This document shows, piece after piece, positions 1-64,000 of a DNA stretch of 64,000 bases. The notes beneath the pieces are model-generated. The model searched no databases and was not told the DNA's origin. It saw only the letters and a program-made list of their open reading frames with translations. Every line of letters starts with the position of its first letter. Position 1 is the first letter of the stretch. Source of the DNA: Lysobacterales bacterium. GTDB taxonomy: Bacteria; Pseudomonadota; Gammaproteobacteria; Xanthomonadales; SZUA-5. A program made the position numbers and the translations under genes. The stretch spans positions 1-64,000 of the forward strand of contig JABAQR010000004.1 in NCBI GenBank assembly GCA_019187485.1, written 5' to 3'.

Positions 1-923
1 CCGTGGCGCTCGCCGATGGCTTCGGCGGCCTCGCGCTTCCAGTTCGGGCGTTCGCCCGGGCGGCGCTCGCGGCGCTGCCCGCGCGCGAACTTGCGCGCCG
101 CCTCCACCGGCAGCACGCGCAGCTCGCTGCGCGTGCTCATCGGCAGTTCCACCGATTCCAGCAGGCGTGCGATCTCCTCGGGCTCGAGTTCGCGGTACCA
201 GCCACGTTTCAGATCCTTGCCGAGTTCGATGACGCCGTAGCGCACGCGTTTCAATCGGCTGACCTCGGCGCCGACCGCTTCCCACAATCGCCGCACCTCG
301 CGCTGGCGGCCTTCGCGGATGAGGACCTTGAACCACTGGTTGCTGCCTTCGCCGCCGAGCGCCTCGATCTCCTCGAAGTGCGCTGGGCCATCTTCCAGTT
401 CGACGCCCGCCCGCAGTCGCTGCAAGGACTCGTCGGCGACCTCGCCGTGCACGCGCACCAGGTACTCGCGTTCGATCTCGCGCGAAGGATGCATCAGCCG
501 GTTCGCGAGTTCGCCGTCGGTGGTGAACAGCAACAGGCCGGCGGTGTTGAGGTCAAGCCGGCCGACCACGATCCAGCGCGCCCCCTTGAGCCGCGGCAGG
601 CGGTCGAACACGGTCGGGCGACCTTCGGGATCGATGGTCGTGGTGACCTCGCCCTCGGGCTTGTTGTAACAGAGCACCCGCGGCCCCTCGTGAGTGACCG
701 CGCGCACCACGAACTCGCGCCCGTCCAGGCGCACCGTCTGGCCGTCGCCCAGGGTCGCGCCGATGGTCGCCGGACGACCGTCGATCTCGATCTCGCCACG
801 CAGCACGCGCTCCTCGATCATTCGCCGCGAGCCGAGCCCGGCCTTGGAGAGCAGCTTCTGCAGGCGTTCGGGAGCGATCTCGCGGGCGCCGCGCTTCAGC
901 GACAGGGTGGGGCGGCGTTTCAT
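1..923 (-). CDS. rluB: 23S rRNA pseudouridine synthase RluB, partial at 3' end
   Basis: Isomerises a uridine to pseudouridine in helix 80 of 23S rRNA (RluB family, by homology). 307 residues are visible and the C-terminus lies beyond base 1. An S4 RNA-binding domain occupies about residues 17-65; the catalytic motif GRLD is at 121-124 (Asp124 the likely nucleophile), followed by LNTAGLLLFTTDG, typical of RluB/RsuA. The ATG at 923 overlaps the scpB stop by four bases (ATGA), so it is the last visible gene of a scpA-scpB-rluB operon, an arrangement common in Gammaproteobacteria. Confidence 0.93.
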   Translation of the reverse strand, partial: MKRRPTLSLKRGAREIAPERLQKLLSKAGLGSRRMIEERVLRGEIEIDGRPATIGATLGDGQTVRLDGREFVVRAVTHEGPRVLCYNKPEGEVTTTIDPEGRPTVFDRLPRLKGARWIVVGRLDLNTAGLLLFTTDGELANRLMHPSREIEREYLVRVHGEVADESLQRLRAGVELEDGPAHFEEIEALGGEGSNQWFKVLIREGRQREVRRLWEAVGAEVSRLKRVRYGVIELGKDLKRGWYRELEPEEIARLLESVELPMSTRSELRVLPVEAARKFARGQRRERRPGERPNWKREAAEAIGERH

Positions 924-1537
924 TGGCGAGTCTCCGTGGAGGGGGCTTCAGGCGGGGAGGTCGAGACGGCCGCCTCGCGCCGGGTGAAATCGAGCTCCGG
1001 TTCGATCGCGTCGAGGTCGCGGATCTCGGCCAGAGTCGGCAGCTCGTCCAGGCTTTTCAGGCCGAAGTAGTCGAGGAAGGCGCGGGTGGTGCCGAACAGC
1101 GCCGGCCGGCCCGGTACGTCGCGGTGACCGAGCACCCGGATCCACTCGCGTTCCTCGAGGGTCTTGATGATCTGCGCGGACACCGCGACACCACGCACCG
1201 CCTCGATCTCGCCGCGCGTGATCGGCTGGCGGTAGGCGATCAGCGACAGGGTTTCCAGCAGTGCGCGCGAGTACTTGCCCGGGCGCTCCGTCCACAGCCT
1301 CGAGATCTGCGCGTGGACTTCGGTGCGTACCTGGTAGCGGAAGCCGCTGGCGACCTCGACCAGTTCGACGCCGCGCCCGACGCAGTCGATTGCGAGCGCT
1401 TCCAGCGCTTGCGCCAGTTCGGTGTGCGCAGGACGTGCGCCTTCGTCGAACAGCTCGCCGAGCTGCGCGATGGTCAGCGGTTGGCCGGCCGTCAGCAGCG
1501 CGGCTTCGAGGATCGGCTTCAGGGTCGAAATGTCCAT
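920..1537 (-). CDS. scpB: Segregation and condensation protein B
   Basis: Winged-helix kleisin-binding subunit of the SMC-ScpAB condensin that compacts and segregates the chromosome. 205 aa, a normal length. Visible family features are an N-terminal helix set starting MDISTLKPILEAALLTAGQPL and the conserved block LIAYRQPITRGEIEAVRGV followed by the second winged helix (VPGRPALFGTTRAFLDYFGL). The frame stays open upstream, but the ATG at 1537 immediately follows the scpA stop (TGATG), fixing the start by translational coupling. Its stop overlaps the rluB start. Confidence 0.93.
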   Translation of the reverse strand: MDISTLKPILEAALLTAGQPLTIAQLGELFDEGARPAHTELAQALEALAIDCVGRGVELVEVASGFRYQVRTEVHAQISRLWTERPGKYSRALLETLSLIAYRQPITRGEIEAVRGVAVSAQIIKTLEEREWIRVLGHRDVPGRPALFGTTRAFLDYFGLKSLDELPTLAEIRDLDAIEPELDFTRREAAVSTSPPEAPSTETRQ

Positions 1538-2376
1538 CAGATATCGGTTTTTTCGTGCACGGTCAGCGAACGCAGGTAAATCGGGGCGAACGGGCGGTCC
1601 TGGACGATCTCGAGCAGACCGGTCTTGGCCAGCTCCAGCATCGCCAGGAAATCGACGACCACTCCCAGGCGGCCCTCGGACTGCACCAACAGGGTGGTGA
1701 ACTCGAGGAACTCGCCGCCGCACAGCGCGTCCAGCAGTTCGCTCATGCGCTGACGTACCGACAGCGGTTCGCGTCGCACCTGGTGGCTGACGTACAGATC
1801 CGCGCGATTCAGCACTTCGCGAAAGGCCAGCAACAGCTCCTTGAGCTGCACGTCCGGCAGCAACGGGCGTGCGCGCCGCTCGGACAGATGCACGCTGGCG
1901 ACGCTGGTGTCGCGGTCCATCCGCGGCAGCGCGTCGAGGTCTTCGGCGGCTTTCTTGAAGCGCTCGTACTCCTGCAACCGGCGCACCAGTTCCGCGCGCG
2001 GGTCGGTTTCCTCGTCCTCGCTCGCCGGAGGCCGCGGCAGCAGCAGCCGCGACTTGATCTCGGCGAGGATCGCGGCCATCACCAGGTACTCGGCGGCGAG
2101 CTCGAAGCGCAGCTCCCGCATCATCTCGATGTAGCCGATGTACTGGCGGGTGATCGCCGCGATCGGGATGTCGAGGATGTCGAGGTTCTGGCGCCGGATC
2201 AGGTACAGCAGCAGGTCGAGCGGGCCTTCGAATGCCTCCAGGATCACCTCGAGCGCGTCGGGCGGAATGTAGAGATCCTTCGGCAGCTCGAAGCAGGGCT
2301 CGCCGCGAACCACCGCGAAGGGAATCTCCGCCTGGCGCGCACTCGCGGCCGCCGGATCGGGGGCGCGTTCGCTCAT
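1537..2376 (-). CDS. scpA: Segregation and condensation protein A
   Basis: Kleisin subunit that bridges SMC heads and binds ScpB in the bacterial condensin. 279 aa. The family hallmark FEGPLDLLLYLIRRQNLDILDIPI is at about residues 49-72, followed by YLVMAAILAEIKSRLLLP. The C-terminal winged helix (LLEIVQDRPFAPIYLR) is present. The first ~30 residues are a poorly conserved extension. The ATG overlaps the stop of the upstream YciO-like gene by four bases, and its own stop is coupled to scpB. Confidence 0.94.
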   Translation of the reverse strand: MSERAPDPAAASARQAEIPFAVVRGEPCFELPKDLYIPPDALEVILEAFEGPLDLLLYLIRRQNLDILDIPIAAITRQYIGYIEMMRELRFELAAEYLVMAAILAEIKSRLLLPRPPASEDEETDPRAELVRRLQEYERFKKAAEDLDALPRMDRDTSVASVHLSERRARPLLPDVQLKELLLAFREVLNRADLYVSHQVRREPLSVRQRMSELLDALCGGEFLEFTTLLVQSEGRLGVVVDFLAMLELAKTGLLEIVQDRPFAPIYLRSLTVHEKTDI

Positions 2377-2990
2377 TCCCAGTCCACCACGCCGCTGCCC
2401 ACGCGCAGCACCTTCCAGGGCTGGTCGAGCAGTGAGACCACGGTCGTCGGGTGCACCCCGCAGGCGCCGCCGTCGACGAACACGTCGACCTGCGACTCCA
2501 GCAATTCGGCCAGTTCATCGACCTCCATGCCATGCAGATCTTGCCCCGGCAGCAGCAGGCTGGAGCTCAGGATCGGTTCTCCGAGCGCCGCGATCAGACT
2601 CTGGGCGACGCGGTGATCGGGCACCCGCACGCCGATCGAACGACGCTTCTCGGTGGCGATGCGCTTGGGCACCAGCGCACTCGCCGGCAGGATGAAGGTG
2701 TAGGCGCCCGGCAGGTGTGCGCGCATCAACCGGAAGGCGGCGTCGTCGACGCGCGCGTACTGACCGATCTGCTTGAGATCGCGGCAGGCGAGGGTGAAGT
2801 TGTGGCGGGTATCCAGTTGCCGCAAGCGCGCCACCCGATCCAGCGCCGTGCGCGCGTCCAGCGCGAAGCCGAAGGCGTAGCCGGAATCGGTCGGGTAGGC
2901 GAGCAGTTGGCCGGCGCGCAGCGCGGAGACCGCCTGGTCGACCAGGCGCGCCTGCGGCGAAACGGGATGGATGGCGAGGCGGCGCGACAT
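2373..2990 (-). CDS. Sua5/YciO/YrdC-family protein (YciO-type)
   Basis: A 205-aa single-domain member of the threonylcarbamoyl-AMP synthase fold. The nucleotide/carbonate pocket signature YPTDSGYAFG is at about 32-41, with RRSIGVRVPDH near 115-125, the basic region that contacts nucleotide and RNA. There is no C-terminal Sua5 domain. The sequence looks closer to YciO than to TsaC, so a role in tRNA t6A formation is plausible but not proven. First gene of the scpA-scpB-rluB operon, overlapping scpA by ATGA, and divergent from bolA across a 129-base gap. Confidence 0.85.
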   Translation of the reverse strand: MSRRLAIHPVSPQARLVDQAVSALRAGQLLAYPTDSGYAFGFALDARTALDRVARLRQLDTRHNFTLACRDLKQIGQYARVDDAAFRLMRAHLPGAYTFILPASALVPKRIATEKRRSIGVRVPDHRVAQSLIAALGEPILSSSLLLPGQDLHGMEVDELAELLESQVDVFVDGGACGVHPTTVVSLLDQPWKVLRVGSGVVDWE

Positions 2991-3062
2991 GGATGACAGG
3001 ACCGTGCGGCGGCATCACGCCGGCGCGAAGGGCGGGGAGTGTACCGGACCGGGCGGATTCCG

Positions 3063-3068
3063 TACCAT
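3063..3068 (+). promoter_or_regulatory. Possible -10 box upstream of bolA
   Basis: TACCAT followed directly by GCGCGCCCC. The same layout (TAnnnT then a GCGCGCC-like discriminator) occurs before exbB, yheS and the ExoD-family gene in this window. No convincing -35 hexamer is visible 17 bases upstream. Inference from position and similarity only. Confidence 0.3.
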
Positions 3069-3119
3069 GCGCGCCCCATTCCACCGGTCCGCCCCGTTCA
3101 TGTTGTCCACGAATCGCCG

Positions 3120-3389
3120 ATGAGTGCTCGCCTGCAGCGGCTGCGCGAGCGCCTGATGGCGCTTGCGCCGCTGGAACTCGAAGTAAGCGACGAGAGCCAC
3201 CTGCACGTCGGCCACGCCGGTGCGCGCGACGGGCGCGGCCACTTCCGGGTGCGCATCGTCGCCGCCACCTTCTGCGGCGAGCGCCCGTTGGCGCGGCACC
3301 GGCGCGTGTACGCCGCGCTCGGCGACCTGATGCAGACCGACATCCACGCGCTCGCCATCGAAGCGCTGAGTCCCGAGGAATCGCCATGA
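3120..3389 (+). CDS. bolA: BolA family protein
   Basis: Small partner of monothiol glutaredoxins in iron-sulfur cluster trafficking and redox/stress adaptation. 89 aa. The conserved DESHLHVGHAG stretch and the HFRVRIV...F.GE.PLARHRRVYAAL signature of BolA are both clear. The ATG at 3120 gives a normal-length family member; the frame extends further upstream without family similarity. The stop overlaps the ATG of the next gene (ATGA), so the two are probably co-translated. Confidence 0.93.
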   Translation: MSARLQRLRERLMALAPLELEVSDESHLHVGHAGARDGRGHFRVRIVAATFCGERPLARHRRVYAALGDLMQTDIHALAIEALSPEESP

Positions 3390-4192
3390 AGACACTCCCG
3401 ATGCTGCTCCCGATACTGCTGGCGTTGGCCGCCTGCGGGCAGGACACGGGCTCCTCCGGCCCGGTTCGCCTGGTGCAGATCGACGGTCCTGCGAGTGCGC
3501 TCAAGGTCGACGGCGAGGCTGTGCCCGAGGCGCTGGTCGATGCCTACGCGCGCAAGCGCGGCTGGGACCTGCACGATCCCGGCCAGCGCGAGCAGGTCTA
3601 CGAACAACTCACCGAACTGCTGGCGGTGGCCTCGGCCGCGCGCAAGCAGGGACTGATGGACGACGAAAGCGTGCGCGCCGACCTCGAACTGGAGCGCCTG
3701 AACCGGCTGAGCGGCATGCTGGTGGAGCGCGCCACCGGGACCCTGACCGACGCCGACCTGCGGGCCGCTTACGATCAGGAGATCGTCGCAGCCGGCAACG
3801 AGGAATTCCTGGTGGCGCACATACTGTTCGAGCGCGCCGAGCTGGCGGCCCCTCTGCTGGCGGCACTGCAGGGTGGCGCCAGTTTCGACGAGCAGATGCG
3901 CGCGCTCGCCGGCCAGCCCGGCGTACGCGATGCGAAGGACCTCGGCTGGGTGCGCCGCAACTCCATGCCGCCGGCGCTCGCCGAAGCGGTGGCGGGGCTC
4001 GCCGACGGCGCCTACACGCCGGCTGCCGTGCAGAGCGAGTTCGGCTGGCACGTAGCGCTGCTGCGTTCGCGGCGGGCGCTCAATGTGCCACCCTTCGAGC
4101 AGGTGCGCGAGGCGGTGGAGGCCAGTGTCAAGCGCAAGCGGGCGCAGGAAATCGCCAAACAGGCGCGCGCCGAGGTCAAGGTCGAGAAGTGA
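3386..4192 (+). CDS. PpiC-type peptidyl-prolyl isomerase, lipoprotein
   Basis: Probable periplasmic parvulin-family foldase anchored in a membrane. 268 aa. Residues 1-17 form a lipoprotein signal with lipobox LAAC (Cys17). A chaperone-like helical region is followed by a parvulin domain at about 140-235 (VAHILFERAE..., DLGWVRRNSMPPALAEAV, FGWHVALLRSRR). The tail is basic and helical (VKRKRAQEIAKQARAEVKVEK). The family also includes EpsD-like proteins that help assembly of export systems; the substrate here is unknown. It overlaps bolA by four bases. Confidence 0.85.
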   Translation: MKTLPMLLPILLALAACGQDTGSSGPVRLVQIDGPASALKVDGEAVPEALVDAYARKRGWDLHDPGQREQVYEQLTELLAVASAARKQGLMDDESVRADLELERLNRLSGMLVERATGTLTDADLRAAYDQEIVAAGNEEFLVAHILFERAELAAPLLAALQGGASFDEQMRALAGQPGVRDAKDLGWVRRNSMPPALAEAVAGLADGAYTPAAVQSEFGWHVALLRSRRALNVPPFEQVREAVEASVKRKRAQEIAKQARAEVKVEK

Positions 4193-4203
4193 AGGAAGTC
4201 GCA

Positions 4204-4232
4204 TTGGCAGCACTGGAGCGGCTTGCTAGCCT
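4204..4232 (+). promoter_or_regulatory. Probable sigma70-type promoter of the methyltransferase gene
   Basis: TTGGCA at 4204-4209 (one mismatch to TTGACA), a 17-base spacer and TAGCCT at 4227-4232, followed by a GC-rich discriminator. The predicted start would give a leader of about 20 bases before the ATG at 4260. The -10 match is weak. Confidence 0.4.
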
Positions 4233-4259
4233 CGCGCTGCACGCTTCGCAGAGGCCTAC

Positions 4260-4877
4260 ATGCAGCCCGTTCTGGAAACCCCGCTGAAGCGTTGGCGCGC
4301 CGAAGCTTCCCGCAACTGGGTGTTTTTCCGACAGTGGTTGCGCGCCCCACTGACCACCGCCTCGGTGGTCCCGAGCAGTCCACGCCTTGGGCGCGCGATG
4401 GCGCAGGCGCTGCCGCCCTGGGTATCGCGGGTGGTCGAACTGGGTGCGGGCACCGGCTCGATCACCCGTGAACTGCTGCGCGAGCGCGTGTGCGCCGAAC
4501 GCCTGTGCATGGTCGAGCTGAATCCGGAACTGCACCGCGACCTCAAGATCGCTTTCCCGAACTGTCAGGTCGTGTGCGGCGATGCGCGCCGCTTGCCGCA
4601 ATTGCTGGCCGCCACCGAGGGTTTCCGCGACGGTCGGGCGGATGCCGTGGTCAGCTCGCTTGGCCTGCTGTCGATGCCAGCCGGCCTGGTCGAACAGATC
4701 GTCGCGGCGGCTTTCGATTGTCTGCCGACGCGCGGGGTGATGATTCAGTTCACCTACGGCCCGAAATGCCCGGTGCGGGAGAGCACCCTGAGACGCCTGC
4801 ACCTGCGCGCCCGCCGTGTCGACTTTACCTGGATGAACCTGCCGCCAGCCTCGGTGTATCTGTTGCAACGCCACTGA
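4260..4877 (+). CDS. SAM-dependent methyltransferase, phospholipid N-methyltransferase-like (PmtA type)
   Basis: A 205-aa class I methyltransferase resembling the short soluble PmtA enzymes that methylate phosphatidylethanolamine. SAM motif I is VVELGAGTGSITREL at about residues 58-72; the acidic end of strand 2 is VELNPELHRDL and CGDARRLP follows. The N-terminus (FFRQWLRAPLTTASVVPSSPRLGRAMA) matches the membrane-interacting start of that family. Whether the substrate is PE, another lipid or an rRNA cannot be read from sequence. It follows the isomerase by 67 bases. Confidence 0.75.
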   Translation: MQPVLETPLKRWRAEASRNWVFFRQWLRAPLTTASVVPSSPRLGRAMAQALPPWVSRVVELGAGTGSITRELLRERVCAERLCMVELNPELHRDLKIAFPNCQVVCGDARRLPQLLAATEGFRDGRADAVVSSLGLLSMPAGLVEQIVAAAFDCLPTRGVMIQFTYGPKCPVRESTLRRLHLRARRVDFTWMNLPPASVYLLQRH

Positions 4878-5065
4878 AGCCGCTCTTTGCGATGCGGATG
4901 GGAAAGGTCTGCCCGTCTCTCGTTCCGATGCGTCGCTGCGGACATCCCGGTCAACCGGCACAGATCGCGCCGCGCGCTGCATGAGCGCATCCCCGCTGCC
5001 CGTAGTCCGCGTCGTGGACGGCCGGATCCGCCGCCGACATCCGGGATGCCCGGACAGGGCGGATC

Positions 5066-5896
5066 TCAGCGCTGTTTGTAGCCGTAGAAATTCTTGAGCA
5101 TCTGCTCCGAACCCTTGTACTCGGCGGCGTTCGCCGCGACGAACTGCTGCACGCCGATTTCGTTCAACACTTCGTACAACGTCTGGTCCTCATGCAGCTT
5201 CAGCAGGGCGTTGGTGACCGCGGTCCTGACATCGGCAGGCACATCGGGCGAGGCGCTGATGGCCGGACCCGGGAACTCGCGGGTGGTGATCACCGGGATC
5301 AGGTTCGGATACTGGTCGCGCAGCCAGGTCGGCACCAGCGTCGCATCGGCTTCGCCGGCGAACACGATCTCCACGGTGTCGCGCCAGGAGGTGGCCAGTG
5401 AGCGCAGATCGGGTTGCTGCATCGGATTGGGGAAATACTCCAGCAGCAGCGCGAAGCCGAGGTTCGGCGCCGGCATCGTCACCAGGCTGCGCGCCACGAA
5501 GTGCTGCACATCGCCCTCTTTCACGTCCTCCTGGGTCAGCAGCGAATAGCTGGTGGGGATGGAGGACTTGACCAGCGGCACATAGCCGTAGCGCTGGATG
5601 CGGAAATCGGTGAAATGCGCCTCGTCGAATACCAGGTGCAAATCCTTGCGCTTGCGGATGTCGTTCCAGTAGAAGGCGTAATTGCGCGCCACCACGAGTT
5701 TGAAGGTGTGGCCAGTGGCGGTGCCCAGGTAGGCAACCAACGGTTCGTAGACTTCGCGCGCCCTTTCGGGTCCGTACACCGGCTCCACGGCAAAGTTGTA
5801 CTCCGCCGCCGAGGCGGTCATGGCCGCCGCCAGACCCACCACCATCAAGCCCGCCCGGAACCCATTTCCGAGTCCACCGCCATGCGTTGCAACCAT
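5066..5896 (-). CDS. PhnD-like periplasmic substrate-binding protein
   Basis: A 276-aa exported protein of the phosphate/phosphonate-binding (PhnD/SsuA/transferrin-like) superfamily. A hydrophobic signal peptide ends near ASAAEYNF (about residues 15-33), then the family pattern YGPERAREVYEPLVAYLGTATGH and later GFALLLEYFPNP...VFAGEADATLVPTW. The ATG at 5896 has a good GGGGGAG ribosome site seven bases upstream; the frame runs much further upstream but without support. No permease or ATPase gene is nearby, so it may act as a sensor rather than a transporter component. The ligand is unknown. Confidence 0.8.
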   Translation of the reverse strand: MVATHGGGLGNGFRAGLMVVGLAAAMTASAAEYNFAVEPVYGPERAREVYEPLVAYLGTATGHTFKLVVARNYAFYWNDIRKRKDLHLVFDEAHFTDFRIQRYGYVPLVKSSIPTSYSLLTQEDVKEGDVQHFVARSLVTMPAPNLGFALLLEYFPNPMQQPDLRSLATSWRDTVEIVFAGEADATLVPTWLRDQYPNLIPVITTREFPGPAISASPDVPADVRTAVTNALLKLHEDQTLYEVLNEIGVQQFVAANAAEYKGSEQMLKNFYGYKQR

Positions 5897-5925
5897 GGTG
5901 CATCTCCCCCTGGAAGACGAACCGG

Positions 5926-6765
5926 TCATACCACTTTCGAATCGGAAACGCCATGCGCCGAACCGCCCGGCGCATACTCGTTCAGCGCGGCATCGCCCGG
6001 ACTGCCGGAAACCTCGCTTCCGATCACCATGAGCATCCTTCCGCAGCTCAGCCGCGCGCCTTCGATGGCGCGCTCGGCGAGCACCGCCAGGCCGTGGCCG
6101 TCGCTGCCGATGGCAAGCAGATTGCCGGCGGCGCTGCCATCCTCGTCGAGTAGTTCGACGCCAATGGCCGGGCATTCGCCGGGCGCTTCCACACGCAACC
6201 GCATGAGCCGACGCTTGCTGCGCCCGAGGTAGTGGGTGCGCGCGACGATCTCCTGCCCCGGATAGCAGCCTTTGCGCAGCGAATAAGCGCCCAGGCGATC
6301 GAGCGTCAGCATCTGTGGCAGCCAGCGCTCGCTGGTGGCCGCCAGCAGCCACGGGATGCCGAGCGTGAGCTGGGCGTCCCAAAGCGACTGCGAGAGCGGC
6401 GACGCGGTTTCGTCGCGGCGTATGCGCCAGTCCATTCCGCAACCATGCACGCGCCTCCCGGAACCTGCCCAAGGCTCGATCGCCAGGGCGTGCAGTGCCA
6501 GGGCGCAACGCGAACGCAGTCGGAATCGTTGCAGCCGCGCGAGCACGCTGTCGGCGAGATCCTGCGGCAGCAGCAGGGAGAAGCGCTGTTCGTCCGCGCA
6601 GGTCAGCAATGCCAGGGCCTGCACGCGGCCGTCCACCCCGCAGTAGCAACTGAACTGCCAACTCCCCACGGCGAGCGTGCGCAAGTCGCTCGCGAGCTGC
6701 GCGTGCAGGAAGGCGCGCGCGTCCACGCCTTCGATCGAGATTTCGGCGAATCCAGGTGTCATCAT
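5926..6765 (-). CDS. ygfZ: Folate-binding tRNA-modifying protein YgfZ
   Basis: GcvT-like protein that uses folate to support maintenance of iron-sulfur enzymes such as MiaB. The signature KGCYPGQEIVARTHY, containing the essential Cys, is at about 180-194. 279 aa from the double ATG at 6762-6765; another ATG at 6786 would add seven residues (MPATADA), and the choice is uncertain. It is divergent from the SDHAF4-like gene and ends 29 bases before the PhnD-like gene. Its placement next to the Fe-S enzyme SDH fits its role. Confidence 0.92.
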   Translation of the reverse strand: MMTPGFAEISIEGVDARAFLHAQLASDLRTLAVGSWQFSCYCGVDGRVQALALLTCADEQRFSLLLPQDLADSVLARLQRFRLRSRCALALHALAIEPWAGSGRRVHGCGMDWRIRRDETASPLSQSLWDAQLTLGIPWLLAATSERWLPQMLTLDRLGAYSLRKGCYPGQEIVARTHYLGRSKRRLMRLRVEAPGECPAIGVELLDEDGSAAGNLLAIGSDGHGLAVLAERAIEGARLSCGRMLMVIGSEVSGSPGDAALNEYAPGGSAHGVSDSKVV

Positions 6766-6803
6766 GGCGTCCGCAGTCGCTGGCATGGCCCGAGAGCATA
6801 CGA

Positions 6804-6959
6804 ATGTCCGACCTCGATCCGTCGGTCCCGCAGGTACCATCGTCGGTCCCGTCGCCGCAGCAAGTGCCGCCGGGCACGCGCGAGACCGGTGGTCGCGCCG
6901 GCCCGGAACCCACGCGTTACGGCGACTGGGAGAAGAACGGTCGGTGCATCGATTTCTGA
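6804..6959 (+). CDS. DUF1674 / SDHAF4-like succinate dehydrogenase assembly factor
   Basis: A 51-aa protein whose C-terminal half carries the DUF1674 signature GPEPTRYGDWEKNGRCIDF (residues 33-51), the family of eukaryotic SDHAF4 that binds flavinylated SdhA and protects it before complex II assembly. The N-terminal half is Pro/Ser-rich and likely disordered. The frame opens at 6756, but the ATG at 6804 leaves the gene outside ygfZ and gives a normal size. It sits 119 bases before sdhC on the same strand, which strongly supports an SDH role. Confidence 0.85.
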   Translation: MSDLDPSVPQVPSSVPSPQQVPPGTRETGGRAGPEPTRYGDWEKNGRCIDF

Positions 6960-6985
6960 TTGCGGCGTCGGTGGCCTTTCGAGTC

Positions 6986-7014
6986 TTGTTCACTGCCGGA
7001 TCAGGAGCTATACC
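6986..7014 (+). promoter_or_regulatory. Probable promoter of the sdh operon
   Basis: TTGTTC (6986-6991), exactly 17 bases, then TATACC (7009-7014). It lies in the 119-base gap between the SDHAF4-like gene and sdhC, leaving a leader of about 58 bases. No operator is evident. The assignment rests on hexamer similarity only. Confidence 0.45.
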
Positions 7015-7078
7015 GCTCGCCTGCGCAGCAGATTCCGGGATGTGCGGAGAGCGCTTCCCGACCAACCGGGGATAGAGG

Positions 7079-7456
7079 ATGGCCACGCACCCGCGACCGC
7101 TTTCGCCGCACCTGCAGATCTACAAGCCGCAACTGACCACGGTCCTTTCCATCCTGCACCGCGTCACCGGCGTGGCGCTGTGCGCAGCCGCGCTCGGCCT
7201 GGTGTGGGGCCTGCTGTCGCTGGCGCTGGGTCGTGACGAGTTCGAGCACTTTCGGGCTTGTGCCAACAGTCTGCCGGGCAAGCTGCTGACGGCGATCTTC
7301 GTGTTCTGCCTGGTCTACCACCTGCTCAATGGCATCCGTCATCTGGGCTGGGACACCGGCTGGGGACTGGACTTGAAGCGCGCCTATGCCACCGGCTGGC
7401 TGCTGGTGGCATTGGCGCCGGCGCTGACCGCGCTTTCCCTGTGGTGGATCTGGTAG
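7079..7456 (+). CDS. sdhC: Succinate dehydrogenase cytochrome b556 subunit
   Basis: Membrane anchor of complex II that helps bind heme b and ubiquinone. 125 aa with three hydrophobic segments. Family motifs are RPLSPHLQIYKPQLTTVLSILHRVTG (residues 6-31, quinone-site Ser and Arg) and FCLVYHLLNGIRHLGWD (about 77-93, with the heme-ligand His). A GGGGA ribosome site precedes the ATG. It is separated from sdhD by 10 bases. Confidence 0.96.
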   Translation: MATHPRPLSPHLQIYKPQLTTVLSILHRVTGVALCAAALGLVWGLLSLALGRDEFEHFRACANSLPGKLLTAIFVFCLVYHLLNGIRHLGWDTGWGLDLKRAYATGWLLVALAPALTALSLWWIW

Positions 7457-7466
7457 GAGGACGGCG

Positions 7467-7862
7467 ATGAGCGAGTTTCGCACCGAACTCAAGCAGGTCC
7501 GCGGCCTTGGCTCCGCGCACGAGGGTACGCACCACTGGTGGATGCAGCGGATTACTGCGGTGGCGCTGGTGCCGCTGTCGATCTGGTTCGTCTTTTTTCT
7601 GGAGGCGATCCGCGGCGTCGACTACCTTGCCGTTCGCTACGCGATCGGGCAGCCGATGACTGCCGCGCTGATGCTGGCCTACGTTTGCGCGGTCCTGCAC
7701 CACGCCTATCTCGGCGTGCAGGTGGTGATCGAGGACTATGTGCACGAGCGCGTCGCGGAGGTCGGTCTGCTGATCGCGACCCGACTACTGTTCGTGCTGG
7801 CGGCGCTGACGGCCACCGTCTCGATCCTGCGACTGGTCTTTCTTGCGGCGGACCCCCAATGA
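7467..7862 (+). CDS. sdhD: Succinate dehydrogenase hydrophobic membrane anchor subunit
   Basis: Second membrane anchor of complex II. 131 aa with three transmembrane helices. [25 protein letters not shown] is the first helix; [17 protein letters not shown] carries the heme-ligand His and the conserved Asp-Tyr pair near the quinone site. A strong GGAGGA ribosome site lies just upstream. Its stop overlaps the sdhA start (ATGA). Confidence 0.94.
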
Positions 7863-9649
7863 GCGAGTCCTACAAGCTCCAGCACCATCAGTACGACGTG
7901 GTCGTCGTTGGCGCCGGCGGCGCCGGCCTGCGCGCCACCTTCGGCATGGCCTCCAAGGGGCTGTCGACCGCCTGCCTGACCAAGGTGTTTCCCACCCGCA
8001 GCCACACGGTCGCGGCGCAAGGCGGCATCAGCGCGGCGCTCGGCAACATGGGTGAGGACGACTGGCGCTTCCATTTCTACGACACCATCAAGGGCTCCGA
8101 CTGGCTCGGTGACCAGGACGCCATCGAGTACATGTGCAAGGAGGCGATCCCGGCCATCATCGAACTCGAGCACTACGGCGTGCCCTTCTCGCGCACCGAG
8201 GATGGCCGCATCTACCAGCGCCCCTTCGGCGGCATGACCACGCACTACGGCAAGGGCACCGCGCAGCGCACTTGCGCCGCCGCCGACCGCACCGGTCACG
8301 CGATGCTGCACACGCTGTACCAGCAGTCGCTGAAGCACGATGCGCGTTTCTACATCGAGTATTTCGCGCTCGATCTGGTGATGGACGAGGAAGGCGTCTG
8401 CAGGGGCGTGCTCGCCTGGGATCTGTCCGAAGGCACGCTGCACATGTTCCATGCGCACGCGGTGGTGCTCGCCACCGGCGGCTACGGGCGTGCCTACTTC
8501 TCGTGCACCTCCGCGCACACCTGCACCGGCGACGGCAACGGCATGGTGCTGCGCGCCGGGCTGCCGTTGCAGGACATGGAGTTCACCCAGTTCCACCCGA
8601 CCGGCATCTACGGCGCCGGCTGCCTGATCACCGAAGGCGTACGCGGCGAGGGTGGGTATCTCACCAATTCCAAGGGCGAGCGCTTCATGGAGCGCTACGC
8701 GCCGAACGCCAAGGATCTCGCCTCGCGCGACGTCGTCAGCCGCGCGATGACCGTCGAGATCCGCGAGGGCCGCGGTGTCGGCGCCGAGGCGGACCACATC
8801 CACCTGCACCTCGAGCACCTCGGCCCCGAAGTGATCCACGAACGCCTGCCCGGCATCGCCGAGACCGCCAGCATCTTCGCCGGTGTCGACGTGACCAGGC
8901 AGCCGATCCCGGTGCTGCCCACGGTCCACTACAACATGGGCGGCATCCAGACCAATGTGCACGGCGAGGTGGTCACGCTGAAGAACGGCAATCCCGACAG
9001 CGTGGTGCCCGGACTGTTCGCGATCGGCGAGGCCGCCTGCGTGTCGGTGCATGGCGCCAACCGGCTGGGTTCGAACTCGCTGCTGGACCTCGTCGTGTTC
9101 GGGCGCGCCGCGGCCAATCGTGCGGCCGAGGTCGTCAGACCCTCGGCGCCGCACAAGCGCCTGCCGGGCAGCGCCTACGATCGCGCGCTCGCCAACTTCG
9201 ACCGCCTGCGCCACGCCAAGGGTGGCACGCCGACCGCCGAGATCCGGCTCACCATGCAGAAGGCGATGCAGAATCATGCCGCGGTCTTCCGCACCGGCGA
9301 ATCGCTGCGGGAGGGCTGCCGCAAGGTCAGCGCGGTCTACGCCGGCTTCGCCGACGTGCGCGTCTCCGATCGCTCGCTGGTGTGGAATTCGGACCTGGTC
9401 GAGACCCTGGAACTGCAGAACCTGCTCGGCTGCGCCCAGGTGTCCATCCATTCCGCGGAAAACCGCAAGGAAAGCCGCGGCGCACACGCGCGTGAGGACT
9501 ACCAGGAGCGCGACGACGCCGGCTGGATGAAACACACGCTGGCCTACGTCGACGAGACCGGCAAGGTCAGTTTCGAATACCGCCCGGTGCACCTGTACAC
9601 GTTGACCCAGGACGTGGAACCGGTGCCGCCGAAGGCGCGGACGTATTGA
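7859..9649 (+). CDS. sdhA: Succinate dehydrogenase flavoprotein subunit
   Basis: Catalytic subunit that oxidises succinate to fumarate with covalent FAD. 596 aa, full length. The dinucleotide-binding site is [13 protein letters not shown] (14-26); [10 protein letters not shown] contains His49, the residue flavinylated in this family; catalytic and substrate residues lie in [19 protein letters not shown] and [16 protein letters not shown]. The C-terminus [12 protein letters not shown] is typical. Translationally coupled to sdhD. Flavinylation probably needs SdhE encoded downstream. Confidence 0.98.
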
Positions 9650-9652
9650 GTT

Positions 9653-9755
9653 GAGAGCAGTGAGTGGTGAGTAGTGAGTAGTGAGTAGTGAGTAGTGAGT
9701 AGCAGAAGCGGAGTGGTGGGATCGCAGGCTCTTGCCACTCACGACTCACTACTGA
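9653..9755. repeat. Heptanucleotide tandem repeat with imperfect inverted arm between sdhA and sdhB
   Basis: Positions 9660-9701 are six consecutive GTGAGTA-type heptamers, the first ending in G and the next five perfect. A partly complementary arm (CCACTCACGACTCACTAC) lies at 9735-9752, so the transcript could fold. Positions 9653-9673 are identical, in reverse complement, to 48157-48177 elsewhere in the window, so this is a dispersed element. It starts three bases after the sdhA stop. Confidence 0.85.
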
Positions 9756-9772
9756 GCGCGGCGCAGCCGCGC
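9756..9772. repeat. Short GC hairpin next to the heptamer repeat
   Basis: GCGCGGC, loop GCA, GCCGCGC: a perfect seven-base-pair stem. No T-run follows, so it is unlikely to be a strong terminator. It could be part of the dispersed element or stabilise the sdhA mRNA end. sdhB starts 49 bases downstream. Confidence 0.6.
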
Positions 9773-9821
9773 GGACCACTCACCTGCCAATGCAAAGCGA
9801 CAAACACTCGAGGCACCGACG

Positions 9822-10607
9822 ATGGCCGAATTCACGCTCCCCAAGAACTCCAAGGTCCGCCAGGGCAAGCACTTCCCGGCCAGGGCCGGGGGTGCGAAGG
9901 TGCGTCGCTTCAAGATCTACCGTTGGGATCCGGACACCGGCGAGAACCCGCGCACCGACACCTACGAGGTCGATCTCGCGGCCTGCGGGCCGATGGTTCT
10001 CGACGCGCTGATCAAGATCAAGAACGAGATCGACCCGACGCTGACCTTCCGGCGTTCCTGCCGCGAGGGCATCTGCGGCTCCTGCGCGATGAACATCGGC
10101 GGCACCAACACGCTGGCCTGCACCAAGGCGATCGAGGACGTCGGCGGGGAAGTGAAGATCTACCCGCTGCCACACATGCCGGTGGTCAAGGACCTGGTGC
10201 CGGACCTCTCGCGCTTCTACGCGCAGTACGCCTCGATCCGCCCGTGGATCCGCACCCAGTCCTCGCCGCCGCCGGACAAGGAGCGCCTGCAGTCGCCGGC
10301 CGACCGCAAGCAGCTCGACGGACTCTACGAGTGCATCCTGTGCGCCTGCTGCAGCACCTCCTGCCCGAGCTACTGGTGGAACGGCGACCGCTACCTCGGA
10401 CCCGCCATCCTGTTGCAGGCCTACCGCTGGATCGTCGACAGCCGCGACGAGGACACCGGCGCACGCCTCGACGACCTCGAGGATCCGTTCCGACTGTATC
10501 GCTGCCACACGATCATGAATTGCACCAAGACCTGCCCGAAGGGCCTCAACCCGGCCAAGGCCATCGCCGAGATCAAGAAAGCGATGCTGGCGCGACACTC
10601 GCTGTAG
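9822..10607 (+). CDS. sdhB: Succinate dehydrogenase iron-sulfur subunit
   Basis: Carries electrons from SdhA flavin to quinone through three Fe-S clusters. 261 aa. The [2Fe-2S] cysteines are in [13 protein letters not shown] and NTLAC; the [4Fe-4S] and [3Fe-4S] ligands are in [16 protein letters not shown] and [22 protein letters not shown] ribosome site lies eight bases before the ATG. It is separated from sdhA by 172 bases holding the repeat element, an unusual gap inside a tight operon. Confidence 0.97.
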
Positions 10608-10738
10608 CCCATGAGTCTGGTGCGTGGGATCGCGGCGGATTTCGTGCTGCTGTCGCAGTCCATGTCCGTTCTCGCCCTGTGGGCGCCATTTTCCGGCGTA
10701 CCCACCGCCCTCCGGCGACCTTTGCTCCGGAGCGACGA

Positions 10739-10987
10739 TTGACCGCCGGAGAGGGCTCACTGCGCGCATTGCGCTGGCAGTGCCGGCGCGGCATGAAGGA
10801 ACTCGACCTGTTGCTGGTGCGCTGGCTGGACGCGCACTTCATCGCCGCGTCAGCGAGCGAGCGGCATAACTTCGAGCGCCTTCTGCAAGCCGAGGACGAC
10901 CAGTTGTGGAGCTGGTTGCTCGGCCGCGGCCATTCCCCGGATCCGGAACTCGATGCACTCGTCCAGCGCATACGCGGCGCCCGTTGA
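10739..10987 (+). CDS. sdhE: FAD assembly factor SdhE (YgfY/CptB family)
   Basis: Small factor needed for covalent FAD attachment to SdhA. 82 aa, with the family motif LRWQCRRGMKELDLLL at about residues 10-25 (the RGxxE core) and the acidic ERLLQAEDDQLWSWLLGR helix. No ATG fits. The TTG at 10739 has a GGAG site six bases upstream (10729-10732) and yields a normal-length protein, so I chose it. The 3' end overlaps the next gene by 35 bases. Confidence 0.88.
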   Translation: MTAGEGSLRALRWQCRRGMKELDLLLVRWLDAHFIAASASERHNFERLLQAEDDQLWSWLLGRGHSPDPELDALVQRIRGAR

Positions 10988-11399
10988 ACTCGATCTGCGG
11001 CCCGGACGCATCGAGGTCGCATTGCGCTGGCTGCTGCTCGCGGCCGCCGTGCTCGCGATCGCGCTGACCTCGCTGGGGCCCGCGTTGCAGTCGGCTCTGG
11101 GACTGCTCGCCGGTACGCTGGCATGGCGCGATTGGCGGGTGTCGCGACGGCGTCCGGTGGCGCTGCGGCTGCACGCGGATGGTGGCGTCGCAGCTTCGTC
11201 CGACGCACTGCAATGGCTGCCCTGCGCGCTGGCGCAGGCACACTGGTTCCTCGGGCTGCCGATCCTGCAGTGGCGCATCGCAGGTGCGCGCACGCAGGCC
11301 TGCGTGCTGTTCCCGGACCGGGTCGATGCCGCCACGCGTCAGCGCCTGCGGGTGTGGCTGCAGACGCACGCGCCGGGCGCCGCGGAGGCCGCCGCATGA
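10953..11399 (+). CDS. YgfX/CptA-like inner-membrane protein
   Basis: A 148-aa protein with a hydrophobic hairpin at about residues 24-58 followed by a soluble C-terminal part (VALRLHADGGV, LFPDRVDAATRQRLRVWLQTH). Its layout and position right after sdhE match E. coli ygfY-ygfX. YgfX was described as the toxin of a type IV system (CptA/CptB), though a role in SDH or membrane biology is also possible. It overlaps sdhE by 35 bases and lolC by ATGA. Confidence 0.68.
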   Translation: MHSSSAYAAPVELDLRPGRIEVALRWLLLAAAVLAIALTSLGPALQSALGLLAGTLAWRDWRVSRRRPVALRLHADGGVAASSDALQWLPCALAQAHWFLGLPILQWRIAGARTQACVLFPDRVDAATRQRLRVWLQTHAPGAAEAAA

Positions 11400-12646
11400 G
11401 GCTGTTCCATCCGCTGGCGCTGGCGATCGGCCTGCGCTACACCGGTGCCAAGCGCCGCAACCATTTCATTTCCTTCATCTCGCTGGTGTCGATGCTCGGC
11501 ATCGCGCTCGGGGTCACCGCGCTGATCGTGGTGATCTCGGTGATGAACGGCTTCGAGCAGGAACTGCGCGCGCGCATCCTCGGCATGGTCTCGCACGCCA
11601 CGGTCACCGCCTACGGCGAGAACGTGCGCGATTGGCCGAAGGTAGTGGAGCAGGCGCGCGCGGACGGGCGTGTGACCGGTGCCGCGCCGTACATCGAGCG
11701 CGAGGGCATGCTGCAGGGCCGTCGCATCAGCGGCGCGATGATCCGCGGCGTGGTGCCGGAACTCGAAGCGAGCGTGTCCGACGTCGGGCTGAAGACCGAT
11801 GTCGGCAATTTCGACGCGCTGACGCCGGGCAGCTACCATATCGTGCTCGGCTCGGAACTCGCGCACACCCTCGGCGTGACCCTCGGCGACTCGGTGACGT
11901 TGATGGCGCCGCAGATGCGCGCGACCCCGGTCGGCGTGATCCCGCAGTTGCGCCGCTTCAAGGTGGTCGGCCTGTTCGAGGTCGGCATGTACGAATACGA
12001 CCGCGGCTACGCCTTCGTGCACATCGAGGACGCCGGCAAGCTGTTCCGCGAGCATGGCGGCGTGACCGGCGTGCGCCTGAAACTGGCCGACATGTTCGCC
12101 GCCTGGCGCGTCGCCCAGGACCTGACGACGCGCCTCGACGGTCTCTACGCGGTGCGCGACTGGACCCAGCAGCACAGCAATTTCTTCCGCGCCGTGCAGA
12201 CCGAGAAGCTGGTGATGTTCATCATCCTCTCGCTGATCGTCGCGGTGGCCGCCTTCAATCTGGTCTCGACGCTGGTGATGGTGGTCACCGACAAGCAGGC
12301 CGACATCGCGATCCTGCGCACCCTGGGCGCCAGCCCGCGGCTGGTCATGAAGGTGTTCATGGTGCAAGGCCTTGCGGTCGGACTGGTCGGGACCCTGCTC
12401 GGACTTGCCGGCGGCGTGCTGATCGCCAGCAACATCCATGTGATCGTGCCCTTCCTCGAGCGCACCCTCGGCTTCGAGGCCATGCCGGGCGACATCTACT
12501 ACATCAGCAGCGTGCCCTCGCAACTGCGCTGGAGCGATGTCGGCCGCATCGGCGCGCTCTCGCTGCTGTTCTCGGCGGTGGCCACGCTGTATCCCGCCTG
12601 GCGCGCAGCGCGCACCCAGCCGGCGCAGGCGCTGCGCTATGAATGA
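11396..12646 (+). CDS. lolC: Lipoprotein-releasing ABC transporter permease LolC/LolE
   Basis: Inner-membrane permease that extracts outer-membrane lipoproteins and passes them to LolA. 416 aa, four transmembrane segments: one near residues 22-50 ([35 protein letters not shown], highly typical) and three after about 275. A large periplasmic domain lies between. FtsX-like C-terminal half with [19 protein letters not shown]. There is only one permease gene here, so the complex may be homodimeric (LolF-like) or a second gene lies elsewhere. Confidence 0.93.
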
Positions 12647-13322
12647 CCCCGTGATCGCCGCGCGCGGCATCGGCAAGACCTACGCCGAGGGCGATCTGCG
12701 CGTCGACGTGCTCGGCGATGTCTCGCTCGCGGTCGCGCGCCGCGAGAGTGTCGCGATCATCGGTGCCTCCGGCGCCGGCAAGAGCACGCTGCTGCACATC
12801 CTCGGCGGGCTCGACCTGCCGAGCCGCGGCGAAGTGGAGGTGCTCGGTCGCAGCATGTCGCAACTGTCGGATGCCGAGCGCGGCCGGCTGCGCAACCAGG
12901 CGCTCGGCTTCGTCTACCAGTTCCACCACCTGCTGCCCGAATTCAGCGCGCTGGAGAACGTCGCCATGCCGCTGCTGATCGGCGGCTTGCGCGTCGCCGA
13001 CGCCAGCGAACGCGCCGCGGCCTTGCTCGGCCGCGTCGGACTCGGCGCGCGCCTGCGCCACAAGCCCGGCGAACTTTCCGGCGGCGAGCGCCAGCGCGCC
13101 GCGGTGGCGCGCGCGCTGGTGACGCGCCCGGCCTGCGTGCTCGGCGACGAGCCCACCGGCAACCTCGACGAGAAGACCGCCGCCGGCGTGTGGGAACTGA
13201 TGCTGGAGTTGAACGCCGAGATCGGCACCAGCCTGGTGATTGTCACCCACGACCGCCGCCTCGCCGCGCGCATGCACCGCGTGCTCGAACTCAGCGGCGG
13301 CGGCATCGCCGAAGTGGCTTGA
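12639..13322 (+). CDS. lolD: Lipoprotein-releasing ABC transporter ATPase LolD
   Basis: ATPase powering lipoprotein release. 227 aa. Walker [10 protein letters not shown] (about 43-51), Q-loop [16 protein letters not shown], which is typical of LolD, signature LSGGERQR and Walker [13 protein letters not shown] are all present. The ATG at 12639 lies inside the last codons of lolC, giving an eight-base overlap and coupling. Confidence 0.95.
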
Positions 13323-13435
13323 ACGTGGACTCAACGGGCGTGAGGTTTCGGCGGCGATTTTGACCGCCACACCGAACCGGGTCTTCCCGAGGGGAAAATC
13401 GGACGCGAGGTTGCGGTGCGCGCACCGCTCCGACG

Positions 13436-15784
13436 GTGGGATCGGAGTTTTCGGACAGCGTGCCGGACGTCGTGCGCGCAGCCTCCCGGCGCATGCGACA
13501 CCTCCTGCCAGGCTGCTGTTTTGCGTTCGCGCTGGGTGCGACGGGCGTGCTGGTCCTGCCCGCCTTGCCCACGCCGGTCACGCTGCTCGGACTGTTGGTT
13601 TGCGCCGTGCTGCCGGCGGCGTGCCGCCGGCGCGCCGCCGGATGGCCGCTGGCAGCGATCCTCGGATTCGCACTCGCGGCCGGCGAAGGCCACCGCAGAC
13701 TCGACGAACGCCTGAATTCGTCCCTGGAAGGCACGGACCTGGAGGTGACGGGATTCGTCGCCAGCCTGCCGGTACGCGGGGTCCGCTCGCTGCGTTTCGA
13801 CTTCGATATCGTCTCCGGCACCCGTTCGCCGCTGCGTGCACGCTTGTCCTGGTACGAGCGGGGGGATGCGGTCCGGCCGGGCGATTGCCTCCGCCTGGTG
13901 CTGCGCCTGAAGCGACCGCGTGGGGTCGTCAACGCCGCCGGATTCGATTTCGAGCGCTACGCATTGGTGCAGCGGATCGCCGCCACCGGCTACGTGCTGC
14001 GCGTGCTGGATGCGCAGGCTTGCGCGCCGCGCCCGGACATCGACCGCCTGCGCGCGGTGATCGCCGACTCGATCGACGCCGGACTGAAGCCCGGTCGCAT
14101 CCGGGCGACCGTCAAAGGTCTGGCGATCGGCGACACCCGAGAACTTGGCGACGCCGACTGGGACTTGTTCCGCGCCACCGGCACCACCCATCTGATCGCG
14201 ATCAGCGGCCTGCACGTGGGCCTTGCCGGCGCGGTCGGATCCGGTCTCGCCTGGCTGCTGTGGTGGTTGTGGCCGCGGCTCTGCCTGCGCGTGCCGCGTC
14301 CGCAGGCGATGGCGGTCGCCGCCCTGCTGAGTGCTGGCGCCTACACGCTCATCGCCGGTGCGACGCTGCCGACGCTGCGCACCTGGCTGACCCTGGCGGC
14401 GATGCTGGCGGGAGTACTGGTGCGCCGCGAGGTTGGCTGGTGGACGCGTTATGCGCTGGCGCTGGTCGCGGTGCTGCTGTGCGATCCGCTGGCGGTGCTG
14501 GCGGCCGGGTTTTGGTTGTCCTTCGGGGCGGTCGCCTGGTTGATCCTGGCATTCGGTCGGGGCTGGCGCCCGCAGGCCTGGTGGCGCCGCTGGTTGCTGC
14601 CACAACTGGGACTGACCCTGGCGTTGTGCCCGCTCGGTCTTGCCTTTTTCCAGCAGGCCAGCCTCGCCGCGCCGCTGGTCAATCTGCTGGCGGTGCCCTG
14701 GGTGACTTTCGTGGTGGTGCCGGTGTTGCTGCTGGCACTGCTGTGCGCGCCGCTGTCGGGGCTTGCCGCTTTGTTGTGGCAGCTCGCCGCCTGGTTGCTG
14801 CTGCCCTTCGACACGCTGGTGGCGACCGCCTCCAACTGGCCACTCGGCCGCTGGACCTTGCCGGCACCGACTCCGACCAGTTGGGTGCTTGCGCTGCTCG
14901 GTACGGCGATGCTGCTGGCGCCGCGCGGCTGGCCGGGCAGGGCGCTCGGCATTTTCGGCCTGCTGCCCTTGCTGTGGCCTGCGGCCGACCCGATCCCGCC
15001 GGGCGTGTTCGAACTGACGCTGCTGGACGTCGGCCAGGGTCAGGCGGCGCTGGTGCGCACCGCGACGCACGCGCTGCTGGTCGATACCGGCCCGGAGTTT
15101 CCCGATGGCGACGATCTCGGCGATCGCGTGCTCGCGCCGACGCTGGCCCAGCTTGGCGTGCGTGCACTGGATGGTCTGATCGTCAGTCACGACGACCTCG
15201 ATCACGCAGGCGGCACCGCCAGCCTGCGCCGGCGTCTGCCGGTCGCAGGCATCCAGTCCTCGGCGCCGTCCGTGATTGCGGGGGCGCGGCATTGCCTGGC
15301 CGGCCAACGCTGGTCCTGGGACGGTATCGACTTCGAGATCCTGCATCCACCACCGCTGCTGCCCTACCTGGGCAACGAGAGTTCTTGCGTGCTGCGCATC
15401 GCCGGACCCGGTGGCAGCGCGCTGATTCCGGGCGACATCGGCGAGGTGATCGAAGGCCGGCTGCTGCGCGAACAAGCGGAAAAACTGGACGTCGACTTGT
15501 TGATCGCCGGCCACCACGGTAGCGCCGGATCGAGCAGCGCCGCCTTCCTCGCCGCCGTCTCGCCGCATGAAATCTGGTACTCCGCCGGCCATCGCAACCG
15601 CTTCCGATTCCCGCGTGCGGAAGTATTGCAGCGGGCACGGGCGGTGGGCGCGGCACAATGGAGCACCGCCACCGCGGGCGCTTTGCACAGGCGGATCGGC
15701 GCGGGTCGGGCGACCTCCGGCGCGCGCGATCACCTGCGGCGCTGGTGGCGGGAACCTCCCGGTGAACTCGATGGGCTGCACTAA
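13436..15784 (+). CDS. comEC: DNA internalization protein ComEC/Rec2
   Basis: Inner-membrane channel for single-stranded DNA uptake in natural transformation. 782 aa. An N-terminal OB-like DUF4131 region, the competence domain with the hallmark THLIAISGLHVGLAGAVGSG (about 250-269) and many membrane helices, and a C-terminal metallo-beta-lactamase-like domain with VSHDDLDHAGG are all present. The start is uncertain; Met20 (MRHLLPG, base 13493) is an alternative. The type IV pilus genes later in the window would supply the DNA-capture machinery. Confidence 0.93.
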   Translation: MGSEFSDSVPDVVRAASRRMRHLLPGCCFAFALGATGVLVLPALPTPVTLLGLLVCAVLPAACRRRAAGWPLAAILGFALAAGEGHRRLDERLNSSLEGTDLEVTGFVASLPVRGVRSLRFDFDIVSGTRSPLRARLSWYERGDAVRPGDCLRLVLRLKRPRGVVNAAGFDFERYALVQRIAATGYVLRVLDAQACAPRPDIDRLRAVIADSIDAGLKPGRIRATVKGLAIGDTRELGDADWDLFRATGTTHLIAISGLHVGLAGAVGSGLAWLLWWLWPRLCLRVPRPQAMAVAALLSAGAYTLIAGATLPTLRTWLTLAAMLAGVLVRREVGWWTRYALALVAVLLCDPLAVLAAGFWLSFGAVAWLILAFGRGWRPQAWWRRWLLPQLGLTLALCPLGLAFFQQASLAAPLVNLLAVPWVTFVVVPVLLLALLCAPLSGLAALLWQLAAWLLLPFDTLVATASNWPLGRWTLPAPTPTSWVLALLGTAMLLAPRGWPGRALGIFGLLPLLWPAADPIPPGVFELTLLDVGQGQAALVRTATHALLVDTGPEFPDGDDLGDRVLAPTLAQLGVRALDGLIVSHDDLDHAGGTASLRRRLPVAGIQSSAPSVIAGARHCLAGQRWSWDGIDFEILHPPPLLPYLGNESSCVLRIAGPGGSALIPGDIGEVIEGRLLREQAEKLDVDLLIAGHHGSAGSSSAAFLAAVSPHEIWYSAGHRNRFRFPRAEVLQRARAVGAAQWSTATAGALHRRIGAGRATSGARDHLRRWWREPPGELDGLH

Positions 15785-15839
15785 CCCGTGGCGCGGGTTG
15801 GCGGTTCGCAGCCTGAATACCTGTGCGCACGACGCGCTG

Positions 15840-15845
15840 TATGAT
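15840..15845 (+). promoter_or_regulatory. Possible -10 box upstream of exbB
   Basis: TATGAT followed by CGCGCGCC, 30-36 bases before the two candidate GTG starts of exbB. A transcript starting about seven bases later would leave almost no leader for the alternative TTG at 15854, which argues for a GTG start. No clear -35. Confidence 0.4.
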
Positions 15846-15880
15846 CGCGCGCCTTGACTGACAGCAGTTCCGAGGTGGGC

Positions 15881-16522
15881 GTGTTCGAGATTCTCCAAGC
15901 CGGCGGCTGGGTGATGGTTCCGCTGGTGCTGGCGTCGATCGCGTTGGTCGGGATCACGCTGGAGCGCTTCTGGAGCCTGCGACGGAGCGCGGTGATCCCG
16001 CCCAAGCTCGGTGCCGAAGTGCGACAGTGGGCACGGTCGGCGAAGATCGAGCGCGAGCATCTGGAGAAGCTGCGCACCAATTCGCCGCTGGGCGCGATCC
16101 TCGCGGCGGTGGTCGCGCACCGGCAGCGCTCGCGCGATGTGATCCGCCAGCATGCCGAGGACGCCGGCCGCCAGGTGGTGCACCGCCTCGGGCGTTACCT
16201 CAACGCGCTCGGCACGATCGCGACGATCTCGCCCTTGCTCGGCCTGCTCGGTACCGTGTCCGGCCTGATCCGCATGTTCCTGGTCATCACCACGGCCGGC
16301 ATCGGCGACGCCAACGCGCTCGCCGGAGGCATCGGCGAGGCGCTGGTGGCGACCGCGGCGGGCCTCGTGGTCGCGGTGCTCGGCTACCTCTTCCACCGCT
16401 ACTTCCGCGGCAAGGTGGCCGATCTCGCGGTCGACATGGAGCGCGAGGTGGTGATGCTGATCGACAGCCTGGAGCATCCGCCGGAAGCCGCGCACGGGCA
16501 GCCGGTGAGGGCGGTGCGATGA
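15881..16522 (+). CDS. exbB: MotA/TolQ/ExbB proton channel family protein
   Basis: Proton channel that energises TonB-type or similar envelope machinery together with ExbD. 213 aa from the GTG at 15881. A first helix near GGWVMVPLVLASIALVGI, and two C-terminal helices around LNALGTIATISPLLGLLGTVSGLIRMF and IGEALVATAAGLVVAVLGYLF, are the family core. The GTG has GAGG five bases upstream; an in-frame TTG at 15854 would add nine residues but lacks a ribosome site. The stop overlaps exbD by ATGA. Confidence 0.9.
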   Translation: MFEILQAGGWVMVPLVLASIALVGITLERFWSLRRSAVIPPKLGAEVRQWARSAKIEREHLEKLRTNSPLGAILAAVVAHRQRSRDVIRQHAEDAGRQVVHRLGRYLNALGTIATISPLLGLLGTVSGLIRMFLVITTAGIGDANALAGGIGEALVATAAGLVVAVLGYLFHRYFRGKVADLAVDMEREVVMLIDSLEHPPEAAHGQPVRAVR

Positions 16523-16941
16523 AGTTCACGTCGCCCGAGGGCGACGAGCCCGAGATCACCGTGATCCCGTTGATCGACGTGATCCTGGTGCTGCTGATCT
16601 TCTTCATGGCGACCGCGACCTTCGACCAGAACTCGCGGATCAAGGTGCAGTTGCCCGAGGCCTCCAGCCAGGCGAAGGAAGACCACGTGACTCCGCTGAT
16701 CGTGCAGATCGACGCCGAGGGGCGCTACTTCGTCAACAACAGCGAGGTGGTCAACTCGCGCATCGAGACCTTGAAGGCCGCGCTCGAACAGCTCGGCGGC
16801 GAGCCGGGCGACCAGCCGGTGGTGCTGCGCGCCGATGCGCGTGCGCAACACCAGGCGGTGGTCACCGCGATGGACGCGCTGGCGCAGACCGGCTACCGCA
16901 ATCTCTCGATCGCCACGGTGCGCGGCGCCGACGCGCCGTGA
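16519..16941 (+). CDS. exbD: Biopolymer transport protein ExbD/TolR
   Basis: Partner of ExbB with a single N-terminal helix and a periplasmic domain. 140 aa. ITVIPLIDVILVLLIFFMATATF (13-35) contains the conserved Asp20 used in proton translocation. The periplasmic part ends with PVVLRADARAQHQAVVTAMDALAQTGYRNLSIAT, typical of the family. The gene pair sits directly before msbA, as in several Xanthomonadales; no tonB is adjacent. Confidence 0.94.
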   Translation: MKFTSPEGDEPEITVIPLIDVILVLLIFFMATATFDQNSRIKVQLPEASSQAKEDHVTPLIVQIDAEGRYFVNNSEVVNSRIETLKAALEQLGGEPGDQPVVLRADARAQHQAVVTAMDALAQTGYRNLSIATVRGADAP

Positions 16942-18698
16942 CCGCGGAGGCGGGCAGCGCGCACCTGTACCGGCGGCTGCTGCCGTACGCGCGTCCGCAC
17001 TGGCCGGTGGCGCTTGGCGCCTTCACCGGCATGCTGCTCGAAGCCAGCGTCGCCGCTGCGTTCACGTCGCTGATGCAGCCCTTGCTGGACGACGCCCTCG
17101 GCGCGCGCGACGGCAGCGTGATCGCCTGGCTGCCGCTGGCGATCGTGATCCTGTTCGTGCTGCGCGGCATCGGCGTGTGGATCGGCGACTACGGCATGGC
17201 CTGGATCAGCCGGCGCATCATCGCCGACCTGCGCGCGCGGGTCTTCGGCCGCTACCTCGTGCTGCCTTCGCGCTTCTTCGCCGAGCACGCCAGTGGCGAT
17301 GTGCTCGCGCGGCTGTCCTTCCAGGTCGAGCAGATCGGCCAGGCCTGCACCGAGGGCATCAAGATCCTCGTGCTGGACTCGCTGATCATCGCCGCGCTGC
17401 TCGGTGTGATGGCCTGGTACAGCCCCAAGCTGACGCTGTCGGTGCTGCTCGCCGGGCCGCTGATTGCGATCGTCGTGCGCCTGGTCTCGAAGCGCTACCG
17501 CGCGATCAGCCGACGCATCCAGGCCTCGGTGGCGGACGTCGCCCAGATCGGCCAGGACGTGGTCCTCGGCGAGCGCGAGATCAAGGTCTATGGCGGCCAG
17601 CAGGATGAAGCCGAGCGCTTCGCACGCGTCAACGAGCACAACCGCCGCCAGCACCTGAAAGTCGCCGCGACCAATGCGCTGAGCTCGGCGCTGGTGCAGA
17701 TCCTGGCCGCCAGCAGCCTCGCGCTGGTGGTCTACGTGGCCACCCGCCCAGGCGAACTCGAGCGACTGACGCCGGGCGCCTTCACCGCCTTCATGACCGC
17801 GATGCTCGCGATCCTGCCGTCGCTGAAGCGGCTCACCCAGGCCCAGGCGCTGATCCAGCGCGGCCTCGCCGCGGCCGAGTCGGTGTTCGCGGTGCTCGAT
17901 GAGCCCGGCGAGCGCGACGCGGGCAAGCACGCACCCGAGCGCGTGCGCGGCGAACTGCAACTGCGTGGCGTCGGCGTGCGCTATCCCGGCCGCGAGGAGG
18001 ACGCGCTGCGCGGCATCGACCTGCACATCCGCGCCGGCGAGACCGTCGCCCTGGTCGGGCGCTCGGGCAGCGGCAAGAGCACGCTCGCGGCGCTGCTGGC
18101 ACGTTTCGTCGAGGTGAGTGCGGGCGAGATCCAGCTCGATGGCGTCCCGCTGGCGGACTACCGGCTGGTCGCGCTGCGCCGGCAACTGGCGCTGGTCAGC
18201 CAGCAGATCGTGCTGTTCAACGACAGCGTCGCCCGCAACATCGCCTATGGCGACCTGCGCCGCAGCGGCCCGGCGGCGATCGAAGCCGCCGCCCGCGCGG
18301 CGCATGCGCACGAGTTCATCGCGGCGCTCCCGGCCGGGTACGAAACGCCGATCGGCGAGCGCGGCGCGAGCCTGTCGGGGGGCCAGCGGCAGCGCCTGGC
18401 GATCGCACGCGCGCTGCTCAAGGACGCGCCGATCCTGATCCTCGACGAAGCCACCAGCGCGCTCGACAACGATTCCGAACGGCTGGTGCAGCAGGCGCTG
18501 CGCACGGCGATGCGCGGGCGCACCACGCTGGTCATCGCGCACCGCTTGAGCACCATCGAGCAGGCGGACCGCATCGTCGTGCTCGACGCCGGGCGCATCG
18601 TCGAGCAGGGCACGCACGCCGAGCTGCTCGTGCGCGGCGGTGTCTACGCGCAACTGTACCGATCGCGCGGCGAGCCCGATGGCGCCGATTTCCCCTGA
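16938..18698 (+). CDS. msbA: Lipid A export ATP-binding/permease protein MsbA
   Basis: ABC half-transporter that flips core-lipid A across the inner membrane. 586 aa, the usual length. The N-terminal six-helix domain is followed by a nucleotide-binding domain with Walker A GRSGSGKST (about 374-382), signature LSGGQRQR and Walker B ILILDEATSALDN. It starts at GTG 16938, overlapping the exbD stop (GTGA). lpxK starts within its last codons, linking lipid A flipping to phosphorylation. Confidence 0.95.
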   Translation: MTAEAGSAHLYRRLLPYARPHWPVALGAFTGMLLEASVAAAFTSLMQPLLDDALGARDGSVIAWLPLAIVILFVLRGIGVWIGDYGMAWISRRIIADLRARVFGRYLVLPSRFFAEHASGDVLARLSFQVEQIGQACTEGIKILVLDSLIIAALLGVMAWYSPKLTLSVLLAGPLIAIVVRLVSKRYRAISRRIQASVADVAQIGQDVVLGEREIKVYGGQQDEAERFARVNEHNRRQHLKVAATNALSSALVQILAASSLALVVYVATRPGELERLTPGAFTAFMTAMLAILPSLKRLTQAQALIQRGLAAAESVFAVLDEPGERDAGKHAPERVRGELQLRGVGVRYPGREEDALRGIDLHIRAGETVALVGRSGSGKSTLAALLARFVEVSAGEIQLDGVPLADYRLVALRRQLALVSQQIVLFNDSVARNIAYGDLRRSGPAAIEAAARAAHAHEFIAALPAGYETPIGERGASLSGGQRQRLAIARALLKDAPILILDEATSALDNDSERLVQQALRTAMRGRTTLVIAHRLSTIEQADRIVVLDAGRIVEQGTHAELLVRGGVYAQLYRSRGEPDGADFP

Positions 18699-19692
18699 GC
18701 GGCTGCAGGCGATCTGGTACGCCGGCGCATCCGCGCCCTGGTGGCTGGCGCCGCTGTCGCTGCTGTACCGCGGCCTGCGCGCGCTGGCGCTCGCGCCGTA
18801 CCGGCTGCGCCTGCGGCGACCAGCGGCGCTGCCGGTGCCGGTCGTTGTCGTCGGCAACCTCAGCGTCGGCGGCACCGGCAAGACCCCACTGGTGATCGCA
18901 CTGGTCGAGGCGCTGCGCGCGCGCGGCTGGGCGGTCGGCGTGGTCTCGCGCGGCTATGGTCGGCGCAGCCGCGGCGTGCGCCTGGTCGATCGCGCCAGCG
19001 GCGCTGCCGAGGTCGGCGACGAGCCGTTGCTGATCGCGCGCCGCACCGGCGCGCCGGTGGCGGTCGGCGAGGACCGTGTCGCCGCCGCCGGACGCCTGCT
19101 CGGTGCGGTGCCGCTGGACCTGCTGGTCGCAGACGACGGCCTCGACCACCTGCGCCTGCCACGTTGTTGCGAGATCGTGGTGGTCGACGGCCAACGCGGC
19201 CACGGCAATGGCCGCCTGCTGCCGGCTGGACCGCTGCGGGCGCCGCTCGCGCGCCTGCGCGCGGTCGACCTCGTCGTCCGCAACGGCGGCGAAGCGCAAG
19301 CCGGGGAACTCGCGATGCGCCCGCGCATCCACGGCTTGCGACCACTCGCCGGCGGGCCGGTGGAAGCGCCGGCCCGCTGGCAGGGCCGGCGCGCGCACGT
19401 GATCGCCGGCACCGGCAATCCCGAACGCGTATTCGCGAGCGTACGCGAACTCGGCATCGAGGCGCTGCCGTATCCGCTGCCGGACCATGTCGACTACGCC
19501 GCGGCCGGCGTACCCGCCTTCGACGACGGCCTGCCTTGTCTCACCACCGAGAAGGACGCCGTCAAGCTCGGTGGACTGCCCGGTTGGTATGCGCTGGAGC
19601 TGAACGGCGAGCTCGCGCCGGCGATCATCGAGCGCGTGGAACAGCAGGTACAGGCCGCCTGGGCGCGCCTGCGACCGGCGCGCGGGGGCTGA
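18679..19692 (+). CDS. lpxK: Tetraacyldisaccharide 4'-kinase
   Basis: Phosphorylates the 4' position of the lipid A precursor at the inner face of the inner membrane. 337 aa. The P-loop VVVVGNLSVGGTGKTPLVIAL is at about 54-74, then VVSRGYGRRSRGV, DEPLLIARRTGAPVAVGEDR and DDGLDHLRLPR, all family signatures, with CLTTEKDAVKL near the C-terminus. The ATG at 18679 overlaps msbA by 20 bases. It is not followed by kdsB, the gene often found next in related genomes. Confidence 0.95.
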   Translation: MAPISPERLQAIWYAGASAPWWLAPLSLLYRGLRALALAPYRLRLRRPAALPVPVVVVGNLSVGGTGKTPLVIALVEALRARGWAVGVVSRGYGRRSRGVRLVDRASGAAEVGDEPLLIARRTGAPVAVGEDRVAAAGRLLGAVPLDLLVADDGLDHLRLPRCCEIVVVDGQRGHGNGRLLPAGPLRAPLARLRAVDLVVRNGGEAQAGELAMRPRIHGLRPLAGGPVEAPARWQGRRAHVIAGTGNPERVFASVRELGIEALPYPLPDHVDYAAAGVPAFDDGLPCLTTEKDAVKLGGLPGWYALELNGELAPAIIERVEQQVQAAWARLRPARGG

Positions 19693-19720
19693 GCGGCCTC
19701 GCCGCGGGCCGTCGTGCGCA

Positions 19721-19736
19721 CGGGCGGAAGCGCCCG
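19721..19736 (+). terminator. GC hairpin downstream of lpxK
   Basis: CGGGCG, loop GAAG, CGCCCG: a perfect six-pair stem 28 bases after the lpxK stop. There is no T-run, so termination is only a guess. The remaining bases up to 19884 hold no gene I can recognise. Confidence 0.25.
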
Positions 19737-19884
19737 CGCGACGTCGCCTTGCCAGGTAGCCGCACCGATCGATCCCGATCACCGGGAACCGCCTTCCTGC
19801 CACCGCGTGCCACCGAGCCGTTGCTGCCCGGCGCGGTGGTCATCGTCCGCGACTCCGCCGCGCCTGGAAGGACAGCGGCGAGGC

Positions 19885-20484
19885 TCACTGCACCCGCGCG
19901 TACCGGATCTCCATGGTTTTCGCTTCCTTGCCGTCGCGACTCTCATGCCACTCGAAGACGTAATGGTCGGCATCGATCCAGCGGTCCACCTGGCGCACCG
20001 GAATCTTGCCGCCGGCCTTCATCGGATCGTCCATCTCGCCGTGGAAGGTGGTGGTGTCGGTGGCGGCGTCGTGATCGCCGTAGGTGATGAAGATCCCGGT
20101 CGACAGGCTGTCGATCCAGGTCGCGACGTACTTGCCCTTGAGATTGTCGTAACCTGCGAAAGAGCGGCCTTCGAAGGGCTGGCCCTGGTAGTCGCCCTTG
20201 AATACCGTCTCGATGTAGCGGCCACCCCAGATCGCCGTGGCCTCGGCGGTGCCGGTACTGGTGACCGGCGGCGCCGACGGATCCATCCACATCGTGTTTT
20301 CATAGGTCCAGCGACCGACGTATCGAGCCATGCTCTTGTGCGCATCGCCGACTCGACCCATCTTCTCGTAGGCCTCCATCATCGCCTGTTCCTCGGGTGA
20401 GGGCGCCTTTGGGGTGTCTTCGGCGAGCAGCGGCAGGGAGAGTGTGCAGCCGAGCAGCACGGTGCAGGCGAATCTTGCATTCAT
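19885..20484 (-). CDS. DUF1579 family exported protein
   Basis: A 199-aa secreted protein of unknown function. Signal peptide at residues 1-21 (FACTVLLGCTLSLPLLAEDTPK). The rest matches the DUF1579 pattern: GRWTYENTMWMDP, WGGRYIETVFKGDYQGQPFEGRSFAGYDNLKGKYVATWIDSLSTGIFITYG, then a lipocalin-like strand-rich end (EWHESRDGKEAKTMEIRYARV). It stands alone, converging with lpxK and divergent from yheS across 175 bases. The family has no established biochemical role. Confidence 0.82.
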   Translation of the reverse strand: MNARFACTVLLGCTLSLPLLAEDTPKAPSPEEQAMMEAYEKMGRVGDAHKSMARYVGRWTYENTMWMDPSAPPVTSTGTAEATAIWGGRYIETVFKGDYQGQPFEGRSFAGYDNLKGKYVATWIDSLSTGIFITYGDHDAATDTTTFHGEMDDPMKAGGKIPVRQVDRWIDADHYVFEWHESRDGKEAKTMEIRYARVQ

Positions 20485-20623
20485 CGGGAAACTCCTCGGG
20501 TCGCGCGGGATGGCCGCCGGGCGATCTTACTCCTGCAAGTCGTGCGCGAAGCGCTGGCCCGCCGGACTTGCTGCCGATACCTGGTCCGCGGTGGCATGGT
20601 GTCGGCGCTCAGTTTCACCCGCT

Positions 20624-20629
20624 TAGACT
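20624..20629 (+). promoter_or_regulatory. Possible -10 box upstream of yheS
   Basis: TAGACT followed by GCGCGCCC, 30 bases before the ATG at 20660. Same layout as the boxes before bolA, exbB and the ExoD-family gene. No good -35 visible. Confidence 0.35.
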
Positions 20630-20659
20630 GCGCGCCCTCGATTCGCCACCGTTCCCGCC

Positions 20660-22264
<1,605 letters not shown>

Positions 22265-22487
22265 GCGCGCCGCGTGCGGCGCGAATCCGCCCACTCCCGT
22301 GTTCGCGCCTCGATTCCGGTACCCAACCCGCTCGCGATCATGCGCACGCCGTTCCGAATCATCCGGGCGCGTCGGGCCTGCTGGCCGTCGCGCCCTCGCA
22401 TCGGGCGCTCCGCCGCCGCCGTGGCCCGGAATCCGCGCCCGGCGCGACCCCTCGTCTCACCCGCAGGCGGCGTTCGGCCTCGGGCGA

Positions 22488-22901
22488 TCACCAGCAACTG
22501 CCGTTGGTCGACGATCCGCTGTAGCCGCGCGCGCCGACGTTGTTGATGGTCAGGTTGGCGCAGCGGTCGCTCGTTTGCACGCCTTGCGGAGCGGCCGTCA
22601 GGGTGTAGCTCTGTCCATCGGCGGCAACCGCGATCCCGATGGTGTAGTAGCCGGCCTCCGAGGAGTTGGTGCCCAGATTCAGGCCGGCGGCCGTCAGCAG
22701 ATCGGCGGTATAGGTGTTGCGATTGGTGTAGAAGCGCTCCTGCGCGGAGGCGACGCGCTGGAGCATCTCGCGCCCGTCCGCGCGCCGCGAGCGCATCAGA
22801 TAGTTCTGATAGGACGGATAGGCGATCGCACCCAAGATGGCGACGATCGCCACCACGATCACCAGTTCGATCAGCGTGAAGCCTCGGTTGCGTCGATTCA
22901 T
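22488..22901 (-). CDS. pilE: Type IV pilin PilE
   Basis: Pilin-like subunit of the minor pilin cluster. 137 aa. The short basic leader MNRRNRG is followed by FTLIELVIVVAIVAILGAIAYPSYQNY, with cleavage after Gly7 and Glu5 of the mature protein, both needed for prepilin peptidase processing and assembly. Two Cys near the C-terminus (SDRC...NGSCW) can close the D-loop. It lies 215 bases after pilY1 on the same strand, with a hairpin between them. Confidence 0.93.
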   Translation of the reverse strand: MNRRNRGFTLIELVIVVAIVAILGAIAYPSYQNYLMRSRRADGREMLQRVASAQERFYTNRNTYTADLLTAAGLNLGTNSSEAGYYTIGIAVAADGQSYTLTAAPQGVQTSDRCANLTINNVGARGYSGSSTNGSCW

Positions 22902-23079
22902 CGTCGGCTTGCTCCAGCAGGGGTTGCCTTGAAAGTCGTGCGGGGAAGAGGCGCTCCATTCCGATGTTCGAGGAGGGCCGGGGATATGATCGGACGGGAG
23001 GCTGCCTCGGAAACGTGCTCGACACGCTCGTCTTTCATCGCGGGGAGGCTCTGCCGGCCATGACCGTGCTTCGCCCGTG

Positions 23080-23105
23080 GACCCGGCCGCTGCGACGGCC
23101 GGGTC
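23080..23105 (-). terminator. Strong hairpin after pilY1
   Basis: GACCCGGCCG, loop CTGCGA, CGGCCGGGTC: a perfect ten-pair GC-rich stem starting 12 bases past the pilY1 stop. No T-run follows on the minus strand, so it could be a rho-independent-like terminator, an RNA-end stabiliser or an attenuator before pilE. Confidence 0.45.
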
Positions 23106-23116
23106 CGGACGACGCG

Positions 23117-26100
23117 TCAATCGTCGAGGATCTCGCGCCAGGAGCTGCGGTGCCAGATGTCGTCGGCACGGCTGAGCGCTGCCCTGACTGCCGAGACCAC
23201 CGCGGCGTTGATGACCGCGCCGGAGCCATCGCGCTGGGTCAGGCCGGCGATCACCACATCACCGCCTCCGCGCAGCGTAATCGGATCGCCCGGCGGGGTC
23301 GATGTGGACACCACGCCGCCCACGAACCCACCACCCGGATCCGACGGATCGATGCGCAAGCCGCCGGTCGCGGCGTCGACCACCATCAGGCCGTAGCGGG
23401 CGCCCGGATCGCAGGGATCCACGCCCTTCGGGATGATCGAGCGCAGCAACACCGCATTGGACGTGAAGAAGGGGAAGGGGCCACTGAAGGAGCGCTCGCC
23501 CGCTTCGCTCGGGATGTTGAGGCGGATGCGCCAACCGCGGAGATCGGCAGCGGCGGGCGGCGTCTCTGCTCCAGTGCAACCGGTGTCGCCGAAGCCGCAC
23601 ACCGAGCGCACCCCGTTCCCCGCCTGGCTGAGCTTCTGCACCTTCAGCTCGTTTGGCTCAACCGGATAGTTGCTGCAGGCGTCCGGGTCGACCGAGGCGG
23701 TGCCGCAGGTGCCGTAGTCGTGGATGCCGTAGAAGGACTGCTGCGGAATGGCGGCGGTGCGGTCTTCCATCCCGAGGAACTTGCCGCTGCCGAAGATCAC
23801 GATCGGGGCGAGATTGGTTTCGGGACCGCGGGTCATTACCACCGAAATCGAGGAAATCGGCAGGTCGCCGGCGCTGGCGCCCACGCCCGGAGCGTTGCCG
23901 CCGCCGGCCCCGTAGGTACGGAACATCAGGTCCACGCTCCAATCGGCAGGATCGCCGGTCAGGTCGAAACGCCACAGGTTTCCGGCCAGATCGCCAGCGA
24001 TCGCGACATCGTCGATGAAGTCGGACCCGACATCCATGACCGCCGGCTGCGACAGTCCGAAGCTGCGCGTCGCCATGGCTGCCTGCGGCGCCGTACTGGT
24101 CAGAATCTCGCGGATCAGTTGCCCGGTCTCCAGGTCGATCACCAGCAAGGAGGTGCGATTGGCGGCGGTCTCGTTGCTGGCCGGATCCAGCGAATCTTTC
24201 GGGAAATAGCCGCTGGAGACCAGCGCGACCCACTTGTCCTGGTAGCCGATGCGCGCGACGTTGACCGAATCGTAGGTGTACCCCAGCGATGAGCAATGCC
24301 GGGAACCCGTCGCGCAGTCGCTCGAGGTATCGCCGGCGGGCGCCACGTTGCTGAACTCCCACAGCGGCAGGGTGCTGGCGCCGACGGTGGTCGGATCGGT
24401 GATGTCGAGCAGATAGACGCCGCGGCCGCCCAGACGCATCGAGCCGAGCAGGATCGTCTTCCACTGGTTGTTGATGTAGACGTCGGTCACCAGCGGCTTG
24501 TCGTCGACGGTCGGGGTCAGGCCGCCCTCGAACAGCGTGGAGCGGGTCAGTCGGAAGTTCTCGATCACCGTGTTCGGAACGTAGGCGAACTCCTCGGTGC
24601 CGGAATGGGCGTCGAAGGCGTGCAGCATGCCGTCGTTGGCGCCCACATAGATCATCGGCTGGCGATTGCGATTGGCATTCTGGAACTCGCGATAGCCATT
24701 GCCGCCCGCCGCTGCCACGTACTCGGGCGAACTGGTCGGGTAGGAGAGATCGGGGATGCCGGCGGTCGGCGAGGACACGTAGATCGGCTGACCGCGGATC
24801 ACGGCGCCGAGCACGGAACCGCGCACGCGGAAGCGCGGAGACGGGGTGGTCTCGTGGGTGCGGTCGCCCCGCAGATAGGCCACGCGCTCGTCGCCGAAAG
24901 TGTCGGCGGTCCAGGTGCCGAGGTCGAGCCGCAGCGTGGATGGGTCGACGTTCAGGCGTGCCTGCTGCTGACTGGTCAGGTTCCCCCACAGGAACTCGAC
25001 GCCGGTACCCGGTGTGCCGCTGGAGGTGTAGATGGCGCGGCTGCTGGGATCCCGCGGCGTCAGGCCGGTCTGGGCCGTCGACGGGCAGGCGCCGCCCGTC
25101 AGCAGGCAGGCCGCGTCCCAGTCGATGCCCACGATGCTGGCGTCGGACTGGTCGAGCTCGTTGCGAGTGACGAAACCGGACCAGTCGGTGGTGTCGTATC
25201 CGGCGGTGTAGCCGGTGGTGCCGTCGGTGATGATCGGCAGCGACACCGAGACGGCGGTGGAGGCTCCGCGACGGGCGATGATGCTGGCGATGACTTCCTG
25301 CAGGGAGGTGATCAGTTCCTCCGGATTCTTGGCCGACAGGAAGCGACCGCGGCTCACCAGCGCGGCGTGCCAGAAATCGTCCAGCTTGCGGCCGTCATCG
25401 GTACCCACCGACGGATACGGCCAGCGGAAGATCGTGCTGGTGCCTTCGCGCAGCGAATCGTAGACCTCCTGCGTCTGCGGCAGCGTGCCGCTGAGGCCGA
25501 AGCTGATGTTGAAATTGACCATGTGCGCCCAGGTGGCCGGATCGTTGGCCGGGTTCCAGTAGATCTCCTTGTTGTCGCGTGGATCCTGGCCGGAGCCGAG
25601 CGGTGTGCCGAACAGGGTGGTGGAACGGTCCGGAATGAAAGGCGGTACCCGCAGCGCGGTCGTGACATTGCCGGTGAAATCCGGTCGCAGATCCGTCGCC
25701 CAGTAGTGGAACATCACGTCCGACAGCGTGGGTTCGATCTGGGTGCCGTTCATGCGGTGCATGATCCGGCTCTCGGCGTCGGCGGTGCTGTAGGCGCGGC
25801 CATCGGGCAGGGTGACGCCGGTGTCGAGGTAGCGTTGCGGCGCCGTCGGCGCCGGATTGCCGCCATTCCAGAAGCCGTCCGACATGTTGATGTGGAAGTT
25901 CTGGCGGCAGCTCAGCTCGCGGCCGAGGGTGTTGTCGTAGTAGGGGTCGGTGTCGTTGTCGTAGCCCTGGCCGCGCTTGAAGAACTCGCCCACGCGGTTG
26001 GTCGCCGCGATGTTGGGCGTGCCGCCGCTGGCAGGAATCTGGAACAGCCAGTCGTAGAAGCGGGTGCGGACGTTGGCGGTGGCCGTCTCGTCGATGAACC

Positions 26101-27586
26101 GGAAAATCTTCTGCTGCGCACCGAATGTGGCTGCGGTGTCCTGGATCTGCGAGGTGTGCAGGTTCTGCCAGGCCACGCGGATCGCTTCGTTGAACGGTGC
26201 GAAAGCGCGCGACATCGCGGTTTTCGCGGAATTGGTGCGGCTGCGGTAGTAGCTGTACCAGTTGGCGAAGTTCTGACGCTGCCCGATGGGCAGGGGCACG
26301 AATTCCCAGTTGGTGGCCGTGTAGATGTCGCTCAGGGGACTGGTGATGATGCCGTAGGAGTCCTGGGTGACCGTGACCGTGTCTTTCAACCGGTACCAGC
26401 CGGCGTTGTCGTCGACCGTGGTCGGCGTGCAACTGCCGGTGACCTTGATGTCGTCGACGCCGATCATGTTGTCGCTGCCGGTGGCATTGGTCGTGATCCA
26501 GCGGATCTCGATGCGCTGCTGGCCGTCGAAACTGCTGCTCAGTGCGGCCGTGCCGGGCGTGTCGCTGCCGGTGTTGGCATTGGCGTGATAGGCGAAGTTG
26601 GTGAACGCGCCGCTGTTGCCGACGCGCGCCTGCACCGCGATCTGCTGGGCCGCCGTGGACAGGTTGTTGAGGTCGCGCAGGCGATACTCGACATTGATGC
26701 CGGTGCAACGCGTGGTGTTGACGCGCAGCAGGAAGTAGGGCGCGTCGTGATTGTCGCTGCCTTGCAGGGCCAGCGTCGGGTTGCCGGCGATCTGGGTTCC
26801 GCCTTCGATCTCGTAGACGCCACCGTTGGTCACGAGCGGATCGGTCGCATTGGCTTTCAGGTCGATCGTGGAGGTCGCATAGCCGGTCAAGAGCCGTGGA
26901 TCGGCGTCGAATCCCTGGGTGCGGTCGACGCTGTAGCCCACCAGATGCGGCACACCGGCCCAGGAATCGTCGGTGGTCAGCAAGCCGGTGTTGTCCCAAT
27001 CCTGGGCGTAGCTGTCGAACTCCAACTGGAAGTAGTTGGGGTCCGCGAGCGCGCTCGCGGTGCGGCAGAAGGGCGACGCCTGCAGGTTGCGCGTGCCCGA
27101 AACGACCGGTGCATTGGGCCGGTTGTGTGCAATGCCCTCGTGCCAGGCGGCCGTGAAGCTGGCGTTCGGCATCTGAGTGACGCCGTCGGCCAGCAGGGGT
27201 GGCCGGTAGGTCACGTTCGGATCGTAGTACATGCCGTTCATCGGCTTCGAACGCGGGTTGTCCGGATCGGTCACGCTGGCATCGATGCGGCCCGCGCAGA
27301 ACCACGGGTTCGCCGTGCTGGTGCTGATGCTGGTGGACTGCCCCCAAGCGACCCCGTCGAAGGGACGCTGGTCGGGCATGTACTGCCAGGCCATCGAGCC
27401 CGAATCGTCGAAGGTCAGGAGCACGTTCGGTGCCACCGAGGCGGTCAGCTCCGGGGGGGTGGCCAGCAGATCGACCGCCCCGGGCTGCGCGGCGTAGGTC
27501 GGACCGACCACGAGGCCGGTTCCGAAGGTCAGGACGAAGGCCGCCGCGATCCGCGAAGGCCGTTGCCGAAACTGGAAGGTGCGCAT
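23117..27586 (-). CDS. pilY1: Type IV pilus tip adhesin / assembly protein PilY1
   Basis: Large exported protein that promotes pilus extension, adhesion and surface sensing. 1489 aa. Signal peptide up to about residue 33 (YAA/QPGA). A von Willebrand A-like region begins with LTFDDSGSM, giving a complete MIDAS DxSxS (Asp60, Ser62, Ser64). The C-terminal half is the conserved PilY1 propeller with MIYVGANDGMLHAFDAHSG and a calcium-loop-like DVGSDFIDDVAIAGD. It lies 24 bases after pilX in the minor pilin operon. A 5.6-kb open frame on the other strand is a codon-bias artefact. Confidence 0.95.
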   Translation of the reverse strand: MRTFQFRQRPSRIAAAFVLTFGTGLVVGPTYAAQPGAVDLLATPPELTASVAPNVLLTFDDSGSMAWQYMPDQRPFDGVAWGQSTSISTSTANPWFCAGRIDASVTDPDNPRSKPMNGMYYDPNVTYRPPLLADGVTQMPNASFTAAWHEGIAHNRPNAPVVSGTRNLQASPFCRTASALADPNYFQLEFDSYAQDWDNTGLLTTDDSWAGVPHLVGYSVDRTQGFDADPRLLTGYATSTIDLKANATDPLVTNGGVYEIEGGTQIAGNPTLALQGSDNHDAPYFLLRVNTTRCTGINVEYRLRDLNNLSTAAQQIAVQARVGNSGAFTNFAYHANANTGSDTPGTAALSSSFDGQQRIEIRWITTNATGSDNMIGVDDIKVTGSCTPTTVDDNAGWYRLKDTVTVTQDSYGIITSPLSDIYTATNWEFVPLPIGQRQNFANWYSYYRSRTNSAKTAMSRAFAPFNEAIRVAWQNLHTSQIQDTAATFGAQQKIFRFIDETATANVRTRFYDWLFQIPASGGTPNIAATNRVGEFFKRGQGYDNDTDPYYDNTLGRELSCRQNFHINMSDGFWNGGNPAPTAPQRYLDTGVTLPDGRAYSTADAESRIMHRMNGTQIEPTLSDVMFHYWATDLRPDFTGNVTTALRVPPFIPDRSTTLFGTPLGSGQDPRDNKEIYWNPANDPATWAHMVNFNISFGLSGTLPQTQEVYDSLREGTSTIFRWPYPSVGTDDGRKLDDFWHAALVSRGRFLSAKNPEELITSLQEVIASIIARRGASTAVSVSLPIITDGTTGYTAGYDTTDWSGFVTRNELDQSDASIVGIDWDAACLLTGGACPSTAQTGLTPRDPSSRAIYTSSGTPGTGVEFLWGNLTSQQQARLNVDPSTLRLDLGTWTADTFGDERVAYLRGDRTHETTPSPRFRVRGSVLGAVIRGQPIYVSSPTAGIPDLSYPTSSPEYVAAAGGNGYREFQNANRNRQPMIYVGANDGMLHAFDAHSGTEEFAYVPNTVIENFRLTRSTLFEGGLTPTVDDKPLVTDVYINNQWKTILLGSMRLGGRGVYLLDITDPTTVGASTLPLWEFSNVAPAGDTSSDCATGSRHCSSLGYTYDSVNVARIGYQDKWVALVSSGYFPKDSLDPASNETAANRTSLLVIDLETGQLIREILTSTAPQAAMATRSFGLSQPAVMDVGSDFIDDVAIAGDLAGNLWRFDLTGDPADWSVDLMFRTYGAGGGNAPGVGASAGDLPISSISVVMTRGPETNLAPIVIFGSGKFLGMEDRTAAIPQQSFYGIHDYGTCGTASVDPDACSNYPVEPNELKVQKLSQAGNGVRSVCGFGDTGCTGAETPPAAADLRGWRIRLNIPSEAGERSFSGPFPFFTSNAVLLRSIIPKGVDPCDPGARYGLMVVDAATGGLRIDPSDPGGGFVGGVVSTSTPPGDPITLRGGGDVVIAGLTQRDGSGAVINAAVVSAVRAALSRADDIWHRSSWREILDD

Positions 27587-27610
27587 GGCGGGTTCCTCAG
27601 GCGGACGCGA

Positions 27611-28267
27611 TCACGGATCGCCAGGGTTGTAGTTGGTGTTGGTCAGGTTCATCGACGAGAAGTAGCTCTCGACGACGCGGACGACGGCGTTGGTGCCACC
27701 CTGGCTGCGTGCGGTCACCCGGTACAGGTGGTGCTCGCCCACGCGCGCGGTGGTTCCCGCCGGATGGATTGCGCCGCCGGAGCGAAACGGGGGCGTCCGT
27801 GCCGGTCCGAGATACTGGATCAGGATGCGAGGCTGCGAGGCGATGCTCGCGGTGATCGCGCTGCCGGTGAGCGAGGTCAGGGTCTGGTCGTAGGCAAAAG
27901 CGCCGTCGGAAGCCGGGTTGATCCAGGTTCGCTGGGTCCGGAATGCCTGCGCGCGCGCATCGAACAGGCCGTTGGCATCGGCCATGTAGACACAGGCACC
28001 GGTGGAGCCGCCGACGCAGGGCGGAAACGGCTGCCCGGAATTGAAGCTCAGGTTCCACAGTCGCGCTTCGCCGCCGCGCACGGCGGACTCGGCGCCCATC
28101 AGCCCCAACTGGTCGTTGCGCAGGCCGCCGGTCATGCGCTCCTGCATGATCGATGTGCTGCTCGCGGCGAGCGCCAGCACCGCCAGCAGCACCAGGAAGA
28201 TCATCGCCAGGAACAATGCGGCGCCGCGCTGGCGGCGATGTGCGATCGGAATGGGTCGCTTGTGCAT
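27611..28267 (-). CDS. pilX: Minor pilin-like protein PilX
   Basis: Component of the pilus-priming complex. 218 aa. Residues 13-40 (RQRGAALFLAMIFLVLLAVLALAASSTS) form the PilX-type N-terminus, which has GAAL instead of the canonical GFTLIE; the family shares this. The rest has alternating polar segments, an ESAVRGGEARLWNL helix typical of PilX and a Cys pair (PPCVGG, ACVYMA). Order pilW-pilX-pilY1 confirms the assignment. Confidence 0.9.
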   Translation of the reverse strand: MHKRPIPIAHRRQRGAALFLAMIFLVLLAVLALAASSTSIMQERMTGGLRNDQLGLMGAESAVRGGEARLWNLSFNSGQPFPPCVGGSTGACVYMADANGLFDARAQAFRTQRTWINPASDGAFAYDQTLTSLTGSAITASIASQPRILIQYLGPARTPPFRSGGAIHPAGTTARVGEHHLYRVTARSQGGTNAVVRVVESYFSSMNLTNTNYNPGDP

Positions 28268-28288
28268 GATGCGGGCCTCGGCGCCGGC

Positions 28289-29629
28289 TCAGGGTGTCTT
28301 GTTGCGGTGGGTGGCGTGCGCGACGAACTCGCGGCGCGGGAAATTCATGAGCGCCAGGCCGGAGGGCAGCGTGGCGGTCTCGGCGGGGTTGGTGACCGTG
28401 GTGTTCATGAAGCGGAAGCTGCGGCCGATGTCGTCCAGGGCGCCGACTTCGCTGCCTGGGTTGACCAGCAGGTGGGCCTCGATGCGGCGCACCGATCGCC
28501 ACAGACAGCCGGGCTCCATCGCGTTCACGTTGGCCGGATTGGGGGCCACACCTTGCGGCTTCGGTGGGCAGGCGATCGCGCCGGCCATCTGATTGTCCAC
28601 CTGTTCCGCCGTAAGGAAACGCATGTTGCCGAGGCTGTCGCGGACGCCGTAACGCAGCGTCAGTTGATCGACGCCGCGCACCAGTTCCTGCTCGACGCCG
28701 TTCTCGCGCCGGATCAACGTCGGGATCAGCGCGCCGGCGCCGGAGTTGTCGCGCGCGTCGGGATCGTCGTTGGCGCGGAACGCCAGGTAGTAGGTCACGG
28801 TCACGAAGTCGGTCGCGAAATTGAAGATGCGCACGTCGCGTTCCGGGCGCGCGCTGCAGCGCGGTTCGCGTGCGTCGGGATTCGCCAGCAGAGTGCCGAC
28901 GTTGAGGGTGTTGCCGCTGGCCGATGCGATCGGCAGGATCGCGGGACTGCCGCAGATGCCGAGCATGGCCAGCCCGTTGGCGGACGGGAAATTGACGGGA
29001 TCGTCGCCGGTTTGCGGATTCAGCGTGATCGAGATGCCGCTCGCGCAATCGACATCGGTACGCGTCATCGGCCAGCCGCTGCCGCGCAGATAGCGGATGG
29101 TCACGATGTCGCTGTTGGGGACACGGTTGCCGTCCGCCAGACCGGCCGCCGGAAACATCGATGGGCTGCGCAGCGCCGGCGCGCAACTGGTCCCGGTGGT
29201 GCACGTGTAGCCCTGCAGGAAAAAGCGTGGGCTGAGCCCGTAGGAGGTGGTGGCATTGGAGTTGGACGGCACGCCGAGCGCGTCGACGCTGCGCATGCCG
29301 CCCGAATCGGGCAGGTTCAGATTCTCCGCATACACCCAGGGGGTGAGATCCGACCACATCGGGGCCACCGCACCTTCGAGGCGATTGCCGGAGGTGGTGC
29401 TGCAATACAGAGCGCTGGCCATGCGCAGATCGTCCTCGATGCGCATCGCCGCATATCGGCCGTTTTCCTGCAGGCGGGCGAGACCTTCCTGCAACTGGTT
29501 GGTGCGACTGGTGCCGCCGAACAGACTGACGATGCCGATGGTCGCGATCAGGCCGATGGCCATCGCGATCATCAGTTCTACCAGGGTGAAACCTCGCTGC
29601 GGACTGCGCAAATGCATTTCGATACTCAT
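28289..29629 (-). CDS. pilW: Minor pilin PilW
   Basis: Minor pilin of the initiation complex that recruits PilY1. 446 aa, within the broad range of the family. Prepilin motif QRGFTLVELMIAMAIGLIATIGIVSLF at about residues 11-37. Later RYAAMRIEDDLRMA and the C-terminal NTTVTNPAE and FVAHATHRNKTP segments fit PilW. Start at ATG 29629; a GTG at 29644 overlapping the pilV stop (GTGA) would add five residues. Confidence 0.91.
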   Translation of the reverse strand: MSIEMHLRSPQRGFTLVELMIAMAIGLIATIGIVSLFGGTSRTNQLQEGLARLQENGRYAAMRIEDDLRMASALYCSTTSGNRLEGAVAPMWSDLTPWVYAENLNLPDSGGMRSVDALGVPSNSNATTSYGLSPRFFLQGYTCTTGTSCAPALRSPSMFPAAGLADGNRVPNSDIVTIRYLRGSGWPMTRTDVDCASGISITLNPQTGDDPVNFPSANGLAMLGICGSPAILPIASASGNTLNVGTLLANPDAREPRCSARPERDVRIFNFATDFVTVTYYLAFRANDDPDARDNSGAGALIPTLIRRENGVEQELVRGVDQLTLRYGVRDSLGNMRFLTAEQVDNQMAGAIACPPKPQGVAPNPANVNAMEPGCLWRSVRRIEAHLLVNPGSEVGALDDIGRSFRFMNTTVTNPAETATLPSGLALMNFPRREFVAHATHRNKTP

Positions 29630-29640
29630 CGGTGCGTGGC

Positions 29641-30174
29641 TCACGGCTGGAACACCCAGGCGAACATCTGCCGATTGGCGGTGGCGGCGGCCGGTGTGGC
29701 CGACAGCGTGCCGCGCGTCAGCGTCGACTCGTCCCACTCGATGGTGAGGGTGCATAGTCCATTGAAGGGAGAGGCCCCGGCCTGTGCGGCGTTGCCCAGC
29801 ACCGCGCCGTTGCAAGCTACCCGGGCGGTCGGGTTGGGCAGGAAAGCAACCATCTGCTGGCTCCACAGGGCCTGATCGCGCAGCACCATCTGCGCGGGCG
29901 AGCAGGTCGCGCCGGAGGTGCAAGGGTCGCTGGCGGCGGCCGTGCTCGCGTTGTAGGTGCCGACATAACTGGTGACCAGGGCACGGTTCACCATGATGCG
30001 ATCCGCCATCGATTGCGCCAGGAACGAGGCCTGGGTGCGCAGGTAGGCGCTCTGGTTGGTCTTCACCGAGAGCACCATCAAGCCGGCCATCCCCATCAGC
30101 CCGACGCTGAAGATCAGCAGGGCGACCATGACCTCGATCAGGGTGAAACCGCGTTGGCTGCGAGTTCTGTGCAT
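29641..30174 (-). CDS. pilV: Minor pilin PilV
   Basis: Minor pilin of the priming complex. 177 aa. MHRTRSQRGFTLIEVMVALLIFSVGLMGMAGL carries the cleavage Gly and Glu5; LLIFSVGLMGMAGLM is the usual PilV pattern. Two Cys pairs in the globular part (PCTSGATC, VACNG...GLC) may form disulfides. It lies eight bases after fimT and twelve to fifteen before pilW, so is co-transcribed. Confidence 0.91.
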   Translation of the reverse strand: MHRTRSQRGFTLIEVMVALLIFSVGLMGMAGLMVLSVKTNQSAYLRTQASFLAQSMADRIMVNRALVTSYVGTYNASTAAASDPCTSGATCSPAQMVLRDQALWSQQMVAFLPNPTARVACNGAVLGNAAQAGASPFNGLCTLTIEWDESTLTRGTLSATPAAATANRQMFAWVFQP

Positions 30175-30181
30175 GAGAGCC

Positions 30182-30727
30182 TCAGGAGCAGGCGCCGGCC
30201 GGCGCGCCGGTGGTGTCGCGTCGCGAACGCACGACGCCGGTGCCGGAGACGATGATCCGGCGCGATTGGGTGGCGTCGGCATCGCTGCTGGGTCGGCAGA
30301 TGCTGAAGTCGTAGCCGGTGGCGACGTCGAGCGCACCGACTCGATTGAACACCACACGATCGGCCGGTGCGCCGGCGCCGGTGGCAGCGCCGAGCACCGT
30401 GTAGTCGGTGGCGACCGCTCCGTGTGCGATCAGTTCCACGCCGCCGGCATCCTGCACGCTCCAGCCGTCGTTCCAGTCGCCGCCGGTGGCGACCACCGAG
30501 ACGTTGGCGCCGCGTTTGACCGCTTCGGCGCGCGCCAGATTCAGGGCGACCACGATGTCGTTGGTGGTGCTGTTGACATTGGCGCGGATCGAAAACTCGC
30601 GCATCGCCGGCGCCGCGAACGCGGCCAGGATGGAGAGGATGGCGATGGAGACGATGAGCTCCATCAGGGTGAAGCCGCGCTGCGCCTTCCTGCGGAGCCG
30701 CGCGACACGACTGGAGAACGGCAACAT
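30182..30727 (-). CDS. fimT: Pseudopilin FimT/GspH-type
   Basis: First gene of the minor pilin cluster. 181 aa. Prepilin motif QRGFTLMELIVSIAILSILAAFAAPAMREF at about residues 16-45; the block NDIVVALNLARAEAVKRGANVSV is the GspH/FimT signature. In some Xanthomonadales FimT binds DNA during natural transformation; the basic C-terminus here (SRRIIVSGTGVVRSRRD) is compatible with that, which would link it to comEC. The frame opens further upstream, but the ATG at 30727 gives the correct leader. Confidence 0.9.
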   Translation of the reverse strand: MLPFSSRVARLRRKAQRGFTLMELIVSIAILSILAAFAAPAMREFSIRANVNSTTNDIVVALNLARAEAVKRGANVSVVATGGDWNDGWSVQDAGGVELIAHGAVATDYTVLGAATGAGAPADRVVFNRVGALDVATGYDFSICRPSSDADATQSRRIIVSGTGVVRSRRDTTGAPAGACS

Positions 30728-30852
30728 GGGTGCTGGAAGTCCATTGCGGGTGCCGGCCGCAAACTTAGCGAGCGTGCTGGTGGGCCGCAAGCCGGACCGG
30801 GCGTGAGGTAACAACGGGCGGACGAGCGGCACCGTCGGGAAGCCTGGCGGTC

Positions 30853-31566
30853 TCAGTTGCCGGGAGCGAACGCCTCCCAGGTACGGCCGACCAGCACTTC
30901 TGCCGGCCCGAAACCCTGTTTGTAGCGCATTTTCGGGTGCTCGGCGATCCAGTAACCGAGGTACAGATGGCGCAGGCCGAGTTCGCGGCAGTGTGCAAGC
31001 TGGCGCAGGATCGCCTCGGTCCCGAGCGAACGCGACCGATGCTCCGGTGCGTAATAGGTGTACACCGCGGAGGCCGCATCGGCGACGAAATCGGTGACCG
31101 CCACGCACACGAGTTCTCGATCCAGGCGCAGCTCCAGGCAGTCCGTCCGGGCCCAGTTGCTGACCAGGAAGCGCAGTTGGTCGTCGAGGCTGGCACCGTC
31201 CATGCCACCGGCCGGATGGCGTGTCGCGAGATAGCGCAGATACAGCGGATGGCTCGCAGCGAGCGCGCGCGTGTCGACCCAGCGGCATTCAAGGTCGCGG
31301 TTGCGCGTTTGCACCCGCCGTTGCGCCCGGTTCGGTCGGAAGCGGGCGACCGGAATGCGATATGGCACGCAGGCCTGGCAGGCGCCGCAGTCGGGCCGGT
31401 ACACGATGTCGCCGGCGCGTCGATAACCCTGCGCGAGCGCGCTGGCATAGGCCTCGGCGAGCCGCGGAGATTCCGGGTCGAGCACCAGGTTCTGCGACTG
31501 GCGATCGCCGAAGTAGCCACAGGAATGCGTCACGGTGCGATACAGCCGGATTCCTTCGCCACTCAT
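30853..31566 (-). CDS. bpt: Aspartate/glutamate leucyltransferase (Bpt)
   Basis: Transfers leucine from Leu-tRNA to N-terminal Asp or Glu of proteins, marking them for ClpSA (bacterial N-degron pathway). 237 aa. The N-terminal Cys region HSCGYF...RPDCGACQACVPYRIPVARF and the C-terminal GNAT-like part (YYAPEHRSRSLGTEAILRQL, YLGYWIAEHPKMRYKQGFGPAEVL) match the ATE family, bacterial branch. It lies ten bases after tesB on the same strand. Confidence 0.94.
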   Translation of the reverse strand: MSGEGIRLYRTVTHSCGYFGDRQSQNLVLDPESPRLAEAYASALAQGYRRAGDIVYRPDCGACQACVPYRIPVARFRPNRAQRRVQTRNRDLECRWVDTRALAASHPLYLRYLATRHPAGGMDGASLDDQLRFLVSNWARTDCLELRLDRELVCVAVTDFVADAASAVYTYYAPEHRSRSLGTEAILRQLAHCRELGLRHLYLGYWIAEHPKMRYKQGFGPAEVLVGRTWEAFAPGN

Positions 31567-31576
31567 CGGGCGCGCC

Positions 31577-32446
31577 TCAGGCCGGCACGGCCAGCAGTCG
31601 CATCAGACCTTCCTGCGCGGTCGACGCCACCAACCGTCCTTGCAGGTCGTAGATCTGACCGCGCGAAAGTCCGCGCGCACCCTGGGCGCTCGGGCTGTCG
31701 CAGGAGTACAGCAGCCACTGGTCGGCACGGAATGGCCGATGGAACCACATTGCATGATCGAGACTGGCCATCTGCACATTGCCCAGGAGGTAGCTGATTC
31801 CGTGCGGCAGCGTGGCGGTGCCGATCAGGTGGAAATCCGAGGCGTAGGCGAGCAGCGCCCGATGCAGCGGTTCATCGTCGGACACGCGGTCGACCAGGCG
31901 GAACCAGACGTGCTGGAAGGGCGGTCGCCTGGGCGGGTTGATCTCGTCGCGCGGGTAGACGTGGCGGAACTCGAAAGGGCCGCGGTTGGTGACCCAGCGT
32001 TGCAGCTTCGGCGGGATCTTCGCCAGTCGCTCCGGCGCCAGCGGCTCCGGTTCCGACAGGTCCTCGGGTGGCGGCACGTCCGGCATCGACAACTGATGTG
32101 TCAGACCGTCCTCCGGCTCCTGGAAGGATGCGGCCATCGTGAAGATGGGCTGGCCGTGCTGGATCGCAACCACCCGGCGTGAGCTGAAGCTCTTGCCATC
32201 GCGGCTGCGGTCCACTTCGTAGACGATCGGCGCCTCGACATCGCCGGCGCGCAGGAAGTAGGCGTGCATCGAATGCACCGCCCGTCCCTCGACCGTGCGC
32301 TGGGCGGCTGCGAGCGCCTGCCCGAGCACCTGGCCGCCGAACACGAAACGGGTGCCGATGTCGCGGCTCTGGCCACGAAACAGGTTCTCCTCGATGCGTT
32401 CGAGCTGCAGCAGGTCGACCAGCTCGGCGACGATGGGTTTGCTCAT
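31577..32446 (-). CDS. tesB: Acyl-CoA thioesterase II
   Basis: Double hotdog thioesterase that hydrolyses medium- and long-chain acyl-CoA. 289 aa. FVFGGQVLGQALAAAQRTV and VHSMHAYFLRAGD are first-domain motifs; ASLDHAMWFHRPF holds the catalytic Asp, and AQGARGLSRGQIYDLQGRLVASTAQEGLMR holds the partner Thr and Gln region. Normal length. It precedes bpt in a two-gene unit. Confidence 0.95.
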   Translation of the reverse strand: MSKPIVAELVDLLQLERIEENLFRGQSRDIGTRFVFGGQVLGQALAAAQRTVEGRAVHSMHAYFLRAGDVEAPIVYEVDRSRDGKSFSSRRVVAIQHGQPIFTMAASFQEPEDGLTHQLSMPDVPPPEDLSEPEPLAPERLAKIPPKLQRWVTNRGPFEFRHVYPRDEINPPRRPPFQHVWFRLVDRVSDDEPLHRALLAYASDFHLIGTATLPHGISYLLGNVQMASLDHAMWFHRPFRADQWLLYSCDSPSAQGARGLSRGQIYDLQGRLVASTAQEGLMRLLAVPA

Positions 32447-32529
32447 GGCGCGATGGCTCGGACTTGGTGCGCCGCAGTATGTCGGAGCGTCACGCGTGGC
32501 GCGACCTCGGGCGCGGGCCGCCGCCCGAG

Positions 32530-33291
32530 CTATCGGCGCGGTTGGCGGCCGCGCACGCAGACTTCGGTCTCGCTGAGGATGCCGCGCAGGATCGCGATCT
32601 CGCGTTCATCCGGCAGTGCGCGCTGATACAGGCGGCGCAGCCGGCGCATGATCTTGACCGGCGAGCGCTCGCCGAGAAAACCGATCAGGTCGAGCACCTG
32701 CTGGAGGTGCTCGAAGTAGCGTTCCAGTTGCTCGTTCGGGGCCGGCAGGTGTGTTTCGGTCGGGGGTGGGGCATCGATGCGCGCCAGTGCTGCCTGGCGC
32801 AGTTCGTAACTCAGCACCTGGACCGCGCTCGCGAGATTCAGCGAGCTGTACTCGGGGTTGGCCGGGATCGTCACCAGATACTGGCAGTACTCCAGTTCCT
32901 CGTTCGTCAGGCCGGTGCGTTCGGTGCCGTAGAGGACCGCGACCGGGCCGGACTCGGCGGCCGCCAACGCCAGCCGCGCGAATTCGCGCGGGCCGAGCTC
33001 CGGCATGCGGATGCCGCGCCGGCGGTTGCTGCTGGCGAAGACCACACGCGCGTCCGCGAGCGCCTCGGCGAGATTGGCATGCACGCTGGCGCCCGCGAGC
33101 AGGTCCTCGGCACCGGAAGCGAGCGCGATCGCCTCGGGATCGGGAAAGCTGGCCGGTTGCACCAACCGCAGTCCACGCAGGCCCATGGTCTTCAGTGCGC
33201 GTGCGGCCGAACCGATGTTGCCCGGATGCGAGGTCTGCATCAGCACCGTGGCGATCGGCGCCAGCAGCGCCTGCGCGGTGCGCGCGCTCAT
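32530..33291 (-). CDS. trmJ: tRNA (cytidine/uridine-2'-O-)-methyltransferase TrmJ
   Basis: SpoU/SPOUT enzyme that 2'-O-methylates position 32 of tRNAs. 253 aa. Motif 1 TSHPGNIGSAARALKTMGL (about 20-38), motif 2 VAVLYGTERTGLTNEE, motif 3 IPANPEYSSLNLASAVQVLSYELR. A C-terminal helical dimerisation tail follows. Its ATG overlaps the kmo stop (ATGA), so it is translated from the kynurenine operon mRNA, although the functions appear unrelated. Confidence 0.93.
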   Translation of the reverse strand: MSARTAQALLAPIATVLMQTSHPGNIGSAARALKTMGLRGLRLVQPASFPDPEAIALASGAEDLLAGASVHANLAEALADARVVFASSNRRRGIRMPELGPREFARLALAAAESGPVAVLYGTERTGLTNEELEYCQYLVTIPANPEYSSLNLASAVQVLSYELRQAALARIDAPPPTETHLPAPNEQLERYFEHLQQVLDLIGFLGERSPVKIMRRLRRLYQRALPDEREIAILRGILSETEVCVRGRQPRR

Positions 33292-34652
33292 CCGTTGAGC
33301 GGCGGCAGTCGCGCGGCGACGCTGGCCGCGGCGGCATCGAGGTCGATCTCGTCCAGGCTGGACTTGCCCGCCGTCAGTTCCAGCAACAGTGCGCGTTGCC
33401 GCTCGCCGCGCTCGCGGGCATAGGCGTAGGGTAGGGAGGAGAACATCACCATGCTGTAGCGCGGCAGGAAATGGCCGGGCAACCTGCGCGCCAGTTCCAG
33501 TTCCAGCCGGCGGCGCAACTGGTAACCGGGATCGGCGACGGCGTCGCGCATCTCCACGTAGTTCTCCAGTGCCATTTCGGCGATTGCGTGGGCGTTCGGT
33601 CGACGCGCCTGTTCGAAGCGCGCGAACACCTGTTGCCAGTCGGTCCCGCCGGCCCTGCGTGCGGCCTCGATCAGGTCGAGCAGTTCCACGCAGTCCTCGA
33701 AGGCGCAGTTCATGCCCTGGCCGTGGAAAGGCACGATCGCGTGGGCGGCGTCGCCGATCAGCAGGGCGCGGTCCCCGCGATGCCAGCGCGGGCAGCGCAG
33801 CGTGCCGAGCACGCCGACCGGATGCGCCGCGTACTGCGCGTCGAAATCCGGGATCAGCGCCAGCACGTCTGGGAAATCGCGCGCGAACAGCGCGCGGCCT
33901 GCCGCTGGATCGGCGCAAGCACTGAAGCTGACCGCACCCGCGTGCGGCAGGAACAGGGTTGCGGTGAAGGTGGCGTCCGGGTTCGGCAGCGCGATCAGCA
34001 TGTGGCCGCCACGCGGCCAGATGTGCAGCGCGGTCGGATCCAGGGTGGGCGCACCATCACCGCGCGGCGGGATGTTCAGTTCCTTGTACCCGTGGTCGAG
34101 GAAGTCGGTGTGCTGGCCGAGCGGCGCTTCGGCTTCCATCGCTGCGCGCACCGCCGATCCCGCGCCGTCGGCGCCGATCAGGACCTCGAACTTAAGTTCG
34201 CGCACGCTGCCATCGTTCTCATCGACCAGGCGCGCCCGGCGCGCCTCGAAATCGACGCCGTCCAGGCGCGAGTTGAAGTGCAGCTCGGCACCGGCGTCGG
34301 CAGCCACGTCGATCAGGGTCTGGTTCAACTGGCCGCGATGCACCGACCAGATCACCTCGTCGGCGTCGATCCCGTAGGGTTGCATGTGCACCGCGCCACT
34401 GCGCTCGTGCACCGCACGGCCGCGCATCGGCAAAGCCTGGTGCAGCACCAGGTTGGTGGCGTGCGCGCGCCGCAGTCCTTCCCAGCCGCGCGCGGCGAGC
34501 GCAAGGTTGATCGAGCGGCCGGCGGCCACCGGCACGCGGCGCATGTCGGCCCGGCGTTCGTGCAGCGCGATGCGATAACCGGCCCGCGCCAGTTGCGCCG
34601 CCAGCAGCGAGCCGGCGAGGCCGGCGCCCGCGATCAGGATCGGCGGCATCAT
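33288..34652 (-). CDS. kmo: Kynurenine 3-monooxygenase
   Basis: FAD monooxygenase converting L-kynurenine to 3-hydroxykynurenine with NADPH and O2. 454 aa. FAD-binding IAGAGLAGSLLAAQLARAG (7-25), EVLIGADGAGSAVR, and LLIGDAAHAIVPFHGQGMNCAFEDC, the KMO-typical third motif. There are two consecutive ATGs (34652, 34649); the first overlaps the kynU stop. With KynU it yields 3-hydroxyanthranilate, used for NAD synthesis or aromatic pigments; the dioxygenases before and after are not in this window. Confidence 0.95.
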   Translation of the reverse strand: MMPPILIAGAGLAGSLLAAQLARAGYRIALHERRADMRRVPVAAGRSINLALAARGWEGLRRAHATNLVLHQALPMRGRAVHERSGAVHMQPYGIDADEVIWSVHRGQLNQTLIDVAADAGAELHFNSRLDGVDFEARRARLVDENDGSVRELKFEVLIGADGAGSAVRAAMEAEAPLGQHTDFLDHGYKELNIPPRGDGAPTLDPTALHIWPRGGHMLIALPNPDATFTATLFLPHAGAVSFSACADPAAGRALFARDFPDVLALIPDFDAQYAAHPVGVLGTLRCPRWHRGDRALLIGDAAHAIVPFHGQGMNCAFEDCVELLDLIEAARRAGGTDWQQVFARFEQARRPNAHAIAEMALENYVEMRDAVADPGYQLRRRLELELARRLPGHFLPRYSMVMFSSLPYAYARERGERQRALLLELTAGKSSLDEIDLDAAAASVAARLPPLNG

Positions 34653-35890
34653 TCGCTCCCGGTTTCGAAGTGGGCCAGCAGCGCGTCGCACAGGCGCCGG
34701 CAGTCCTCGACCTCGTTGTACAGCGGCACCGGCGCGGCGCGGATCACGTCCGGTTCGCGCCAGTCGCAGACGATGCCCTGGGCGGACAGTCGCTCGAAGG
34801 CGCGGCGCCCCGCCGCGCGACCGGCGCGCACGCGCAGCGACAACTGGCAACCACGCTGTTGCGGGTCGCCCGGCGTCAGGATCTCGAGGTGCGCGTGCAG
34901 CTCGGCCGCGATCGCGTCGGCGAGCCAGCCGGTCAGCGCCAGCGAGCGCGCGCGCAGCGCGGGCAGGCCGACGCGGTCGAACAGCGCCAGCGAGGCGCGC
35001 AGCGGCGCGAGCGAGAAGATCGAAGGATTCGAGAGCTGCCAGCCCTCTGCGCCCGGCGTCGGCTGGAACTCCGCACCCATCAGGAAGCGCGTGCCTTGCT
35101 GGTGTCCCCACCAGCCGGCGAATCGCGGCAGGTCGGCACGCGCATGGCGTTCGTGCACGAAGCAGCCGGCGATCGCCCCCGGCCCCGCGTTCAGGTACTT
35201 GTAGCTGCACCAGACCGCGAAATCGGCGTCGGCGGCGTGCAGGTCCACCGGCACATTGCCGAGTGCGTGCGCCAGGTCGAAGCCGACGGTGCAGCCGTGG
35301 CGGTGTGCGAGCGCGGCGATGCGGGCGAGCTCGAAGCGCTGGCCGGTGGCGTACTGCACCCCGGGCCACAGCACCAGTGCGATCTGCTCGCCCTGGCGCG
35401 CGAGCAGTTCGTCGATCTGCTCCTGCGCGATGCAGTGGGCGCCCGGCAGCGGCGCCAGCTCGATCAGGTCGACGGCCGGATCGCCGCCATGGAAACGGAT
35501 CTGCGAGACCACGGCGTGACGGTCGGACGGGAAGGCCCGCGCCTCGATCAGGATCTTCCGTCGAGCCGCGGACGGTCGATAGAAGCCGACCATCATCAGG
35601 TGCAGGTTGGCGGTCAGCGAGTTCATCGCAACCACTTCGGAGGGCTGCGCCCCGGCGAGCCGCGCCAGCCCTTCGCGCACCAGTTCGTGATAGGGCATCC
35701 ACGCGTCGGCGTCGGTGAAGTGCGCCTCCACCGCATGCGTGCGCCATTGCTCGATCACGCGTTCGAGCACCCCGGGCGTGGCCCGCGGCATCAGCCCGAG
35801 CGAGTTGCCGCAGAAGTAGGCGAGGTCGCGGCCGTCCCGTTGCGGGATCGCGAATTCGGCGCGCAGCGAGGGGATGGATGAAGTCGCCAT
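34649..35890 (-). CDS. kynU: Kynureninase
   Basis: PLP enzyme that cleaves kynurenine or 3-hydroxykynurenine to (3-hydroxy)anthranilate and alanine. 413 aa. YFCGNSLGLMPRA near the N-terminus, VMNSLTANLHLMM-type phosphate contacts (VVAMNSLTANLHLMMVGFY), and AVWCSYKYLNAGPGAIAGCFVHE with the PLP-binding Lys. First gene of kynU-kmo-trmJ, all overlapping by four bases. A palindrome 29 bases upstream of the ATG may be an operator. Confidence 0.96.
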   Translation of the reverse strand: MATSSIPSLRAEFAIPQRDGRDLAYFCGNSLGLMPRATPGVLERVIEQWRTHAVEAHFTDADAWMPYHELVREGLARLAGAQPSEVVAMNSLTANLHLMMVGFYRPSAARRKILIEARAFPSDRHAVVSQIRFHGGDPAVDLIELAPLPGAHCIAQEQIDELLARQGEQIALVLWPGVQYATGQRFELARIAALAHRHGCTVGFDLAHALGNVPVDLHAADADFAVWCSYKYLNAGPGAIAGCFVHERHARADLPRFAGWWGHQQGTRFLMGAEFQPTPGAEGWQLSNPSIFSLAPLRASLALFDRVGLPALRARSLALTGWLADAIAAELHAHLEILTPGDPQQRGCQLSLRVRAGRAAGRRAFERLSAQGIVCDWREPDVIRAAPVPLYNEVEDCRRLCDALLAHFETGSE

Positions 35891-35918
35891 GATGGTCGTT
35901 CGGGAAGCACTCTTGCTA

Positions 35919-35939
35919 CCTTCCCGATGTCCGGGAAGG
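35919..35939. promoter_or_regulatory. Palindrome upstream of kynU, possible operator
   Basis: CCTTCCC, seven-base spacer GATGTCC, GGGAAGG: a perfect 7-7-7 dyad 29 bases before the kynU ATG. Kynurenine genes in other proteobacteria are controlled by the Lrp-type regulator KynR, whose sites are dyads, but I see no regulator gene here. The rest of the 281-base gap up to 36171 holds no gene I can recognise. Confidence 0.35.
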
Positions 35940-36171
35940 CCGGGAGGGGCGGGCAGGAGACCTGCCCTGGCCACGGTCATGAGGGACGCGATTTTCATCC
36001 TTGTGGTCGGCGCGCGCGCCCCGACCGGCGACCACATCGCGGCACGACGGGCAGGGCTGCCGCCGGATGCTAACCCGGATGCCGCTCCGGGCGCGGCGCC
36101 CGCACCCCGGCTGCATCGTGGCGGCCCGCGCGTGCGATGCTTCGCATCCGGTTTCCGGACGGGTCTTGAGG

Positions 36172-38559
36172 ATGGCGTTGCGCTGGTCTGGCCTGCTGCT
36201 GCTCGCGCACATCGCTTGCGTCGCTGCCGCGCAGGCGCAATCCGTGCAGTACCTGGACCTTCGGCTGCCGCCGCCCACGGCCGGCGATGGCGCCGCCGGG
36301 GACAACCTCGGCAACGCGCTGGCCATCGACGGCGATCTCGCGGTCGTCGCGGCTTTCGGCGACACCGTGGTCGCGCCGGGTGCGACCTTCGGCATCTCGC
36401 AGGGCTCGGTGACCGTGTTCGAGCGCGTCGGCGGCGACTGGCTGGCGCGACAGAAGCTGACGCCGGTGCCGGCCGGCGACAATGGCGACAATTTCGGCCT
36501 CTCGGTGGCATTGCGTTCCGGCACGCTCGCGATCGGTGCGCCGCGCACCTGGATGGGGGAAGCGCCCGAGGTCGGCAGCGTCCACATCTACTCGCTGACC
36601 GCGCAGGGTGGTGTCCTGCAAGAGGTGCTGCTGCCGGTGGTGGCCGATCCCGACCAGCGCTTCGGGACCGCGGTGGCGCTGTGGCAGGACTGGCTCGCGG
36701 TCGGCGCCGCGCGCGCGCAAGGCGGTCGCGTGGACCTGTTCCAACGCAACCAGGCCGGCTCCTACGAGTACCGGCAGAGTCTGGCGCCGCCACCGACGAG
36801 CGGCGAGGCGCGCTTCGGCACCGCGCTCGCGCTGGAGGGCGCGGAGTTGCTGATCGGCGCGCCGGCGATGGATGTGGGTGGAGCGGTGTTTCGCAGCGGG
36901 CTGGTGGGTGCGCAATGGACTCCACCGACGCGTCTGCCACTGCTTGCGCAGGCACAGTCCGGCCTTGGTGCCGCGGTGGTGCAGCATGCCGGCCTGGCGC
37001 TGGTGGGGGCGCCGATGGCCGGAGCTGGCGAGGTGCGCGTGCTCGCCCACCAGCTTGGCGGGTGGGCGCAGGTGGGCACGCTGGCACCGAGCGGATTGGC
37101 CGCGGGGGATCGCTTCGGCAGCGCACTCGCGCTGGACGGGGCGCGCGCCGCGGTCGCCGCCTCGGACGCACTCGCCAACGAAGGTCGCGTGCATGTGTAC
37201 GCGCGCAGCGGACAGACGCTGGCCGAGCAGCAGCGGCTCGACCGCGTGGACGGCGGATTGGGTGATCGCTTCGGCTCCGCACTTGCGCTCGTCGACGACG
37301 GCCTGCTGGTGGGTTCCGATCTCGACCGGATCGGGCCGAATTCCGGTCAGGGCGCTGCCTACTGGTATGTCGTGGCCGGTGCCACGCTGGATTTCCGCGC
37401 ACGCCTCGACAACGGCGATGGCGCCATGTACGACCGCTATGGAACTGCGGTCGCCACCGACGGCGAGATCGCCTTGATCGGCGCCTATGTCGAGGACACG
37501 CTGGCCGGCGCCGATGCGGGTGCCGCCCACTGGTATCGACGGGTCGATGGCCACTGGCAGTACGGTGGTCGCATCGATGCGCCGGATGCCGACGTCGAGG
37601 ACCGCTTCGGCATTGCGGTCGCGGTCGATGCCGACCGCATGGCGATCGGCGCCTACTGGAACGTCGTCGACGGCAATGTCGACCAGGGTTCGGTCTACGT
37701 CTACCGACGGGAAGGCGATGGCTGGGTCTTCGAGCAGGAACTGACCGACGCCAGCGGCGATCCCGGCGACTACTTCGGATTCGCGCTCGCGCTCGATGGC
37801 GACACGCTCGCCGTCGGCGCGCGCGGCGATTCCGACCTTGGGCTCGAACAGGGTGCGGTGCATGTGTACCGTCGGGCAGGTGTCGTGTGGCAACGCGAAG
37901 CGCGCTTCGACCTCGCGGCGGGCAATTCCCAGGCCTTTTTCGGCGCGAGTGTGGCGTTGGCGGCCGGACGCCTGCTGGTGGGCGCGCCGGGAGCGACGCT
38001 CGCCAACGGACCGCCTGCCTCGGGCGCGGCCTTCGCCTACCTCCGCGAAGGCGGCCAGTGGCGCGCGCTGGCTACCCTGAAATCGGGGCAGCCGCAGGCG
38101 AACGCGGCCTTCGGATTCGCGCTGGATGCGAGCGCGGACTACTGGCTGATCGGTGCCTTCCAGGAGCAGAACGCCCGCGGCGCCGCCTATCTGTTCCGGG
38201 CCGGAGACGCGGCGCTGGCGGCGGAACTGCGCGCGAATCAGCCGCAGCCGGGCGAGGGCCTCGCCGTCGCGGTCGCCCTCGCCGGCGACCGCGCCCTGCT
38301 CGGCGCCAGCGGTTTCGACCGCGACGGCGAGTTCGGTATTGGTCGTGTGCTGCAGTTCGAGGCGCGCGAGCGGGATTGGAAGCAGAACGCCGAACTGCAC
38401 GCCCGCGACGGCCGCGGTGGCGATGGATTCGGACGCGCCCTTGCGGTCGGCAGGGGCACGCTGATCGTTGGTGCCCCCGGTCGCGGCGAACAGAACCCGC
38501 TCGAAGGCATGGCCTACGTCGGCTTGATCGACGGATTGTTCCAGGATGGCTTCGAGTGA
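36172..38559 (+). CDS. Secreted FG-GAP (integrin alpha-like) repeat protein with GFE C-terminus
   Basis: A 795-aa exported protein of unknown partner. Signal peptide MALRWSGLLLLAHIACVAAAQAQS (1-24). I count 14 repeats of about 50 residues with the FG-GAP pattern (for example DRFGSALALDGARAAVAAS, DYFGFALALDGDTLAVGAR), enough for two seven-bladed propellers. Acidic loops (DxDxD-like: DAPDADVEDRFG, DASGDPGDYFG) could bind calcium. It ends FQDGFE, sharing FxxGFE with the convergent protease. The ribosome site touches the ATG; a TTG at 36166 is an alternative start. Confidence 0.85.
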   Translation: MALRWSGLLLLAHIACVAAAQAQSVQYLDLRLPPPTAGDGAAGDNLGNALAIDGDLAVVAAFGDTVVAPGATFGISQGSVTVFERVGGDWLARQKLTPVPAGDNGDNFGLSVALRSGTLAIGAPRTWMGEAPEVGSVHIYSLTAQGGVLQEVLLPVVADPDQRFGTAVALWQDWLAVGAARAQGGRVDLFQRNQAGSYEYRQSLAPPPTSGEARFGTALALEGAELLIGAPAMDVGGAVFRSGLVGAQWTPPTRLPLLAQAQSGLGAAVVQHAGLALVGAPMAGAGEVRVLAHQLGGWAQVGTLAPSGLAAGDRFGSALALDGARAAVAASDALANEGRVHVYARSGQTLAEQQRLDRVDGGLGDRFGSALALVDDGLLVGSDLDRIGPNSGQGAAYWYVVAGATLDFRARLDNGDGAMYDRYGTAVATDGEIALIGAYVEDTLAGADAGAAHWYRRVDGHWQYGGRIDAPDADVEDRFGIAVAVDADRMAIGAYWNVVDGNVDQGSVYVYRREGDGWVFEQELTDASGDPGDYFGFALALDGDTLAVGARGDSDLGLEQGAVHVYRRAGVVWQREARFDLAAGNSQAFFGASVALAAGRLLVGAPGATLANGPPASGAAFAYLREGGQWRALATLKSGQPQANAAFGFALDASADYWLIGAFQEQNARGAAYLFRAGDAALAAELRANQPQPGEGLAVAVALAGDRALLGASGFDRDGEFGIGRVLQFEARERDWKQNAELHARDGRGGDGFGRALAVGRGTLIVGAPGRGEQNPLEGMAYVGLIDGLFQDGFE

Positions 38560-38611
38560 TCCGGCGACAGCATGCGCTCCATGACGACGTCCCTGCGAAA
38601 CGGTGCGGGGA

Positions 38612-40318
38612 TTACTCGAAACCGTTCGCGAAGCCCGCCCAGCCGGTCTGCGGCAGGGTCAGCACATAGGTGCAGCGGCGGTTGGCCGGCACCGTGACGC
38701 CCGCGGTGTAGTTGTCGTACATCGTCTGCACTTCGGTCGGCGTGTAGCCGTCCGCGGCCGCGGCGTTGAGCACGGCCTGGGCGGCATCCTGCTGGTTGGT
38801 GCTGCTGCCGGTCATGGCCAGGCCGAGCAGGAAGGCGCGGTCCGAACGCTCACGGCCGATGCTGTTGTAGTTCAGCAGGTTGCAGGAAGCCCAGTATTGG
38901 CCGGCGGTGTGGATCGAGCCGGGAATCGTCTGGTAAGTCACCGACAGGTGGTAGTTGGTGATGCGGCCATTCCAGAACTCGTTGTGGCCGTCCCAGTTGA
39001 ACATCCAGAAGTAGGCCGGCTGGTTGCTGGGCCAGTGATTGAAGCTGCGGCTGTAGGAGGAGGCGAGGTAATCGCCCGTGCCCTCGGACAGGCCCTGGAC
39101 CTGCGACAGGCCGTGCGTGAGCCAGTCGTGGATGCCGTGGCCGAGTTCGTGCACCACCACGTCGGCGTCCTCCGCATCGTCGACCCCGCCTTCGCCGAAG
39201 GACAGTCGTCCCGATCCGGACGTGTAGAAGGAATTGTCGTCGCCGTTGACGCCGCGCGGGTCGTAGCGCACGCCGCCGGCATACTGGTAGGGCGCGATCG
39301 CCACATTCAACGTGTTGTTGATGTAGCGCATGAAGGTGTCGATGTGGTGGTACACATTGACGCCTTCGAAGTTGTCGTTGTCGCGGGTGTAGTTGAAGGT
39401 GCCGGAGGCGCTGGTGGCGCAAGTGCCGCTCGGCGACTCCCAGTCCAGGCAGGAGGCCCAGGGGCCGACCAGGGTCCACACGCCACCGGTCTGCGTGAGG
39501 TCGCGCAGCGGCACGCTGAAGATCTGCGCATCCAGTTGCGCCGTGCTGGCGTCGTTGCCGTCGGTGTAACCGGTGGTGCCGTAGGCCACCTGGGCACTCG
39601 ACAGCGGATCCGGATTGAAGGCGCGGCCAGTGCCGTCGAAGCGATGCGCGACGTCCTGCACGCGCACGACCTCCCCGCTGACCGCATCGACGAGCACCTC
39701 CCAACTGCCGCCGGGATAGCCCTGCGGTTCCAGTTGCAGACGCCACACGCGCAGCGCCGATTCGCGGATCCACCACATCTGGCGCGACTGCGCGTGGTGG
39801 AACTCGCTGCCGGCACCGAGGTACTGCGCGGCCGCGAGGATCGCTTCGGCGGCGTCGATGGTTGCCGCCGGCGCCGGCTCGTGGTCCAGCGGCTCCAGCA
39901 TCTGCTGCACCTGCAGGATCTTGCCGGCCGGCGTGACGCCGACCACCACTTCGCTGCCGTAGACCGGCAGCTCGCGCCACAGCTGCTCGAAGCGGACCAC
40001 GCTGAACGGGCCGAAATCGCGCACCAGGCGTGTGGCGAGGCCGAGGTCGGCGCTGCGCTGCAGGCCGAGGTCCGCTGCGCGCGCCTGCAGGAACTCGCGC
40101 GCCATGGTTTCGGCGTCGGCACGCGCCGCCACGAAGTCCGGCTGGTACAGCGCCAGCGGCCGCCCGCTGGCGGCGTCGAAGCGGCCTTCGGTGGTGGTCA
40201 TGGACGCCACTTCCGGCTCGACGCCCAATTGCAGCGGCGCCAGCAACGGGGCCTTGGCGGCGTGGGCGGACGCGGCCAGCGCGAGCAGGAGGGCGGAGGC
40301 GACGGGAGTCATGCGCAT
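38612..40318 (-). CDS. Secreted zinc metalloprotease (thermolysin/fungalysin-like) with GFE C-terminus
   Basis: A 568-aa exported protease. Signal peptide about 1-20 (ASALLLALAASAHA), then an FTP/PepSY-like propeptide region (AREFLQARAADLGL, GSEVVVGVTPAGKILQV, WEVLVDAVSGEVV) and a gluzincin catalytic domain. HELGH at 390-394 supplies two zinc ligands and the catalytic Glu391; Glu412 in SEGTGD (ExxxD pattern) is the probable third ligand. After the domain a short tail with one Cys ends in FANGFE. Closest known families are M4/M36; exact family and substrate are unknown. A second ATG at 40312 is possible. Confidence 0.85.
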   Translation of the reverse strand: MRMTPVASALLLALAASAHAAKAPLLAPLQLGVEPEVASMTTTEGRFDAASGRPLALYQPDFVAARADAETMAREFLQARAADLGLQRSADLGLATRLVRDFGPFSVVRFEQLWRELPVYGSEVVVGVTPAGKILQVQQMLEPLDHEPAPAATIDAAEAILAAAQYLGAGSEFHHAQSRQMWWIRESALRVWRLQLEPQGYPGGSWEVLVDAVSGEVVRVQDVAHRFDGTGRAFNPDPLSSAQVAYGTTGYTDGNDASTAQLDAQIFSVPLRDLTQTGGVWTLVGPWASCLDWESPSGTCATSASGTFNYTRDNDNFEGVNVYHHIDTFMRYINNTLNVAIAPYQYAGGVRYDPRGVNGDDNSFYTSGSGRLSFGEGGVDDAEDADVVVHELGHGIHDWLTHGLSQVQGLSEGTGDYLASSYSRSFNHWPSNQPAYFWMFNWDGHNEFWNGRITNYHLSVTYQTIPGSIHTAGQYWASCNLLNYNSIGRERSDRAFLLGLAMTGSSTNQQDAAQAVLNAAAADGYTPTEVQTMYDNYTAGVTVPANRRCTYVLTLPQTGWAGFANGFE

Positions 40319-40478
40319 TCAGGTGGACCGGTTCGACGAGAGGGCGCGGAGTATCCACCCGTGCTTCTTCACGCGGAAGTGACTTCTGGCCGGTGCCGAG
40401 CTCCCTTCGGCGGCGTAGCGTCGCCCCGCCCATCGGCGCAGCCCGCCGATCCAGACCCCAGCCCGAGCGGAGCCCACG

Positions 40479-41219
40479 ATGCGTCCAATCCTGCTGTCCG
40501 CGCTGCTCGCCGGCGCCTGCCTGCCCGCCGCGCAGGCCCAGACCGTCGATGAACTGGTCGCGAAGAACATCCAGGCGCGTGGGGGCATCGAAGCCCTGCG
40601 CGCGATCCAGTCGCTCAAGGCCAGTGGCCGGATGAACTTCTCCGGCGGCGATTTCAGCGTCGACCTCGGCATCGTCAGCTACAACGAACGCGACGCCAGG
40701 CTGCGCATGGAAGCCAGCATCCAGGGGCTCACCCAGGTGACCGCCTACGATGGCAGGGAAGCGTGGACGATCAATCCCTTCCAGGGACGCCGCGACCCGG
40801 AGCGAATGAGCGCCGAGGATGCCAAGAGCCTGCAGGTGCAGGCCGACATCGATGGTCCTCTGGTGGACTGGAAGGCCAAGGGACACCGCGTCGAGTACCT
40901 CGGCACCGAAGACGTCGACGGCACCGAAGCGCACAAGCTCAAGGTCAGCCTCGCCAACGGCGACGTGCAGTACCGCTACCTCGATCCCGACTACTTCCTC
41001 GAGATCCTGGTGGTCAGCCAGAGCATGCGTCGCGGGGTCGAGACCGAAACCGAGACCGAACTCGGCAACTACGAGAAGGTGGCCGGCGTGTACCTCCCCT
41101 TCGCCCAGGAGAGCGGCCCCAAGGGCGGCCGTCGTGGACAGAAGATTCTGCTCGAAAAGGTCGAGGCGAATGTCGAGATCGACGACGCGCTGTTCGCTTT
41201 CCCCGTAGCCGCCAAATGA
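40479..41219 (+). CDS. LolA-like outer-membrane lipoprotein-sorting family protein
   Basis: A 246-aa periplasmic protein. Signal peptide 1-20 (LLSALLAGACLPAAQAQ). TVDELVAKNIQARGGIEALRAIQSLKASGRM is the usual start of COG2834-type proteins, followed by YDGREAWTINPFQG and a beta-rich half-barrel (RYLDPDYFLEILVVSQSM, VYLPFAQESGPKGG). These relatives are not true LolA and their cargo is unknown. A GGAG site precedes the ATG. It ends four bases into the next open frame and 14 bases before the VPS10 gene, so the two are co-transcribed. Confidence 0.75.
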   Translation: MRPILLSALLAGACLPAAQAQTVDELVAKNIQARGGIEALRAIQSLKASGRMNFSGGDFSVDLGIVSYNERDARLRMEASIQGLTQVTAYDGREAWTINPFQGRRDPERMSAEDAKSLQVQADIDGPLVDWKAKGHRVEYLGTEDVDGTEAHKLKVSLANGDVQYRYLDPDYFLEILVVSQSMRRGVETETETELGNYEKVAGVYLPFAQESGPKGGRRGQKILLEKVEANVEIDDALFAFPVAAK

Positions 41220-41233
41220 AGCCGGAGCCCATC

Positions 41234-44200
41234 ATGCGCAAACCCCGCATCTCCCTGGCCGGTGCGCTGACGCTCGCCGCAAGCGCTGCCGCGGCGCAGG
41301 GCGCGCCGCGTTTCGACGCCGGCACCGTCTCCGGCCTTTCGGCGCGCAACATCGGTTCGGCGACCATGAGCGGGCGCATCGCCGCGCTCGCCGCGCACGT
41401 CGAGGAGGGCAAGACCACGATCTACGTCGGCGCGGCCAGCGGTGGCGTCTGGAAGTCGATCGACGGCGGCACCAGTTTCAAGCCGGTGTTCGACAAGCAG
41501 CCGGTGCAGTCGATCGGCGCGATCACCCTCGATCCATCGAACCCGAAGATCGTCTGGGTCGGCACCGGCGAACCCTGGGTGCGCAACTCGGTGTCGCTCG
41601 GCAATGGCGTCTACCGCAGCACCGACGGCGGCGAGACCTGGACCCACCTGGGCCTTGCCGGCAGCGAGCGCATCGGCAAGATTCTCGTGCACCCGAAGGA
41701 CGGCAACATCGCCTGGGTGTGCGCCCCCGGCCGACTGTGGGGAGACTCGGCCGAGCGTGGCCTCTACCAGACCCGCGATGCGGGCAAGAGCTGGAAGTTG
41801 CTGCTGAAGGGACCGAACCCGTCCACCGGCTGCTCGGGCCTGACCCTCGACCCCACCAATCCGGATCGGCTGCTGGTCGGTACCTGGGACTTCCGTCGCC
41901 AGCCGTGGACCTTCCGCTCCGGCGGCGAGGGCGAGACCGCCTTCAGCGGCAGTGGACTGTATGTCAGTGAGGACGGCGGTGCGAATTTCCGCGAACTCGA
42001 CATGGCATCCGCACCGGGTCTGCCGAAGAAGCCCTGGGGTCGCGTCGAGGTGGAGATCGCGCCGTCCGACCCGAAGATCGTCTACGCCTTCATCGAGGCC
42101 GGCAAGGACAGCGCGCTGTATCGCTCCGCCGACGGCGGCAAGACCTTCGAGCAGCGCGACAAGAGCCAGATGATGGTCTGGCGGCCTTTCTACTTCGCCA
42201 AGCTGGTGGTCGACCCGTCGAATGCGGACCGCCTGTTCAAGATGAACCTGCGATTGATCGTTTCCGAAGACGGCGGCAAGAGTTTCTCGGATGCCGCCGG
42301 CGGCACCCATGCCGATTCGCACGACCTGTGGATCAACCCGGCCAATCCGAAAGACCTGATCCTCGGCGACGACGGCGGTATCTGGTACAGCCGCGACGGC
42401 GGCGGGCGCTGGTGGAAGGGAGACAACCTGCCGATCAGCCAGTTCTACCACGTCGCGGTGGACAACCAGGACCCCTACAAGGTCTACGGCGGCCTGCAGG
42501 ACAACAGCTCCTGGGTCGGCGATTCGGCTTATCCCGGCGGCATCAGCAATTCGCGCTGGGAAAATCTTTATGGCGGCGATGGTTTCTGGGTGCTGCCGGA
42601 TGCGCGCGACCCGAACATCGTCTACGCCGAGTTCCAGGGCGGCAACATCGCGCGCATCGACCGGCGCACCAAACAGGCGCGCGACATCCAGCCGAAGTCG
42701 GACCGCGCGGGGGAGAAGCTGCGCTACAACTGGAATGCGCCGATCCACCAGAGCCCGAACGACCCCGGCACCATCTACCTCGGTGCGCAGTACCTGTTCC
42801 GTACCCGCGACCAGGGCCAGACCTGGGAGAAGATCTCGCCCGATTTGTCCACCGATGACCCGCGCAAGCAGGAACAGGAGAAATCCGGCGGCATCACCGT
42901 CGACAACTCCTCGGCGGAGATGCACACCACGATCTACTCGATCTCCGAATCCCCGCGCGACCGCAACACCATCTGGGTCGGCACCGACGACGGCAACGTG
43001 CAACTGACCCGCGACGGCGGTCGCAACTGGAGCAATGTGGCGAAGAACCTGAAGGGGCTGCCGAAGGACAACTGGATCTCGTGGGTGGAAGCCTCGCGTC
43101 ACGACGTCGCGACTGCCTTCGTGACCGTGGATCGTCACGCCTTCAGCGACTTCGCGCCCTACGCCTACGTGACCCACGACCACGGGCGCAACTGGCAGCG
43201 CATCGCCGACGCCTCCCAGGGCATCCGCGGCCACGCGCATGTGATTCGCCAGGATCCGGTCGACCAGGATCTGCTCTACCTCGGCACCGAGTTCGGCCTG
43301 TGGATCAGCATCGACGGTGGCGCGCACTGGGCCGAGTTCAAGGGCGGCAACTTCCCGTCGGTGGCGGTGCGCGACATCGCCATCCAGGAGCGCGAGCACG
43401 ATCTCGTGATTGCTACCCACGGACGTGGCATCTGGATCATCGACGACATCTCCACGCTGCGCGCGATCGACGACGCGGTGCTCGCCTCGGAAGCCGCCTT
43501 CCTGCCCTCGCGGCCGGTGCAGCAGCGCATTGGCGGCATCGGTGGCTCCTCCGAGGGCGACGCCCGCTTCGTCGGTCAGAACCCGCAGGGCGATGCGGTG
43601 ATCAGTTACTACCAGCGCACCCGCCACCTGTTCGGCGAACTCAAGCTCGAGATCCTCGACAGCGCCGGCAAGGTGGTCGACACCATTCCGGCGAGCAAGC
43701 GCCGCGGCATCAATCGCGTCACCTGGTCGATGCGACTGCAGCCGCCGCGGGTGCCGAAGGCAGCACAACTGGCTTTTGCCGGCACCCAGGGACCGCGCGT
43801 GCTGCCGGGCACGTATACCGTGCGTCTGACCAAGAACAAGCGGGTGTACGAGACGAAGCTCGAGGTCGGCCTGGACCGCCGCGCCGAGTACACGGTGGAG
43901 GATCGCAAGGCGCAGTTCGCCGCCAGCATGCGCGTGCATGCGCTGTTCGGGCGCATGACCGCGTTGACCGACCGCATCGGCTACCTGCAACAGATGGCCG
44001 GCGGCATCGGCGGCCAGCTCCCGGAGAAGGACGGCTTGCGCAAGCGCCTGGGTGTGTTCAACGAGGAGGCCGAGGCGATCCGCAAGCAGATCGTGGCCAC
44101 CACCGAGGGTGGCGCGATCACCGGCGAGGAGCGCCTGCGCGAACACACCGACCAGATCTACAGCGCGATCATGGGCTACGAAGGCAGGCCGGCGGCCACG

Positions 44201-44452
44201 CTCGACCGGCGCACCGTGGTGCTCGAGGGTGAACTGGATGCGATCGCCGCGGAGTTCGACCGCCTGTGCGAGAAATCCCTGCCGAAGCTCAATGGCGAGC
44301 TGAAAAAACGCCAGATGCCGGAACTCGCGTGGCCGCCGAAAGGGCCGATGCCCGCTGCAGCGGACGCCCGCAGTGCCGGTGGCGACGTGCGCGGTTTCGC
44401 GGCGCCGAAGCGCTACTACCGGCATCCTTTGTCCGGACTGCGGCTGTACTGA
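41234..44452 (+). CDS. Secreted VPS10/sortilin-type beta-propeller protein with Asp-box repeats
   Basis: A 1072-aa exported protein. Signal peptide about 1-22 (ISLAGALTLAASAAAAQG). I count 11 Asp-box motifs (SxDxGxxW type, for example RSTDGGETW, LTRDGGRNW, ISIDGGAHW) between about residues 65 and 700, as in sortilin-like and xyloglucanase-type propellers. The region after about 760 is a beta-sandwich-like FlgD-type segment and helices. Although often named glycosyl hydrolase, no catalytic residues can be assigned. The ATG at 41234 has GGAG six bases upstream; an ATG at 41216 overlaps the previous stop. Confidence 0.85.
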   Translation: MRKPRISLAGALTLAASAAAAQGAPRFDAGTVSGLSARNIGSATMSGRIAALAAHVEEGKTTIYVGAASGGVWKSIDGGTSFKPVFDKQPVQSIGAITLDPSNPKIVWVGTGEPWVRNSVSLGNGVYRSTDGGETWTHLGLAGSERIGKILVHPKDGNIAWVCAPGRLWGDSAERGLYQTRDAGKSWKLLLKGPNPSTGCSGLTLDPTNPDRLLVGTWDFRRQPWTFRSGGEGETAFSGSGLYVSEDGGANFRELDMASAPGLPKKPWGRVEVEIAPSDPKIVYAFIEAGKDSALYRSADGGKTFEQRDKSQMMVWRPFYFAKLVVDPSNADRLFKMNLRLIVSEDGGKSFSDAAGGTHADSHDLWINPANPKDLILGDDGGIWYSRDGGGRWWKGDNLPISQFYHVAVDNQDPYKVYGGLQDNSSWVGDSAYPGGISNSRWENLYGGDGFWVLPDARDPNIVYAEFQGGNIARIDRRTKQARDIQPKSDRAGEKLRYNWNAPIHQSPNDPGTIYLGAQYLFRTRDQGQTWEKISPDLSTDDPRKQEQEKSGGITVDNSSAEMHTTIYSISESPRDRNTIWVGTDDGNVQLTRDGGRNWSNVAKNLKGLPKDNWISWVEASRHDVATAFVTVDRHAFSDFAPYAYVTHDHGRNWQRIADASQGIRGHAHVIRQDPVDQDLLYLGTEFGLWISIDGGAHWAEFKGGNFPSVAVRDIAIQEREHDLVIATHGRGIWIIDDISTLRAIDDAVLASEAAFLPSRPVQQRIGGIGGSSEGDARFVGQNPQGDAVISYYQRTRHLFGELKLEILDSAGKVVDTIPASKRRGINRVTWSMRLQPPRVPKAAQLAFAGTQGPRVLPGTYTVRLTKNKRVYETKLEVGLDRRAEYTVEDRKAQFAASMRVHALFGRMTALTDRIGYLQQMAGGIGGQLPEKDGLRKRLGVFNEEAEAIRKQIVATTEGGAITGEERLREHTDQIYSAIMGYEGRPAATLDRRTVVLEGELDAIAAEFDRLCEKSLPKLNGELKKRQMPELAWPPKGPMPAAADARSAGGDVRGFAAPKRYYRHPLSGLRLY

Positions 44453-44478
44453 AACGCTGACAGAACCCGATGCCGGAG

Positions 44479-44498
44479 GGCCGCCGTTCTCGGCGGCC
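44479..44498 (+). terminator. Hairpin terminator candidate after the VPS10 gene
   Basis: GGCCGCCG, loop TTCT, CGGCGGCC: a perfect eight-pair stem 26 bases past the stop, followed by GCTTTCG, a weak T-rich stretch. The best terminator candidate in the window. Confidence 0.5.
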
Positions 44499-44555
44499 GC
44501 TTTCGCCGGTGCGCCGGCAGTGCCTTTCGCCGCGGACCGGCGGTGCTGCGGCAGC

Positions 44556-44575
44556 GGCGGCGCGGGAGCGCCGCC
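44556..44575 (+). terminator. Second GC hairpin in the 44.5 kb gap
   Basis: GGCGGCGC, loop GGGA, GCGCCGCC: a perfect eight-pair stem with no T-run. It may be a backup terminator or mRNA-end structure. The remaining bases to 44702 show no gene. Confidence 0.3.
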
Positions 44576-44702
44576 CCCACAGGGACCGCCACCGTGTCCG
44601 TGATCACCCGCCGTGCCTGTGGCCGCTCTGGCCTCCGGGCATGCATGAAGCCGCGATAGGCGCATGCAATACTGCGATCCCCGGCTGGATGACCGTGCGT
44701 GG

Positions 44703-45626
44703 ATGACTGGAATTGATCGCGTGGCGGGGGCAATCCTCGCGCTGCTGATGGCAGCCTTGTGCTTCGTCCCGTCCGCCTTTGCCGCCCAGACCGTGCTGGT
44801 GCTTGGTCGCGTCAGCGACGATCCGAAGGCGCACTACGAGCGCCTGAAGCCGATGCTGGATTACGTGGTTCCGCAGATGGCCGATCTCGGCATCCGCGAG
44901 GGTCGCGTGTTGATGGCGCGCGACGCCCAGCAGATGGTCAGCTACCTGCGCCAGGGCAAGGTCGATTGGATCACCGAGACCTCGGGCGCCGCACTCGGCT
45001 TCGTCGAGCGCGCCGGGGCGCGAATCGTGCTGCGCTCGCGACGCGGCGGCCTGTTCGATTACCACAGCGTGTTCTTCGCGCGCAAGAACAGCGGCATCGA
45101 CAGCCTCGACGACCTTGGCGGGTGTGCGATCGGTCTGCAACATCCGATGTCGACCAGCGCGTACTTCGTTCCGGCTGCGATCCTGCTGGAGTCCGGTCTG
45201 CGGATGGCCATCCAGTCTTCCCCGCTGGAGCGGCCACCGCCGGAGTTCGTGGGCTACGCTTTCGCGCGTTCGGAAGGCAACCTCGTGACCTGGGTGCAGA
45301 AAGGGCTGGTCGATGCCGCCGCTTTCAGCAGTCAGGACTGGGAGGAGTTGCAGGCCGGCGCTCCGGCACAGGCCGCGGAACTCGCGGTGTTTCATGAGAG
45401 TCGCGAGTTTCCGCGCGCGGTGGAGTTGGTGCGGGGCGGCCTGGACGCGCAGATCGAAGCGCGCCTGCGTCAGATCTTGCTTGCCGCCCATGCGGACCCG
45501 GCTGCGCAGCCGGCGTTGCATGCCTATCTGCGCACCGAACGCTTCGATGAAGTCGACGCTGCCACCTGGACAGAACTGGCAGAACTGCGCGAACGAGTGC
45601 GCCGGGTGCGCGCGGAGATCGAGTGA
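44703..45626 (+). CDS. PhnD-like periplasmic binding protein, sensor candidate
   Basis: A 307-aa exported member of the phosphate/phosphonate-binding superfamily. Signal peptide AGAILALLMAALCFVPSAFAAQ near residues 7-28. Then DPKAHYERLKPMLDYVV, VDWITETSGAALGFVERAG, FFARKNSGIDSLDDLGG and STSAYFVPAAILLESGL, the usual PhnD layout. An ATG at 44664 would add 13 residues ahead of the signal peptide. It is coupled to the GGDEF-EAL gene (TGATG) and has no transporter nearby, suggesting it relays ligand binding to that enzyme. Confidence 0.82.
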   Translation: MTGIDRVAGAILALLMAALCFVPSAFAAQTVLVLGRVSDDPKAHYERLKPMLDYVVPQMADLGIREGRVLMARDAQQMVSYLRQGKVDWITETSGAALGFVERAGARIVLRSRRGGLFDYHSVFFARKNSGIDSLDDLGGCAIGLQHPMSTSAYFVPAAILLESGLRMAIQSSPLERPPPEFVGYAFARSEGNLVTWVQKGLVDAAAFSSQDWEELQAGAPAQAAELAVFHESREFPRAVELVRGGLDAQIEARLRQILLAAHADPAAQPALHAYLRTERFDEVDAATWTELAELRERVRRVRAEIE

Positions 45627-47761
45627 TGCAGATCGGTTTGCGCGCCAAGTTCGTGCTGAGTTTGCTGGCGACCACGCTGGTGTGGTTCGCCGTACTCGCG
45701 GTTGGCGCCTGGAGCGCTTCGCGTGCCGGTGAGGGAGTGCTGCGCGAGAGCGAGGATTCACTGCGCGCCCAGGGCCGCGCCGCACTTGCCGAGCGCGGCG
45801 AGCAGTTGGCGGCTTTGCTCGCCGATACGCTCACCAATCCGGTCTACTACACCGACTTGCTGAGCGTGCGTGAGGCTGCGCGTTCGACGCTCAATCAGCC
45901 GGACGTCGATTACGTGCTGGTCTATGACGGCCAGGGCCGGGTGCTGCACGACGGTTCGCGCGATATCCCGCGTTTCGGTCAGGTGATGGACGATCCGCTG
46001 GCGCCCGCTGCGATCGCCGCGCACGCACCCTTGCTGCAATGGAGCTCCGAACGCCTGGATGCAAGCGCGCCGATCGCGATCGGCGATCTGCGCCTGGGCG
46101 GGGTGCGTGTCGGGCTCTCGCTGGCGCGCACCGAGGGCGTGATCGCGCTCGAGAGCGCGCGCACCCGCGAACGCTTCCGCCAGGCCTTCGCCGGGCCTGC
46201 GCATGTGCTCGGGCTGGGTTTCCTGCTGCTCGCGTTGTGGCTGGTGCTCGCTGGCTGGATGGTCGCCCGCGGGCTGGTGCGGCCGATCCGCGAACTCGCC
46301 GGCAACGCGCGTGCGATCGAGCGTGGACGCTTCGAGGCGCCGCTGGAGAGTGGACGCAAGGACGAGTTGGGCGAATTGATCCGGGCCTTCGCGCGCATGA
46401 GCGATTCGGTGCGGCGTCACCACCACGACATCCGCAAGCTCGCCTACCACGACAGCCTGACCGGACTGCCCAACCGTTTGATGTTCCGCGAGCTGCTGGA
46501 TGAGGCGATCGGCGAATACCGCGGCTCGGACACCGGTCTGGCCTTGCTGTTCATTGACCTCGACGATTTCAAGCGCATCAACGATACCCTCGGCCACGAT
46601 GCCGGCGACGAGGTGCTGATCGAGTTCGCCGGGCGCTTCAAGCGCGCCCTGGCGCTGCTCGATGCGCCGGCGCAGCCCGTGCTGGCACGTCTGGGCGGCG
46701 ACGAGTTCGTGGCCCTGGTGTCGGGCGGAAACGGCCGCACGCACGGCGAGCGGGCCGCGATCTCGGTGCTGGAGCAACTCAAGCAACCCTTCGTCGTTGG
46801 CAACCATTCGTTGCTGGTCGGCGCCAGCATCGGCATCACCGTGTTCCCGGACGATGCGCACACCTCCAAACTGCTGCTGAAGCACGGCGATCTGGCGATG
46901 TATCAGGCCAAGCAGCGCGGCAAGAGCCGTTACCACTTCTTCGCCGGGCATCTGACGCAGGCGGCGGCCGAGCGTCTGGATCTGGAGCACGATTTGCGCG
47001 AGGCGCTCGAGAGCGGTCGGTTGGACCTCGCCTATCAGCCGATCCATGATCTCGCCAGCGGGCAACTGGTCGGCACCGAAGCGCTATTGCGCTGGCGCCA
47101 TCCGCGTCGCGGCAACGTGCCGCCCTCGATCTTCGTGCCGATCGCCGAGTCCTCGGGCCTGATCGACGCACTCGGCGACTGGGTGATCGAGCGTGCCTGC
47201 GCCGATTGCCGTCGCTGGCAGTCCGCGTTGCCGGGCATGTCGGTGGCGGTCAATCTGTCGGGGCGGCAGTTGCAGCGCAACGACCTTGCCGAGCGCATCA
47301 GCGCCTGCCTCGAACGTCAGCAATTGCCGGCCGGTCTGCTGCACCTGGAACTCACCGAGTCCAGCCTGTTGCACGACGAGCAGCTCGCCTTTGCCGCGCT
47401 CGGTCAGTTGCGGCAGACCGGGGTGCGCGTCTGGCTGGACGATTTCGGCACCGGTTTCTCCGGTCTCAGCCACCTGCGGCGCGCGCGCGTCGACGGTGTC
47501 AAGATCGACCGCAGCTTCATCACCGACATCTTGAGCGACCCCGAGGATCTCGCGCTGGCGAGCGCGATCATCGCGATGGCGCATTCGCTCGGCATGCAGG
47601 TGATCGCCGAGGGCGTCGAGTCGGAAGCGCAGTTCGCGCTGTTGCGCGATCGTGGCTGCGACCTCGCGCAGGGCTTCTGGATGAGCGAGGCGATCGGACC
47701 GGACGAACTCGTGCAGCGCCCGCGCCGGGTGCTGTCCCGCAGCGTCGCGGCGCTTCCATGA
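45626..47761 (+). CDS. Membrane GGDEF-EAL protein (c-di-GMP turnover)
   Basis: A 711-aa sensor enzyme. Helix at about 9-28, periplasmic domain to about 190, second helix (GLGFLLLALWLVLAGWMVA), HAMP (RPIRELAGNARAIERGRFEAP), then GGDEF and EAL. GGDEF at 357-361 is intact, so diguanylate cyclase activity is possible. The EAL domain also keeps key residues: EAL 485-487, VNLSGRQL, DDFGTGFSG, VKIDRSF and EGVES. The net activity cannot be predicted. GTG 45623 is an alternative start. Coupled to the PhnD-like gene, which may bind its periplasmic domain. Confidence 0.93.
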   Translation: MQIGLRAKFVLSLLATTLVWFAVLAVGAWSASRAGEGVLRESEDSLRAQGRAALAERGEQLAALLADTLTNPVYYTDLLSVREAARSTLNQPDVDYVLVYDGQGRVLHDGSRDIPRFGQVMDDPLAPAAIAAHAPLLQWSSERLDASAPIAIGDLRLGGVRVGLSLARTEGVIALESARTRERFRQAFAGPAHVLGLGFLLLALWLVLAGWMVARGLVRPIRELAGNARAIERGRFEAPLESGRKDELGELIRAFARMSDSVRRHHHDIRKLAYHDSLTGLPNRLMFRELLDEAIGEYRGSDTGLALLFIDLDDFKRINDTLGHDAGDEVLIEFAGRFKRALALLDAPAQPVLARLGGDEFVALVSGGNGRTHGERAAISVLEQLKQPFVVGNHSLLVGASIGITVFPDDAHTSKLLLKHGDLAMYQAKQRGKSRYHFFAGHLTQAAAERLDLEHDLREALESGRLDLAYQPIHDLASGQLVGTEALLRWRHPRRGNVPPSIFVPIAESSGLIDALGDWVIERACADCRRWQSALPGMSVAVNLSGRQLQRNDLAERISACLERQQLPAGLLHLELTESSLLHDEQLAFAALGQLRQTGVRVWLDDFGTGFSGLSHLRRARVDGVKIDRSFITDILSDPEDLALASAIIAMAHSLGMQVIAEGVESEAQFALLRDRGCDLAQGFWMSEAIGPDELVQRPRRVLSRSVAALP

Positions 47762-48108
47762 GCCAGTGGCCGACCGCCGTCTGGCTGCCGATTCTGCTGC
47801 TGCTCGGCTCCAACGTGTTCATGACCTTCGCGTGGTACGGCCACCTGAAATTCAAGACGACGACTCTGGCAAGCGCGATCGTGGTCAGTTGGCTGATCGC
47901 GCTGCCGGAGTACCTCCTGCAGGTCCCGGCCAACCGCCTCGGGCACGGCCACTACAGCGCTGCGCAACTGAAGACCATCCAGGAAGTGATCACGCTGAGC
48001 GTGTTCTGCGTGTTCTCGGTGACCTACCTGGGCGAGAGCCTGCGCTGGAACCACTTCGTCGCCTTCGCGCTGATCGCACTGGCGGCGTATTTCATGTTCC
48101 TGGAGTGA
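47758..48108 (+). CDS. DMT family protein (DUF486)
   Basis: A 116-aa inner-membrane protein with four hydrophobic helices (WLPILLLLGSNVFMTFAWYGHLKF; LASAIVVSWLIALPEYLLQVPANRLGH; LKTIQEVITLSVFCVFSVTYLGE; FVAFALIALAAYFMFLE), the typical DUF486 pattern in the drug/metabolite transporter superfamily. Function unknown. The ATG overlaps the GGDEF-EAL stop by four bases, so it shares that operon. Its stop codon lies inside a large palindrome. Confidence 0.9.
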   Translation: MSQWPTAVWLPILLLLGSNVFMTFAWYGHLKFKTTTLASAIVVSWLIALPEYLLQVPANRLGHGHYSAAQLKTIQEVITLSVFCVFSVTYLGESLRWNHFVAFALIALAAYFMFLE

Positions 48109-48170
48109 GTGGTGAGCAAGAGCCGGCAAGCCCAAGGGGTACCACTTGCCGGCTCTTACTCACCACTCAC
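48105..48170. repeat. 26-bp inverted repeat related to the sdh repeat element
   Basis: Left arm 48105-48130 and right arm 48145-48170 are reverse complements with one mismatch (position 48117), separated by a 14-base loop CCCAAGGGGTACCA. The left arm includes the stop of the DUF486 gene. Positions 48157-48177 match 9653-9673 exactly in reverse complement, so the arm is a copy of a dispersed element. It could act as a bidirectional terminator between the converging DUF486 and PilZ genes. Confidence 0.85.
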
Positions 48171-48180
48171 TGCTCTCTCC

Positions 48181-48510
48181 TCATACCGCCTGCACGATGA
48201 AGCGGGTCTCGTACAGCAACTGGTCGACTTCGTCGGTTTGGCCGGCGTCGAACTGGAAGGCGAGATGGTCCTCGCCGGCGCGCACCAGGGTGGCGCGCAA
48301 ATCGACCACGGTGTCCTGGTCGAAGATGAAGAACAATCGGAAGGGCGGTTGCGAGGTCTCTTTCCAGGCCAGCGGGCGGGCGATGCGTGCGCCGCCGCCG
48401 GAGATGTCCTGGGCGCTGGACAGGTAGCCTCCGCGCGCGGTGGCGACCAGCACCGCGACCGCGCTGGTCTCGGTGCGCGGGTGTCGGCGTTTCTCGTGGC
48501 CCTGGACCAT
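48181..48510 (-). CDS. PilZ domain protein (c-di-GMP receptor)
   Basis: A 109-aa single-domain PilZ protein. The c-di-GMP-binding RxxxR is RRHPR at residues 8-12, and D35-I-S37-G-G-G40 is the DxSxxG motif, so ligand binding is expected. The rest is a beta barrel (FRLFFIFDQDTVVDLRATLVRAGEDHLAFQF). Partners are unknown. It converges with the GGDEF-EAL operon, which may make its ligand. The frame stays open far upstream, but the ATG at 48510 places the motif correctly. Confidence 0.92.
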   Translation of the reverse strand: MVQGHEKRRHPRTETSAVAVLVATARGGYLSSAQDISGGGARIARPLAWKETSQPPFRLFFIFDQDTVVDLRATLVRAGEDHLAFQFDAGQTDEVDQLLYETRFIVQAV

Positions 48511-48590
48511 CGTCGTCTCCTGCCTGCAGTCCAACATAGGCGCATGCCTGCCCGCACGGCAAGCGTCCGATTCCGAAGTTGTGAACCCGC

Positions 48591-51074
48591 TCAGCCTGCG
48601 CCCGCGCGCAGGGTGTTTGCCGGTGGTGTCGCATCGACACCGTGCAGCGCCACCCAGCCTGCGAGCAGCGACAGTGTGGCGCCGAGCGCGGCGCCCACCG
48701 GCAGCAGCCACCAGGGCGTCGAATACTCGATGTGGAACACGCGGCCGGCGAGTGCGACCCCGGTCGCCAGTGCGGCGAGGCCGCCGAATCCGCCGCCGAG
48801 CCCGCCGACGGCGCCGAGTTCCAGCCACAGTGTGCGCCGCAGGGTTCGCCGCGAGGCCCCGAGGCTGCGCCACAGCGCGCTCTCGAAGCGGCGCGCGCCG
48901 ACGCCGACCGCGAGCGCGGCGAGCAGCACGCAGACGGCGGCGATGAGCGCGCACCAGAAGATCGTATTGAGGCTGCGCACCACCGCATCGACCACGCCGA
49001 GGATGCGCGCGAGCAGCGCGTCGACATCGATCGGCGTGACGTTCGGATAGGCGCGCAGCAGTGGGCCGAGCCGACGCGCCTGCCCGGCGTCGGTGCGCAC
49101 GCTGGTGACCCAGGTACTTTCCAGGCCTGCCACCGTCTCCGGCTCGAACAGCAGGAAGAAGTTGACCCGGAAGGAGTCCCAATCGACCTTGCGCACGCTG
49201 GCGATGCGCGCCTCGATCTCGCGTTCGCCGACGCGGACGGTCAGATGATCGCCGACCGCCAGGCCGAAGATCTGCGCCCAGGTCTCGGCGATCGAGACTT
49301 CCGGGCCTTCGTCCCACCACTGGCCGGCGACCAGCCGGTTCGCCTCCGGCAATTCCCGACTCCAGCTCAGGTTGAGGTCGCCATCCAGGAAACGCTGCGC
49401 GCGCGGGTCCGGGAAGCGCTCTTCGGTCGCGGGCGTGCCGTTCACGGCGATCAGGCGCCCGACCGCAAAGGGATAGAAGCGCGGCGTCGCGATTCCGAGC
49501 GCGCGCAGTTGCGCACGCAGCAGATCGACCTGCTCGGGCTGGATGTTCAGCAGGAAGCGGTTCGGGGTGTCCGCCGACAGTCCGCTGCGCCATTGGCGCA
49601 CGAGGTCGCCGGCGACCACGCCGAGCAGCAGCACCGCCGCCAGTGCGAGCGCCAGCGAGACTGCGGAGAGCAGTGTCGTCGCCGGGCGCGCCGCGAACTG
49701 GCGGAAAGCCTGGCGCACGACGAAGCTGCGACCCGGCAGGTGCCGCCGCACCAGCCGCAACAGCAGCCACAGCAGGCCGGCGAGGGTGGCCGCCAGCAGG
49801 CTCATGCCGGCGAGCGCGATCAGCCCGAGTTCGCCCTCGCCGGTCAGCAGCCAGACCGCGATCGTCAGCACGCCGAGTGCCAGGGGATACGCCAGCCATT
49901 CGCGCGGGCCGAGGCGGTCCTCGGTTTGCCGCAGCAGCGTCGAGGGCGAGGTCGCCGCCAGCCTGGACAAGGCCGGCAGCGTGAAGCTCAGGTAGGCGAG
50001 CATGCCGACCAGCACGCCGAGCAGCGCCGGGGTGGCGCCCGGCCACGGCAGCGCCTCCTGGAACAGCGCCCCGACGCCGAGCGCGATCAGCGCCTGCAAG
50101 CCGTAGCCGGCGACGATGCCGAGGATGATCGCCGGCAGGCCGTAGAGGCCGAGGGTGGCTCCCAGTTGCAGCAGGATGCGGCGGCGCGAGAGCCCGAAGC
50201 AGCGCAGTTGCGCGACCACTTCGCGACGGCCATCGGTGTAGCGACGTGCGGTCAGCGCGATTGCCAGCGCCGCCAGCCACAGCACCGCGAGCGCGGCGAG
50301 CCCGAAGAAGGCGCGTGCCTGCTGCGCCACCCGCGCCAGTTGTTGCTCGGCATCGCGTGCCAGCGTCAGTCGCTGGCCCTGCAGGCGCGGACGCACCGAC
50401 TCCGCATAGCGCTCCACCGCAGCGCCGGGGCCGGCCAGCAGCAGGCGATGGAAAGCGCGACTCGCCGGGCCGAGCAGGCCGAGGCGGGCGACGTCGGTCT
50501 CGCGCACCAGTGCGCGCGGCGCCAGCGTCAGGAAGCTGCCGGCGCCTTCGGGGTCCTCGACGAGCAGGCCGGCGATGCGCAGCATCGCGTTGCCGATCTC
50601 GATCTCGCTGCCGACCGGCACCGCGAGCGCCGCGAGCGCGCGACCGTCGAGGTAGACCTCGCCTTCGGCCGGTGCCGCGGCCTGCGCGGCGGGGGCGCCG
50701 TCGGCAGGCGCCACCAGCAGTCGACCGCGTAGCGGATAGTCCGCCGCGACCGCCTTGATCTCGACCAGTACGCTCGTCTCGCCGGCGAAGAGCACGGTAG
50801 GGAAGGCGGTGACGCTGCTGGTTCTGAGGCCCGCTGCCAGCGCTTCATCGAGCAAAGGCCGCGGCAACGGCTGGCGCGAGGACAGCACCGCATCGCCGCC
50901 GATCAGTTCGCCGCTGCGCAGCGCCAGCGCACGCTCGATGCGTTCGCTGAAGGCCAGCACGCCGGTGGCCGCGGCCACCGCGACCAGCAGCGCGGCCAGT
51001 ACCGGCTTGAGCTCGGCGGCACGCCATTCGCGTCGTGCGTGGCGCAGCAGCGTCGACAGGATTGCGGACATCAT
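48591..51074 (-). CDS. ybbP: ABC transporter permease, YbbP-type (FtsX superfamily)
   Basis: An 827-aa large permease of the MacB/FtsX superfamily. First helix at about 24-44 (LKPVLAALLVAVAAATGVLAFSERIERAL), a periplasmic domain, several helices in the middle (FFGLAALAVLWLAALAIAL and on), a second extracellular domain and three C-terminal helices. RRRILLQLGATLGLYGLPA and LRRTLWLELGAVGGLGGGFGG are the two coupling regions. Paired with the ATPase YbbA by ATGA overlap. In E. coli the system is linked to export or lipid-related functions next to tesA; its substrate is not established. Confidence 0.9.
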   Translation of the reverse strand: MMSAILSTLLRHARREWRAAELKPVLAALLVAVAAATGVLAFSERIERALALRSGELIGGDAVLSSRQPLPRPLLDEALAAGLRTSSVTAFPTVLFAGETSVLVEIKAVAADYPLRGRLLVAPADGAPAAQAAAPAEGEVYLDGRALAALAVPVGSEIEIGNAMLRIAGLLVEDPEGAGSFLTLAPRALVRETDVARLGLLGPASRAFHRLLLAGPGAAVERYAESVRPRLQGQRLTLARDAEQQLARVAQQARAFFGLAALAVLWLAALAIALTARRYTDGRREVVAQLRCFGLSRRRILLQLGATLGLYGLPAIILGIVAGYGLQALIALGVGALFQEALPWPGATPALLGVLVGMLAYLSFTLPALSRLAATSPSTLLRQTEDRLGPREWLAYPLALGVLTIAVWLLTGEGELGLIALAGMSLLAATLAGLLWLLLRLVRRHLPGRSFVVRQAFRQFAARPATTLLSAVSLALALAAVLLLGVVAGDLVRQWRSGLSADTPNRFLLNIQPEQVDLLRAQLRALGIATPRFYPFAVGRLIAVNGTPATEERFPDPRAQRFLDGDLNLSWSRELPEANRLVAGQWWDEGPEVSIAETWAQIFGLAVGDHLTVRVGEREIEARIASVRKVDWDSFRVNFFLLFEPETVAGLESTWVTSVRTDAGQARRLGPLLRAYPNVTPIDVDALLARILGVVDAVVRSLNTIFWCALIAAVCVLLAALAVGVGARRFESALWRSLGASRRTLRRTLWLELGAVGGLGGGFGGLAALATGVALAGRVFHIEYSTPWWLLPVGAALGATLSLLAGWVALHGVDATPPANTLRAGAG

Positions 51075-51748
51075 GCGACGCGACGACCGGCTTCCAGATG
51101 GATCTGGTGCTGGCAGCGCGCCGCCAGGCGCGGATCGTGGGTGACCAGAACGAGGCTCGTGCCGTAGCTCCGGTTGATCTCGAACAGCAGCTCGGCCACG
51201 CGTTCGCCGGTGCGCTGATCGAGATTGCCGGTGGGCTCGTCGGCGAACAGCAGGCGCGGGCCGATCGCGAAGGCGCGCGCCAGTGCGACGCGCTGCTGCT
51301 CGCCGCCGGACAACTGCCGCGGCAGGTGTGTCAGTCGCTGTCCGAGTCCCACCCGTTCGAGCGCGACGCGCGCACGTTCGAGCGGGTTGTCCAGTCCGGC
51401 GAGTTCCAGCGGCGCGGCGACGTTCTCGAGTGCGGTGAAGCTCGGCAGCAGGTGGAAAGCCTGGAACACGAAGCCGACGCGCCCCAGCCGCAGCGCGGCG
51501 CGGCCATCCTCGTCGAGACCCGAGAGCGGGCTGCCGAACAGACGGATCTGGCCGGATGTCGGTTGCTCCAGGCCAGCCAGCAGCGACAGCAGCGTGGTCT
51601 TGCCCGAACCAGACTCGCCGATGATCGCCAGCGATTGCCCGGCCGCGAGCTGAACGTCGATTTCGTCGAGCACCCGCAGTTCACCCACGGCGGTGGCAAC
51701 ACGTTTGCTAATGTGTTCGGCGACGACGACGGTCTCGGTGGCACTCAT
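51071..51748 (-). CDS. ybbA: ABC transporter ATPase, YbbA-type
   Basis: ATPase partner of the YbbP-type permease. 225 aa. Walker A GESGSGKTT (about 43-51), Q-loop FQAFHLLPSFTALENV, signature LSGGEQQR, Walker [15 protein letters not shown]-loop VTHD. Its start codon shares bases with the tesA start on the other strand (CATG at 51746-51749), so promoters for each gene must lie within the other. The same divergent ybbA/tesA order occurs in E. coli. Confidence 0.93.
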   Translation of the reverse strand: MSATETVVVAEHISKRVATAVGELRVLDEIDVQLAAGQSLAIIGESGSGKTTLLSLLAGLEQPTSGQIRLFGSPLSGLDEDGRAALRLGRVGFVFQAFHLLPSFTALENVAAPLELAGLDNPLERARVALERVGLGQRLTHLPRQLSGGEQQRVALARAFAIGPRLLFADEPTGNLDQRTGERVAELLFEINRSYGTSLVLVTHDPRLAARCQHQIHLEAGRRVA

Positions 51749-52361
51749 GCGACGATTCCTGTTCCTCGCTTTCCTGTGGCTGAGCGGTGTGGGCGCGGCG
51801 ATGGCCGTGCCGCGCACGGTGCTGGTGTTCGGCGACAGCCTGAGCGCAGCTTTCAACATGCCCATCGAGCAGGGTTGGGTGCAACTGCTCGATCACAAGC
51901 TCGCCGAAAGTCACGCCGGGCAGTGGCGCGTGGTCAACGCCAGCGTCAGCGGCGAGACCACCGCCGGCGGGCTTGCGCGGCTGCCGGCTGCGCTGGCCTC
52001 GCAGCGGCCGGCGCTGGTGCTGATCGCGCTCGGCGCCAACGATGGTCTGCGTGGTCTGCAACTGCCGCAGATGCGTGCCAACCTGATGCGCATGATCGAG
52101 CTTTCGCGTGATGGTGGCGCGAAGGTCGCGTTGATCGGCATCGAACTGCCGGGCAACTACGGACAGGCCTATCGCGGCCGGTTCCGGCAGGTCTACACGG
52201 ATCTCGCGGAGCAGTTCGGCATTCCGCTGCTGCCCTTCCTGCTGGAGGGAATCGCCGAGGACCTCTCCAGCTTCCAGGAAGACCAGATTCATCCGACTGC
52301 CGCCGCCCAGCCGCGCATCCGCGATCACGTCTACACCTGGCTGGCGCCGCAACTGCGGTAG
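51747..52361 (+). CDS. tesA: Multifunctional acyl-CoA thioesterase/lysophospholipase/arylesterase TesA
   Basis: Periplasmic SGNH hydrolase. 204 aa with signal peptide 1-20 (FLFLAFLWLSGVGAAMAV). All four SGNH blocks are present: FGDSLS (catalytic Ser), VSGETT (Gly), GANDGLRG (Asn) and DQIHP (Asp and His). Start at ATG 51747; a GTG at 51738 would add three residues. It is divergent from ybbA with overlapping start codons. Confidence 0.94.
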   Translation: MRRFLFLAFLWLSGVGAAMAVPRTVLVFGDSLSAAFNMPIEQGWVQLLDHKLAESHAGQWRVVNASVSGETTAGGLARLPAALASQRPALVLIALGANDGLRGLQLPQMRANLMRMIELSRDGGAKVALIGIELPGNYGQAYRGRFRQVYTDLAEQFGIPLLPFLLEGIAEDLSSFQEDQIHPTAAAQPRIRDHVYTWLAPQLR

Positions 52362-52526
52362 ACGCACCGCGAACCTGCATCGAGTCCGCGGACCTTCGAT
52401 TCGCCAACTCGAGGATCGACGATCCCCACCAGTGGACCGTCGGTTCGCGTACCCGAAATGCGCGCATGCCCACTCCGCGCGAAAGATCGCGTCGTACGCC
52501 TCGCTCCTGCGGCACGGGGCAGCGCC

Positions 52527-52532
52527 TATGAT
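52527..52532 (+). promoter_or_regulatory. Possible -10 box upstream of the ExoD-family gene
   Basis: TATGAT followed by CCGCGCC, 29 bases before the ATG at 52562. Same layout as the boxes before bolA, exbB and yheS. No clear -35. Confidence 0.35.
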
Positions 52533-52561
52533 CCGCGCCACCCTGGACGAGGCAGGCCTCG

Positions 52562-53206
52562 ATGGAACATCGCGAAACCCTGATCCGCGTGCTCAGCGAA
52601 TGCGTGGATCGCGCCGAGCACGCACCGCTCAGCCTCGGGCAGGCCCTGGACAGCCTCAGAACCTCGGCCTTCGCGCTGTCGACGGTGCTGCTGTGCCTGC
52701 CTTTCCTGCAACCGCTGACGCTCGGTCCGCTGTCCAGTGCGGGCGGTCTGGTGCTCGCCTCGCTCGGCTGGCAATTGTTCCGCGGACGCGAGCGCATGTG
52801 GCTGCCGGCACGCATTTACGAGATCAAGCCGTCCACGAAACTGTGGGAGCGCCTGCTCGGCCTGTGCCGCTGGCTGATCGCTTTCCTCGCCAGGGTCACC
52901 CGCGAGCGTCTGGTGAATTGGGTGGATGGCCGCTTCGGCGAACGCCTGTGCGGCGGCCTGATCGCGATCAGCGGCGCGTTGCTGGTGGTGCCGGCACCGA
53001 TCCTGCCTTTCAACAACACCCTGCCGGCACTGGCGATGCTGTGCGCCGCGATCGCCCTGCTCGAGCGCGATGGCCTGATGGTTCTGGCCAGCGCGTTCTG
53101 GATCGTCGCCACGATCGTCTACTTCGCGGCCTTCTTCTACGCCCTCTACTTCCTGGGCGGGGAAGCGGTGCAGTGGCTCACCGGGTGGGTGCCGAAGTTC
53201 TGGTGA
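52562..53206 (+). CDS. ExoD family membrane protein
   Basis: A 214-aa inner-membrane protein of the ExoD family (exopolysaccharide synthesis in rhizobia; biochemical role unknown). Hydrophobic segments at about 33-50 (SAFALSTVLLCLPFLQPL), 56-75, 140-180 (GGLIAISGALLVVPAPILPFNNTLPALAMLCAAIALLERDGLMVLA) and near the end (WIVATIVYFAAFFYALYFLG). The block PFLQPLTLGPLSSAGGLVLA and the PAPILPFNNTLPA turn are typical. Single-gene unit with its own putative promoter. Confidence 0.88.
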   Translation: MEHRETLIRVLSECVDRAEHAPLSLGQALDSLRTSAFALSTVLLCLPFLQPLTLGPLSSAGGLVLASLGWQLFRGRERMWLPARIYEIKPSTKLWERLLGLCRWLIAFLARVTRERLVNWVDGRFGERLCGGLIAISGALLVVPAPILPFNNTLPALAMLCAAIALLERDGLMVLASAFWIVATIVYFAAFFYALYFLGGEAVQWLTGWVPKFW

Positions 53207-53778
53207 GCCGCTCGGCGGGCGGCCGACCCGTGCGCGGGACGCGCCTGGCGAAGCTTTCCGAAGCGACTTTCGCAGGCCGGTGCAGGAGTGGCGCCGCATT
53301 CGCAGAACGCCGCGGAACCGCTGCACAGAACTGCGGCCTGCACCTCCTCGCGCCGCTGCTGCTGCTGTCCGGCCGATCTCGCCAGAGCGGCCGCCGGGGA
53401 CGGCGGCCCTCCGCGGCATGGTTTCCTCCGCGGACGCATGGGGCGGCGGGAATCTCCTGGTTGCCGGCAATTCCGCGCCGGCATCGACGACGTCCCGACA
53501 GTTCCGACCAGTCGTGCAGACGCTGTGCGATCAGGTGGTCGACGCCGCCGACGGTTTCCCAGCGGCGGTCGATGGTCATCGGGCGTGTGCCGATTCGCTT
53601 CCTGGCGCTGCTGCTGGACTTCGCACCCGGCTGCGGGCATCGTGGAGCGCCCGTTTCCCATGCCCAGCGCTCGCGGAATTCCTGTAGTCCCCGGCGTCGA
53701 TCCAAGCGGGAGTCGACGATCTGGCGATGCGATTGGCGATGGGGGATCTGATTCGGGAGGGATCGAGGAGCGAGGGCG
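53207..53778. other. 572-base stretch without a recognisable gene
   Basis: Several open frames cross it on both strands, the longest being 205 codons on the minus strand (53178-53795), but none has a recognisable domain, a ribosome site or a natural end. One minus-strand segment near 53500-53590 reads TIDRRWETVGGVDHLIAQRL, which looks protein-like and could be a gene relic. Nothing else is evident. Confidence 0.4.
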
Positions 53779-55212
53779 ATGAGTGGAGGCGACATCTATC
53801 TGGGCGAGTTTCCGCCCGGCGTCGAATGGGTCAACGTCGATGAGGCGCCGCGGCTGGATGCCTTGCGTGGCAAGGCCGTGCTCCTCAATTTCTGGACGGG
53901 ATCGAGCATCGCCTGCGAGCAGCAGGCCCAGGAGCTTCGACAACTCGAGACGAAGTTCCACGATGGCCTCGCGATCCTCGGGGTGCATACGCCTCGGCAT
54001 CCGGCCGAAGCCGAGAGCGATGTCGTCCTCAAGACCGCGAATCGCTGGCATTTGCGTCATCCGGTCGTCAACGACCGCGAATGGCTGATATGGCGTCAGT
54101 TGGGGATCCAGTGCTGGCCCAGCGTGGCCTTGTTCGACCACGGCGCGCGTCTGTTGGGCATCTACCCCGGGGAAGGTCGGCGCAGCGAACTCGAGGCGCG
54201 CATCCAGCAGGTGCTGGATCAGGCGGCTGAGGGCGACGGCCGCAACTACGATCCGGCGCCGGTGGCGCGCAAACCAGAGCCGCGCGGTGCATTGCGCTTT
54301 CCGACCAGGATCGTCGCCACCAGCGCACATTTGTATGTGGCCGACACCGGCTACAACCGCATCCTCGAACTGGGTTTTGACGGGCGTCTGAATCGACAGT
54401 TCGGATCCGGGAATCCGGGTCATTGGGACGCGCGTGGCACCGAAGCGGGCTTTCGCAATCCGATTGGACTGGCGCTCTGGAAGGACTTTCTGTTCGTCGC
54501 CGACACCGGCAATCACGTGCTGCGGCGCGTGCGGTTGCTGAGCGGCGACGTCGAGACCATCGCCGGTAACGGAATGTGCGAGCGGCCGGGGGCGGCCGAC
54601 ATCCCGACGCCACGCGCCACACCGCTGGCATCGCCGACCGACGTTGCCGTGATCAACGACCGTCTGTATGTCGCGATGGCAGGTTCGCACCAGATCTGGC
54701 AACTGGACCAGGGTCGCGGCTCCCTGAACCTCTTCGTCGGCAACGGCCGCGAGGATGGCGTCGACGGTACCGGCAGTTTCAGCAGCTTTGCGCAGCCGAC
54801 GGCGCTCGCGGTGGTGGGCGATCAACTGTACGTGCTGGATGCATCGACCTCGGCGCTGCGCTCGGTGCGCGTCGGCGAGGCGCGCGTATCCACGCTGATC
54901 CAGGGTGGTTTGTTCTCGGATGGCGGCAGCGATGGTCCGGGGATGGTCGCGCGGATGTGTCATCCGACCGCGTTGCACGCGGACGCCGCGCGCGGCGTGC
55001 TCTGGATCACGGACGCCCTGAACCACAAACTGCGTGTCTACAATCTCGCGAAAAACGAGCTGAAGACGGTCAACATCAGCTACCGGATGCATTCCCCGGC
55101 TGGGGTGTGCGTCGCGCAGCAATCGGTATGGATCGCCAATACCGACGCACACGAGATCCTCAAGCTGGACCTGAAAACCGGCAAGCTGTCGAGGCTGCCG
55201 ATTTCCACCTGA
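53779..55212 (+). CDS. Thioredoxin-fold / NHL-repeat protein (NHLRC2-like)
   Basis: A 477-aa soluble protein without signal peptide. A thioredoxin-like domain at about 1-150 (AVLLNFWTGSSIACEQQAQEL; HPVVNDREWLIWRQLGIQCWPSVALFD) is followed by an NHL-type propeller from about 170 (LYVADTGYNRILELGFDG, LFVADTGNHVLRRV, LYVLDASTSALRSV, LWITDALNHKLRVY). The normal CxxC is reduced to S43-I-A-C46, so the domain keeps only one active-site Cys and is unlikely to be a standard oxidoreductase. NHLRC2 relatives have CxxC. Role unknown; it precedes uvrC by 13 bases. Confidence 0.83.
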   Translation: MSGGDIYLGEFPPGVEWVNVDEAPRLDALRGKAVLLNFWTGSSIACEQQAQELRQLETKFHDGLAILGVHTPRHPAEAESDVVLKTANRWHLRHPVVNDREWLIWRQLGIQCWPSVALFDHGARLLGIYPGEGRRSELEARIQQVLDQAAEGDGRNYDPAPVARKPEPRGALRFPTRIVATSAHLYVADTGYNRILELGFDGRLNRQFGSGNPGHWDARGTEAGFRNPIGLALWKDFLFVADTGNHVLRRVRLLSGDVETIAGNGMCERPGAADIPTPRATPLASPTDVAVINDRLYVAMAGSHQIWQLDQGRGSLNLFVGNGREDGVDGTGSFSSFAQPTALAVVGDQLYVLDASTSALRSVRVGEARVSTLIQGGLFSDGGSDGPGMVARMCHPTALHADAARGVLWITDALNHKLRVYNLAKNELKTVNISYRMHSPAGVCVAQQSVWIANTDAHEILKLDLKTGKLSRLPIST

Positions 55213-55225
55213 ACGCATCGTCCGG

Positions 55226-57055
55226 ATGAGCGCTGCCGCTGCGGCCGACGTTTTCGATGGGCGCGCGTTTGCGCGCACTCTGAGCGGGAAGCCAGGCGTC
55301 TATCGCATGCTCGGTGACGAGGGACAGGTGCTCTACGTCGGCAAGGCGCGCAGCCTGCGCGCGCGCGTCGAGAGCTATTTCGCGCGTGGAGCGCAGGCTG
55401 CGCGCATCGCCGCGATGCTGATGCAGGTGCGCCGCATCGAGGTCATCGTCACGCGCACCGAGGCCGAGGCGCTGCTGCTCGAAGGGCAGCTGATCAAGGC
55501 CCTGAAGCCGCGTTACAACATCGAGCTGCGCGACGACAAGAGTTACCCGTGGATACGCCTGACCGCGGCCGACGAGTATCCGCGCGTGGCTTTCCATCGT
55601 GGCGCGAGATCGCCGTCCGATCGCTACTTCGGCCCCTACCCGAGCGCCTCGGCGGTACGCGAGACGCTCAACATGGTGCACAAGGCCTTCGGGCTCCGGC
55701 AATGCGAAGACAGCGTGTTCGCACACCGCACGAGGCCCTGCCTGCAGCACCAGATCGGACGTTGCAGCGCGCCCTGCGTGGGCCTGGTTGATCCGCACGA
55801 ATACGCCGACAGCGTGCGCCACGCGAGCTTGCTGCTCGAGGGCCGCAGTTCGTTGCTGGTCGACGAGCTGAGCGCCGAGATGGATGCCGCCGCGCGCGCG
55901 CTCGAATTCGAGCGCGCCGCACGGTTGCGTGATCGGATCGCGACGTTGCGGCGCGTACTCGCCACTCAGTTCGTGCAGGGCGAACGCGGCGATCTCGACG
56001 TGCTCGCCTGCGTGAGCCGCCACGGCAAGGCCTGCGTCGAGTCGTTGTTCTTCCGTGGCGGCCTGAGTTTGGGCAATCGCAGCTGGTTCCCGCGTTTCAT
56101 CGGCGAGGCCGATCCTGCCGAAGTGTTGCGGGCCTTCGTCCTCCAGCACTACGCGAGCCAGCCCGCACCGGCGGAACTGCTCCTCAGTCACCCGATCGAG
56201 GATCAGGATCTGGTGGCCGAGGTGCTCGCGGCGCGGGCCGGACGACGTGTGGCGCTGATCGACAAGCCGCGCGGCGAACGCGCGCGCTGGGTCGAGATGG
56301 CGCTGCGCACCGCCGAGTCCGCGCTCGGCTCCGAGATCGCCGCGCACGCCACGGTCGGCGAGCGTCGCGAATCGTTGCGCGCGTTGTTTGGCCTGGCTGA
56401 GGCACCGGCGCGCATCGAGTGCTACGACATCAGCCACACCCAGGGCGAGCGTGCCGTGGCCTCCTGCGTGGTTTTCGGCCCGGAGGGCGCGGTCAAATCC
56501 GAATACCGGCGCTTCAACATCGATGGCATCGCCGCCGGGGACGACTATGCGGCGATGCGCCAGGTGCTGACGCGACGATTCGCGCGGCTGGCGCGTGGCG
56601 AGAGCGCTCGCCCCGATCTGCTGCTGATCGATGGCGGCTGGGGCCAGCTGCGTCAGGCGCTCGAGGTCCTGGGCGAGCTTGGCGTCGGCGATCTCATGGT
56701 CGTCGGCGTCGCCAAGGGACCCGAACGCCGTCCCGGTGAGGAGACCCTGGTGCTGGCAGACCGGCGTGAATTGCGTCCTGGGCCAGACTCGAGTGCCCTG
56801 CACCTGATCCAGCAGGTGCGCGACGAGGCGCATCGCTTCGCGATCGGCGGCCACCGTGCGCGCCGTGGCAAGGCGCGCACGCGTTCGCAACTGGAGGAGA
56901 TCGCCGGCGTCGGTGGCAAGCGCAAGAGCGCCTTGTTGAAGGCATTCGGTGGTCTGCAAGGCATCCGGGCCGCAGCTGTGGAAGACTTGATGTCGGTGGC
57001 CGGCATCGACCGGGCGCTCGCACAGCGCATCCACGACCATTTCCACGATCATTGA
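55226..57055 (+). CDS. uvrC: Excinuclease ABC subunit C
   Basis: Dual-incision nuclease of nucleotide excision repair. 609 aa. GIY-YIG domain (KPGVYRMLGDEGQVLYVGKARSLRARVESYF, about 22-53), UVR motif for UvrB binding (LSAEMDAAARALEFERAARLRDRIATLR), RNase H-like half with ECYDISHTQGERAVASCVVF and LLIDGGWGQL, and two helix-hairpin-helix motifs at the end (AGVGGKRKSALLKAFGGL, VAGIDRALAQRIHDHF). Complete. Followed seven bases later by pgsA, a very common pair. Confidence 0.97.
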   Translation: MSAAAAADVFDGRAFARTLSGKPGVYRMLGDEGQVLYVGKARSLRARVESYFARGAQAARIAAMLMQVRRIEVIVTRTEAEALLLEGQLIKALKPRYNIELRDDKSYPWIRLTAADEYPRVAFHRGARSPSDRYFGPYPSASAVRETLNMVHKAFGLRQCEDSVFAHRTRPCLQHQIGRCSAPCVGLVDPHEYADSVRHASLLLEGRSSLLVDELSAEMDAAARALEFERAARLRDRIATLRRVLATQFVQGERGDLDVLACVSRHGKACVESLFFRGGLSLGNRSWFPRFIGEADPAEVLRAFVLQHYASQPAPAELLLSHPIEDQDLVAEVLAARAGRRVALIDKPRGERARWVEMALRTAESALGSEIAAHATVGERRESLRALFGLAEAPARIECYDISHTQGERAVASCVVFGPEGAVKSEYRRFNIDGIAAGDDYAAMRQVLTRRFARLARGESARPDLLLIDGGWGQLRQALEVLGELGVGDLMVVGVAKGPERRPGEETLVLADRRELRPGPDSSALHLIQQVRDEAHRFAIGGHRARRGKARTRSQLEEIAGVGGKRKSALLKAFGGLQGIRAAAVEDLMSVAGIDRALAQRIHDHFHDH

Positions 57056-57062
57056 GCACCGC

Positions 57063-57665
57063 ATGACGCCAAGCGCACGCAAACCGGCGATGCCGATGAA
57101 TCTGGCGACCGTGCTGACGCTCGCGCGGATCGCGTCGATTCCGGTACTGGTGTTGCTGTTCTACGCGCCCTGGACCTGGACCCATCAGGCGGCGGCGATG
57201 CTGTTCCTGGCCGCGGCCCTGACCGACTGGCTGGACGGCTGGGTGGCCCGCCGTTTCGATCAGGCATCCAGCTTCGGCGCCTTCCTCGATCCGGTCGCCG
57301 ACAAGTTGATGGTGGTGGTGGCGCTGGTGTTGGTGTTGCAGCGCAGTCCGGCGCCCTGGCTCGCAGTGGTTTGCGCGGTCATCATCGGTCGCGAAATCAG
57401 CATTTCCGCGCTGCGCGAATGGATGGCCGAACTCGGCCAGCGCGCATCGGTGCGCGTCGGCGGAATCGGCAAGATCAAAACCATCGTGCAGATGACCGCG
57501 CTGACCATGCTGATCTGGCACGACACCCTGTGGGGCCTGCCGATCCGCGACATCGGCCTGGCGCTGTTGGTGATCGCCGCGATCCTGACGCTGTGGTCCG
57601 CATGGCAATACCTGCGGGCGGCGTGGCTGGTGTTGAACCAGAACGATTCGTCGCCTGCAAGCTGA
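57063..57665 (+). CDS. pgsA: CDP-diacylglycerol-glycerol-3-phosphate 3-phosphatidyltransferase
   Basis: Inner-membrane enzyme that commits CDP-diacylglycerol to phosphatidylglycerol and cardiolipin. 200 aa with about six helices. The CDP-alcohol phosphotransferase signature runs DGWVARRFDQASSFGAFLD with the following PVADK (about 59-82), with all conserved Asp and Gly residues. Met10 or Met12 could also be the start. No tRNA genes follow, although they often do in related bacteria. Confidence 0.95.
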   Translation: MTPSARKPAMPMNLATVLTLARIASIPVLVLLFYAPWTWTHQAAAMLFLAAALTDWLDGWVARRFDQASSFGAFLDPVADKLMVVVALVLVLQRSPAPWLAVVCAVIIGREISISALREWMAELGQRASVRVGGIGKIKTIVQMTALTMLIWHDTLWGLPIRDIGLALLVIAAILTLWSAWQYLRAAWLVLNQNDSSPAS

Positions 57666-57772
57666 ATGGCGCGCCAATACCCGGTGCGCGGTGCGCGGGC
57701 GCGACCGTCGCGACGGGGCATCGAATGCGGGACTCATCCATACTTCCCGGCTTTGCACGGAAGGAGTAGGCC

Positions 57773-58864
57773 ATGACCGCACCTGCTGCCGACGAGGTGC
57801 GCGCTTTGCTGGCGCAGATCGTCGATCCCAATCACGGCGAGAACCTGGTCGCGGCCGGCTGCGTGCGCGGCGTCGGCGTCGATGGCGACCGCGTCGCGGT
57901 CGAGATCGTGCTCGGTTATCCGGTCGGGAGTTGGGGAGCCCAGTTCGCGGCGCAGATCGAGCAGACGCTCGAGGCCGATCCGCGCATCGCCAGGGCGGTG
58001 GTCGACCTGCGTTGGCAGGTGATCGCGCACAAGGTCCAGCAGGGCCTGACGCCGCTGCCCGAAGTGAAGAACATCCTCGCGGTGGCGAGCGGCAAGGGCG
58101 GCGTCGGCAAGAGCACCACCGCGGCGAACCTCGCGCTCGCGCTGCGCGCGCAGGGCGCCACCGTCGGCATCCTCGACGCCGACATCTACGGCCCCAGCCA
58201 GCCGCGCATGCTCGGCGTCTCCGGCAAGCCGGACACCCGCGACGGCAAGTTGATCGTGCCGAAGAGCGCGCACGGCGTGCAGGTGATGTCGATCGGTTTC
58301 ATGATCGAGGAGGACACGCCGATGATCTGGCGCGGTCCGATGGTCACTCAGGCCTTGCAGCAACTGCTCAACGAGACCGACTGGCAGGGCCTCGACTACC
58401 TCGTCATCGATTTGCCGCCCGGCACCGGCGACATCCAGTTGACCTTGTGCCAGCGGGTGCCGGTGTCCGGCGCGGTGATCGTCACCACGCCCCAGGACAT
58501 CGCCCTGCTGGACGCGCGCAAGGGACTCAGGATGTTCGAGAAAGTCGCGGTGCCGGTGCTCGGCGTGATCGAGAACATGAGCACCCATGTGTGTTCGAAC
58601 TGCGGCCACGAGGAGCCGATCTTCGGCAGCGGTGGCGGCGAACGCATGGCGGAGCAGTACGGCGTGCCTTTGCTCGGCCGCCTGCCGCTCGACATCCGCA
58701 TCCGCGAGGAATCCGACTCCGGACATCCCACGGTGATCGCGCAGCCCGATTCGGCCATCGCCGCCAGCTACCATGAGATCGCCCGCCAGGTCGCCGCGAG
58801 GCTGTCGCGCCAGGCGCGCAACAAGGCCATCGGGTTTCCGAACATCGTGATCCAGTCGACCTGA
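57773..58864 (+). CDS. apbC: Iron-sulfur cluster carrier protein ApbC (Mrp)
   Basis: ATP-dependent P-loop scaffold or carrier for Fe-S clusters. 363 aa. N-terminal DUF59-like domain (EVRALLAQIVDPNHGENLVAAG), deviant Walker A VASGKGGVGKST (about 104-115), and the cluster-binding CxxC in HVCSNCGHEEPIFGSGGG. C-terminal GRLPLDIRIREESDSGHP is typical of Mrp. Upstream AAGGAG gives a strong ribosome site. Close to the deaminase gene (11 bases), so probably co-transcribed. Confidence 0.95.
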   Translation: MTAPAADEVRALLAQIVDPNHGENLVAAGCVRGVGVDGDRVAVEIVLGYPVGSWGAQFAAQIEQTLEADPRIARAVVDLRWQVIAHKVQQGLTPLPEVKNILAVASGKGGVGKSTTAANLALALRAQGATVGILDADIYGPSQPRMLGVSGKPDTRDGKLIVPKSAHGVQVMSIGFMIEEDTPMIWRGPMVTQALQQLLNETDWQGLDYLVIDLPPGTGDIQLTLCQRVPVSGAVIVTTPQDIALLDARKGLRMFEKVAVPVLGVIENMSTHVCSNCGHEEPIFGSGGGERMAEQYGVPLLGRLPLDIRIREESDSGHPTVIAQPDSAIAASYHEIARQVAARLSRQARNKAIGFPNIVIQST

Positions 58865-58875
58865 AGGGACTCGCC

Positions 58876-59313
58876 ATGGACCCCTACCTGCAAGCCGCCA
58901 TCGAGGAAGCCGAACTCGGCGTCGCCGAGGGCGGGATCCCGATCGGCTCGGTGATCGTGCACCAGGGCCGCATCATCGGCCGCGGCCACAACCGGCGCGT
59001 GCAGAAGGGCAGCACGGTGTTGCACGGCGAGATGGACGCGCTGGAGAACGCCGGGCGCCTGCCGGCGCGGGTCTACCGCGAGTGCACGCTGTACACCACG
59101 CTGTCGCCGTGCCCGATGTGCTCGGGCGCGATCCTGCTGTACGGGATCCCGCGCGTGGTGATCGGCGAGAACCGGAGCTTCATGGGCGAGGAAGCGCTGC
59201 TGCGCAGCCGCGGCGTCGAGCTGACGGTGGTCGATGACCCGCGCTGCCGGCAACTGATGGTCGAGTTCATGGCGGCGCGGCCGGAGTTGTGGAACGAGGA
59301 CATCGGGGAGTGA
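58876..59313 (+). CDS. Cytosine deaminase, yeast Fcy1-like zinc enzyme
   Basis: A 145-aa CDA-superfamily nucleobase deaminase. Zinc site: His50 and Glu52 in HGEM, Cys79 and Cys82 in SPCPMC; the spacing equals that of yeast cytosine deaminase. Family-specific blocks RVYRECTLYTTLSPCPMCSG and IPRVVIGENRSFMGEEALLRSRGVEL strongly resemble Fcy1 rather than TadA or CodA. It would convert cytosine to uracil. The substrate is inferred from similarity. Confidence 0.87.
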   Translation: MDPYLQAAIEEAELGVAEGGIPIGSVIVHQGRIIGRGHNRRVQKGSTVLHGEMDALENAGRLPARVYRECTLYTTLSPCPMCSGAILLYGIPRVVIGENRSFMGEEALLRSRGVELTVVDDPRCRQLMVEFMAARPELWNEDIGE

Positions 59314-59445
59314 GCTTCTCGTCGGGGCTCCCGACCCGCGAGGGAGGAAGTGCCGGTCATGGATGGCCGGCGTGGGCTGGAAAGTCCAAGATGGACCCGG
59401 GCTTGCGGGCCATGGATCGTGCGATGCCCTGAGGGTTGCAGACCC

Positions 59446-59461
59446 GGGACGGCGGCGTCCC
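59446..59461. terminator. Hairpin between converging deaminase and recD genes
   Basis: GGGACG, loop GCGG, CGTCCC: a perfect six-pair stem in the 175-base gap, a candidate bidirectional terminator. No T-run on either side. Confidence 0.25.
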
Positions 59462-59488
59462 CGGCGGCCTGCGGCGCTCACTCGCGCG

Positions 59489-61213
59489 CTACGCGGGCCT
59501 GTATCCCAGCCGTTCGCGCAGACCACCAGCCCGCTCGGTGACTCGCGCCAGTGCCTTCGCCAGGCTTTGCGGGTCGCTCCAGATCTCCAGGCCCGCCTTG
59601 GCGCGCGAGACGCCGGTGTACAGGAGTTGGCGCGAAAGGATGCGGTGCTCGGTTTGGGGCGGAAGCAGCAGCGCCACGTGGCGGTATTCGGAACCCTGGC
59701 TTTTGTGGACGGTCAGCGCATAGCCGAGGTCGTGATCGGGCAGTTCCTGTGTCGACAGGAAGCGGTGGCGGGCGACGCCCGATTCGTCGGTGTACTCGAA
59801 GCACACCGCCATGCGCGCGCCTTCGGGCAGGGCGATGCCGACATCGCCATTGAACAGGCGGCGGGTGTAGTCGTTGCCGCGCACCAGGACCGGGCGGCCG
59901 GGGTACCACAAGCGGTCTCCGTAGCGGCGCCGACGTCGCTGGTCGATCCAGGGATTGAGGCTTTCCGAACCGTAGGGTCCGCTGCGCAGCGCGGTGAGCA
60001 GTTGCAGCGTGCGCAAGGCCGCGAAGGCGCGCTCCACCTGATCGGGATCGCCGTCGATCGCCGCATCGAGCGCGGCCCACTCGGGTCTGGCGACCCAGCA
60101 TTCGAGCAGCTCCGCCAGCGCGCGTTGATCACGCACCTCCTTCAGGAGGACCGACCTTGGCGCGGCGTCGACAGCGGCCCGAAGCGCCGCGGCATCGCCC
60201 AGGCGTACCGCTTCGTAGACCCCACCCAACTCGCTGGTGCGCCAGTTCTCGGTCAGGCGCAGGTGGTGGCCGGTGAATCCGCCGGCCTCGGCGACCGCCA
60301 CGATGTCGGCCAGCACCGAGCCTTCGCCCACCGATACCAGTTGGTCGGGATCCCCCACCAGGATCAGTGCGGCATCCGGACGCAGCGCGTCGAGCAGTGC
60401 GCGCATCAGTCCCAGGTCGACCATCGAAGCCTCGTCCACGACGACCAGGTCGTGCTCCAGCGGGCGCTCGGCATCGTGCGCGTGGCGGTCCTCGCGGGGA
60501 TTCGAGCCGAGCAGACGATGCAGGGTGCAGGCCGCTTCCGGGAGGTGCTCGAAGGCCGCCTGCCAGTCCGCCGCGCGCTCGCCCAGCGCATCGCGCAACC
60601 GGGCGGCGCCGTCGCGCACCGCCTGCGAGAGCCGCTGCGCGGCCTTGCCGGTGGGTGCCGCCAGCGCCATCGCCAGCGGCACGCCGCCAGCACGCATCGC
60701 CATGCGCTGGCGGATCAGCAACATGCGCAACACGGTGGTGGTCTTGCCGGTGCCGGGACCGCCGCTGAGGACGAAGAAGCGTTTGCCCAGGCTGCCGCGT
60801 ACGGCATTGATCTGGCGTTGGGCGCGTGGTCGCAGGTCGGCGGGCACGCCGCTGAACAGGGCTTCGATCGCGCCTTCGGTGTGTGCGTCGACCGCGATCT
60901 CGGCCGACGCCACACGCGCGCGGATCGCCTCGGCGATGCGCTGCTCGTGGACCCAGTTGCGCCAGAAAAAGATGCGTCCGGTCTCGTCGATCACGGCGGC
61001 GCCGGGCGTGCTGCCGTCGCTGATCCAGGGGTGCCGGCGCAGCTCGGCGAGTGACTGCGGGTCCGCTTCCAGCCGGGCGCAGGCGTGCCCGTCGCGTTCG
61101 GCCTGCGCGGCCACCTCGAGCGCTCTCGCCAGCAGTCTGGATCCGCTGCTGCCTTCGACCCAGGCGCGCAGCGAGGCGGGCAGGGCGGTGGTGTCGGCAC
61201 CGGTCGTGTTCAC
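59489..61213 (-). CDS. recD: Exodeoxyribonuclease V alpha subunit RecD
   Basis: 5'-3' helicase of RecBCD for double-strand break repair. 574 aa. Walker A LSGGPGTGKTTT at about 149-160, Walker B HDLVVVDEASMVDLGLM, QLVSVGEGSV-type motif III (LVGDPDQLVSVGEGSVLADI), and the UvrD-C-like end YALTVHKSQGSEYRHVALLLP...LLYTGVSRAK. It starts at GTG 61213 overlapping the recB stop (GTGA); no in-frame ATG fits as well. Confidence 0.95.
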   Translation of the reverse strand: MNTTGADTTALPASLRAWVEGSSGSRLLARALEVAAQAERDGHACARLEADPQSLAELRRHPWISDGSTPGAAVIDETGRIFFWRNWVHEQRIAEAIRARVASAEIAVDAHTEGAIEALFSGVPADLRPRAQRQINAVRGSLGKRFFVLSGGPGTGKTTTVLRMLLIRQRMAMRAGGVPLAMALAAPTGKAAQRLSQAVRDGAARLRDALGERAADWQAAFEHLPEAACTLHRLLGSNPREDRHAHDAERPLEHDLVVVDEASMVDLGLMRALLDALRPDAALILVGDPDQLVSVGEGSVLADIVAVAEAGGFTGHHLRLTENWRTSELGGVYEAVRLGDAAALRAAVDAAPRSVLLKEVRDQRALAELLECWVARPEWAALDAAIDGDPDQVERAFAALRTLQLLTALRSGPYGSESLNPWIDQRRRRRYGDRLWYPGRPVLVRGNDYTRRLFNGDVGIALPEGARMAVCFEYTDESGVARHRFLSTQELPDHDLGYALTVHKSQGSEYRHVALLLPPQTEHRILSRQLLYTGVSRAKAGLEIWSDPQSLAKALARVTERAGGLRERLGYRPA

Positions 61214-64000
61214 GCGGACTCCTCTGCGCCGTCCAAGAGGGCGTCCAGGCCTTCGATGAGCGTGTGCGGGAAACGCTGGCGCCACAGGCCGATGCCCGGC
61301 GCCAGGCCGAGCGCGCGCACGAACAGATACCAACTGTCTCCCAGATGGCGCTCGGGATCGTAGCCGTCGATTCGCTGCCCGAGATAGCGATGCACCGCGA
61401 CGGTGTAGATCAGCGCCTGCAATCCGTAGCGGTGCTCGCGCATCGCGCCGTCCAGCACCGGCCGCGCGTAGTCGGACAAGCGCCCCGCACCGAGCCAGTT
61501 GGTCTTGTAGTCGAGAATGTGCACGCGCCCTCGCCATTCGAAAACGAGATCGACAAAGCCGTTGAGCAGTCCCCGCAAGGGTGCGCGCCCGGCCGCGGCC
61601 GGCCACCAGGCGCCCAGGCCATGCCGGTCCAGCAGTCGGTGCAGCCCACCCCAGTGCGCCCGCTCCAGCGGAAGGGAGAATTCGAACTCGGCGCGGCGCC
61701 GGTGCCCGCGCAACCCGGCCAGCCGCAATCCGGGCACCAGTTCGGTGTCCAGGGTCCGATCGAGCAGCTCGCCGACGGCGGCCAGTTGCGCATCGTCTGC
61801 GGTCGGGTCGAGGTCGATGCCCTCGGCCTGGAGCGCCGCGCGGATGCGTTCGGTCTGATCCGCGTAGCGAGACGCACTCGTTGCCGCATCCGTCACGCGA
61901 TCCCTTTCGAGCAACTTGTGGATCGCATCGCCGAAGCGGGCGCCCCTGAGCTTGTCGAGGGCGGCGATGCGCGGATCCGGCGATGCTGGCGGCGCGATGT
62001 CGAACGGTTCGGGCTGCGGGCCGGTGTCCGATTCGTCTTCGGCGTGCCGGGGTGTTTCGGTGGCGTTGTCCTCGATCCGCCGGGTCAGCGAAGTGTAGCT
62101 GTGCAGACGAAAGTCCACGCGAACCGACGGCAGTGGTCCACGGGCGGCCCGGATCCGGGCAGGCGTCGCTGCCCGCTCCAGGGCCGTGAACCGCGAGGAG
62201 CGCTGGTCGATGCGCATGCCCGGAACGGCGGCGGCGAGCGCCTGCCAACTCTCACCTTCGACCCTCGCCAGGGCCGCGCCGAGCAGCACTTCCAGGCTGC
62301 CGCGATGGTTGGCGCCGAGCTCCGGCTGTGGCTCCAGGGGACCAAAGGCGTAGATCTGGCACATCCGCTCGGCGCGCGTCAGGGCCACGTAGAGTGTGCG
62401 CAGGCGCTCCTGCAGACCCTCGCGCAGTTCGCTCGCCTTGTGCGCGGCGAAGTGCATGCCGGCAAGGTTGATGCATAAACCATCCTGCGGGTCGTGAAAG
62501 CGTGCCAGGAAGCGCCTGGGATCGTCATTCCATGGGTTTTTCCCGCGCCATGCCATCGGCACGAATACCACCGGAAACTGCAGGCCTTTGCTTGCATGCA
62601 GGGTCATCAGCTGTACGCATCGGGATTCGCTTTCGATGCGCAACTGACGCTCGTTCCGGGCATCTTCGCCGGCAGTCTCGGCGTCTCGTTCACGCACGAA
62701 CCACTGGTACAGCTCCAGCGGGCCGTAGCAGTCGGCGGCGGCCTCCTGCAGGACTTCCGCGAGGTGACGGAGGTCCGTCATCGAACGCTCGCCGTCGGCG
62801 CCGGCAAGCAGTCGTGATGCCTGTCCCAGGATCACATCCTCCAGCATCGCCAGCACGCCGCGCTCGTTCCAGAACCGGCGCCAGCGGAGCAGTTCGTCGT
62901 GTTTTTCCTCCCACGCCTGTGCGTCGGCGGCGAGCCGGACCAGATCGGCGGCGGAGCATCCGAGCAGCCGGGTTGCAAGGGCGCCGCGCGCGGCGTACTC
63001 GTCGTTCGGATGCAGCAGCGCGTACAGCAGCAGCTGGACGTCGTCGGCCCATTCGGTCGCGAGCACGCTGGAGCGGCCGGCGCCGACCACCGGCACCCGC
63101 CGCTGTTGCAGCATGGCCCGCAGATCGGCGACTTGCCGGTTCGTGTTCAGCAGCACGGCGACATCGCCGGCCTGCACACCGCCGTTGGGATCGTTGAGCA
63201 GCGCGGCGATGTCGTCGGCGCAGGTCGCGAGCGCCAGCTCGTCGTTCGGTTCGGATTCCAGCAGGCGCAGACAGAGCGGCTGGCCGCTGTCCGGATCGGG
63301 CCACCGGTGTGGATCGCCGGGTGCGACCGGCAGGTATTCGATATCGACTCCGCCGAAGGCCGCCGCGCCAGCCATCGCGTACAGGCCGTTCAGCGCCGCG
63401 AGTAGCCGCGGGTGCGCGCGGAAATTGCGCTGGATCGCATAGCGCCGCTGCGCAGGAAGCTGGTCGCGAGCGGTCAGGTAGGCATGGATGTCGGCGCCGC
63501 GGAAGGCGTAGATCGATTGCTTCGGATCGCCGATCAGCACCAGTGCGCAGCGTGGGTCGTCGGCCCGCGCCCAGATGCGCCGGAAGATTTCCCACTGGCG
63601 GCCGTCGGTGTCCTGGAACTCGTCGATCAGAGCCACCGGCAGGGCTGTGCGCAGGCGCGCCGCCAGAGATTCTCCGTCCTCCCCGCACAAGCGCTCATGC
63701 ACATCGGCGATCAGGCGTGTGAAGGTGGTCTGGTTGCGCGCCAGCAGGCGGCGCGGGATCTCGGCGGTGGCGAAGGCGTGGGCAGCCTCGATCAGCTCTC
63801 CGATGGCCACCCATTCCGGCGAGGGGCGTTCGTCGGCCCATTTCGCGATGCGCGCGATCAGGGGGTTGCCGGTCAGAACTCCGGGACGATTCGGATTTTC
63901 CTGTTCCAGGAGTGTTGGGCTCCGGCAGTGATCCGCCAACGACTTCAGATCCATCAGGCAATCGGTTGAGCTTCCGTCGACGACGGCCTCGATCTGATCC
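61210..64000 (-). CDS. recB: Exodeoxyribonuclease V beta subunit RecB, partial at 5' end
   Basis: 3'-5' helicase and nuclease of RecBCD. About 929 residues are visible; the frame is open to the window edge (reading DQIEAVVDGSSTDCL before Met at 63954), so the N-terminal helicase part with Walker A is outside. Visible motifs: IDEFQDTDGRQW (motif II), LIGDPKQSIYAFRGADI (III), MTLHASKGLQFPVVFVP (V), VALTRAERM (VI), and the C-terminal nuclease with FGDAIHKLLE and HILDYKTNW...GLQALIYTVAVHRYL. recC is presumably beyond the window. Coupled to recD. Confidence 0.94.
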   Translation of the reverse strand, partial: DQIEAVVDGSSTDCLMDLKSLADHCRSPTLLEQENPNRPGVLTGNPLIARIAKWADERPSPEWVAIGELIEAAHAFATAEIPRRLLARNQTTFTRLIADVHERLCGEDGESLAARLRTALPVALIDEFQDTDGRQWEIFRRIWARADDPRCALVLIGDPKQSIYAFRGADIHAYLTARDQLPAQRRYAIQRNFRAHPRLLAALNGLYAMAGAAAFGGVDIEYLPVAPGDPHRWPDPDSGQPLCLRLLESEPNDELALATCADDIAALLNDPNGGVQAGDVAVLLNTNRQVADLRAMLQQRRVPVVGAGRSSVLATEWADDVQLLLYALLHPNDEYAARGALATRLLGCSAADLVRLAADAQAWEEKHDELLRWRRFWNERGVLAMLEDVILGQASRLLAGADGERSMTDLRHLAEVLQEAAADCYGPLELYQWFVRERDAETAGEDARNERQLRIESESRCVQLMTLHASKGLQFPVVFVPMAWRGKNPWNDDPRRFLARFHDPQDGLCINLAGMHFAAHKASELREGLQERLRTLYVALTRAERMCQIYAFGPLEPQPELGANHRGSLEVLLGAALARVEGESWQALAAAVPGMRIDQRSSRFTALERAATPARIRAARGPLPSVRVDFRLHSYTSLTRRIEDNATETPRHAEDESDTGPQPEPFDIAPPASPDPRIAALDKLRGARFGDAIHKLLERDRVTDAATSASRYADQTERIRAALQAEGIDLDPTADDAQLAAVGELLDRTLDTELVPGLRLAGLRGHRRRAEFEFSLPLERAHWGGLHRLLDRHGLGAWWPAAAGRAPLRGLLNGFVDLVFEWRGRVHILDYKTNWLGAGRLSDYARPVLDGAMREHRYGLQALIYTVAVHRYLGQRIDGYDPERHLGDSWYLFVRALGLAPGIGLWRQRFPHTLIEGLDALLDGAEESA

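What the first reader, a model, noticed from the sequence alone, without database searches (positions are those of the whole stretch)
38530..38660. Two unrelated secreted proteins end in the same FxxGFE tail
The FG-GAP protein ends FQDGFE and the convergent metalloprotease ends FANGFE. The folds are unrelated, both are exported, and in each case the motif is the extreme C-terminus, after a linker-like segment. Short shared C-terminal tails on unrelated exported proteins usually mark a sorting, secretion or anchoring signal (PEP-CTERM and the type IX signal are precedents). I know of no named GFE-type tail, so this may be an undescribed signal of Xanthomonadales-like bacteria. There is no following helix or basic end, so it is not a sortase- or exosortase-like tripartite signal.
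Basis: partly seen in the sequence, partly recalled or inferred. Interest (0 to 1): 0.75.

Follow-up and report, generated by a model that had tools for sequence, protein, structure and literature searches.

The report
Undescribed FxxGFE tag on exported proteins
Dozens of unrelated exported proteins in this bacterium and its relatives, and in a distant phylum, carry the same short tag (D-x-[VIL]-F-x-[DN]-G-F-[DE]), usually at the very end; it looks like an undescribed address label for crossing or staying on the outer membrane, and its presence tracks particular type II secretion genes.

Summary
Confirmed, and larger than reported. The two window proteins end FQDGFE* and FANGFE*. Their genome holds 32 FxxGFE-stop sites against 1 for the reversed pattern. 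In a 0.8-Mb sample the tails sit on about 29 unrelated families, enriched for signal peptides, with freely varying codons.

Counts far exceed controls in most families of the order, switch off sharply within two families, and are near background elsewhere in Pseudomonadota. The motif is not strictly C-terminal: in relatives it also follows signal peptides, lies in linkers, or has 1-18 trailing residues. Genus g13 uses FxDRFE, a variant guessed and then found. Acidobacteriota carry a longer tail, [IL]FxDGFESGDTSAWSxxxP*, 53-130 per genome; homologues of the window protease carry the short tail in one phylum and the long one in the other.

No family model or paper matched, and the tripartite sortase architecture is absent.

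Best mechanism (inferred): a tag read after inner-membrane export, at an outer-membrane step, probably type II secretion. All 44 motif-rich genomes tested keep a lipoprotein gene beside an Xps-type operon; two motif-negative clades lost it with the motif, and one genome lost both along with all GspD. Exceptions exist; export versus anchoring is open.

The parts
36172..38559 (+). FG-GAP repeat protein (795 aa), exported, carrying the tag at its C-terminus
   Evidence: Pfam FG-GAP_2, 12 stretches, E 1.9e-88; gene call; signal peptide judged by eye
38530..38559 (+). tag D-G-L-F-Q-D-G-F-E plus stop codon TGA
   Evidence: sequence; matches the consensus D-x-[VIL]-F-x-[DN]-G-F-[DE]; genome pattern hit C18:38539-38559
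38612..40318 (-). M36/M4-like metalloprotease precursor (568 aa) with signal peptide, FTP propeptide motif and HELGH site, carrying the tag at its C-terminus
   Evidence: Pfam FTP and Peptidase_M36; 46% identical over 561 aa to Acidobacteriota L171 1104-2834, which ends in the long tail
38612..38632 (-). tag core F-A-N-G-F-E plus stop codon TAA
   Evidence: sequence; genome pattern hit C18:38612-38632
38560..38611 (.). 52-base gap between the two convergent tagged genes
   Evidence: coordinates

Best explanation
The FxxGFE end is one form of a short linear tag, D-x-[VIL]-F-x-[DN]-G-F-[DE], joined to exported proteins by flexible linkers, mostly at the C-terminus, sometimes just after the signal peptide or between domains. 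Proteins first cross the inner membrane (mostly Sec; at least one tagged protein has a Tat-like start). The exposed tag is then bound by a receptor acting at the outer-membrane step, most likely a type II secretion system or a factor encoded with one, which releases or displays the folded protein. Shown: the tag, its enrichment on exported proteins, its variants, its counterpart in a second phylum, and its co-loss with type II secretion genes. Inferred: receptor binding, and export or display as the outcome. I put about 0.95 on a genuine functional tag of exported proteins and about 0.45 on type II secretion as its reader; the score given here is for the whole statement.
For: Tag: counts far above reversed-pattern controls; signal-peptide enrichment, 29 families, codon variation; extra conserved positions. 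Position-flexible. Equivalent tails on homologous proteins of two phyla. Type II link: GspD in 179 of 180 order genomes, the exception (G026) being motif-poor in a mostly motif-rich family. The Xps-type operon of motif-rich genomes runs on into LipX, a secreted protein, a parvulin and an ABC exporter, but ends at gspD in the motif-negative f2 and f12 genomes read here. LipX in 44 of 44 motif-rich genomes, 0 of 10 motif-poor f2, 1 of 11 motif-poor f12. The f2 and f12 negatives are separate clades in a T2SS tree. A variant motif sought in LipX-bearing, GFE-poor genus g13 was found there, at C-termini. Long-tail Acidobacteriota genomes examined have a type II-like locus.
Against: Correlation only, with about three independent co-losses and no statistics corrected for phylogeny. 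LipX block without motif: G055 and f8 g11 (G015, G025), and it is kept in motif-poor G052, G081 and G108. No LipX detected in Acidobacteriota. Many motif-negative genomes have type II systems, so a T2SS alone is not enough. Two T2SSs coexist in motif-rich genomes and I cannot tell which matters. The signal-peptide predictor and gene caller are home-made and crude. Motif-rich status was set at 15 or more pattern hits, chosen after seeing the counts.
Confidence: 0.45

Rival explanations
1. Surface-anchoring tag: tagged proteins leave by a general route and the tag is then held by, or covalently joined to, a cell-surface glycan exported by the ABC transporter encoded beside LipX, by analogy with glycolipid attachment in type IX systems.
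For: An ABC-2 permease, ABC ATPase and glycosyl/methyltransferase genes follow the LipX block in motif-rich genomes from several families. Many tagged proteins are adhesin- or beta-helix-like as well as enzymes.
Against: No transpeptidase candidate was found. The tag also occurs at mature N-termini and in linkers, awkward for C-terminal transfer. G055 keeps the whole block without the motif.
Confidence: 0.2
2. The tag is a real receptor ligand of exported proteins, but the reader is unrelated to type II secretion (a periplasmic chaperone, an extracellular matrix or another receptor), and the link with T2SS genes reflects shared ancestry of a few clades.
For: Few independent co-losses; exceptions in f8 and f12; different T2SS-type loci in the two phyla.
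Against: Two separate clades lost the same gene block together with the motif, and the genome without GspD is motif-poor.
Confidence: 0.25
3. The tails are worn remains of a lectin-like (LamG-type) domain that starts with the same words, without a function of their own.
For: In Chloroflexi and other phyla the same words begin a sandwich domain of about 200 aa; F, G, F, E, G, W are its invariant columns and the motif lies at its first strand.
Against: Dozens of unrelated proteins per genome end exactly there with no trace of the rest of the domain; the core is kept despite codon turnover; genus-level on/off; Acidobacteriota tails end mostly at one fixed length. I did not look for intact copies of the domain in the order.
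Confidence: 0.07
4. DNA-level or chance artefact (repeat element, codon bias, spurious frames).
For: High-GC genomes give long spurious frames; no positive evidence beyond that.
Against: Reversed-pattern controls are low, synonymous codons vary, signal-peptide proteins are enriched, and the tail is kept in homologues across phyla.
Confidence: 0.02

Closest known systems
GlyGly-CTERM / rhombosortase (Haft and Varghese 2011, PMC3237569)
   Same: C-terminal signal on proteins otherwise unrelated to each other, several per genome, patchy among Gram-negatives; its authors also note co-occurrence with type II secretion, without a particular T2SS subclass.
   Different: That signal is motif + transmembrane helix + basic cluster. 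Here there is no helix or basic end, the motif can sit elsewhere, and there are up to about 130 copies per genome.
PEP-CTERM/exosortase, LPXTG/sortase, MYXO-CTERM/myxosortase (PMC11980579)
   Same: Many-proteins-one-tag logic.
   Different: All are tripartite membrane-anchored signals; this tag is not.
Type IX secretion C-terminal domain
   Same: C-terminal label on Sec-exported proteins, and an outer-membrane step.
   Different: From general knowledge that label is a folded domain of about 80 aa in Bacteroidota. The window protease matches the NCBIfam model T9SSA_dep_M36 at only 15 bits against a cut-off of 885.
Type II secretion substrates
   Same: Signal peptide plus large folded enzymes and surface proteins; both Sec and Tat routes.
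   Different: No general linear signal is accepted; recruitment is described as elusive and probably structural (abstract of PMC7949064). A portable linear tag would be new.
LamG/concanavalin-like lectin domain beginning FxDGFESGNLSxW
   Same: Same invariant residues F, G, F, E at the start.
   Different: There it opens a sandwich of about 200 aa; here it stands alone, mostly at protein ends.

Membership tests
Tripartite sorting signals (GlyGly-CTERM, PEP-CTERM, LPXTG, MYXO-CTERM) | signature motif followed by a transmembrane helix and a basic cluster at the C-terminus | tested here: not met
   tails end at or within about 20 residues after the motif with no hydrophobic helix or basic end
Tripartite sorting signals (GlyGly-CTERM, PEP-CTERM, LPXTG, MYXO-CTERM) | cognate rhombosortase, exosortase or sortase co-occurs | not tested
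Type IX secretion substrates | match to T9SS-dependent family or C-terminal domain models | tested here: not met
   NCBIfam scan of both window proteins: only a 15-bit match, far below cut-off
Type II secretion substrates | N-terminal export signal | tested here: met
   enrichment in three order genomes and in the Acidobacteriota loci; crude predictor
Type II secretion substrates | a type II system in the same genome | tested here: met
   GspD over threshold E in every motif-rich order genome searched; type II-like locus with GspE, GspF, GspD and pseudopilins in Acidobacteriota loci L297-L300
Type II secretion substrates | release from the cell depends on the T2SS | not testable with these tools
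   needs a gene removal and fractionation
   29 single-linkage families among 32 tail proteins; p = 1e-6 for signal peptides
   post-signal-peptide, linker and trailing-residue positions in G109 and G149

The most novel reading that the evidence does not exclude
The tag is a portable linear recognition signal of a type II secretion system (the GspC-type one or the Xps-type one with LipX), used in two phyla: a first general linear address for a machine whose signal has resisted definition.
Probability: 0.3. Interest if true: 0.93.

Novelty: new variant of a known kind. Interest (0 to 1): 0.8.

Why it matters
If true, one short label marks dozens to over a hundred exported proteins per genome in many environmental bacteria of two phyla, so much of their exported proteome can be read from sequence. 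It comes with a small set of candidate partner genes and a portable peptide with which the open question of how type II secretion picks its cargo can be tested directly. It may also show how the first strand of a domain became a free-standing tag.

Tried and rejected
Strict FxxGFE-stop as the whole definition: undercounts badly (G109: 10 strict, 129-137 loose). Genes beside tag genes as the source of a dedicated enzyme: only widespread families such as ECF sigma plus Ser/Thr kinase. DNA repeat or chance: rejected by controls and codons. Tripartite sortase-like signal: rejected. LipX as a universal reader: not supported, absent in Acidobacteriota and present in motif-poor f8 genomes. A missed variant tag in f8 g11: none seen in about 420 kb of G025. 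AlphaFold of the protease with one homologue: too poor to use (pLDDT 38). Literature searches by motif strings and by sorting terms found no description; the library holds open-licence papers only. In Acidobacteriota the secretin hits near E 1e-58 carry an N-terminus that looks AMIN-like to me, so probably PilQ; the type II-like GspD is a separate protein of about 800 aa.
Full report
1. The observation. Both ends are as described. The FG-GAP protein (36172-38559, +) ends GLIDGLFQDGFE* and the convergent M36-type protease (38612-40318, -) ends TGWAGFANGFE*. In the window's genome (G000, 3.83 Mb) the DNA pattern for F-x-x-G-F-E-stop occurs 32 times; the same pattern read backwards occurs once. 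In 0.8 Mb of that genome (stretches around the hits plus others) I called 599 genes: 29 strict tail proteins, 20 of them with a signal peptide by a crude rule, against 138 of 570 others (Fisher p = 1e-6). Several of the nine misses show a signal peptide by eye, some at another start. Allowing two trailing residues gives 32 proteins in 29 single-linkage families at 1e-8. The tails use synonymous codons freely (28 distinct 21-mers among 29). So this is a protein-level tag on unrelated exported proteins.

2. Distribution. All nine genomes of the family have it (11-58 strict hits, controls 0-2). In the order, strict and loose patterns switch on and off by genus: in family f2 two genera have 71 and 99 loose hits and the others 0-5; in f12 genera g15, g25, g54 and g64 have 34-129 and the others mostly 0-8. 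In other Gammaproteobacteria and in the phylum sample counts stay near control level, somewhat higher in large genomes. I take the order to be Xanthomonadales because one member, G130, carries an Xps-type operon and a second type II system as Xanthomonas does (from general knowledge); genome names were withheld.

3. Broader than a C-terminus. In G109 and G149 the motif is D-x-[VIL]-F-x-[DN]-G-F-[DE], followed by 0-18 residues, or placed directly after a signal peptide (L089...ARPVFADDFIFGDGFDGP), or in linkers between domains. The residue before F ([VIL] in 59 of 63) and the D three before it (37 of 63) were not part of the search, so they are independent signs of a real motif. A protein with a twin-arginine-like N-terminus carries it too (L082 7768-9159), so the tag is probably read after export by either route.

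4. A second phylum. From memory I suspected a related FxDGFESGD...W sequence elsewhere. Six of seven such genomes carry 53-130 copies with controls 0; Acanthopleuribacter has 2. Homologous pairs link the phyla: the window's own protease and L171 (46% over 561 aa) end FANGFE* and FSDGFESGDTTAWSSVTP*; L034 and L176 (62% over 364 aa) end FANGFE* and FADGFETGNVSGWSSTVP*. In other phyla the same words start a domain of about 200 aa, predicted as a lectin-like sandwich with the motif at its first strand. Origin of the tag from such a strand is an inference.

5. Partner genes. GspD occurs in 179 of 180 order genomes; the exception, G026, is motif-poor in a mostly motif-rich family. Several motif-rich genomes were seen to have two type II systems: a GspC-type one, usually beside trx and rhlB, and an Xps-type operon. 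In the latter, gspD is followed by a small lipoprotein (LipX, my name), a secreted protein of about 500 aa without Pfam match, a parvulin, and an ABC-2 exporter with glycosyl/methyltransferase genes. The motif-negative f2 and f12 genomes read here have the operon ending at gspD, apart from G055. LipX was present in 44 of 44 motif-rich genomes (39 with 15 or more GFE-type hits, five g13 genomes rich in the R/S variant), in 0 of 10 motif-poor f2, 1 of 11 motif-poor f12 and 8 of 9 other motif-poor order genomes (all but G026), and in 0 of 6 Acidobacteriota. A tree of GspD, F, K and L shows the f2 and f12 negatives as separate clades, each on a long stem: at least two independent co-losses, three with G026. 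The long stems may reflect general rates; that was not controlled.

6. A prediction. LipX-bearing but GFE-poor genomes of genus g13 led me to search F-x-[DN]-[RS]-F-[DE]: five g13 genomes have 17-53 copies (controls 0-3), and in about 0.42 Mb of G103 they sit at C-termini (FRDRFEP*, FLDRFEDNSGN*, FSDRFEFLPF*). G011, G012, G023 and G149 also show raised R/S counts. In f8 g11 (G025) no variant was seen.

7. Mechanism. Best supported: an exposed linear tag read at the outer-membrane step, most likely by a type II secretion system or a factor encoded with one. The tag and the correlations are shown; reading, export and display are inferred. In f12 the GspD scores fall into two groups: motif-rich genomes 3e-170 or better, with G036 at 1.4e-168; motif-poor genomes about 1e-139 to 1e-147, except G229. 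Two discordant genomes, G055 (LipX block kept, no high-scoring GspD, no motif) and G229 (GspC-type system in another gene setting, no LipX, no motif), would fit a need for both systems, but these are two cases, and G081 (f8) has a high-scoring GspD and LipX but few motifs. Acidobacteriota lack detectable LipX but have a type II-like locus with GspE, GspF, GspD and pseudopilins. Anchoring to an exported glycan is the main functional rival.

8. Novelty. No NCBIfam or Pfam match covers the tails of the two window proteins; the Acidobacteriota tails were not scanned (one search failed). Open-licence full-text searches found no description. The nearest described signals are tripartite or are folded domains. 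I file it as a new variant of a known kind (sorting tags); it would be the first of its kind if it proves to be the linear signal of a type II system, whose substrate recruitment is still described as elusive (PMC7949064).

Noticed in passing
L237 (G000:C12:46001-66000); LipX at G000:C12:56408-56824: The window genome's own Xps-type T2SS operon runs straight into LipX and the unknown ~500-aa secreted protein; that protein family (alignment A1) has no Pfam match, is conserved across families of the order, and its role is unknown.
   Followed up: partly
window 41234-44452 (+): Large exported repeat protein related (23-35% identity) to proteins L160 and L143 of Acidobacteriota and in the same family as tagged proteins L042 and L050 of this genome, but ending PLSGLRLY without the tag.
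   Followed up: no
L217 (G229:C47:11001-30000): A small f12 genome holds a GspC-type T2SS in a different gene setting from the trx-rhlB-linked one, without motif or LipX; possibly acquired separately.
   Followed up: partly
L297-L300 (Acidobacteriota): A conserved locus with GspF, GspE, proteins placed and sized like PilM/N/O, a GspD of ~800 aa with a repeat-like N-terminus, and pseudopilins: a type II-like system with pilus-like parts.
   Followed up: partly
L084 and L076 (G109): Two proteins with the motif directly after the signal peptide continue with a similar sequence (...SRFLTQATFGPS / ...SRFLAQATFGAA), which I recall as DUF1800-like; the motif may be at a fixed N-terminal place in that family.
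   Followed up: no
tree: Motif-negative f2 and f12 T2SS clades sit on stems of 0.57 and 0.58, longer than their motif-bearing sisters; whether this is specific to the secretion system was not tested.
   Followed up: no
L039 3429-6854, and Acidobacteriota loci L117, L113, L124: ECF sigma factor plus Ser/Thr kinase genes recur near tagged genes in both phyla; probably just abundant families.
   Followed up: partly
L038 17742-19898 (G000): Subtilase-like protein with two tags in tandem at its end: FGNGFESANDDLFTDGFE*.
   Followed up: no
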